This document shows positions 1 to 37,258 of a stretch of 37,258 bases of DNA, piece after piece. Source of the stretch: Chloroflexota bacterium (GTDB taxonomy: Bacteria; Chloroflexota; Anaerolineae; 4572-78; NAK82). The stretch is taken from contig JAJRXB010000232.1 in the NCBI GenBank assembly GCA_024276515.1, forward strand, positions 1 to 37,258, given 5' to 3'. A model generated the notes under the pieces. That model saw only the letters and a list, made by a program, of their open reading frames with translations, was not told the origin of the DNA and ran no database searches. Every line of letters begins with the position of its first letter. Position 1 is the first letter of the stretch. A program made the translations under genes and the position numbers.

Positions 1-552
1 CACCTGCCGGGGACCGTGATGGACTATTTTGGTGACGGTCGTCGCTGGGGGGTCAGCCTGCGCTACTCGGTGGAAGAGCGGCTGTTGGGCTCGGCGGGCG
101 GCGTGAAACGACTGGAGTCGTTCTTCGACGACACTTTCGTCGTATACTACGGCGACGTGTTTACCCAGGCCGACCTGCGTCCGATGATCGCGCTGCACCG
201 GCGTTCCGGCGTTCTGGCGACGATGGGGCTCTATCGCGTGCCCGACCCGTGGAATCGCGGCATTGTCCAATTGGATGCTTCGCAGACCATCCTTCGCTTC
301 GTGGAAAAGCCCCCGCGTGACCAAGTCTTCTCTAACCTGGCCAACGCCGGCATTTACGTGCTGGAACCGGAAGTGCTGGACAGGATTCCGGCGGGGCAGA
401 CGTGGGACTTTGGCCGCGACGTCTTCCCCGATATGTTGGCGGAAGGTGTCCGGGTGGCCGGCTACGTCATCGAAGACGTTTTGATTGACATTGGCCTGCC
501 GGAGAAGTACGAAGAAGCCAACCACATTGTCTCAGCAGGAGTCGCGTTGTGA
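1..552 (+). CDS. Nucleotidyltransferase, HddC / mannose-1-phosphate guanylyltransferase-like (5' truncated by window edge)
   Basis: Frame is open from base 1 (HLPGTVMMDYFGDG...); LLGSAGG, VVYYGDV, RFVEKP, NAGIYVLEPEVL, DIGLPEKYEEAN are typical of NDP-sugar pyrophosphorylases; next to HddA- and GmhA-like genes. Confidence 0.85.
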   Translation, partial: HLPGTVMDYFGDGRRWGVSLRYSVEERLLGSAGGVKRLESFFDDTFVVYYGDVFTQADLRPMIALHRRSGVLATMGLYRVPDPWNRGIVQLDASQTILRFVEKPPRDQVFSNLANAGIYVLEPEVLDRIPAGQTWDFGRDVFPDMLAEGVRVAGYVIEDVLIDIGLPEKYEEANHIVSAGVAL

Positions 553-1625
553 CCAACAAGCAGATGCTCATCTCCCGCGCGCCGGTACGCATCAGTTTTG
601 GCGGCGGTGGCACCGACCTACCTTCGTTCTACGAGCGGTATGGTGGCATGGTGGTCAGCACCACCATCAATCATCACGTGTACGCCATTCTCACCCCCGG
701 CGGGCACGACGTGGTGCAGATCGTCTCCGCCGACTACCACACCTTTTGGCGTCAGCCACTCGATAACCTGATCTGGGATGGGGACCTGGCTTTGCCCCGC
801 GCCGTCGTGCAAGAGTTTGACCTGCACCGGGGACTGGACGTTTTTTTGGCCTCCCAGATTCCACCGGGCACCGGCCTGGGATCGTCGGGCAGCGTGGCAG
901 TTTGTCTCATCAACGGTCTGGCTGCCTGGCAGGGGATGACGTTGAGCTCGGCCGAGGTGGCCGAAAAGGCGTGTTACATCGAAATCGAGAAGATGGGCAT
1001 GCCGGTCGGCAAGCAAGATCAATATGCGGCGGCGTTTGGTGGACTCAATTGCATCACCTTCACCGCCGACGGCGTGACGGTAGAGCCGCTCCGGGTGTCG
1101 GAGGCAACGCGCCAAACGCTGGAGCGCCGGCTGATGCTCTTCTTCACCGGCAGCTCGCGCCAATCGTCGAATATTCTCCGCTACCAGAAGCAAAAAGGTG
1201 AGGAAGGCGACAGCCGCGTCATCGAACGGCTGCTGGCCATCAAAGAGTTGGGACTGGCCATCCGGCAGGCGTTGGAAGCGGGAGACCTGGACGCCTTCGG
1301 TGAGTTGATGCATCGTTCGTGGGTCCAAAAGCGTTCTCTGGCGCCGAACATCTCGAACAGCACCATTGACCAGGTGTACGAGCTGGCCCGGTCGAAAGGG
1401 GCCCAGGGAGGGAAGATCACCGGCGCTGGTGGCGGGGGATTTCTTATGCTTTACTGCGACGAGGTGTATCAAGACGCGGTGACGGAAGCCCTGGAGGAGA
1501 TCGGTCTGCGCCGGATGGGGTTCGCTTTTGATACCCAGGGCGCGCAGATTATGCGTACCGGCGAATCCCTTTGGGTGACGGCCCCCTCTTTTCGCAACCC
1601 GCTTCAGGTGGCGCAGGTCAGATAA
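549..1625 (+). CDS. hddA: GHMP-family D-glycero-D-manno-heptose 7-phosphate kinase-like
   Basis: MLISRAPVRISFGGGGTDLPSFYERYGG..., PPGTGLGSSGSVAV (GHMP motif), KITGAGGGGFLMLY; GTG start overlaps upstream TGA (GTGA). Confidence 0.85.
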   Translation: MTNKQMLISRAPVRISFGGGGTDLPSFYERYGGMVVSTTINHHVYAILTPGGHDVVQIVSADYHTFWRQPLDNLIWDGDLALPRAVVQEFDLHRGLDVFLASQIPPGTGLGSSGSVAVCLINGLAAWQGMTLSSAEVAEKACYIEIEKMGMPVGKQDQYAAAFGGLNCITFTADGVTVEPLRVSEATRQTLERRLMLFFTGSSRQSSNILRYQKQKGEEGDSRVIERLLAIKELGLAIRQALEAGDLDAFGELMHRSWVQKRSLAPNISNSTIDQVYELARSKGAQGGKITGAGGGGFLMLYCDEVYQDAVTEALEEIGLRRMGFAFDTQGAQIMRTGESLWVTAPSFRNPLQVAQVR

Positions 1626-1630
1626 CGACG

Positions 1631-1656
1631 AAGGGGCACACGGCCGCGTGCCCCTT
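1631..1656. repeat. Perfect 9-bp inverted repeat (AAGGGGCAC-N8-GTGCCCCTT), possible hairpin/attenuator
   Basis: aaggggcac acggccgc gtgcccctt read directly between hddA stop and gmhA start, followed by TTGGGAGGG (RBS). Confidence 0.7.
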
Positions 1657-1671
1657 TGGGAGGGAGACGAG

Positions 1672-2310
1672 ATGAGAGCTGGTGTACAGCGCGTGAAAAC
1701 CTATTTGGCGCAATTGCAAGAGACGGTGACGAAATTGCCGACGGAGCAAATCGACCACGTGGTCGCCGTGCTCCTGGAAAGTGCCCGGCGGGGCAACAAA
1801 GTTTTTATCTTCGGCAATGGTGGTAGCGCGTCCACGGCGTCACACTTTGCATGCGACCTGGTCAAAAACACGATGGTCCCCGGCGCGCCGCGCTTTCGAG
1901 TGATTGCTCTCACCGACAATGTATCGTTGATGACGGCCTGGGCCAATGATACGGCCTACGACAACATCTTTGCCGCTCAACTCAGTCCCCTGGTTGAACC
2001 AGGGGACGTGGTCATCGGCATCAGTTGCAGCGGGGAGTCGCTCAACGTTCTCAATGCTATGGCGGTCGCTCGCCATCACGGGGCAACCACCGTGGCCTTT
2101 ACCGGCGATCACGGGGGGCGACTGAAGGAAATGGTGGACGTGTGCATCCAGGTCCCCAGTCCGCGCATCGAGCAGCAGGAAGACGTCCACCTCATCCTGG
2201 AACACTGCATTTGCGCCGTCATTCGGGATGAACTGGCGCAGGAGTACGCGCTCACTCCCTCCAAGATTCCATTTGTGTCGCCCCAAAGCGTGGCGGTTGG
2301 CGCTGGTTGA
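1672..2310 (+). CDS. gmhA: SIS-domain phosphoheptose isomerase (sedoheptulose-7-P isomerase)-like
   Basis: VFIFGNGGSASTASHFACDLVKN, GISCSGES, EQQEDVHLILEHCICAVI; ATG at 1672 preceded by GGGAGGGAG RBS (ORF track start 1648 judged too early). Confidence 0.9.
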   Translation: MRAGVQRVKTYLAQLQETVTKLPTEQIDHVVAVLLESARRGNKVFIFGNGGSASTASHFACDLVKNTMVPGAPRFRVIALTDNVSLMTAWANDTAYDNIFAAQLSPLVEPGDVVIGISCSGESLNVLNAMAVARHHGATTVAFTGDHGGRLKEMVDVCIQVPSPRIEQQEDVHLILEHCICAVIRDELAQEYALTPSKIPFVSPQSVAVGAG

Positions 2311-2319
2311 ACATTAGCC

Positions 2320-2476
2320 GGTAGTGGTAGAAAAGTAAGTGATATGTCATTGCGAGGGAGTGAAACGGACGAAGCAATCCCCGTATTGCAGGCCGGAGGT
2401 TGTACCCCATTCGGGGCACAGGTCGTCGCTTCGCTCGCAATGGCATCCCCCCGTCACTTACAGTTTAACCAACACC
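2320..2476. mobile_element. MITE/REP-like inverted-repeat element, copy A
   Basis: GGTAGTGGTAGAAAAGTAAGTGATATGTCATTGCGAG...CTCGCAATGGCA...TCACTTACAGTTTAACCAACACC; near-identical reverse-complement copy at 15661..15818; flanked by CATTAGCC (2312-2319) and CGTTAGCC (2477-2484). Confidence 0.8.
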
Positions 2477-2478
2477 CG

Positions 2479-3999
2479 TTAGCCGAATTGAATGCCTTGA
2501 GCCAGCGGCAGCTCGCTTGACCAGTTGATGGTCGTCGTCTGGCGGCGCATATAACCTTTCCACGCGTCGGAGCCAGACTCACGGCCGCCGCCTGTCTCCT
2601 TCTCGCCGCCGAACGCGCCCCCGATTTCTGCGCCACTGGTCCCGATGTTGACGTTGGCGATGCCACAGTCGGAGCCGGTGCAGGCCAGAAATCTCTCGGC
2701 CTTCAGCAGGTTGGTGGTGAAGATGGCGCTGGAGAGTCCCTGGGGCACGCCGTTGTGAATGGCAATGGCTTCGTCCAGCGTTTCGTATTCCATCAGATAC
2801 AGGATCGGGGCGAAGGTTTCCTCGCAAACGATGGCCATTTGCTCCGGCATCCTGACAATTGTCGGCTCGACGAAGCATGCACCTTTCTCTGGCAGGCGTC
2901 TCCCGCCGAAGATAATCTCACCCCCCTGAGCTTTGGCCGTCTCCAGGGCGGCCATCATATTTTCGACGGCTGCTTCGTCCACCAGCGGCCCCATCAGTAT
3001 CCCTTCTTCCAATGGATCCCCAATAGTCACCTGTTGATAGGCTTTCACCAGCCGGTCGGTGAGTTCGTCGGCGATGTCTTTGTGCATAATGATGCGCCGG
3101 GTGGTGGTGCACCGTTGCCCGGCGGTGCCGACTGCGCCGAACAGGATGGCCCGCACCGCCAGATCGAGGTTGGCATCTTCGGTCACGATGATCCCGTTGT
3201 TGCCGCCCAGTTCCAGGATGGTGCGTCCCAGCCGGCGGGCGACGGTTTCCGCCACGTGACGGCCCACCTTCACCGACCCGGTGAAGCTGATGAGCGGGAG
3301 TCGCCGGTCGTTGAGCAGCCGCTCGCCCACCTCCCGGCCGGTGCCGATGACGAGGTTGAACACGCCATCCAGTCCGTGGTCTCTCGTCACCTGGTTGGTG
3401 ATGTGCTGGACAGCAATGGCCGTCAGCGGGGTGGTGGACGAAGGCTTCCACACCATCGTGTCGCCGCAGACGGCGGCAATGGCGGCGTTCCACGACCAGA
3501 CGGCGACGGGGAAGTTGAAAGAGGTGATGATGCCGATGGCGCCGAGGGGATGCCATTGTTCGTACATGCGGTGGGCCGGTCGCTCGGAGTGCATCGTCAG
3601 ACCATACAACTGGCGCGACAGGCCCACGGCAAAATCGCAGATGTCGATCATCTCCTGCACTTCGCCCATCCCTTCGGCTTTGATCTTCCCCATCTCCAAC
3701 GTCACCAGTTCGCCCAGCGGTTCTTTGAACTCGCGTAGGGCGTCGGCCAGGTCGCGGATCATCAGGCCGCGCTTCGGGGCGGGGACGGTTTGCCAGGTTT
3801 GAAAAGCTTCGGTGGCCTTGCGTACCACAGCTTCGTAGGTGGCCTCGGTGGCCTGGACGACGCTGGCAATCGGCTCGCCGGTCGTCGGGTTGTACGAAAC
3901 GAGCTCTGTGCCGTTGGGGTCTTCAAGCCAGCCGTCGGGTCCGGTGCAGGCGCCGGGATTGACCTCTTTGACGTGTAGTTTCTCGAGTAGAGCTTTCAT
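2479..3999 (-). CDS. Aldehyde dehydrogenase, ALDH7 / aminoadipate-semialdehyde dehydrogenase-like
   Basis: SFNFPVAVWSWN, ISFTGSVKVG, LELGGNNGIIV, GTAGQRCTTTRR (catalytic Cys), ETFAPILY, ANVNIGTSGAEIGGAFGGEKETGGGRESGSDAWK. Start at 3999 chosen from RBS AAGGAGAAA and ATGAAAGC. Confidence 0.9.
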   Translation of the reverse strand: MKALLEKLHVKEVNPGACTGPDGWLEDPNGTELVSYNPTTGEPIASVVQATEATYEAVVRKATEAFQTWQTVPAPKRGLMIRDLADALREFKEPLGELVTLEMGKIKAEGMGEVQEMIDICDFAVGLSRQLYGLTMHSERPAHRMYEQWHPLGAIGIITSFNFPVAVWSWNAAIAAVCGDTMVWKPSSTTPLTAIAVQHITNQVTRDHGLDGVFNLVIGTGREVGERLLNDRRLPLISFTGSVKVGRHVAETVARRLGRTILELGGNNGIIVTEDANLDLAVRAILFGAVGTAGQRCTTTRRIIMHKDIADELTDRLVKAYQQVTIGDPLEEGILMGPLVDEAAVENMMAALETAKAQGGEIIFGGRRLPEKGACFVEPTIVRMPEQMAIVCEETFAPILYLMEYETLDEAIAIHNGVPQGLSSAIFTTNLLKAERFLACTGSDCGIANVNIGTSGAEIGGAFGGEKETGGGRESGSDAWKGYMRRQTTTINWSSELPLAQGIQFG

Positions 4000-4074
4000 C
4001 GCCACTTTCTCCTTTACTCGTATTGGAATGCAGTGAAATAATACCACAAAAACGGAGCGTTGTGAAAGTGTCGA

Positions 4075-4103
4075 TTCTAACTTTTTTCTAAGTATATTCT
4101 CAC
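4075..4103 (+). promoter_or_regulatory. Triple direct repeat TTCTAAC/TTCTAAG/TTCTCAC, 11-bp period
   Basis: ttctaac-tttt-ttctaag-tata-ttctcac upstream of gmhB-like gene; related to sites at 11451 and 23322. Confidence 0.55.
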
Positions 4104-4184
4104 GGCTTTATCATTAAGTGCTGTTACACTCGCAGTGTAAAATTTCGGACTAATTATGTTGGCTTTTGTGAGGAGATGACTGGA

Positions 4185-4811
4185 ATGCGTGCCATATTCC
4201 TCGATCGGGATGGCGTGATCTGCGAAAACCGGTCCGACCACGTGAAGAGCTGGGGCGAGTTTCGATTTCTGCCCGGGGCCAAGAACAGTCTGGCGGCTCT
4301 GAGCCGATTGGGCTTGCCCATCATCGTGATCACCAATCAGGCCATCATCGGGCGGGGAATGGTTCCGGCCAGTGTGGTGGATGACATCCACTGGCGGATG
4401 GTGGCCGAGGTGGAAGCCCACGGTGGACGCATTGACCGGGTGATGTATTGCCCGCACCGACCGGAAGACCGGTGTGGCTGCCGCAAACCGGAGCCGGGGA
4501 TGCTGTTGCAGGTAGCCGACGAGATGGGGATAGACCTGGCTCAGTCCTATCTGGTGGGGGACGCTGCCACCGACCTGGTGGCCGGCCGGCGGGTCGGCTG
4601 CCAGACGTTCCTGGTGCTGACCGGCCGGGGCTTGCAACAGCTTTTGCCCACCTTTCGCTCGGTGGACCAGTTCACCATCACCCGCAATTTGATGGGAGCC
4701 ACCACTCACATCCTCAAGGCCGAATTGCACGTTGCCGACAAACTGGATTTGTGGAGCCCGACTTATGTCAGACGGCGTAGCCGGCCACTATCGGTTGCGA
4801 GCAGCTTCTGA
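4185..4811 (+). CDS. gmhB: HAD-family D-glycero-D-manno-heptose-1,7-bisphosphate phosphatase-like
   Basis: MRAIFLDRDGVICENR, IVITNQAIIGRG, YCPHRPEDRCGCRKPEPGML, YLVGDAATDLVAGRRVGC; start 4185 chosen (AGGAG spacing). Confidence 0.85.
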   Translation: MRAIFLDRDGVICENRSDHVKSWGEFRFLPGAKNSLAALSRLGLPIIVITNQAIIGRGMVPASVVDDIHWRMVAEVEAHGGRIDRVMYCPHRPEDRCGCRKPEPGMLLQVADEMGIDLAQSYLVGDAATDLVAGRRVGCQTFLVLTGRGLQQLLPTFRSVDQFTITRNLMGATTHILKAELHVADKLDLWSPTYVRRRSRPLSVASSF

Positions 4812-4830
4812 GGTTGGGAAGCCGAACACC

Positions 4831-5202
4831 ATGATACTTTCACTGTTGCTCGTTTTAACGTCCAGCCTGCTGGGGGTGAGCGGGCAGATTTTGCTGAAGA
4901 TGGGCATGGATCGCCTGGGAACGCTGGAGCTATCTGGCCTGCCCGCTTTGGCACAAACGGTGGCGCAAGTCTTTACCACACCCGTTGTGTTGCTGGGATT
5001 TGGCTGCTATGGTGTGAGTTCCATCGTCTGGTTGGTGGTCTTGTCTCGCCTGGACGTTAGCCTGGCCTATCCGCTGTTGGCCTTGAATTTCATATTGGTG
5101 CCCCTCTTCGCCTGGCTGATTCTGGGGGAACAGGTGCCTTCTCTGCGCTGGGTCGGAGTCGGCATCGTCGTGGTAGGAGTGACGATTATCTCACGCACCT
5201 GA
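4831..5202 (+). CDS. Small EamA/SMR-type four-TM membrane protein (ArnE/ArnF-like flippase subunit?)
   Basis: MILSLLLVLTSSLLGVSGQILLKMGMDRLG...LSRLDVSLAYPLLALNFILVPLFAWLILGEQ; four hydrophobic segments. Confidence 0.75.
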   Translation: MILSLLLVLTSSLLGVSGQILLKMGMDRLGTLELSGLPALAQTVAQVFTTPVVLLGFGCYGVSSIVWLVVLSRLDVSLAYPLLALNFILVPLFAWLILGEQVPSLRWVGVGIVVVGVTIISRT

Positions 5203-5258
5203 CCCACTCTCTGCGGTGACCGGTCTCCGACCGGGCCACCGCCGGGTATCGTTAGCCT

Positions 5259-6014
5259 ATGATCAAGCAACTCCGCTATTACCTGACCGGGCAGGCTTCG
5301 AGCTTGCCCATTTACATCCTGGAGCAATTGGTGTTGGGGGCTTTTGGCTGGGTGCCCACGGTCGCCGGGATTGGACTGCGAGCTTTGGCCTATCGGCTGA
5401 TCATGAAGCTCGACGGCGCGCCGGCCATCGAATCTGGCGTGCGCATCGCCTATGCAAGCAACGTCCGTCTGGGCAGGGGGGTGTATCTGGATCACGGAGT
5501 TTATCTGCACGCGCTGCCGGACGGCATCACCATCGGCGACGGCACGTTTGTGATGCACCATACGATGTTGCACGTTTTCAATTTCCGGGACCTGCCCCAG
5601 GCCGGAATCAGCATCGGCAAGAACTGTTTCATCGGCGAATTCAACGTGGTGCGCGGGCAGGGAGGGGTGCACATCGGCGACGACGTGTACACCGGGCCGA
5701 TGGTGCAAATCGTGGCAGTGAACCACGTTTACGACGATCCCACCCGCCCTATCCGGGAACAAGGCATCACCGCCCAGGGAATCCTGATCGAAGACGACGT
5801 GTGGATCGGCGCCGGCGCTGTCGTGCTCGACGGCGTGACCGTCGGGCGTGGCAGTGTGATCGGTGCTGGGGCGGTCGTCGCCGACGACGTCCCCCCCTAC
5901 AGCATCGCCGTCGGCGCTCCGGCCAGGCCCATCAAGGACCGACGTACAATGGAAAGCAATCATCGTCAAACGTCAGAGGTGTTTTTTGGGACGCTGGAGC
6001 AGTTTCGTGCCTGA
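5259..6014 (+). CDS. Left-handed beta-helix (hexapeptide repeat) acyltransferase
   Basis: Repeated [LIV]GxxxxIG hexapeptides, [44 protein letters not shown]. Confidence 0.9.
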
Positions 6015-6053
6015 TAGACAACAGGTAGCAGGCAAGGTGCAATACCTTTCAAC

Positions 6054-6119
6054 TAACAACCGAGGAGTGAGCACGCCTACGTGCGAGCGGCATCCGAGGA
6101 TGCCTTGCTCCTCTTGTTA
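6054..6119. repeat. Three-way-junction-like inverted repeat
   Basis: Outer stem TAACAA-cc-GAGGAG / CTCCTC-TTGTTA; inner hairpins GCACG-CCTA-CGTGC (6071-6084) and GGCATCC-GA-GGATGCC (6089-6104). Confidence 0.65.
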
Positions 6120-6121
6120 AC

Positions 6122-6298
6122 AGTACTTGCGCAGTTGGGCACAGAAATAGGGTCCGTAGTAATGACTCACCTGCACTGCGCCGCAGTGCGGTGCAAGTGT
6201 CAGTCGTTTTTGGTCGGATAATGTGCGCAACTAACGACTGCCTGTCCTGGCGGCAGGCCAGAGAAGTCGTCACTACAAACCTGAACTGCGTAAGTACT
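6122..6298. repeat. Long inverted-repeat element with ~15-bp ends (AGTACTTGCGCAGTT / AACTGCGTAAGTACT)
   Basis: 14/15 match between 6122-6136 and reverse complement of 6284-6298, with further inner similarity GTAGTAATGACT vs GTAGTGACGACT; contains palindrome CACTGCGCCGCAGTG and nested GCCTG...CAGGC. Confidence 0.65.
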
Positions 6299-6335
6299 AT
6301 CATTACTCGTTGTTCGTTTACGGGAGGTCAGACCA

Positions 6336-7601
6336 GTGAACACATTATCGGTAGTAATTCCGGCGCTGAACGAAGAGGACGGTATCGCCGACATTATCGA
6401 GCGGGTGCTGGCCGTCAGAGAGCCGCTGGCCGAGGTTGGCGTCTCGGACCTGGAATTGGTTGTGGTGGACGATGGCTCGCGCGACCGGACGGCCGAAATT
6501 GTCGCCAGCTACCCGGAAGTGGTGTTGGTGCAACATCCGGTCAACCGGGGGTATGGTGCGGCCATCAAAACCGGCTTTCGTGCGGCGCGGGGCGACTTGC
6601 TGGCCTTTCTCGACGCGGATGGCACCTACCCGCCCGAATATTTTCCGCAGCTTTGCCAGCCCATCCTGGAGGACAGGGCTGACTTGGTCATCGGCTCGCG
6701 GATGGCCGGTGCCGAAAGCGACATGCCGTTGGTCCGCCGTTTGGGCAACATGGTTTTTGCCACGTTGGTATCGGTCATTGGCAATCAACGGGTCAGCGAC
6801 AGCGCCAGCGGACAGCGGGTGCTCCGGCGCGATGCGTTGTTGCTCCTTTACCCCCTGCCCGATGGCCTGAACTTTACGCCGGTGATGAGCACGCGCGCCG
6901 TTCACGAAAACCTGCGCACCGTGGAGGTGCCCATCCCCTACGCCGAGCGGGTGGGGCGGTCGAAACTGAGCGTGGTGCGGGATGGATTTCGGTTCCTCAG
7001 TTCCATTGTCACCACGGCGATGACCTACAACCCGGTCCGACTCCTCGGCGGGGTGGGGGCCGGGCTGGTGTTGGTTGCCATCCTGGTGGCCCTCTTCGCC
7101 GGGCTGGTTGGCGTCGGCGAAAATGCGTCCGACTGGCCCTTTTCGCGGTTTTTTGCCGCCTTTGTGCTGGCTGCGGTGGGCATCAACCTGTTTTCGGTCG
7201 GGGCGACGTTCAACTATTTGGTGTCGCTCTTCCACAAGCGTCAGGTGCGACAGGGGCTATTCGGTCGCCCGCTTTTCCGCACCCCGCTGGAAAATCACTT
7301 TGGCTGGATGGGGTTGGCTGCGGCGGCGGGCGGAGTCGTCGTCTACGTGCTGGCAGTGCTGTTGCAGTTGAACTCGTCGGGGGTGGTGCCTCCCTGGTTC
7401 GCGCCGGCCGTCAGCTCGGTGCTGGTGTTGAGCGGCGTTCAGTTGATGACTTCCTGGCTGTTGGTGAAAGTGCTGGCCCAGCTCAGCGAGCGCGAAATTC
7501 GCGTCCACGACGATCTGGGGACACAGCAGGAGGGTGTTGTGTCGGCCCCGGCCGCGCCGGCCGGCGCGGCAGTGGAAGGGTTGGCAGCGCAGGTGCGGTG
7601 A
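6336..7601 (+). CDS. DPM1-like family 2 glycosyltransferase with C-terminal membrane region
   Basis: LSVVIPALNEEDGI, VVVDDGSRDRT, NRGYGAAIKTGF, FLDADGTYPP, VIGSRM; hydrophobic C-terminal segments; GTG start with GGGAGG RBS. Confidence 0.88.
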   Translation: MNTLSVVIPALNEEDGIADIIERVLAVREPLAEVGVSDLELVVVDDGSRDRTAEIVASYPEVVLVQHPVNRGYGAAIKTGFRAARGDLLAFLDADGTYPPEYFPQLCQPILEDRADLVIGSRMAGAESDMPLVRRLGNMVFATLVSVIGNQRVSDSASGQRVLRRDALLLLYPLPDGLNFTPVMSTRAVHENLRTVEVPIPYAERVGRSKLSVVRDGFRFLSSIVTTAMTYNPVRLLGGVGAGLVLVAILVALFAGLVGVGENASDWPFSRFFAAFVLAAVGINLFSVGATFNYLVSLFHKRQVRQGLFGRPLFRTPLENHFGWMGLAAAAGGVVVYVLAVLLQLNSSGVVPPWFAPAVSSVLVLSGVQLMTSWLLVKVLAQLSEREIRVHDDLGTQQEGVVSAPAAPAGAAVEGLAAQVR

Positions 7602-7611
7602 GTCTAAAAAG

Positions 7612-7662
7612 GGACGAAGGACGGAGGACGAAGATTCGTCGTTGGTCATTGGTCCTTCGTCC
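7612..7662. repeat. Inverted repeat GGACGAAGGAC ... GTCCTTCGTCC
   Basis: Perfect 11-bp arms (7612-7622, 7652-7662) in the intergenic region between GT2 and radical SAM gene. Confidence 0.6.
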
Positions 7663-7700
7663 AGAGAATGAGAGAATGGTGGGTAAGGAGCGGGTAGTAC

Positions 7701-9392
7701 GTGGACGAAAAGGGTGTGTGGCACAATCTTGGAACGCGGAAGCTGAAGTCGGTGCGCGAGCCCACCTATCCCGAGGTGGGACCGGTGCTGGCGAAGCTCC
7801 CCCGTCCACGGCCCGAAGGAGCCGTGGACGTGATGTTGGTCAACCCGCCGTCGCCCGATGGCGGGGTCTGGATTCGCAGCCAGCACCGGGTAGGCCGGCG
7901 CTCGCGCGAGAATATGATCTGGCCGCAGGTGTCGTTGGCTCAACTGGCGGCTATGCTGCACCCGGATTACAGTGTCGAGGTGGTGGACGCTATCGCCACC
8001 CGCATGACCTGGCCTGAGTTTGAACAACTGCTGCGAGAGAAGCAACCCCGGTATTATCTGACCCAGGTGACCGCACCGACGTTGACCAACGACATGTACG
8101 GCGTCTTCCTGGCCCGCAGTCTGGGAGCGAAGACGATGGCCTTCGGCACTCACGTCACGCCCATGGTGCACGAAACGCTGGAACGTTTCCCGGCGCTGGA
8201 CTTTGTGTTGCGGGGTGAGCCAGAGATGACTCTGCGCGAGTTGATAGACACGCTGGAGGTGATCGAGGGGCGGTGGCAGGTGAGCGGCGGCCGTTTGCGG
8301 CGGGCGGATGGCCGCATCGCCGACCAGGAGGGACACGTCTACAGATTGCTGGCCGACTCTGACCCCACGTGGCGACCTGCCTGGTCTCTGGATGATCCCT
8401 CAATCCCCGATCATCTCCTGTCGGCCATCAAGGGACTGGGCTGGCGGCGGAATGGCGAAATCGTGGTCAACACCGACCGGCCGTTCATCGCCAACCTGGA
8501 CGATTTGCCCATGCCGCTGCATCACCTGCTCCCATTGGACCGCTATCGTGTTCCCATGATCAAAGGGCCTTACACTTTCATCGTCACCAGCCGGGGTTGC
8601 ACCGCCGGTTGCAAATATTGCATCAAACACGTCAGCTATCAATACTCGGTGCGCGCCCGCTCGCCGGAGAACATCGTAGAAGAGTTGTGGCTGCTCCACG
8701 ACCTGGGGATTCACAACATCCACATGTACGCCGACCTGTTCACCGTCAGCCGGGACCAGGTGGTGGGCCTGTGCGAACTGATCATCGAACAGGGGCTCAA
8801 GGTCCGCTGGACGTGCAACAGTCGGGTGGACTACGTGGACGAGGAGATGCTGGCTTTGATGGGCAAGGCAGGTTGCTGGATGATCTCCTGGGGCATCGAG
8901 TCGGCGTCGGAGGAAATTTTGCGTCGGGCGCGCAAGGGGGCCTATCCCGACAAGGTGGAACAGGCGCTGCGCTGGTCGAAACAGGCCGGCATCGGCAATT
9001 GGGGCTATTTTATCATCGGGCTGCCCGGCGAGACAGAGGAGACGATCCGGCAAACCATCGACTTCGCCAAAAAGCTGCCGCTGGACCTGGCCCTCTTCCA
9101 CATCGCTGCCCCCTATCCCGGCACGCCTTTCTTCTTCGACGTGATCGAAAACGGCTGGTTCCGACCGGGCACCACCTGGGAAGAAGTGGATATGGATCGC
9201 TCCACCGTGCTGGACTACGGCCAAAGTGGACTCACCGCCGAACAACTGGAATACTGGCAGCGGCGAGCCACCCGCGAATGGTCGCTGCGACCTGGCCCCA
9301 TTTGGACGATGCTCAAGGGGTTGAATTCCTGGGCGGGCTTCAAGAGCGCCGTGGACATCGGGTTGCAGACGCTGTCGTTTGTTCGAGGATAA
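7701..9392 (+). CDS. B12-binding-domain radical SAM protein
   Basis: DVMLVNPPSPDGG (cobalamin-domain type start), radical SAM motif CTAGCKYC, GWGIES-like SWGIESASEEILRRARKG, GYFIIGLPGETEETI; GTG start with AAGGAG RBS. Confidence 0.88.
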   Translation: MDEKGVWHNLGTRKLKSVREPTYPEVGPVLAKLPRPRPEGAVDVMLVNPPSPDGGVWIRSQHRVGRRSRENMIWPQVSLAQLAAMLHPDYSVEVVDAIATRMTWPEFEQLLREKQPRYYLTQVTAPTLTNDMYGVFLARSLGAKTMAFGTHVTPMVHETLERFPALDFVLRGEPEMTLRELIDTLEVIEGRWQVSGGRLRRADGRIADQEGHVYRLLADSDPTWRPAWSLDDPSIPDHLLSAIKGLGWRRNGEIVVNTDRPFIANLDDLPMPLHHLLPLDRYRVPMIKGPYTFIVTSRGCTAGCKYCIKHVSYQYSVRARSPENIVEELWLLHDLGIHNIHMYADLFTVSRDQVVGLCELIIEQGLKVRWTCNSRVDYVDEEMLALMGKAGCWMISWGIESASEEILRRARKGAYPDKVEQALRWSKQAGIGNWGYFIIGLPGETEETIRQTIDFAKKLPLDLALFHIAAPYPGTPFFFDVIENGWFRPGTTWEEVDMDRSTVLDYGQSGLTAEQLEYWQRRATREWSLRPGPIWTMLKGLNSWAGFKSAVDIGLQTLSFVRG

Positions 9393-9398
9393 AGACTT

Positions 9399-11312
9399 AT
9401 GTGGCAATTACGTGAACGGTTTGGCACCCGAACTATCGTCGCCACCGTGGTTTTGCTGGTGGGGATGGCCCTTTTGGGTGTGTTGGCCTACATCGCCTCC
9501 ACTTCGCCGGCGCCGGCCACACCGCAGGTGTTGATCGAAGACACCCCGACCGCCACCTTCACGCCGTTGCCGTTGCCGGTGATCACCCCCAAACCCGCAG
9601 CGTCGCCGACGGAGAGCCCCCGGCCACTGATCAGCCCCACCGTCGCCCCTGTCTCGGCGGCCGGAGGGATTGTGTACGCCATCTCGCCGCGCGTCAACGC
9701 CGTGGGCTGGGTTCGTTCGGGCGAAAGCGGCAACCATTTCGGCGGCAGTAACCTGTTCGCCGGCTGGAGCGACGGTCGGCACTACCTGGGCGCTGTGCAA
9801 TTCGATCTCTCCTTCCTCCCGGCCGACGCCCTGATTTATTCGGCGCGGATCGAGCTGACCGGCTTGCAGGACGCCGGCCTGGGGAGCGACGGGACGTGGA
9901 CTCTCTCGCTGTTGAGCGATGCCATGGAGGATCAGTGGGCTTCGCACACCTACGAAGTCATCAGCAACGCGCCGGTAGACGCGGTCATCCCCCCCGCGTT
10001 GACGCCCGCCGACCTGGGACGGACGCGCGTCAACGTTTTTGAATTCAGCGCCGAGCAGCGGTCGCTGCTCGAAAAGCGGCTGGCGGTGGGGAGCGTTTCG
10101 TTCCGGATCGATGGCCCGGCCGGCGGCCCGGACAACCTTTTTGCCTGGGACACCGGGTACGGGGCGGGCACATTGGGACGGGGCCCCATCCTGCGGCTGG
10201 GTGTGTTGTTGCCCACGCCCATCCCCAACGTCACCCAAACGGCCGAGGCGGAGATACTGGCCGCCGGCTACACGCCAACGCCGACGGCCACCTACTTCGT
10301 CGTCACCAGCACGCCGACGCCGGAGAACATCTTCACTCTGGCGGCGATGGCGGCCACGGCCACCCAGGTGGCAACGGCGACGGGGACCTACACCCCGGTG
10401 CCGGAGAACTGGGTGACACCCATCGTCGTCACGCCGCGTCCCACGCCGGCCAACACGGCGACGGCGGTGTATCGAGACGCGGTCGCCACCGCCGAGGCTA
10501 TCGCCTTTGGCACGCCCACCCCCACGCCCATCAACGTGTGGACGGCCACGCCGACGCCGGTCTTCGTGCTGCTCGACGGCGAGATCCCGACCCCGGCACC
10601 CACGCCGACTCCCACGGCCACACCCGGCCCCATCCCGTCGGTGCTGGTGGGTAAGATCGCCTTTCTCTCGGACCGGGCCGGGGGCGACGAGCCGTTGGTG
10701 TACGTGATGGACCCAGACGGCAGCAACCTGGCCATCCTGACCGACCGGGTCCACTACGACCTGGCGGTGGCGCGCGATGCCTACTCTGCCGACCAGCGAT
10801 ACCGGGTGTTCGTGAAGGATGCGATCATTGATACGGGCACGGAGGATCGCTTCGGCAACGTCGTGCCCATTCAACTGAGAGTTCCTACCCTTTTCTTCTA
10901 CGATTTCTATTATAAAGTGGAGAAACAAATCACCCACTTTGGTGCGGGCATCGCCTATGAGCCGGCCTGGTCGCCCACCGCCGACCAAATCGCCTTCGTC
11001 TCCAACGACAGCGGCAACGACGAGATTTGGATCATCAATCGCGATGGCAGCGGTGCCCTTCAATTGACGAGCGATACGTATGGTTGGTGGGACAAACACC
11101 CTTCTTTCTCGCCTGACGGCTCACAGATCGTGTTCTGGTCCAACCGCACCGGAAACAAACAGATTTGGGTGATGCCTGTACCTGGGGCGCAGGCACAGGT
11201 AAACATCGACGGCAGCGGGCTGTACAGTCTCAGCCACACCGCGTTCAACGACTGGGACCCGGTGTGGATCAAATACACCGATCCACCCCGCGATCCGACG
11301 CTGGTTGAATAG
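9399..11312 (+). CDS. Membrane-anchored protein: N-terminal TM, DNRLRE-like beta domain, TPTPT-rich linkers, C-terminal TolB/WD40-like propeller repeats
   Basis: TM segment TIVATVVLLVGMALLGVLAYIA; long Thr/Pro-rich tracts; repeats KIAFLSDRAGG..YVMDPDGSNLAILT, QIAFVSNDSGNDEIWIINRDGSGALQLT, QIVFWSNRTGNKQIWVM. Confidence 0.75.
   Translation: MWQLRERFGTRTIVATVVLLVGMALLGVLAYIASTSPAPATPQVLIEDTPTATFTPLPLPVITPKPAASPTESPRPLISPTVAPVSAAGGIVYAISPRVNAVGWVRSGESGNHFGGSNLFAGWSDGRHYLGAVQFDLSFLPADALIYSARIELTGLQDAGLGSDGTWTLSLLSDAMEDQWASHTYEVISNAPVDAVIPPALTPADLGRTRVNVFEFSAEQRSLLEKRLAVGSVSFRIDGPAGGPDNLFAWDTGYGAGTLGRGPILRLGVLLPTPIPNVTQTAEAEILAAGYTPTPTATYFVVTSTPTPENIFTLAAMAATATQVATATGTYTPVPENWVTPIVVTPRPTPANTATAVYRDAVATAEAIAFGTPTPTPINVWTATPTPVFVLLDGEIPTPAPTPTPTATPGPIPSVLVGKIAFLSDRAGGDEPLVYVMDPDGSNLAILTDRVHYDLAVARDAYSADQRYRVFVKDAIIDTGTEDRFGNVVPIQLRVPTLFFYDFYYKVEKQITHFGAGIAYEPAWSPTADQIAFVSNDSGNDEIWIINRDGSGALQLTSDTYGWWDKHPSFSPDGSQIVFWSNRTGNKQIWVMPVPGAQAQVNIDGSGLYSLSHTAFNDWDPVWIKYTDPPRDPTLVE
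11175..11199. repeat. Palindrome CCTGTACCTG-GGGCG-CAGGCACAGG inside CDS
   Basis: 9/10 arm complementarity; lies in a 27-nt segment that interrupts the propeller motif in frame. Confidence 0.6.
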
Positions 11313-11355
11313 ATAGAGGCGAAGAAATAGAGGCGAGGCATTCCAGAGAGACCAT

Positions 11356-11391
11356 GTAGGTGACAGGCATTTACAAAAGTGCCTGTCACCT
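11356..11391. repeat. Perfect 12-bp inverted repeat AGGTGACAGGCA...TGCCTGTCACCT
   Basis: Read directly in the intergenic region; nested inside larger inverted repeat gaggcgaggcat...atgccttgcctc. Confidence 0.7.
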
Positions 11392-11450
11392 GAACAGCTA
11401 CGTCGGGAGCGTGGTGCCGGGGATGCCTTGCCTCTGCTTGACCTGGCACC

Positions 11451-11505
11451 TCTAACTTTTTTCTAACTAATCTCACATTGAGTTCCTATGTTGATGTGCT
11501 AGGAT
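11451..11505 (+). promoter_or_regulatory. Putative regulated promoter: CTAAC-N6-CTAAC direct repeat, TTGAGT-N16-TAGGAT
   Basis: First 39 bp match the site at 23322 at 37/39 positions; -35-like TTGAGT 11478-11483 and -10-like TAGGAT 11500-11505. Confidence 0.6.
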
Positions 11506-11639
11506 TGGGGGCGTAGGAGCGAGCGAGGCTCGCCATACTATTGCTCTGGTCGGTCTGCCCGGCCTTCCGTTCGCCTGCCGGGACGGGCGGGCGCAGGTGC
11601 AGGCAGGCAAGACAGGCCGGCCGGGCCAGGATTGGGGGC
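11501..11639. repeat. 12-bp perfect direct repeat AGGATTGGGGGC flanking a ~115-bp palindrome-rich segment
   Basis: aggattgggggc at 11501-11512 and 11628-11639; intervening GC-rich sequence includes GCGAGCgagGCTCGC and GCCTGCC...GGCAGGC. Confidence 0.6.
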
Positions 11640-11647
11640 ACGAGTCA

Positions 11648-13513
11648 ATGGAATTAGGACGCTATTTTGACGTGGTAAAGCGCTGGTGGTGGTTGATCGT
11701 CGTCAGCGTGGCGCTGGCGGCTGGTGCCAGCTACGTGTACAGCGAGCGGCAGCCGCGCATCTACGCCTCGCGGACCACGCTGATGGTCGGCACCAGCATC
11801 CAGAGTTCCAATCCCGATTTACGTGATCTGGGCCTGAGCCGAACGCTGGCCGAGATTTATGGGCAGCTTGTGCTTCGCAAACCGATCACGCAGGCAGTGA
11901 TCGACAAGCTGGGGCTGGATATGTCCCCCAGTCAATTGTCGGGCATGATCAACACCAAAGTGATCCCAGACGCTCAGCTTCTTGAGATCACTGTGCTCGA
12001 CGTGCATCCCCAGCGGGCGCAGATATTGGCCGATGCGGTTGCCAGGGAGCTGATTTTGCAAAGCCCGACTGAGGCAAAAGAACAGCAGGCCACGCGCCAG
12101 TTCATCTATTCCCAGCTCCAGGAGTTGCAGGACAAGATCGAAGAGGTGAGCCGCCAGATCAAGGAGATTGAGGACTCGATGCTGAGTATGACCTCGGCCG
12201 CCGACATCGCCGAGGCCAAGTCACGTCTGTCCGAACTCCAGGCTTTGAAATCCAACTATCAGGCCAACTACACCGGGCTGTTGGGCTACCTCTCCGACTC
12301 GTCCATCAACACGCTCACCATCGTCGAGCCGGCCACCATTTCTACCAAGCCGGTTGCGCCCAACGTGAAGAAGAACGTTCTGATTGCGGCGATTGCCGGT
12401 CTGGCGTTGTCGGTGAGCGCTGTGCTGCTGCTGGAATTTGCCAGCGATACCCTGACGTGGCACGCGAAGGGCGTTCAAACCGTGGTCGGTGTCCCGATTC
12501 TGGGGGCTCTGGGCAAACTGCCGCCTTCGTCGGACAAACTGATCGCCCGTGCCGATTTGTGGTCGCCCGAGGCCGATGCCATTCGCAACATGCGGACGAA
12601 CATCTTCCTTTCGATGCGTGATCGCAACATTCGCACGTTGCTCATTACCAGCCCTGAGATGGGGGCGGGTAAAACTCTCACGGCGGCCAATCTGGCGGCC
12701 ATCACCGCTTCGGGGGGGTCTCCTGCCATTTTGGTTGACGCCGACTTGCGCAAGCCGTCGATTCACGAATTGTTCGACCTGCCCAACCTGTTGGGGCTGG
12801 CCGACGTGCTGGCGGCCTCGGAGGAGACGTTCGACGAGACGTTGGACAAGGCACTGCAATCGGTGGACATCGCCAACCTGTGGGTCTTGCCGGCGGGCAA
12901 GGTTCCCATTGACCCCACCCTGCTCCTGGGCTCGTCCAATCTGACCTGGCTGATCGAACGTTTGCAGGAGCGGGCCGGACTGGTGGTCTTTGACTGTGGG
13001 CCGGTGTTGTTGCATCCCGACTCGGCCATTCTGGCAACCCGGGTAGATGCGTCGCTGCTGGTTGTCAGACACGACCAGAGCAGTCGGCGCGCCACCCAAA
13101 AAGCGGTTGACCGTTTTGCGGCGTTGGGCCTGACCAATCTGGTTGGCGTCGTGTTCAATGGAGTCCACCTGCCGCGCCGCTATTACGTTTACACTCATCG
13201 TCGGGCTAAGCCACGTAAGCGCCGGGGAGCGGTCGCCAGAAGTGGTGGTGCCCGGAGTTGGCTGGGACGCTTCGGGCTGCCCCTGGGAGGGGGGCAGGTG
13301 GCCCAGGCCGACGACTCTATGCTTTCGTCGGTGGACGTGGCCGAGTACCTGGGGGTTACAGAAGCTACCGCCTCTCGTTGGTGCGAAACGGGACGCATCC
13401 CGGCTACCAAGATCGGTCGCCAGTGGTGGGTCCGCCCGGAGGACCTGCGTCGGTTTGCGATGGACTACAGTGGCGGCCGTGACCTGAAAGAACTGGAACT
13501 GTCTGAGGTTTGA
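11648..13513 (+). CDS. Wzc-like polysaccharide co-polymerase / bacterial tyrosine kinase with C-terminal excisionase/MerR-type HTH
   Basis: Wzz-type N-terminus with two TMs (WWWLIVVSVALAAGASYVY; VLIAAIAGLALSVSAVLLLEF), Walker A SPEMGAGKTLTAANLA, ILVDADLRKPSIHELF, VVFDCGPVLL, then LSSVDVAEYLGVTEATASRWCETGRIPATKIGRQWWVRPEDLRRF. Confidence 0.9.
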   Translation: MELGRYFDVVKRWWWLIVVSVALAAGASYVYSERQPRIYASRTTLMVGTSIQSSNPDLRDLGLSRTLAEIYGQLVLRKPITQAVIDKLGLDMSPSQLSGMINTKVIPDAQLLEITVLDVHPQRAQILADAVARELILQSPTEAKEQQATRQFIYSQLQELQDKIEEVSRQIKEIEDSMLSMTSAADIAEAKSRLSELQALKSNYQANYTGLLGYLSDSSINTLTIVEPATISTKPVAPNVKKNVLIAAIAGLALSVSAVLLLEFASDTLTWHAKGVQTVVGVPILGALGKLPPSSDKLIARADLWSPEADAIRNMRTNIFLSMRDRNIRTLLITSPEMGAGKTLTAANLAAITASGGSPAILVDADLRKPSIHELFDLPNLLGLADVLAASEETFDETLDKALQSVDIANLWVLPAGKVPIDPTLLLGSSNLTWLIERLQERAGLVVFDCGPVLLHPDSAILATRVDASLLVVRHDQSSRRATQKAVDRFAALGLTNLVGVVFNGVHLPRRYYVYTHRRAKPRKRRGAVARSGGARSWLGRFGLPLGGGQVAQADDSMLSSVDVAEYLGVTEATASRWCETGRIPATKIGRQWWVRPEDLRRFAMDYSGGRDLKELELSEV

Positions 13514-13514
13514 G

Positions 13515-14297
13515 ATGCTGGCAAACATACGAGAGCTCTCTGCTCACCGTGGGTTGCTCATCAACTGGGTGATCCGCGACATCAAGGTGCGTTACAAACA
13601 ATCTCTGATGGGGGCGGCCTGGGCTGTTTTGCAGCCGCTATCGGCCACCCTCATCTTTGCCCTCATTTTCTCTCGTTTTGTCCGTGTGCCGACCGACGGC
13701 ATTCCCTATCCAATTTTCTACTACTCGGCCCTGTTGCCCTGGACTTTTTTTGCCTCCTCTATCACCTTTGGGGTGGGCAGTCTGGTCAGCAATATGAGTC
13801 TGGTGACCAAGATTTACTTCCCGCGCGAGATTTTGCCCCTCTCGGCGGTGTTGGCCAGCATGGTGGATTTCTTCATCGCCTCGATCATCTTCGTTGGGAT
13901 GATGATCTTCTACCAGGTGCCTTTGAGCGCCAGCCTGATCTGCATCCCCCTGCTGCTTCTGATTCAGATCACCCTGACGGTTGGGGTCGTGCTGTTCGCG
14001 TCGGCGATGAACGTGTTTTACCGGGACGTTCGCTTTGTGATTCCTTTGGGCCTTCAATTGTGGATGTATCTCACGCCGATCATCTATCCGCTAAACATGG
14101 TCCCCGAGCGGTTTCGCGCCCTGTATATGCTGAACCCGATGGCTTCGGTCATCGACTCGTATCGCCGCACCATCTTGCTGGGAGAATGGCCCTCCTTCTC
14201 GTATCTGGCGTTGGGAGGGCTGACGGCTGCCGTTTTGTTGGTCGTGGCCTACTGGTACTTCAAGCGGTCCGAGGCCGTGTTTGCCGACATCATCTAG
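13515..14297 (+). CDS. ABC-2 type polysaccharide export permease (Wzm/TagG-like)
   Basis: LINWVIRDIKVRYKQSLMGAAWAVLQPL...; multiple TM segments; directly upstream of Wzt-like ATPase. Confidence 0.9.
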   Translation: MLANIRELSAHRGLLINWVIRDIKVRYKQSLMGAAWAVLQPLSATLIFALIFSRFVRVPTDGIPYPIFYYSALLPWTFFASSITFGVGSLVSNMSLVTKIYFPREILPLSAVLASMVDFFIASIIFVGMMIFYQVPLSASLICIPLLLLIQITLTVGVVLFASAMNVFYRDVRFVIPLGLQLWMYLTPIIYPLNMVPERFRALYMLNPMASVIDSYRRTILLGEWPSFSYLALGGLTAAVLLVVAYWYFKRSEAVFADII

Positions 14298-14315
14298 AGC
14301 TTCGTCGAGGGTGTG

Positions 14316-15560
14316 ATGGCTGCCATTGAATTTCAAAACGTGCGTAAGGTGTATCGAATTGGGAAGGGACGTGGGAGTTTGCGGGACGCCGTCCCCGCTG
14401 CTCTGAACGCGCTACTCCGGCGCAATCATCAGGCCAAAGAAGATTTGCTGTGGGCTTTGAAAGGGGTCAGCTTCGAGGCGCATCGTGGAGAGACGGTGGG
14501 CATCATCGGTCCCAACGGCGCCGGCAAGACGACGATCCTCAAACTGCTCTCCCGCGTCACCCGGCCAACCAGCGGCCACATCGCCGTCAATGGCCGCGTT
14601 TCGGCGCTGATCGAGCTGGGCGCCGGCTTTCACCCAGACCTGACCGGCCGCGAAAATATTTATCTGAACGCCTCGATTTTGGGTCTGAGCCGGCGCGAGA
14701 TAGAGGAGAAGTTCGACAGCATCGTGGAGTTCGCCGAATTGGCCGAGTTCATTGACACCCCGGTGAAACGCTACTCGTCGGGGATGTACGTGCGTCTTGG
14801 CTTTTCGGTGGCGGCCCACGTGGACCCCGACATCCTGCTCATTGACGAGGTGTTGGCCGTCGGCGATCACATGTTCAAAGATAAGTGCATTCAGCGCATC
14901 AAAGAGTTCAGAAACGCCGGCAAATGCATGGTCATTGTTTCGCATAGTAAGGAGCAGATTCAAAAGCTCTGCGACCGGGCCATTCTGCTGCACAAAGGTG
15001 AGGTTGTCTTCCAGGGGGATACCCAGGAAGCCCTCGATCGGTATCACACGGCTTTTGCTACCGAAGTCTTGCGCGAGCAGGGAGGGGCCGCCGGTGGCAA
15101 TGGCAGGAGCAACGAGGACCGGGAGATGGAGATCGTAGGCGTTTCCCTGCTCGATAGCCAGGGGAAGGAGCGGCTTTCGTTTCTGACGGCCGAGCCGATG
15201 GCGCTGGAGATCCGTTTTCGGGTGAATGCACCGATCAAGGACCCCGTCTTTTATTCGCGCATTCGCCGCGGGTACCAGGTTTTGCACGGCACGACCACCG
15301 CGCGTTTCAACATTCAGGGTGAGTTTAAGCCGGGTGATACGGGCATTGCCAGGGTTCACTACAAGAGTTTGAATCTGTTGAACGGGGAATACAACATCAA
15401 CGTCGGCATAAAGCCAGACCACTTTTCGCCTCGAACCTATGATTTTGTGGATAGCGCCGTCGTTTTCACCGTTGGGTCGCGCTTTGACCAGGGAGGAGGG
15501 GTGGTCTATCTGGATCACGATTGGGATTTGGAAAAAGGGCCGTTGCCCGAGTCCAGGTAG
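14316..15560 (+). CDS. Polysaccharide ABC transporter ATP-binding protein (Wzt/TagH-like) with C-terminal Wzt_C-type domain
   Basis: IIGPNGAGKTTILKLL, RYSSGMYVRLGFSVA, DILLIDEVLAVGD, C-terminal extension EMEIVGVSLLDSQGKERLSF.... Confidence 0.92.
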   Translation: MAAIEFQNVRKVYRIGKGRGSLRDAVPAALNALLRRNHQAKEDLLWALKGVSFEAHRGETVGIIGPNGAGKTTILKLLSRVTRPTSGHIAVNGRVSALIELGAGFHPDLTGRENIYLNASILGLSRREIEEKFDSIVEFAELAEFIDTPVKRYSSGMYVRLGFSVAAHVDPDILLIDEVLAVGDHMFKDKCIQRIKEFRNAGKCMVIVSHSKEQIQKLCDRAILLHKGEVVFQGDTQEALDRYHTAFATEVLREQGGAAGGNGRSNEDREMEIVGVSLLDSQGKERLSFLTAEPMALEIRFRVNAPIKDPVFYSRIRRGYQVLHGTTTARFNIQGEFKPGDTGIARVHYKSLNLLNGEYNINVGIKPDHFSPRTYDFVDSAVVFTVGSRFDQGGGVVYLDHDWDLEKGPLPESR

Positions 15561-15633
15561 GGGCGAACCTGTGTGTTCGCCCAACTCGAGGTGAACCTGC
15601 GTGTTCGCCCGACTCGGGGCAAACACGCAGGTC
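15560..15633. repeat. Tandem 28-bp hairpin repeat (2 full units plus degenerate third)
   Basis: ggggcgaacctgtgtgttcgcccaactc (15560-15587), gaggtgaacctgcgtgttcgcccgactc (15588-15615), then ggggcaaacacgcaggtc; each unit forms GGCGAAC/GTTCGCC-type hairpin. Confidence 0.7.
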
Positions 15634-15660
15634 TTCTCCTGCGAGCCACCAACGTTTTTT

Positions 15661-15818
15661 GGTGGTGGTTAAACTGTAAGTGACGGAGGGTCTGTCATTG
15701 CGAGCGAAGCGACGACCTGTGCCCCGAATGGGGTACAACCTCCGGCCTGCAATACGGGGATTGCTTCGTCCGTTTCACTCCCTCGCAATGACATATCACT
15801 TACTTTTCTACCACTACC
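15661..15818. mobile_element. MITE/REP-like inverted-repeat element, copy B (inverted relative to copy A)
   Basis: Reverse complement near-identical to 2320..2476; perfect 8-bp flanks CGTTTTTT at 15653-15660 and 15819-15826. Confidence 0.85.
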
Positions 15819-15852
15819 CGTTTTTTTAAACACCCCCAGCACGAGAGGACTT

Positions 15853-17508
15853 ATGACTGACAAGAAAACCTTCATCCTGAGCATTGATAGCGGCTGTTGG
15901 GAGTATCTGGACCCGTTGCTGGAGCAGGGCCGTTTGCCCAATCTCTCGCGTCTGATCGAGAGTGGGACGCGGGGGGTGCTGGAGTCGACGATGCCGCCGG
16001 TCACGCCTGTTGCTTTTTCCTCGTTTATCACGGGGCTCAATCCGGGGAAGCACGGTATCTTCGACTGGTCGGTGCAGGTGAACAGGGAGGGAGAGTTTCA
16101 GTCGGCCAGTGCTGTGTCGCGGCGTGGCACACCTTTTTGGACCTATCTGAATCGCAAGGGAGTGCGGGTGGGCCTCGTCAACATCCCGATCCCCTATCCG
16201 CCGGAGCCGCTCGATGGGTTTATGATCGTGGGCATCACCGTGCCCAAGTCGTCGCGGAATCTCACCTATCCGGCCGCAATCCTCGACGAAATTGAGGCGA
16301 GATATGGTCCCTATCACGTGGACGTTCCGATCAACCTTTTGCACGAGGAGGGAATCGAGGCTTACACGTCGGCCTGGTGTGCCCACGAAGACCGGCAGAC
16401 GGAGATTGCCTTCGATCTCATCGACCGTTACGACGTGCAGGTGTTGGCACTCAATTACGTGGGGTTGGATCGGCTCAATCACTTTGCCTCTGAGTTCGGC
16501 TACATCGAACAGGTGTTGGAGAACGTAGACCGTAACGTCGGGCGTTTCGTAGAGCGTTTCCCGGATGCCAACTTTATGATTATGTCGGACCACGGTTCTC
16601 GTCGTTTGAAAGGGGCCTTCTTGCTGGGGAAGTGGTTGGCCCAGCATGGGTTCCTGTCGCACGGCGATAAGTCGCTGCGCATTCCCAGGTACGAGATCAA
16701 TTTTGTGCTCAGTCAATTGCTGGGTGATCATTATGGGCTGACCGGTTTGGGTGAGAAGGCTTTGCGACGGCTGCTGGGTGTGCTCTTCTGGCTCGTGCCG
16801 CCGGCCCTGGCCGAACCGGTCTGGCGTGCCCTGGCCCGGAGAGCACCAGAAGCGTTTGCCTACCGTTTTACCGACCGCATTGACTTCCCGGCGACCAAAG
16901 CCTACGTCAGGTCGAACAGCGGTTCGATCATCCTCAATCTGAACCACCGGGGACAACGGAACTCGGCTGCAGCTCCTGAGTATGAGCAGGTGCGTCGGAC
17001 GTTGGTTGATGGGTTGAGTCAGGTGCGCGATCCCTTTTCTGGCGGACCTGTATTCCGCAAAATCTACCTGCGCGAGGAAATATATCACGGCGATGCGGTG
17101 GAGCTGGCACCCGATCTGATCGCGGACCATTACGACTCGACTTGTGATTTGATCGTTGACAACGATCCCCAATATTACTTCTTTGTCAACCGGCTCAATC
17201 GCTTTGGCGACCACAAACGCGATGGCCTGTTTGTCTTCGCCGGGCCCGATTTCGCGCGTCTGGGCGGTGACGGTCATCGAGCGTCCATCATGGACGTGCC
17301 TGCCACGTTACTGCATTTGTACGGCGTTCCCATCCCCGACGTTATGGATGGTCAGGTAGCTACCGATTTTCTGTCTGCCGACTTCATGCGTCAACATCCC
17401 GTCGAGGTTCAGTTGCCAGAGGAGGATGGCTATCATCCCCAGCGTGACTACACCGAAGACGAGATGGAACAACTGTCGGAGCATTTGAAGGACCTGGGGT
17501 ATCTATGA
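15853..17508 (+). CDS. Alkaline phosphatase superfamily (type I phosphodiesterase/nucleotide pyrophosphatase-like) protein
   Basis: LSIDSGCWEYLDPLLEQGRLPNLSRLIESGTRG, MPPVTPVAFSSFITGLNPGKHGIFDW, MIMSDHGSRR, DGLFVFAGPDF, DVPATLLHLYGVPIPDVMDG. Confidence 0.85.
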   Translation: MTDKKTFILSIDSGCWEYLDPLLEQGRLPNLSRLIESGTRGVLESTMPPVTPVAFSSFITGLNPGKHGIFDWSVQVNREGEFQSASAVSRRGTPFWTYLNRKGVRVGLVNIPIPYPPEPLDGFMIVGITVPKSSRNLTYPAAILDEIEARYGPYHVDVPINLLHEEGIEAYTSAWCAHEDRQTEIAFDLIDRYDVQVLALNYVGLDRLNHFASEFGYIEQVLENVDRNVGRFVERFPDANFMIMSDHGSRRLKGAFLLGKWLAQHGFLSHGDKSLRIPRYEINFVLSQLLGDHYGLTGLGEKALRRLLGVLFWLVPPALAEPVWRALARRAPEAFAYRFTDRIDFPATKAYVRSNSGSIILNLNHRGQRNSAAAPEYEQVRRTLVDGLSQVRDPFSGGPVFRKIYLREEIYHGDAVELAPDLIADHYDSTCDLIVDNDPQYYFFVNRLNRFGDHKRDGLFVFAGPDFARLGGDGHRASIMDVPATLLHLYGVPIPDVMDGQVATDFLSADFMRQHPVEVQLPEEDGYHPQRDYTEDEMEQLSEHLKDLGYL

Positions 17509-18719
17509 GATCACTGCTCATTGCCTATACTTATTTGCCCCGGATAGGTGGGCGGGAGATCTATTTGCAACACATCTTCTCTCACTTTTCGCCGGCCGAT
17601 CTCGTGGTGCTGACTCCACACGAAGAGGGTGATCAGGCTTTCGACCGGGAAAGTCCGGTGAAAATCGTACGGGTGGCACGTGAGCGGCTCTTTTGGTTTT
17701 TGCGGGGGCGACGCGGCCGGCTAAGCTGGTTTGCCTTTCTGGCTCATCTGTGCTGGCGTGAACGGATTGACGTGGTGCATACCAGCCTGGCCGTCCCTGA
17801 TGGTATGAGCGGTTGGTTGCTCAAACAGGTGCTTGGCAAGCCGTACGTCGTCTACACCTTTGGCAAAGAGCTTACGCCTCGCTCTGCCGATGAGATAAAG
17901 CAGCAAAGGTTGATGCAGGTTTTTGATCAGGCGGATCGGGTTGTGACCATCAGTGACTACACTTGCGATCAACTGACGTCGTTGGGGGTGCCTGCGGCCC
18001 GTATCTCCAAAATCACGCCGGGTGTGGATACCCGGCGTTTTTATCCCGACGAAGCTGCCGGGGCCGCCGTTCGGGTTCGTTATCGGTTGGAGGACCGGCC
18101 GGTCATCTTGACCGTCAGTCGCCTTGTGCCCCACAAAGGGCACGACGTGGTGATAAAGGCCCTGCCATCGGTTCTGCGGCACGTTCCCGACCTGGTTTAC
18201 CTCGTCGGCGGCAAAGGGCCGGCCCTTGAGCAATTGCGGTCGTTGGCGCGAGATTGTGGGGTGAGTGATCACGTGATTTTCGCCGGCTACGTCCCCGACG
18301 AAGAATTGCCGGCCTTCTACAACGCTGCCGACTTGTTTGTGATGCCCAGCCGTCAGATGCCGGAAGCGGGGGAATGGGAGGGCTTTGGCATTGTCTACCT
18401 GGAGGCCAATGCCTGTGGAAAGCCGGTCATTGGTGGCCGTTCGGGTGGGACGGCGGACGCGGTGGTGGATGGTCGGTCGGGCTACCTGGTTGACCCGGAG
18501 AATCCAGAGGTCGTCGCCGGGAAGATCGTCGGTCTGTTGCAGAATCCAGAGCTGGCGCGGCGTATGGGGGCGTTCGGCCATCAATGGGTGAGGCAACATC
18601 GCTCCTGGGAACAGGCATCGGAGCAGCATCTGGCGCTTACGGCAAACGTTCTCGATGCTCACAGGCCACGGCCAATCCGGGTTGCGCGCACCCTCTCTTT
18701 CTTCACCCAGAGGATATGA
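17505..18719 (+). CDS. Family 4 glycosyltransferase
   Basis: VLTVSRLVPHKGHDVVIKAL, EGFGIVYLEANACGKPVIGGRSGGTADAV; ATGA overlap with upstream gene. Confidence 0.92.
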   Translation: MRSLLIAYTYLPRIGGREIYLQHIFSHFSPADLVVLTPHEEGDQAFDRESPVKIVRVARERLFWFLRGRRGRLSWFAFLAHLCWRERIDVVHTSLAVPDGMSGWLLKQVLGKPYVVYTFGKELTPRSADEIKQQRLMQVFDQADRVVTISDYTCDQLTSLGVPAARISKITPGVDTRRFYPDEAAGAAVRVRYRLEDRPVILTVSRLVPHKGHDVVIKALPSVLRHVPDLVYLVGGKGPALEQLRSLARDCGVSDHVIFAGYVPDEELPAFYNAADLFVMPSRQMPEAGEWEGFGIVYLEANACGKPVIGGRSGGTADAVVDGRSGYLVDPENPEVVAGKIVGLLQNPELARRMGAFGHQWVRQHRSWEQASEQHLALTANVLDAHRPRPIRVARTLSFFTQRI

Positions 18720-18849
18720 CTGCTCAGTAGCGGAATCCTTGCGAAGGTTGCGTGGTGGATTCAAGCCGACAACGTCTTTGCCCATTGGTGGGCGTTTCAT
18801 CGTCGAGGCTATTCGCAACCTTCGCAAGGATGGCCGAGTAGCTACCAGT
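18719..18849. mobile_element. MITE/REP-like inverted-repeat element D
   Basis: Perfect 18-bp internal inverted repeat ATCCTTGCGAAGGTTGCG (18735-18752) / CGCAACCTTCGCAAGGAT (18814-18831), ends ACTG..CAGT, flanks AGGATATG (18711-18718) and AGGATTTG (18850-18857). Confidence 0.75.
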
Positions 18850-18860
18850 AGGATTTGAGT

Positions 18861-20714
18861 ATGCCCGGTTTGGTGGGGGTGGTTGGTAAGGCCGGCGGCA
18901 GCCAATCGGAGAGGTTGTTGGCCGACATGGCGCAGGCCATCAAGCACGAAGATTGGTACCAGGTGGACCTGTACCAGGGGGAAGGTTTTGGCCTGGGCCG
19001 GGTGCATCTGGGATTCCTCAATCCAGAACCACAGCCGATCTGGAACGAAGATAAAACCCTGTGCCTGGCGATGGAGGGGGAGGTTTACGATTACCAGGAC
19101 TTGAAGCAACAGCTTATCGCTCGTGGTCATCGCTTTCGGGTAGACAACGACGCCGAGTTCGTCCTGCACCTGTTTGAGGAGTTTGGCGAGGAGTTTGCCT
19201 CCCGGCTCAATGGGGCGTTTGTGGCAGCCATCTGGGATGCCCGAGCCCACAAGCTTTGGGTTGTGAATGACCGCTTTGGCCTGCAAGCCCTCTTTTACCG
19301 GCAGACTGGAGAGCGTTTGTTGTTTGCCGGGCACACCGCTGCCTTTTTCGCCGACCCGACTTACGAGCCTCAGGTTGACCAGGTTGCGCTGGCCGAGTTT
19401 TTCTCGTTCGAGCACGTCCTGGGCGACCGAACCCTGCTGGCCGACGTGAAGCTGTTGCCGCCGGCTTCTATATTGACCTTCCAGGTGGGCCAGTTGTCCA
19501 TCCGCTCCTATTACGACTTTCAATTCGTCGAGGACTATCAGGATCACGATGAAACCTGGTACGTGGAGCGGTGGATCCGTCTTATGCGCCAGGCGGTGGA
19601 GCGTCGTATGCGGGGGGATGGTCCCGTCGGTGTGCAATTGAGCGGTGGCCTGGACTCGCGCACCGTGTTGGCGATGATGGGCCGACAGTGTGGTTCGGTT
19701 CACACGTTCACCTTTGGTATCCCCGGCTGCGACGATGCGCGCTTCGCCCGCGAAGTGGCAGCCAGACGGGGCACGACGCATCATTTTCTGGAACTGAAGC
19801 CCGATTACCTGCGCACGCAGGCCGAAGAAGGGGTAAAATTGGCCAATGGCCTCAAAAGCTGCGTGCATATGCACGTCCTGGGCACACTGGGCGAGACGGC
19901 GGAGATCGTTGACGTCCTCTACACCGGCTCCTTAGGCGATTCGATTATGGGCATCCACCTTCAGCGCGACTTGTTGGCCATTCACCGCCCGTCCGTTCTT
20001 GCCCGGATGTTGTTCAATCGTTACAACAATTGCTTCTCAGAAGACAGCCATCCCAGGCTTTTTTCCGATGACTTCTACGGGCGGGTCAAGGGGGCTGTGT
20101 TTGAGGAGTTTAACCGGGTGTTGGCCGAATCACGCGCCCGGCTTTCTGCCAACAAGCGCGAGCATTATTCCATCCGGCAGAACGACCGTCGCTGGGTGTT
20201 GGAGGGGCAAAACTTACTGCGCTCTCGGTTGATTGTCCGTACCCCTTTCTACGACAATGACCTGGTAGACTTTATGCTGACCGTGCCTCCCGGGCTGCGG
20301 TGTGATGGGTATCTCTACGTTCGTGGCTTCATCCAGGCCGCACCCGACCTGGCGAAGATACCTTTTGCGCGGGCCGGCTTGCCCCTGGTCCCTTGTATGC
20401 GCGATCTGTCTATCAGAGCCAACCGGCAAATGCGCTGGTGGTTGCAGCAGGGAGGGCTGAAGTGGGTCTCTCCTCCCAAAAAGCGGCCCTATGCCGATTA
20501 CAATCACTGGCTGCGCACCGCGTTGCGTGACTGGGTCGAAGGTATTCTGCTGGACCGCCGCACTCTGGATCGAGGATATTTGCGCCCCCAATATGTGCGC
20601 GCTCTGGTCGAACGTCATATGCAGGGCGAGGGGGAGTTTGCGCGTCAGCTTGGTGTGCTGTTGACGTTTGAACTGTGGCATCGCATGTTCCTTGATCAAC
20701 GTCTGGCCGGGTGA
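18861..20714 (+). CDS. Asparagine synthetase-like protein 1 (glutaminase nucleophile missing)
   Basis: MPGLVGVVG..., EGEVYDYQDLKQQLIARGHRF, LNGAFVAAIWD, NDRFGLQALFY, VQLSGGLDSRTVLAMM; residue 2 is Pro rather than Cys. Confidence 0.88.
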   Translation: MPGLVGVVGKAGGSQSERLLADMAQAIKHEDWYQVDLYQGEGFGLGRVHLGFLNPEPQPIWNEDKTLCLAMEGEVYDYQDLKQQLIARGHRFRVDNDAEFVLHLFEEFGEEFASRLNGAFVAAIWDARAHKLWVVNDRFGLQALFYRQTGERLLFAGHTAAFFADPTYEPQVDQVALAEFFSFEHVLGDRTLLADVKLLPPASILTFQVGQLSIRSYYDFQFVEDYQDHDETWYVERWIRLMRQAVERRMRGDGPVGVQLSGGLDSRTVLAMMGRQCGSVHTFTFGIPGCDDARFAREVAARRGTTHHFLELKPDYLRTQAEEGVKLANGLKSCVHMHVLGTLGETAEIVDVLYTGSLGDSIMGIHLQRDLLAIHRPSVLARMLFNRYNNCFSEDSHPRLFSDDFYGRVKGAVFEEFNRVLAESRARLSANKREHYSIRQNDRRWVLEGQNLLRSRLIVRTPFYDNDLVDFMLTVPPGLRCDGYLYVRGFIQAAPDLAKIPFARAGLPLVPCMRDLSIRANRQMRWWLQQGGLKWVSPPKKRPYADYNHWLRTALRDWVEGILLDRRTLDRGYLRPQYVRALVERHMQGEGEFARQLGVLLTFELWHRMFLDQRLAG

Positions 20715-20726
20715 AGGTGGTTGGTT

Positions 20727-21932
20727 ATGCAAAGGTCCTATCTTAAAGTGGTGCGCGCGTTTATCTTGCGCCGTTGGGTGCACCCGCTCGATCACCTGGC
20801 GGTGAACCTGACGGCCAGAAAGGCGGGCTGGTGGCGCGACGGATTGATCGGGTTGCTCATCGTCGCCAGCCAACTGGGGCGGCTGGCGATGACGATGCTG
20901 CGGGTAAACGTCAAACGCCTCAAGGGGCCTGACTGGTCGGTCATCTACATTGGCGAAGAATTCTCGGTGGAGGAGCTGCGTCACGTGTTGTTTCCTTCAC
21001 CGGCCAGTGTGGATCACCTGGATCGGGTGTTTTTGTGGCAGGTGCCGGCGCTGGTCCGACGATTGGTCAACGACGGTGAGTTTGTGGTTTGCGAATTGAA
21101 TCGACTGATCCCCTGGCGTCCGCGGGCTCGTTACGTGTTTCCTGTGACTCCCTGGGTGAAACAGGTGCTAGATATTGACCGGCCTTTGGATGCCGTCTTG
21201 GCGGGGATGAACCGGAGTATGCACCGTGACCTGCGTAAGATGCGGGAGGCGGGATTCACTTGCGAGTTCACACAAGACCCGGCCCAATTCGATATTTTCT
21301 ACCATGAGATGTATGTGCCCTACATCGCTAAACGGCATCAAGATCGCGCAATCGTCGGTAAATATTATGAGATCCGGAGTGATTTTGAAAATGGCGGATT
21401 GGTTCTAATCAGACACAAAGAACGGTTAGTGGCGGGTGCAATCTACCAGGTCTATGGGGACCTGTGCCAACTCGGCGTGATGGGGATGGGTAAGGGAAGT
21501 TCGGATCTTGTGGGCCGAGGAGCGGTCGTCGCCATAATTTGGTCTGTGTTAGAGTGGGCTCGCCGTCAGGGCTTGCGTACTCTGGATATTGGAGGTAGTC
21601 GTGGCTATTTGGCTAATGGGGTATTCCGCTTCAAACGGAAGTGGGGAACTTATCTGAAAGCTCCGTTAATTGCTCACACTGGCTGGTGGTTCATAGCCGA
21701 AACGATGCCCCCAGACCTGTGCCGGCTCATCAACAGCCAGGGCTTTTTGGGACAGCTTGATGGCGAGTGGTGGACCGTTATGTTCGAAACACCCGAAGTT
21801 CCCCTGGCGAAGGAAGAGGTAGAGCGCACCAGTCGTATGGCCCAAAAGGCCGGCGCTGCCGGCGTGCGGGTTTTGGGCTATCATCAGCTTCCACCTGCCG
21901 CGTCGCCTGTGCTTCAATCGGCTGACTTATGA
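20727..21932 (+). CDS. GNAT / FemAB-like acyltransferase
   Basis: MNRSMHRDLRKMREAGFTCEF...FYHEMYVPYIAKRHQD...GGLVLIRHKERLVAGAIYQVYGDLCQLGVMG...LRTLDIGGSRGYLANGVFRFKRKWG, typical of CelD/BcsL- or FemAB-type acyltransferases. Confidence 0.65.
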   Translation: MQRSYLKVVRAFILRRWVHPLDHLAVNLTARKAGWWRDGLIGLLIVASQLGRLAMTMLRVNVKRLKGPDWSVIYIGEEFSVEELRHVLFPSPASVDHLDRVFLWQVPALVRRLVNDGEFVVCELNRLIPWRPRARYVFPVTPWVKQVLDIDRPLDAVLAGMNRSMHRDLRKMREAGFTCEFTQDPAQFDIFYHEMYVPYIAKRHQDRAIVGKYYEIRSDFENGGLVLIRHKERLVAGAIYQVYGDLCQLGVMGMGKGSSDLVGRGAVVAIIWSVLEWARRQGLRTLDIGGSRGYLANGVFRFKRKWGTYLKAPLIAHTGWWFIAETMPPDLCRLINSQGFLGQLDGEWWTVMFETPEVPLAKEEVERTSRMAQKAGAAGVRVLGYHQLPPAASPVLQSADL

Positions 21933-23155
21933 ATGAACGTATCAAGCTACTCTTCTTCTCCGTCAACGAATGGGACAATCGCTGGCGGCGCAAACAGCGC
22001 CTTGCCTACGAATTTTCCCGCCAGCCCGACGTCGCTTCTGTGCTGTACGTGAATCCTCCCCTGCCCAACAGCTTTCTCGACGTGGTGCGGGGGCGGTTCC
22101 GGCCGGGCTACCTGGGACCCGACCGGCGAAAGCATTGGCAAACGCTGACCGGGCGCGTGGTGCCCGAGGCGGAGGGCGTGTGGACCTACACCGGTTCCAG
22201 CAAGGTGCTCCCCCTGACGCGCCTGCCGATGCTACGTCATTCCAGCCCGCTGCCGCGCACCAACCAATCGCTTTACGTCCAATTCATCCGCCGGCAACTG
22301 CGAAGGTTGCCCGGCGAGCGGCTGGTGCTCTGGTTGTATCATCCCTTGCAGGTGCACCTCATAGATGCTTTCCCCGAACGGGCTCTGCTCTGCTACGATT
22401 GGACCGACGACTGGGCCGAGTTCGACTGGCTCCCGGTGGCCGACCGGCAACAGCTCGTCGAGGGTAATGACCGCATCGTCCGCCAGGCCGACGTGGTGTT
22501 TGCCGTCTCCGACGAGCTTTTTCGCCGTGCCCGCACGATGAATCCCAACAGTTACCGCGCTCCCAACGCCACCGACGTCTCCGTGCTCGGTGACGACGCC
22601 GGGGGTGCTATTGCGCCGGAATTGGCAGACCTGCCGCGTCCCATCGTTGGCTACATTGGGCAGATAGGCGACAAGATAGATTACGCCATGCTGGAGCAGG
22701 TCGTCGCTGCCCGGCCCGATTGGTCCTTTGTGCTGGTCGGCAACGTGTGGGCCAACAAGCGGGCAGTCGTGGATGCGCTGGCGGCGCGGCCCAACGTCTA
22801 CTTGATGGGGCAGCGCGCATACGACGAGTTGGCCGGCTTCACCCGGGGCTTCGACGTGTGCATATTGCCTCATCTGCGCACGCCCCTCACGCGCAGCATG
22901 GACCCCATCAAGCTGTACGACTACCTGGCCTCCGGCAAACCCATCGTGAGCACCGGCGTGGCCGGCACCGAACGGTTCGCCGACGTGCTGCACATTGGCG
23001 ACACCCCCGACGAGTTCCTGGTCGCCCTGGAACGAGCCCTGGCCGAAAACGGAGCCCTGACCGGGCGTCGGCTGGCCTACGCCCGGCGCAACACCTGGCC
23101 CCAGCGTGCCGCCGAGATGTGGCAAATTGTCCGCCAGCGTCTCTCTCCGCTGTAG
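21929..23155 (+). CDS. Glycosyltransferase (GT-B fold, GT4-like)
   Basis: LLCYDWTDDWAEFDWL, ADVVFAVSDELF, PIVGYIGQIGDKIDYAMLEQVVAARPDWSFVLVGNVW, DPIKLYDYLASGKPIVSTGVAG; ATGA overlap. Confidence 0.85.
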   Translation: MNERIKLLFFSVNEWDNRWRRKQRLAYEFSRQPDVASVLYVNPPLPNSFLDVVRGRFRPGYLGPDRRKHWQTLTGRVVPEAEGVWTYTGSSKVLPLTRLPMLRHSSPLPRTNQSLYVQFIRRQLRRLPGERLVLWLYHPLQVHLIDAFPERALLCYDWTDDWAEFDWLPVADRQQLVEGNDRIVRQADVVFAVSDELFRRARTMNPNSYRAPNATDVSVLGDDAGGAIAPELADLPRPIVGYIGQIGDKIDYAMLEQVVAARPDWSFVLVGNVWANKRAVVDALAARPNVYLMGQRAYDELAGFTRGFDVCILPHLRTPLTRSMDPIKLYDYLASGKPIVSTGVAGTERFADVLHIGDTPDEFLVALERALAENGALTGRRLAYARRNTWPQRAAEMWQIVRQRLSPL

Positions 23156-23183
23156 CCCCCCGGTCCCCAGCCCTTCGCTTTTC

Positions 23184-23315
23184 GTTACTACTCAGCCAGG
23201 GAGGTTTTTTTCCTGTCATTGCGAGGAGCAGAGCGACGAAGCAATCTCCTTCTCGCATCTCTGAGATTGCTTCGCCGCAAAAAACGCGGCTCGTAATGAC
23301 AAGCTGAGCAGTTAC
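23184..23315. mobile_element. MITE/REP-like inverted-repeat element C
   Basis: Ends GTTACTACTCAGC / GCTGAGCAGTTAC, inner TGTCATTGCGAG...GAAGCAATCTC / GAGATTGCTTC...CTCGTAATGACA; perfect 8-bp flanks CGCTTTTC (23176-23183, 23316-23323). Confidence 0.85.
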
Positions 23316-23321
23316 CGCTTT

Positions 23322-23376
23322 TCTAACTATTTTCTAACTAGTCTCACATTGAGTTCCTATTATCCTATGTTAGAGT
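23322..23376 (+). promoter_or_regulatory. Putative regulated promoter: CTAAC-N6-CTAAC direct repeat, TTGAGT-N16-TAGAGT
   Basis: Near-identical to 11451..11489; TTGAGT 23349-23354 and TAGAGT 23371-23376 at the same spacing. Confidence 0.6.
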
Positions 23377-23412
23377 GTGGAACGGTGATAGCCTGCATAC
23401 GAGGAGGTCCTG

Positions 23413-24729
23413 ATGCGTATTGCCATTTTCGGTCTGGGGTACGTAGGCTGCGTCTCGGCGGCCTGTCTGGCCGGCGAGGGGCATCGGGTCGTCGGCGTGG
23501 ACGTGAATCCCTTGAAGGTGGAGACGATTAACGCCGGACGGAGCCCCATCATCGAAGCCCAGGTGGACGATCTGATTCGCCAGGCGGTAGCCGCCGGGAA
23601 TTTGCGAGCCACGGCTGATGCGACCGAAGCTGTCCTGGACGCCGACGTCTCCTTCGTCTGCGTGGGGACACCCAGCAACGAAAACGGGAGCCTGGACCTG
23701 CGCTACATCCGAAACGTGGCCCGCGAGATCGGTCAGGCGTTGGCCGGGCGAGATGCCTATCACGTCGTCGCTGTCCGCAGCACGGTGCTGCCTGGCACTA
23801 TCGCCGGTGAGATAATCCCCCTTTTGGAAGAGACGTCGGGTTGCCGGGCAGGGGTGGATTTTGGCGTTTGCTCCAATCCCGAGTTCCTGCGCGAGGGGAG
23901 CGCCGTCGCCGATTTTCGTCGTCCCCCCTTCACCCTCATCGGCCAGTGGGACGAGCGCAGCGGCGACCAGGTGGCGGCCATCTACGAGGGGGTGGATGCC
24001 CCTGTCGTCCGGACCGATCTGCCCACGGCCGAGATGGTCAAATACGTGAGCAACGCCTTTCACGCGCTGAAGATCACCTTTGCCAACGAGATTGGCAACT
24101 TCTGCAAAAAGGTGGGGATAGACAGCCACGAGGTAATGCGCATCTTCAGTATGGATACCAAGCTCAACATCTCGCCGGCCTACCTGAAGCCCGGTTTTGC
24201 CTTTGGCGGGTCTTGCCTGCCCAAAGATTTGCGAGCCCTGCTCCACCGGGCGCGCCAGGAGGACCTGGACCTGCCGGTGTTGCAGGCCATCCCACGCAGC
24301 AACGAATTGCAGGCCCGCCTGGGAGTGGAGATGGTGTTGAGGACCGGCAAGAAGCGGGTGGGCATTTTGGGACTGAGCTTCAAAGCCGGCACCGACGATC
24401 TGCGCGAGAGCCCCCTGGTCTATCTCACCGAAACGCTGCTGGGCAAAGGCTACGATTTGAAGATTTACGACGAAAACGTCTCCCTGGCCCGGCTGACGGG
24501 GGCCAACAAACGTTACATCGAACAGGTGATCCCACACATTTCGTCGTTGATGACCACCTCGCTGGAAGAGATTCTGGATCACGCCCAGGTGTTGGTGGTG
24601 GGCAATCGGCTGCCGGCAGTTGCCCGCTTTCTCGATGGAACCGATCGTGATCACATCGTGATTGACCTGGTGCGAATCGGCGAGGCGTTGGACGGGACAG
24701 GCGAGAACTACCGGGGAATCTGTTGGTGA
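23413..24729 (+). CDS. UDP-glucose/GDP-mannose 6-dehydrogenase family, AlgD-like
   Basis: MRIAIFGLGYVGCVSAACLAGEGHRVVGVDVNPLKV, VCVGTPSNENGSLDL, NPEFLREGSAVADF, PGFAFGGSCLPKDLRAL (catalytic Cys), ILGLSFKAGTDDLRESP; overall wording closest to GDP-mannose dehydrogenases. Confidence 0.9.
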   Translation: MRIAIFGLGYVGCVSAACLAGEGHRVVGVDVNPLKVETINAGRSPIIEAQVDDLIRQAVAAGNLRATADATEAVLDADVSFVCVGTPSNENGSLDLRYIRNVAREIGQALAGRDAYHVVAVRSTVLPGTIAGEIIPLLEETSGCRAGVDFGVCSNPEFLREGSAVADFRRPPFTLIGQWDERSGDQVAAIYEGVDAPVVRTDLPTAEMVKYVSNAFHALKITFANEIGNFCKKVGIDSHEVMRIFSMDTKLNISPAYLKPGFAFGGSCLPKDLRALLHRARQEDLDLPVLQAIPRSNELQARLGVEMVLRTGKKRVGILGLSFKAGTDDLRESPLVYLTETLLGKGYDLKIYDENVSLARLTGANKRYIEQVIPHISSLMTTSLEEILDHAQVLVVGNRLPAVARFLDGTDRDHIVIDLVRIGEALDGTGENYRGICW

Positions 24730-24783
24730 GTGCGGCACAACAATCGGCCTGAGCCGATCCGCTGCTGTTTGGATGAGTTCGAT

Positions 24784-26646
24784 ATGAGCGGTGTGTTTGG
24801 AATCGTGGATCGGGAGCGTCGGCCAGAGGTGGCGACTCTCCTGCAAGCTATGGCGGAGCGGCTGAAGCTGCGTCCGTGGTACGCCGTTCAGTGTCACGCC
24901 GATCCCGCAGCCGGCGTGGGGTTGGGTCAGGTCAACATCGGCCTTTTCAGCCACGAGCGGCAACCGGCCCGCCATCTCGAGGGCAGCCTGTGGGGGTGCT
25001 TTTTCGGCGATCTCTACAACGCCGACGTCCTGCGTCGCCAGGTGGGGGAGGCCGCAGGCGTCGGCGAGAGCCTGGCAGACTTGATTCTCTCCCTCTATCG
25101 GCTTCAAGGGATGGACTTCGTTCGGGGGCTGGACGGTCAGTTTGTGCTGGCCATCTGGGATGGGGAGCGTGGGTGTTTGACGCTGGCCAACGACCGGTTT
25201 GGTCTTTATCCCCTATACTATGCCCACTACGACGGAAAACTGCTCTTTGCGCCCGAAGTGAAAGGGATACTGGCAGATTCCAGCTTCGAGAAACAGCTCA
25301 ATTTGACCGCCCTGGCCGAGTTTATGCGGTTTCAGCGTTTGCTGGGCGACAAAACCTTCTTCGAGGGGATAACCCTGCTGCCATATGGCTCCTTGCTCCA
25401 GTTTGAACCGGGCACCGACATTTTGCACGTGGAACACTATTGGGACTTTGACCAGACGCCCGCGTGGCCGGCCGGCGCCGATTTTGACGAAGCGGTGGCC
25501 GAAACCGGTCGCCTCTTGCGCCGGGCGGTCAACGTCCGGGCCGATGGGGGCCTGCGGGTGGGTGTCTACTTGAGCGGGGGGCTCGATTCTCGGACCGTCC
25601 TGGGATTCATCGACCGCCGGCACTTTCCTGTCACCACAATCACCTATGGGGTGCCCGGTTGCCGCGACGCCATCTACGCCGAGAGGATCGCTCGCCGGGT
25701 GGGGAGTGATCACCACTTCTTCCCCCAACCAGACGGGCGATGGCTGGTAGACCTGGTAGACTTTCACCTGGAAGTCACCGAGGGGTTTACCACCTTTGTC
25801 CACAGCCACGCCGCGCCCACCCTGGAACCGGCCCGTGGCCTGATGGACGTGAATCTGACGGGCTTCAACGGCGACCAACTCCTGGGAGCGCGCGGCGTGC
25901 AGTATGCTCACAACGCTGTCAATGCACCCGACGACGTTGCCTTTGTGGGGCAGATGTTTTACTGCTTGAATCAGCGTTTTTGCTGGCCCGGCATCACCGA
26001 GGCGGAAGAGAAGCTTCTCTACACGCCCGAGATGTACCCGGTGATGCGTGACCGTGCCTTTGAATCTCTGGTCCGCGAGCTGTCGAAGTTCAGCCGTTTT
26101 GACCGGGTGCGGCAGGCAGATTACTTCCTGGCCATTCACCAGGGGAGCCGCCTGAGCCATCTCAATCTGGTCTATCAACGGGCTTTTCTCGAAGTCCGCT
26201 ATCCCTTTGTGGACTACCAACTGATGGACTTCGTTCACTCGGTGCCGGTGGAATACCGTCTGAACGACCGGCTCTACCTGGCCGTTCTCAATCGCGAAAT
26301 CCCCAAAGTCACCTGGGTGCCCCGCGACACCGACGAGAGACTATTGACCGACCGGCGGCTGATTCGAGAGGCGCATGGTCTGTGGCAAAAAGTCCGGCGG
26401 CGGACGTTCGGTCGTGCCAGCCGCAAGATTCACGAGGACCCCGAGAACTGGCTGCGATACGACGCCCGTGAGTGGGCCGAGCGCATCCTCTTCGACCGGC
26501 GGACGCTGGAACGGGGCATCTTCAACCCGGCCTTCTTGCGCTCCATCTTCGAACGGCACATGTCGGGCCGGGAGATTCACACCATCGGCAAAATTGCGCC
26601 CATCATCACCTTCGAGATGATGTTGCGTCGCTTTTACGATAACTGA
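24784..26646 (+). CDS. Asparagine synthetase-like protein 2 (glutaminase nucleophile missing)
   Basis: MSGVFGIVDRERRP..., LDGQFVLAIWDGERGCLTLANDRFGLYPLYY, VYLSGGLDSRTVLGFI; residue 2 is Ser; C-terminus resembles paralog 1 (DRRTLERG...ERHMSG). Confidence 0.88.
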   Translation: MSGVFGIVDRERRPEVATLLQAMAERLKLRPWYAVQCHADPAAGVGLGQVNIGLFSHERQPARHLEGSLWGCFFGDLYNADVLRRQVGEAAGVGESLADLILSLYRLQGMDFVRGLDGQFVLAIWDGERGCLTLANDRFGLYPLYYAHYDGKLLFAPEVKGILADSSFEKQLNLTALAEFMRFQRLLGDKTFFEGITLLPYGSLLQFEPGTDILHVEHYWDFDQTPAWPAGADFDEAVAETGRLLRRAVNVRADGGLRVGVYLSGGLDSRTVLGFIDRRHFPVTTITYGVPGCRDAIYAERIARRVGSDHHFFPQPDGRWLVDLVDFHLEVTEGFTTFVHSHAAPTLEPARGLMDVNLTGFNGDQLLGARGVQYAHNAVNAPDDVAFVGQMFYCLNQRFCWPGITEAEEKLLYTPEMYPVMRDRAFESLVRELSKFSRFDRVRQADYFLAIHQGSRLSHLNLVYQRAFLEVRYPFVDYQLMDFVHSVPVEYRLNDRLYLAVLNREIPKVTWVPRDTDERLLTDRRLIREAHGLWQKVRRRTFGRASRKIHEDPENWLRYDAREWAERILFDRRTLERGIFNPAFLRSIFERHMSGREIHTIGKIAPIITFEMMLRRFYDN

Positions 26647-26667
26647 ACAGGACGGCAAGACTTCAGG

Positions 26668-27846
26668 ATGCGAATCGCCTACGTTGAACCTGTGGTTGGT
26701 CTGAACGTTTACGGCAGAGAATTGCTCCCTCACCTGGCCCGTCACGTCGAAGTGGAGGTGGTGACCGACGCCGACCGGAGTCGGTTGTGCGACGACGTCG
26801 CCGGAGCCTTCCCCATCGTGAGCTATGCCCAGGCAGCGGCCCGTGCCAATGGTCATTACGACCAGATGGTCTTTCAATTGCGCAACAATCCCCGACACAC
26901 TTCAGTCTACGACCTGCTTTTGGCACAAGGTGGCGTTAGCGTGATGCACGAGGTGAATCTGTTGGGCATCATCGGGGCCCAAACATTGAGACAGGGTCGC
27001 CGGTTGGCTTTTCTGCGCCAGATGTGGCTGAACGAGGGGCCTGTGACCGCGCTGCAAGCTGGCGTAGATCTTTTTCTGCTCCGCCGAGGTGTCAAGAGAT
27101 GGTCGCATCTTCTGATGAACCGGCAGGCGATCCGACGAAGTCGGGGGGTCATCGTGCACAATCGAGACGCCGCTCGCGTGTTGAAGGCCCGTTATCCTCA
27201 CCTGGCGGTGCAGACGGTCCGGCGGGGGGTGCCGCCAGCCCCCCTGTTCGACGATGCCGCGCTGCGTCGGGAATTGGGCCTGGCGGACCGCTGGCCGGTT
27301 CTCGCCTCTTTCGGCGTGGTGAACCAGCGCAAGCGAATTGCTCAGGTGCTACAGGCGATGGTGGAAGTGGTGAACGAGTTCCCTCGCGCCGTCTACGTGC
27401 TGGTGGGGCAGGTCTTCGAGTTTGACCTGCAAGGTATGGTAGATCGCCTGGGGTTGAGCAGGCACGTTCGGGCCACGGGGCGCGTGGACGATGACGCATT
27501 TGCCAAATATCTGGCAGTGACCGACATTGGCATCAACCTCCGCTATCCAACAGAGGGTGAAACTTCGTCGACCGCTTTGCGCATTATGAGTTACGGCAAA
27601 CCGATGCTGGTCACCGATGCAGGTTCCCTGGCCGAGTTTCCAGACAACTGCGTCGTAAAAGTGAGTCCTGGGGCGACCGAGGTTGAAGAGATTCGCCGGG
27701 GGCTGCTGGCGTTGGCCGGCGACGAGACCCTGCGGCGGCAGGTGGGGCAGGCGGCATTGACCTACGTTGCTGAGAATCATACCTGGGAGCAGGCCGCCCA
27801 AACATATTACAGGTTCCTGATGAAGATTAAGGAAATAAACGGGTAA
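26668..27846 (+). CDS. Family 4 glycosyltransferase
   Basis: SRGVIVHNRDAARVLKARYPHLAVQTVRRGVPP, LASFGVVNQRKRIAQVLQAM, DIGINLRYPTEGETSSTALRIMSYGKPMLVTDAG. Confidence 0.9.
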   Translation: MRIAYVEPVVGLNVYGRELLPHLARHVEVEVVTDADRSRLCDDVAGAFPIVSYAQAAARANGHYDQMVFQLRNNPRHTSVYDLLLAQGGVSVMHEVNLLGIIGAQTLRQGRRLAFLRQMWLNEGPVTALQAGVDLFLLRRGVKRWSHLLMNRQAIRRSRGVIVHNRDAARVLKARYPHLAVQTVRRGVPPAPLFDDAALRRELGLADRWPVLASFGVVNQRKRIAQVLQAMVEVVNEFPRAVYVLVGQVFEFDLQGMVDRLGLSRHVRATGRVDDDAFAKYLAVTDIGINLRYPTEGETSSTALRIMSYGKPMLVTDAGSLAEFPDNCVVKVSPGATEVEEIRRGLLALAGDETLRRQVGQAALTYVAENHTWEQAAQTYYRFLMKIKEING

Positions 27847-27863
27847 CGCCTGGGCCGGCAATT

Positions 27864-28060
27864 GCCTGAGAATAAATCCTCAGGCTGAAAGGGAAAGCCC
27901 GCTCACCTGCCCCACCGCACCTGTGCCGCACCCCAGGTGCAGGCAGGTGCGGGAAAGCAGGCTAAACCTCTGTGATTCTCGGCGAACATAGGGCGCTTTT
28001 GCGTCCTTGAGCTATTAGCCTGGAGCTTAAGCGAAGCACCCTGTGGGTTAGCTCGAGGCG
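27864..28060. repeat. Composite intergenic repeat with several hairpins and a nested palindrome
   Basis: GCCTGAG-aataaatc-CTCAGGC; CACCTGCC (27904-27911)/GGCAGGTG (27942-27949) with inner GCACCTG/CAGGTGC; AGCCTGGAGCT...AGCTCGAGGC. Confidence 0.6.
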
Positions 28061-28142
28061 ACGGGGCGGTCAAATCAGCTCTATGCCCAGGATAATTTCT
28101 TAAAGTTCATAAGGAACTTCAACAGGGGAAATAAAGGGACAA

Positions 28143-30011
28143 ATGGCTGAGATAGAGCAAACGGAAGCCAGGCGGCGATCAAGCGATGATCTCTTGGAAA
28201 TACCGGCCATAGGCTCCTTTACGGTATTTGGCGTAACCAAAAGACCTGTGCGTCTCATCGGCAACACCGGGCTGGGTGAAGCGGAAACAACAGCCCTGGC
28301 CATCCCCCTTGGCGGGGAATATCATCTCTTCCTCAGAACGCCGGCCTCGAATCTGGTGAAAACGAATGGAGTCATCGCTCTGAAATTGGGGTTCATCAGG
28401 TCCCCCTCTGGAGAGATTCTATCCCCCGCCGATTTGCTGGCTCAACGAGTCGCAACCCCTCAGCTTATTGACTGTGAGGAGGTAGAGGGTGACGCAGTGA
28501 TAGGCTGCTTTCACCTGCAAGAACCTCGTTTCTCTCTATTCAGAACACTTCTCGGAGTGCCTGATCTCTACTACTGGGCCGCTGATGGTGAGATTCTTTG
28601 CTCAGATAATCTGAAGGCCTTGATCGCCCTGCTCCCAACCCCACAATTGGACCCCAAAGTGCTGCCGATGCATTTCTTGTATCGGTTTGTAGGGGGGCAT
28701 AAAACTTACGTCGAGAATGTTCACCGCCTTCCTGCCGGCTCTACTCTGACGTGGCACGCCGGCAGGCTCGAACTGGAATATGCAAAAGACATACGCGATT
28801 CTCTGCGCCAGGACCGATTCAGCCAAATGAGTGATGAGGCCGCAACTTTTCTATTCCAGCGATATGCAGAGGTCGTTGGTCATTACTTGAGAGAGGCGGC
28901 CCCATCGGGGAAGGGGTTTGGTTCACTTCTGTCTGGCGGAGTCGATTCCTCGCTTATGCAGCTACTTATTGACGAACATCTGGCGCCCGGCGTGGAGCGT
29001 CGCTCCTTCAGCTACGCGGTAGACACCCCCGCCTTTCTGCCAGAAGTGGAGTACGCTGTCCAGGTCACTCAACGGCTGGGTACCAGGCACACTTTTGTAC
29101 CCATCGCGCCCGAGGAATACCCTGCCCTGTTGATCGACGCGATCCGAATCCTGGGGCAGCCTGTTGCTCCGGAATCGGTGCCTTGCGTCCTGCCGGTAGC
29201 CCGCTACCTTTCACAGCAGGGTGAGGACATAGCCTATCTGTTTTGCGGCGCAGCCGCAGACGCGCTGCACGGGGTATCTAAGGCGGAAATCCTGTGGCAT
29301 TTGCAACGATGGGTTGCACTTCCTGCCGCCGGCTTGGGACTAAAGTTGTTCGAGCCCCTGATGCGAGCAGTAGATCCCCATAAAGCCTTCCTGATGCGTA
29401 CAGCGGTCTCCTTCTTGCCTTACGTTAATGATGTGACTTCACCTCGCTTTCCCTGTAACGAGTATGGAGTGTACACGGATTTTGAGTTGGTCCGTCGCAG
29501 CTTTGACGCGGATGCAATTCGGTCGGCCTTCGCCTGCCGGCAAGAGGAGGAGGCCAGATATTTGAACAGCCCTTCGTTGATCGAGAAAGTGCAGACCTTG
29601 AGTTTGTTGAGCATTGTGCACCCCATAGCTTCTTTGTGGCACCAGTTGTTCCTGGCGTATGGGATCGCTTTGATCCATCCCTATCTGGACGAGAAGATCG
29701 TCAAAACGACCTATGCTTTCGATCCCGGCATCAGATTCTATCATAAAGGCAGGATCAAACCCATACTGAAGCGTTTGCTGGAGCAAAGGTCACTGGCAGA
29801 GATTGCGTCTTTGCCCAAGCGCGGCAGTGGCTTTCATTTGGACTTGATGCAGTGGATGAGAGAAGGTGTCTTGCAGGATATGGTACACGCCATCGAGCGG
29901 CCGCCCTTCCTCGACAAAGCCGATTTCGAGCGCAAGCTCGAGGAACCAGACTGGTTTACCTGGAGCATGTTGACCCTGGATTTATTCCACAAAAACGTGC
30001 TGCAAGCTTAA
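28143..30011 (+). CDS. Asparagine synthetase-like protein 3 (N-terminal glutaminase domain highly divergent)
   Basis: YYWAADGEILCSDNLKALI, SLLSGGVDSSLMQLLIDEHL, LGTRHTFVPIAPEEYPALLIDAI, LIHPYLDEKIVKTTYAF; no N-terminal Cys. Confidence 0.82.
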   Translation: MAEIEQTEARRRSSDDLLEIPAIGSFTVFGVTKRPVRLIGNTGLGEAETTALAIPLGGEYHLFLRTPASNLVKTNGVIALKLGFIRSPSGEILSPADLLAQRVATPQLIDCEEVEGDAVIGCFHLQEPRFSLFRTLLGVPDLYYWAADGEILCSDNLKALIALLPTPQLDPKVLPMHFLYRFVGGHKTYVENVHRLPAGSTLTWHAGRLELEYAKDIRDSLRQDRFSQMSDEAATFLFQRYAEVVGHYLREAAPSGKGFGSLLSGGVDSSLMQLLIDEHLAPGVERRSFSYAVDTPAFLPEVEYAVQVTQRLGTRHTFVPIAPEEYPALLIDAIRILGQPVAPESVPCVLPVARYLSQQGEDIAYLFCGAAADALHGVSKAEILWHLQRWVALPAAGLGLKLFEPLMRAVDPHKAFLMRTAVSFLPYVNDVTSPRFPCNEYGVYTDFELVRRSFDADAIRSAFACRQEEEARYLNSPSLIEKVQTLSLLSIVHPIASLWHQLFLAYGIALIHPYLDEKIVKTTYAFDPGIRFYHKGRIKPILKRLLEQRSLAEIASLPKRGSGFHLDLMQWMREGVLQDMVHAIERPPFLDKADFERKLEEPDWFTWSMLTLDLFHKNVLQA

Positions 30012-30015
30012 CCTC

Positions 30016-31227
30016 GTGAAGGCTAAAATGCACATCGCCGTCTACCACAACCTACACTCTGGCGGAGCCAAGCATTCCTCCTTCGAGATCGTTCGTCGGC
30101 TGGGGGAGCGCCATCAGGTGGATCTATTCACGCTGAGTTCAGCCGATACGGATTTCTTTGACATACGAGGCGTTGTCCACCAGACTCACGTGATCGAATT
30201 TCACCCTGGGCGAACCTTTGGCAGTCCATTGGGACGGCTTAATCACGCGGTGCGCTGGTCCGACTTGAGACGATTGGAAGGAGTGTCACGCCAGGCGGCA
30301 GAAGCCATCGACCGGGGGGACTACGACGTGGTCTACGTCCATCCCTGCCAGTTCACGCAGAATCCATCGATTCTGTGGTACTTGCAGACGCCGGCACTCT
30401 ATCACAGCCGCGAACCCCTCCGTCGTTTGTACGAGCCGCCGATTCCCCGCCCTTATCGCAATGGCCCTGGTTGGCGGAGTGTGCTGGATCGGGTTGATTT
30501 GTTCCGGCGGGCATACGATGGACGGCTGAGGCGGATCGAACGGCGCAACATTCGGAAGGCAACCCAGGTGGTGACCAATTCCTATTTCACCCGCGAGGCC
30601 CTGTATCGGACTTATGGCGTGAACGCCAGCGTCGTGTATCACGGCGTGGACCTGGAGACCTTCCGCCCGTTGAGGCTGGAGCGGGAAAACCTGGTGGTAT
30701 CGGTTGGGGCGCTCACGCCCAACAAAGGCTTTGATTTCATCGTCGAGAGCCTGGGATGGTTGCCGGAAGCTCTCCGACCGGAACTGGTGGTCGTCAGCAA
30801 TTATCAGGAGCCTTTGGAAAGGGCATATTTACAGGAGTTGGCCGCTCGGCGAGGTGTTCGGTTGTCGCTGCGCCGGGCGGTGGGCGTTGACGAATTGGCA
30901 AGATTGTACAACGTGGCCCGTGCCACCGTCTACGCGCCGGTGCTGGAGCCTTTTGGCCTGGTTCCACTGGAGTCTATGGCCTGTGGCACGCCGGTGGTGG
31001 CTGTGGCCGAGGGGGGAGTGCGGGAGTCGGTGGCTCACGGCGAGACCGGATTGCTGACAGAGCGTCGGCCTCGGCAATTTGCGGAGACGCTTCGCCTTTT
31101 GCTGGAAGACTCCGCCCTGGCCGCTCGATTGGGGGCTCAGGCCCGGGAGCAAGCGCTCGAACGTTGGCGCTGGGAGCGGACGGTGGCCCAGATCGAAACG
31201 CATCTGACCGATCTGCTCGAAACGTGA
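30016..31227 (+). CDS. Family 4 glycosyltransferase
   Basis: AVYHNLHSGGAKHSSFEIVRRL, VYHGVDLETFRPL, SVGALTPNKGFDFIVESL, EPFGLVPLESMACGTPVVAVAEGGVRE; true start may be ATG 30028. Confidence 0.92.
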   Translation: MKAKMHIAVYHNLHSGGAKHSSFEIVRRLGERHQVDLFTLSSADTDFFDIRGVVHQTHVIEFHPGRTFGSPLGRLNHAVRWSDLRRLEGVSRQAAEAIDRGDYDVVYVHPCQFTQNPSILWYLQTPALYHSREPLRRLYEPPIPRPYRNGPGWRSVLDRVDLFRRAYDGRLRRIERRNIRKATQVVTNSYFTREALYRTYGVNASVVYHGVDLETFRPLRLERENLVVSVGALTPNKGFDFIVESLGWLPEALRPELVVVSNYQEPLERAYLQELAARRGVRLSLRRAVGVDELARLYNVARATVYAPVLEPFGLVPLESMACGTPVVAVAEGGVRESVAHGETGLLTERRPRQFAETLRLLLEDSALAARLGAQAREQALERWRWERTVAQIETHLTDLLET

Positions 31228-31248
31228 TGCGTAATAGGAGGAAACTGA

Positions 31249-31899
31249 ATGGCTGACACGTTGACCGGCAAGGTGGAGGTGGAGCCGACAATTGAGGAGG
31301 CGTCGTTTGGTTTTGGGCGCTTTTGGCAGCGCTTCCGCGAAATGTCGTTCCGTGATAAACGATTGACGCTGATGGGAGTTTTACGCTTCTATCTGCGGTC
31401 TCGTCTCTTCGATTCCGGCGGGCCGGCGGTCCTGTCCAGGAACGTGGTCATTGGCAAGCGCCGGCCGGCCCGGCTTGTTTTGGGACGAGGGGCCCGTATT
31501 GCCAAAGGTTGTGTGCTGGTCGTCGGCACCGGGCGCGAGCCGGAGTCGGTGTTGGAAATCGGTCCGCGTACCGTGATCGGTCCCGGCACGCGCATTATGG
31601 CTGCCAGCCAGGTGCATATTGGCGCGCGCTGCATGATTAGCTGGAATTGCAGTATCTTCGACTCCATCGGCCATAAGCTGTGGCTGAAAAGCACCGGCGA
31701 ATCGGAGATTGAAGCGCCTATCACCATCGGCGACGACGTGTGGATCGGCCCCAATTCGATCATTATGAAGGGAGTCACCATCGGCTCCGGTTCGGTGGTC
31801 GGGGCCGGGTCGGTGGTGCGCCGCGACGTGCCGCCCAAGTCGCTGGTAGTGGGCAATCCGGCCCGCGTCATCGACCGGGTGCTGAGGTGGGAGCGTTGA
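31249..31899 (+). CDS. Hexapeptide-repeat acyltransferase (maltose/galactoside O-acetyltransferase type)
   Basis: TIGDDVWIGPNSIIMKGVTIGSGSVVGAGSVVRRDVPPKSLVVGNPARVI; AGGAGG RBS. Confidence 0.92.
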   Translation: MADTLTGKVEVEPTIEEASFGFGRFWQRFREMSFRDKRLTLMGVLRFYLRSRLFDSGGPAVLSRNVVIGKRRPARLVLGRGARIAKGCVLVVGTGREPESVLEIGPRTVIGPGTRIMAASQVHIGARCMISWNCSIFDSIGHKLWLKSTGESEIEAPITIGDDVWIGPNSIIMKGVTIGSGSVVGAGSVVRRDVPPKSLVVGNPARVIDRVLRWER

Positions 31900-33455
31900 C
31901 GTTGAGATCGTCGGAGACCATCTTGCCTGCCAGAACAGCGGCCCTTGAAGGTTGGTGGGCTCGCTTTCTCGCTTCTCGCCTGGCCGTGGTCGCCGTCGTC
32001 GGGTTGGGGGCGGTGCTGCGTTTGTATGGGATGGGAGCTAAAAGTTTGTGGCACGACGAAGGTTGGACTTTCTTCTTCGCCCAGACGAATCTGGCCTATC
32101 AACTTGTCACACCCACCAACGCGCCTCCTTTGTACCACGCCCTGTTGCACTTTTGGCTCAAGCTGGGCCAGGGGGCGGTGATGCTTCGGCTGCCCTCGGC
32201 TCTCTTTGGTATCGCCTCGGTTTGGGTAGCCTATTTGATCGGGCGACAGATCGCAGGCCAGAGGCTAGGGTTGGTCACGGGCCTGCTCATCGCCGTCGCA
32301 CCTATGCTGATCTGGTACTCACAGGAGGCGCGCTACTACTCGCTTCTCTTCCTTTTGTCGGCGCTGTCTTTCTACTTTTATCTGCGTCTCTTCGACGCCA
32401 GCGCCAGGCGACCCTGGCTGGGCTATTTCGTCGTCACGCTGCTGTGCATGTATACCCACTATTATTCCTTTCTGATTCTATTGGTCGAGAATCTGGACTT
32501 CTTCTTGGGGTGGCGGCGTCACCGCCGCCGGTGGAAGCGGTGGCTGCTGATTCAGGTCGGATTGGGCGTGTTCTATCTGCCCTGGCTCCTGTTTTTCCTG
32601 GGGCAGGCCCGGGCGGCGGCGGGCGGGGAGGTATTTTATCCCAGGCCCAATTGGATGGAATTGGGCTATTCGTTCTTAACTTTTCTCGCCGGCCCGGTCA
32701 GGCCCCTGCCCGGCGCGTTGTTGCTTCCGCTCTTTGCCGGGGTGGGCTTGTTGGGTGTGTGGCACGCCCGCCGGGTTGAGGCTCCCTTGCGCCTCATCCT
32801 TCTCCTGCTGATCCTGCCCGTCGGATTGGCTTTTCTGGTTTCCCTGCGGGTCCCCATTTATCACAGCAAGCATCTGATCGCCGTGAGTCTGGCCTGTTAC
32901 CTGCTGTTGGCTTTGGGCATCACCTTGCCCCGGGACAGGCGACTGGCGGTCCTTTTGGGGTTGGTCACGCTGCTGCCCATCGTCGCCTCGTTGATCGTCT
33001 ATTATCGGCTGCCGTCGCGCCAGGACTGGCGGGGCATCGCCCGGTTGATCGAAGCCCAGGGGCAGCCTGGTGATGCCATCTTCTTCGATGGGCAGGTGGG
33101 CCATCTGCCTTTTGGCTTTTATTACGATGGCCCTCTGGATCAATATGGTTTCTACGGCTCTCTCTCTCGGAATTGGAAACCGCTGGCTGCGTCCGCTTCG
33201 CCGCCCGAAAGCCCATTCTGGGCCGATTACGGTAAAATTTCCTATTTTGCCGACACGTCGCGCTCGCTCTCAGACGGCTGGTGGCGCAGGCCAGAAGACG
33301 CGAGTCAGGGGTATGGGCGTGTCTGGCTGATGCTCTTCTACGAGCGGTGGTCGCTGGAGCAACACGAAGCAGCTTTGGGAACCACCTGTGAGCCGATCAC
33401 CGGGCAGGATTTTGGCGAGGTCAGCGTCTATCTCTGTCCGCTGCGGGGTGGCTGA
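31887..33455 (+). CDS. ArnT/GT39-like polytopic membrane glycosyltransferase
   Basis: RLYGMGAKSLWHDEGWTFFFA (GT-C Asp/Glu motif), TNAPPLYHALLHFW, IWYSQEARYYSLLFLLSALSFYFYLRL; many TMs; start uncertain (GTG 31887 overlapping upstream gene). Confidence 0.85.
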   Translation: MGALTLRSSETILPARTAALEGWWARFLASRLAVVAVVGLGAVLRLYGMGAKSLWHDEGWTFFFAQTNLAYQLVTPTNAPPLYHALLHFWLKLGQGAVMLRLPSALFGIASVWVAYLIGRQIAGQRLGLVTGLLIAVAPMLIWYSQEARYYSLLFLLSALSFYFYLRLFDASARRPWLGYFVVTLLCMYTHYYSFLILLVENLDFFLGWRRHRRRWKRWLLIQVGLGVFYLPWLLFFLGQARAAAGGEVFYPRPNWMELGYSFLTFLAGPVRPLPGALLLPLFAGVGLLGVWHARRVEAPLRLILLLLILPVGLAFLVSLRVPIYHSKHLIAVSLACYLLLALGITLPRDRRLAVLLGLVTLLPIVASLIVYYRLPSRQDWRGIARLIEAQGQPGDAIFFDGQVGHLPFGFYYDGPLDQYGFYGSLSRNWKPLAASASPPESPFWADYGKISYFADTSRSLSDGWWRRPEDASQGYGRVWLMLFYERWSLEQHEAALGTTCEPITGQDFGEVSVYLCPLRGG

Positions 33456-33489
33456 GGTGAGAGGGATTGGTGTGAGTGGGAGAGACTCG

Positions 33490-34404
33490 ATGACTCACCC
33501 CCAGGTTGCTGTGGTCATCTTGAATTGGAACGGCGGTCAGGAGACGCTGGACTGCCTGGCCTCGCTGCGCCGGGTGGACTACCCGCGCTTCGAGGTGATC
33601 GTCGTGGACAACGGCTCCACCGACGGCTCAGCCGATGCCATCCGACGGGATTTCCCGGAGGCGACCCTGATCGAGATGGGGGGCAATCTGGGCTTCACCG
33701 GGGGCAACAACGTGGGGATCCGCTATGCCCTGGCCTACGGGGCCGATTACGTGCTGTTGCTCAACAACGACACCGAAGTGGCTTCCGACTTCTTGACCCA
33801 CCTGGTCGAGGTGATGGAAGCAACCCCCAAAGTGGGAATAGCGGGGCCGCTGATTTACTATTATGACCGACCTGAGATCATCTGGTCGGCCGGGGGGACG
33901 ATTGATCCGAGGCGAGGGCAGACCCGGATGATCGGGTTGGGCGAGCGCGACAGGGGGCAATATGGTCCCGCGCCCCGCCAGGTGGATTTCGTCACCGGCT
34001 GTGCCTTGCTGGTCCGCAGGCCCGTGTTGGAACAGGCGGGCCTGCTCGACGAGCGGTTCTTCGCTTATTACGAAGAGGCCGAGTGGTGTGTGAGGGTGCG
34101 GCGAGCCGGCTATCGCGTCGTCAACGTGCCGGGGGCGAAGGTGTGGCACAAAATTTCACCGGAGCGGCGGGCGGCCTCACCCATCGTTCACTATTACATG
34201 ACGCGCAACCGACTGCTTTTTTTGAGATGTGCCCAACTGGGGGTGGGAGCCTGGCTTTACACTTTGATAGGGGAGTATCTGCGGACGCTGGTGAGTTGGT
34301 CGCTGCGGCCCAGGTGGCGGAACAAGCGGAACCAGCGAAATGCGATGCTCCAGGCTCTCTACGATTACCGGCGCGGACGATTTGGTCCGGTGGATTTGGG
34401 GTGA
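33490..34404 (+). CDS. Family 2 glycosyltransferase (rhamnosyltransferase-like)
   Basis: VAVVILNWNGGQETLDCLASL, VIVVDNGSTDGS, NLGFTGGNNVGIRYAL, VLLLNNDTEV, GCALLVRRPVLEQAGLLDERFFAYYEEAEWCVR. Confidence 0.92.
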   Translation: MTHPQVAVVILNWNGGQETLDCLASLRRVDYPRFEVIVVDNGSTDGSADAIRRDFPEATLIEMGGNLGFTGGNNVGIRYALAYGADYVLLLNNDTEVASDFLTHLVEVMEATPKVGIAGPLIYYYDRPEIIWSAGGTIDPRRGQTRMIGLGERDRGQYGPAPRQVDFVTGCALLVRRPVLEQAGLLDERFFAYYEEAEWCVRVRRAGYRVVNVPGAKVWHKISPERRAASPIVHYYMTRNRLLFLRCAQLGVGAWLYTLIGEYLRTLVSWSLRPRWRNKRNQRNAMLQALYDYRRGRFGPVDLG

Positions 34405-34408
34405 CGCG

Positions 34409-35614
34409 GTGCGAATCTTGGCTCTTTCGTGGTGGTTTCCCTACCCGCCGGACAACGGCGCCCGGCTGCGGGTCTTCAATCTGCTCAAGCAATTCAGCGC
34501 AGAACATCAGATAACCCTGGTCGCCTTCAGCCGTGAGGCACGCGACGCGGACCACCTGGACTCTCTCAAACCCTATTGCCAGGAGGTCCATCTGTTGCCT
34601 GGGCGGACGTTCCGCCGGCGTAGTCTCAAGGCCTGGGCCGGCTTTTTGTCTTCCAAACCGCGCGCGGTGATAGATACTTACGACCCGGAGGCCGCAACGC
34701 GCATCCGGCACATCGCCTCGAATGGGCGGTTCGACGTGGTGGTGGCGTTTGAAGTTGGGCCGGCACTGGGGGTCGCTCCCTACGTTTCCGCCGTCGATGG
34801 GGTCCCGGCCGTGCTGGAGGACTTGGAGCTGTCTGTCCTCAAGGAGCGATTCACCGGCCAGCGTGGCCTTTGGGGCCGTCTGCGATATGGGATGATGTGG
34901 TGGAAGACGCGGCGGTTCACCGCTCGAATGTTGCGCCGGTTTGAGGTGTGCACCGTCGCCTCGGCCCAGGAGCAGGCCAACGTGCTGGAAATCGTGCCCG
35001 ACTATCGAGGGCTGGAGATCATCCCTAATGGCATTGATGCCAGGCTCTATAGAGATGATTACGGCCCACCCGAGTCGGACACCCTTATCTTCACCGGCGC
35101 GCTCACCTACCAGGCAAATTTCGACGCTATGCACTTCTTCTTGAGCCAGGTCTTCCCGTTGGTGAAGAGGCAACGACCGGGCGTACGCCTGCGCGTCACC
35201 GGCTCGACGGAGGGCGTGCCGGTGGATCGTCTGCCGACTGCGGACGGGGTCACGTTCACCGGCTACGTGGACGATGTACGCTCCCTGGTGGCTCGCAGCC
35301 AGGTGTGTCTGGCCCCGATGCGTATCGGCGGCGGGACGCGCCTCAAAGTTCTGGAAGCGATGGCCCTGGGCACTCCGGTGGTTGCCACCAGCAAAGGGGC
35401 AGAGGGGCTGGAGGTCGTGCCCGGCCGGCATCTCCTCGTAGCCGACGAACCGGCTGAGTTCGCAGAGGCTGTGGTGAGTCTGTTGGAAGATGGTGAGCTG
35501 CGAGAGAGGCTGTCTCGCAATGGGCGGGAACTGGTCAGTGCCAGGTACGATTGGAGCATTATTGGGCGGCAGTACGAAGCTATTTTGAGTCGGGTGGCTG
35601 ATAGGAGTAGATGA
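34409..35614 (+). CDS. Family 4 glycosyltransferase
   Basis: RILALSWWFPYPPDNGARLRVFNLL, LIFTGALTYQANFDAMHFFL, VCLAPMRIGGGTRLKVLEAMALGTPVVATSKGAEGLEV; GTG start inferred. Confidence 0.9.
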   Translation: MRILALSWWFPYPPDNGARLRVFNLLKQFSAEHQITLVAFSREARDADHLDSLKPYCQEVHLLPGRTFRRRSLKAWAGFLSSKPRAVIDTYDPEAATRIRHIASNGRFDVVVAFEVGPALGVAPYVSAVDGVPAVLEDLELSVLKERFTGQRGLWGRLRYGMMWWKTRRFTARMLRRFEVCTVASAQEQANVLEIVPDYRGLEIIPNGIDARLYRDDYGPPESDTLIFTGALTYQANFDAMHFFLSQVFPLVKRQRPGVRLRVTGSTEGVPVDRLPTADGVTFTGYVDDVRSLVARSQVCLAPMRIGGGTRLKVLEAMALGTPVVATSKGAEGLEVVPGRHLLVADEPAEFAEAVVSLLEDGELRERLSRNGRELVSARYDWSIIGRQYEAILSRVADRSR

Positions 35615-37050
35615 GCATGGCGTGGGGGTTGGTACGGGTTCACTCGTTTTTGGCTGCACCTCGTGTCCGGCGGCGACTCGTGCAGGCAATGATTATCTTC
35701 GGACTCTGGGGCCTTTCCCTTTTCGTGGGACGTCTGATAGGAAAGATGTTCGTGATAAGGAAGCCGGAGTTGCTGATAGCTGCGACCGTTGCCCCAGCGG
35801 CTCTGTTGATCCTCTACCGGCTTGGACGATACGAGTATGGCATATTGTCGATCTTGCTCGTGGCCGGTCTGGTGCGTGTCCGTCTGCCGACCGGCACGCA
35901 AAGTGAGATCGTCCTCAGCCTCCTGGTTTCGGCGGGGGTGGTTGGGGCCTGGTTGCTCCAAATGTTGGTGATCGACAAGAAGCTATCGCTGAAACCTTCG
36001 CCTATCAACCGGCCTTTCCTGGCTTTCATCTCGGTGGCTATCGTCGCCTACATCTGGAGCAACCTGTTCCGCGACCCGCTGGTGCGGTCCTGGGGTTCGT
36101 TTCCCCTGGTGCAACTGGCGGCATTGGTGGTGATCATCCTTTTGCCGGCCGTTGCCTTGCTCGTTGCCAACAAGGTCGAAGAGGTGAAATGGCTCAAGTG
36201 GATGGTCTGGATTTTCATCGGCCTGGGTGCGGTGTCTCTCATTTCTTACCATTTCGGATTGCCTGTCAAGCGCATGTTCAACACCCGGGGAATCTTCCCC
36301 ACGTGGCTGGCTGCCCTGGCCTACGGCCTGGCTCTCTTCGACGATGATTTGCCATGGTGGGTGCGGGGACTCCTCCTGGGGCTGCTGGGGGCGTGGATAC
36401 ATTGGACGTTCGTCAAAGGCATACTCTGGCTTTCGGGTTGGATGCCGCTGGGGGTGGCGTGCGTGGTCATCACCTTTAAGCGGTCGAAAAAGCTCTTCGT
36501 CGTGGCAGTGATCGGTGGCCTCATCTTCCTGGGGGTGAACTTCAATTATTACTACGAGAGGATCTACCTGGATTCTCAGGAGGAGGGCGATTTCAGTCGG
36601 CTGGAGCTATGGCAGACCAACCTGGATCACGTGTCGAAGCACCCGATTTTCGGCTCCGGGCCGGCCGGCTATGCCGTCTATTATATGACCTATCACCCAG
36701 AGAATGCTCGCTCGACGCACAACAACTTCTTCGACATGCTGGCTCAAACCGGCATCGTCGGCTTCGTCATTCTGCTCTGGATGCTGACGACGCTGGTGCG
36801 TACCGGGAATAGGACGACTCGCACCTTGCGCGGACGGCGCAACTTTGAGGAGGCTTTTGCCAATGCGACCCTGGGCGGGAGCATCGGCGCCATTTTCTCG
36901 ATGATGCTGGGTGATTGGGTTTTGCCCTTTGCTTACAACCAAACCATCGTAGGCTTTGATCACTCGGTCTATACCTGGCTCTTCCTGGGAGGGATGGTCA
37001 GCCTGTATCGCATCACCCAGGCCGGAGGAACTGAGGAATTGGCAGGATGA
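35611..37050 (+). CDS. O-antigen ligase / WaaL-Wzy_C-like polytopic membrane protein
   Basis: Many TM segments; SRLELWQTNLDHVSKHPIFGSGPAGY...ARSTHNNFFDMLAQTGIVGFVILLWML motif. Confidence 0.85.
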   Translation: MSMAWGLVRVHSFLAAPRVRRRLVQAMIIFGLWGLSLFVGRLIGKMFVIRKPELLIAATVAPAALLILYRLGRYEYGILSILLVAGLVRVRLPTGTQSEIVLSLLVSAGVVGAWLLQMLVIDKKLSLKPSPINRPFLAFISVAIVAYIWSNLFRDPLVRSWGSFPLVQLAALVVIILLPAVALLVANKVEEVKWLKWMVWIFIGLGAVSLISYHFGLPVKRMFNTRGIFPTWLAALAYGLALFDDDLPWWVRGLLLGLLGAWIHWTFVKGILWLSGWMPLGVACVVITFKRSKKLFVVAVIGGLIFLGVNFNYYYERIYLDSQEEGDFSRLELWQTNLDHVSKHPIFGSGPAGYAVYYMTYHPENARSTHNNFFDMLAQTGIVGFVILLWMLTTLVRTGNRTTRTLRGRRNFEEAFANATLGGSIGAIFSMMLGDWVLPFAYNQTIVGFDHSVYTWLFLGGMVSLYRITQAGGTEELAG

Positions 37051-37258
37051 GCGGGACGAAAAAGATCAGCCGGAGGCGTTTCTTGGGGATGATGACCGGG
37101 GGGCTGGCGATTGCCACCGCATGTGGCGCGTCGGCGCTGATAGAGCCTACCCGCCGCTACTGGCAGGCGGTATTGAGCAAGGCCACAGACCGCTTCGGTT
37201 TCAGGCCCTTGCCGCCCGCCCCGCAGGTGGCGGGGAAATCGGTCGTTTTCCGGGTGGA
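37047..37258 (+). CDS. Protein with Tat-type signal peptide (3' truncated by window edge)
   Basis: Open to window end: MSGTKKISRRRFLGMMTGGLAIATACGASALIEPTRRYW...; ATGA overlap with upstream stop. Confidence 0.7.
   Translation, partial: MSGTKKISRRRFLGMMTGGLAIATACGASALIEPTRRYWQAVLSKATDRFGFRPLPPAPQVAGKSVVFRV

Follow-up and report, generated by a model that had tools for sequence, protein, structure and literature searches.

A BY-kinase fused to a predicted DNA-binding winged helix in a Chloroflexota glycan locus

The fusion gene and its locus

The window, i.e., the whole 37,258-nucleotide stretch of DNA that was analysed, is a glycan locus with a Wzm/Wzt exporter, many glycosyltransferases, a Wzy_C protein, and heptose-precursor genes that resemble GmhA, HddA, and GmhB. 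It also holds three AsnB-like amidotransferase genes (18855-20714, 24730-26646, and 28143-30011) and a FemAB-like gene. The features on which the analysis turns are these:

4076-4127, + strand: third, weaker TCTAAC element, 5' of the GmhB-like gene at 4176-4811
9399-11312, + strand: PD40/TolB-like propeller protein, a recurrent 5' neighbour of BY-kinase genes
11451-11502, + strand: TCTAAC-n5-TCTAAC element, 197 bp 5' of the fusion gene
11648-13513, + strand: BY-kinase-HTH fusion gene, 621 amino acids, comprising a Wzz co-polymerase region, a P-loop tyrosine autokinase, and a winged HTH
11651-11911, + strand: Wzz/PCP segment including TM1 (residues 2-88; Pfam PF02706, 24.9 bits against a cut-off of 25.5)
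12377-12433, + strand: TM2 (residues 244-262; hydropathy 2.7)
12584-13192, + strand: BY-kinase domain (residues 313-515; NCBIfam TIGR01007, 136 bits, cut-off 108)
12650-12676, + strand: Walker A, SPEMGAGKT (residues 335-343)
12728-12757, + strand: Walker A', ILVDADLRKP (residues 361-370)
12983-13003, + strand: Walker B, VVFDCGP (residues 446-452)
13181-13192, + strand: short Tyr cluster YYVY (residues 512-515), between kinase and HTH
13193-13318, + strand: basic/Gly-rich linker (residues 516-557), not conserved
13319-13459, + strand: HTH_17 winged helix (residues 558-604; Pfam PF12728, 47.8 bits, cut-off 27, E = 1.8e-12)
13515-14297, + strand: Wzm-like ABC-2 permease, the next gene of the operon after the fusion
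14313-15560, + strand: Wzt-like ABC ATPase with Wzt_C
23322-23373, + strand: second TCTAAC element, 5' of a UDP-sugar dehydrogenase gene

At several other loci (L153-L158, L170, and L171), a PD40/TolB-like gene immediately precedes the BY-kinase gene, whether or not the kinase has the HTH, and the propeller proteins are possible conserved partners of the kinases.

Translation of 11648-13513 gives 621 residues with a single stop at the end and none internal; an in-frame GTG upstream, at 11597, is a possible alternative start. The original prediction of one uninterrupted ORF with a Wzz region, a BY-kinase, and a C-terminal HTH is therefore borne out by the translation together with the Pfam and NCBIfam matches. 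It had also proposed two TMs. The second is supported by hydropathy, whereas the first (residues about 14-32) is under the hydropathy threshold, and its call rests on the Wzz match. A GNVR-type segment at residues 218-262 scores 20.5 bits, below the Pfam cut-off. That the Wzz/PCP membrane domain is present in cis is indicated by full-length homology to other BY-kinases, by the near-cut-off Wzz match, and by TM2, which by homology to Wzc would put both the kinase and the HTH in the cytoplasm.

The kinase itself looks complete in its nucleotide-binding motifs. The three motifs listed in the original prediction, Walker A, A', and B, are found at residues 335, 361, and 446 and are intact, with K342, D364/D366, and D449 all there; a Pfam CbiA P-loop match spans residues 332-506. 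The nearest solved kinase structures in the PDB search were CapAB and Wzc, and Etk was also matched. Only a short RRYYVYTHRR had been noted before the linker and HTH, and we likewise count three Tyr there (512, 513, and 515), which are not C-terminal. This cluster is reduced relative to most unfused relatives; counts range from 0 to 6 in fused relatives and reach 12 in unfused ones.

From about 13319 onward, the HMM match, the predicted fold, and the pattern of conservation all agree with an excisionase/HTH_17 identity, and the alternative that the C-terminal ~50 residues are not an HTH failed against all three. The NCBIfam excisionase family TIGR01764 matches residues 563-603. A single-sequence AF2 model of the isolated tail (pLDDT 81) has the order a1-a2-b1-b2-a3 of a MerR-like winged helix. 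In the full-length single-sequence model, pLDDT is 41 overall, and the tail is nonetheless in winged-helix order. The top Foldseek matches of the tail are RacA-DNA, BldC-DNA, and phage Xis, with probability 1.00, although for a domain this short the E values are no better than 0.003. We considered whether the domain could be an excisionase proper (a recombination directionality factor). The context argues otherwise: the domain sits in a 621-aa membrane protein, and no recombinase or integrase was found among the window genes scanned.

Conservation adds to the case for DNA binding. Ten HTH positions (A565, L568, G569, R577, W578, C579, G582, R583, W593, and L600) are invariant in a ten-member fused alignment, and the linker between kinase and HTH is not alignable across ten fused proteins. 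In three close pairs, dN of the HTH is 0.01-0.13 and dS is 0.7-2.5. A profile-to-PDB alignment matches Arg577/Trp578 with the R-W pair of RacA and of BldC (Arg30/Trp31); in BldC, Arg30 reads a YpG step base-specifically and Trp31 touches the backbone (PMC5859096). A MerR/excisionase-type DNA-binding fold is thus well supported for the modelled tail. Given the invariant positions, dN far below dS, the predicted fold, and an Arg/Trp pair aligned to the BldC contacts, it is likely that the tail binds DNA.

Distribution of the fusion and losses of the HTH

A join of two genes near 13300 could in principle come from an assembly or frameshift error. The search for other proteins of the same architecture, called for in the original prediction, rules this out, since the same fusion recurs in at least 16 other genomes. 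Kept across at least 17 related genomes, the BY-kinase-HTH fusion is a real protein design.

How far does this design extend? In 100 related genomes, the search brought up homologues whose match extends through the HTH. With an HTH-only profile run over 396 genomes of the class, the fusion is present in at least 17 genomes from 9 families, all of one class, including a copy that ends at a contig edge (G028) and one whose diverged HTH is barely above the Pfam cut-off (G285). Within the order the split is clean, with fused proteins above 870 bits and others below 525, and three genomes (G000, G015, and G024) carry both a fused protein and a separate BY-kinase match that ends before the HTH. Among the matches examined in 400 genomes of the window's phylum, BY-kinase fusions occur only in the window's class; none of the long HTH-bearing ORFs opened outside the class in these genomes is a BY-kinase. 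Further afield, 115 of 300 genomes sampled from a clostridial phylum had BY-kinase matches, and none of these reached the HTH columns; no plasmid tblastn match among the matches listed reached the HTH, and a scan of genome contigs returned a single distant clostridial BY-kinase. HTH_17 does have another P-loop partner in the window's phylum: in other genomes it is fused N-terminally to a ParA-like ATPase (L180), with similar weak P-loop matches at L181 and L193.

In a maximum-likelihood tree built from the Wzz and kinase part, with HTH and linker left out, all 17 fused proteins fall into a single clade that also takes in 4 unfused ones (support 100/98); the least secure placements are those of the long-branch rows L098 and L094. 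Three state changes are required, best read as one gain and two nested losses of the HTH, and a single origin of the fusion is likely on this topology.

The two losses differ in what accompanies them. In G036/G071, the BY-kinase has no HTH, its Walker A (GRT) is without the lysine, and its Tyr cluster is gone too; the orthologous cluster holds a standalone HTH_17 gene of 74-102 aa. In G036 this gene lies between a HAD gene and a hexapeptide-transferase gene, which adjoin with no gene between them in G024, a genome that has the fusion. In the other loss lineage (G034/G069), no standalone HTH gene was found nearby among the matches listed. One event against one non-event makes the association between a standalone HTH and loss of the kinase-borne one suggestive. 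Simple fission of the fused domain was considered for G036/G071, and the HTH tree, built on few columns and weakly supported, gives it no backing. Because the standalone HTH groups there with other standalone HTHs, apart from the fused ones, it resembles a replacement more than a fission product, and it may be a coincidence. Elsewhere, standalone RWC-type HTH_17 genes adjoin FHA-Ser/Thr kinase genes (L071, 6334-8369; L074, 7634-9562).

Kinase motifs also vary among proteins that keep the HTH. In the fused protein of G033, Walker A is degenerate (GRT), Walker A' is altered, and the Tyr cluster is absent; in Walker A' of the G015 and G337 proteins, a D is replaced by N. Because the dead-looking, Tyr-less kinase of G033 retains its HTH, DNA binding by the HTH, if it occurs, need not depend on phosphorylation. 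The fusion at L088 (7220-9028) is of this kind, a natural kinase-dead-looking variant with degenerate Walker A (GRTF) and A', a linker without Tyr, and an intact HTH. At L101 (1-1968), a BY-kinase-like ORF has two Wzz segments in tandem.

Genomic context of fusion genes and the TCTAAC elements

Fusion genes with readable flanks lie mostly in glycan clusters, and elsewhere than in the window they occur mainly in two arrangements, one with Wzm/Wzt and the other with AsnB-like/Wzy_C genes. About half are inside operons, with little or no gap after the preceding gene. In G030/G097, response-regulator and histidine-kinase genes lie directly 5' of the fusion gene.

The TCTAAC direct repeats, which have an 11-bp period, gave 8 genome matches against 0 for a reversed control, and the element is enriched in the order. 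It lies 5' of OmpR-type response-regulator genes in G036, G071, G030, and G097, and it also adjoins a response-regulator/histidine-kinase pair in the window's own genome. There, the pair is on contig C237 (L160), of which 339 bp match the start of the window with 3 mismatches; its histidine kinase is of the GAF/PAS type, and the contig also has two further TCTAAC elements and an initiating sugar transferase. PD40-BY-kinase operons with an HTH-less kinase (G011, G014, G017, G021, and G022) likewise have the element on their 5' side, as does one in G007, where the contig ends within the kinase. Because the element precedes both regulator genes and polysaccharide operons with an HTH-less BY-kinase, it is most economically read as a predicted OmpR/PhoB-type response-regulator box, probably for the regulator on C237. 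The fusion gene itself would then seem to be a target of this response-regulator system.

The repeats at 11451 and 23322 had been put forward as possible binding sites of the HTH, an idea with some appeal because BldC binds direct repeats. We reject it in favour of the response-regulator reading: the element occurs with the OmpR-type regulator and with glycan operons rather than with the HTH. Nor did a comparison of the sequences upstream of fusion genes find an operator, with 5 shared direct repeats observed and 4.8 in shuffles.

Possible roles of the fusion and comparison with known systems

The architecture, its conservation, the tail's predicted fold, and the conservation of its DNA-contact residues are what the analysis shows; what lies beyond the DNA-binding fold and its conservation, we infer. 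The fusion is probably a membrane-tethered DNA-binding protein. Our preferred reading, for which we see the balance as about even, is that of a specialised BY-kinase paralogue whose cytoplasmic winged helix, of the BldC/RacA/Xis type, makes it a membrane-tethered one-component regulator. The target of such a regulator would most likely be its own glycan locus, and the direct coupling of glycan assembly state to transcription suggested in the original prediction is plausible. The intact Walker motifs, the restriction to one clade, the conserved HTH, the glycan clusters, and the standalone HTH gene in G036/G071 count in favour of a regulator. Against it count the failure to find an operator, the intra-operonic position of half of the fusion genes, the short Tyr cluster, and the grouping (weakly supported) of the G036/G071 standalone HTH apart from the fused HTHs.

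For its mechanism, the preferred reading draws on Wzc, in which the Tyr tails sit in the active site of the adjoining subunit and so keep the unphosphorylated octamer together, and phosphorylation leads to disassembly (PMC8285477). If the fusion protein behaves in a Wzc-like way, its unphosphorylated form would be a ring held by Tyr tails, which phosphorylation would loosen. The winged helix, placed after the Tyr cluster, would be displayed in many copies around the ring and set free or shifted upon phosphorylation; several winged helices held side by side could bind DNA cooperatively, and binding could weaken when the ring comes apart or the adjacent Tyr cluster is phosphorylated. The separate histidine kinase/OmpR-type response-regulator pair would probably set overall expression of the locus via the TCTAAC boxes. 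The HTH kept beside a dead-looking kinase in G033, and the D to N changes in G015 and G337, count against a strict kinase-to-DNA switch. A bolder form, which we hold only tentatively and consider somewhat doubtful, is a one-chain tyrosine-kinase transcription factor, in which a cycle of autophosphorylation would put a set of winged helices onto DNA and take it off again, and assembly state would be read as expression without a second messenger or a separate regulator.

It is also conceivable, if unlikely, that the winged helix serves as a tether to the nucleoid or as a sensor of it, so that glycan export is linked to chromosome position or segregation, or DNA binding activates the kinase. RacA, the closest fold, is a chromosome-anchoring protein, and there are precedents for both variants: the BY-kinase CpsD interacts with ParB, whose mobility is altered by CpsD phosphorylation (PMC4574921), and the membrane kinase YabT is activated by DNA (PMC6333020). 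A tether would also suit both the member that retains its HTH beside a kinase-dead-looking domain and the outcome of the operator search. However, the HTH resembles the transcription factor BldC equally, and a general division role is less likely because the fusion is limited to glycan loci of one class and ordinary BY-kinases co-occur in some of the genomes. The HTH_17 domain might instead have been co-opted as a protein-protein module, for instance a response-regulator target or an oligomerisation element, that does not bind DNA. Membrane tethering limits access to DNA, BldC winged helices pack head-to-tail on one another (PMC5859096), and the linked regulator and histidine-kinase genes of G030/G097 would fit such a role; we judge it quite improbable, since few positions are as conserved as the DNA-contact Arg/Trp and the standalone HTH relatives are laid out like DNA-binding proteins. 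That the tail was lost twice shows that the HTH is dispensable in some lineages, as would be allowed if the fusion had arisen by chance or neutrally, or were an error of assembly or a frameshift, and its HTH had no role. Conservation in at least 17 genomes of one clade, with invariant residues and dN far below dS, largely refutes this and leaves it barely credible.

The preferred reading, a membrane-tethered regulator, bears on how bacteria sense the assembly of a capsule or surface-glycan machine and adjust expression. The fusion may give the machinery of the sugar coat a direct link to the chromosome. Whatever the mechanism, the fusion offers a defined clade, natural variants that look kinase-dead or lack the HTH, and clear positions for point mutations. 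Each of the domains is well known. Their combination is apparently undescribed in the open literature searched, including that on Chloroflexi, where we found no description of a BY-kinase-HTH fusion; subscription papers and preprints lie outside this scope.

Membrane proteins that bear a DNA-binding domain, as the fusion does, include E. coli CadC and ToxR, membrane-tethered one-component regulators with OmpR-type wHTHs and periplasmic sensors and no kinase. On the kinase side, the fusion is like Wzc/Etk of Gram-negative and CapAB/CpsCD of Gram-positive bacteria in its Wzz-type membrane domain and its Walker A/A'/B autokinase, and the three Tyr after the kinase may be a counterpart of their Tyr cluster. 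Unlike these, it has only a short run of Tyr, a tail that runs via a linker into a winged HTH, a periplasmic part of only about 210 residues, and a Wzm/Wzt ABC exporter as operon partner.

The HTH shares fold and family match with RacA and phage Xis/excisionase (HTH_17, TIGR01764), though no recombinase appears among the window genes scanned. It shares fold, winged-helix size, and the recognition-helix Arg-Trp with BldC (PDB 6AMA and 6AMK), a MerR-like head-to-tail DNA binder (PMC5859096); BldC, however, is a free 68-aa protein, whereas the fusion HTH hangs on a membrane kinase. YabT, the DNA-activated membrane Ser/Thr kinase of B. subtilis, also combines a membrane kinase with DNA binding, which is predicted in our case, but it is a Hanks-type kinase with a disordered basic DNA-binding stretch and no HTH (PMC6333020). 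A BY-kinase is likewise tied to a DNA-binding protein in S. pneumoniae CpsD-ParB (PMC4574921) and in the phosphorylation of the FatR HTH by PtkA (PMC3814354); no DNA binding was seen for CpsD itself (PMC4574921). These known links between BY-kinases and DNA go through separate partner proteins rather than one chain, whereas a kinase with its own conserved DNA-binding domain would make the question of how glycan assembly is sensed directly testable within one molecule.
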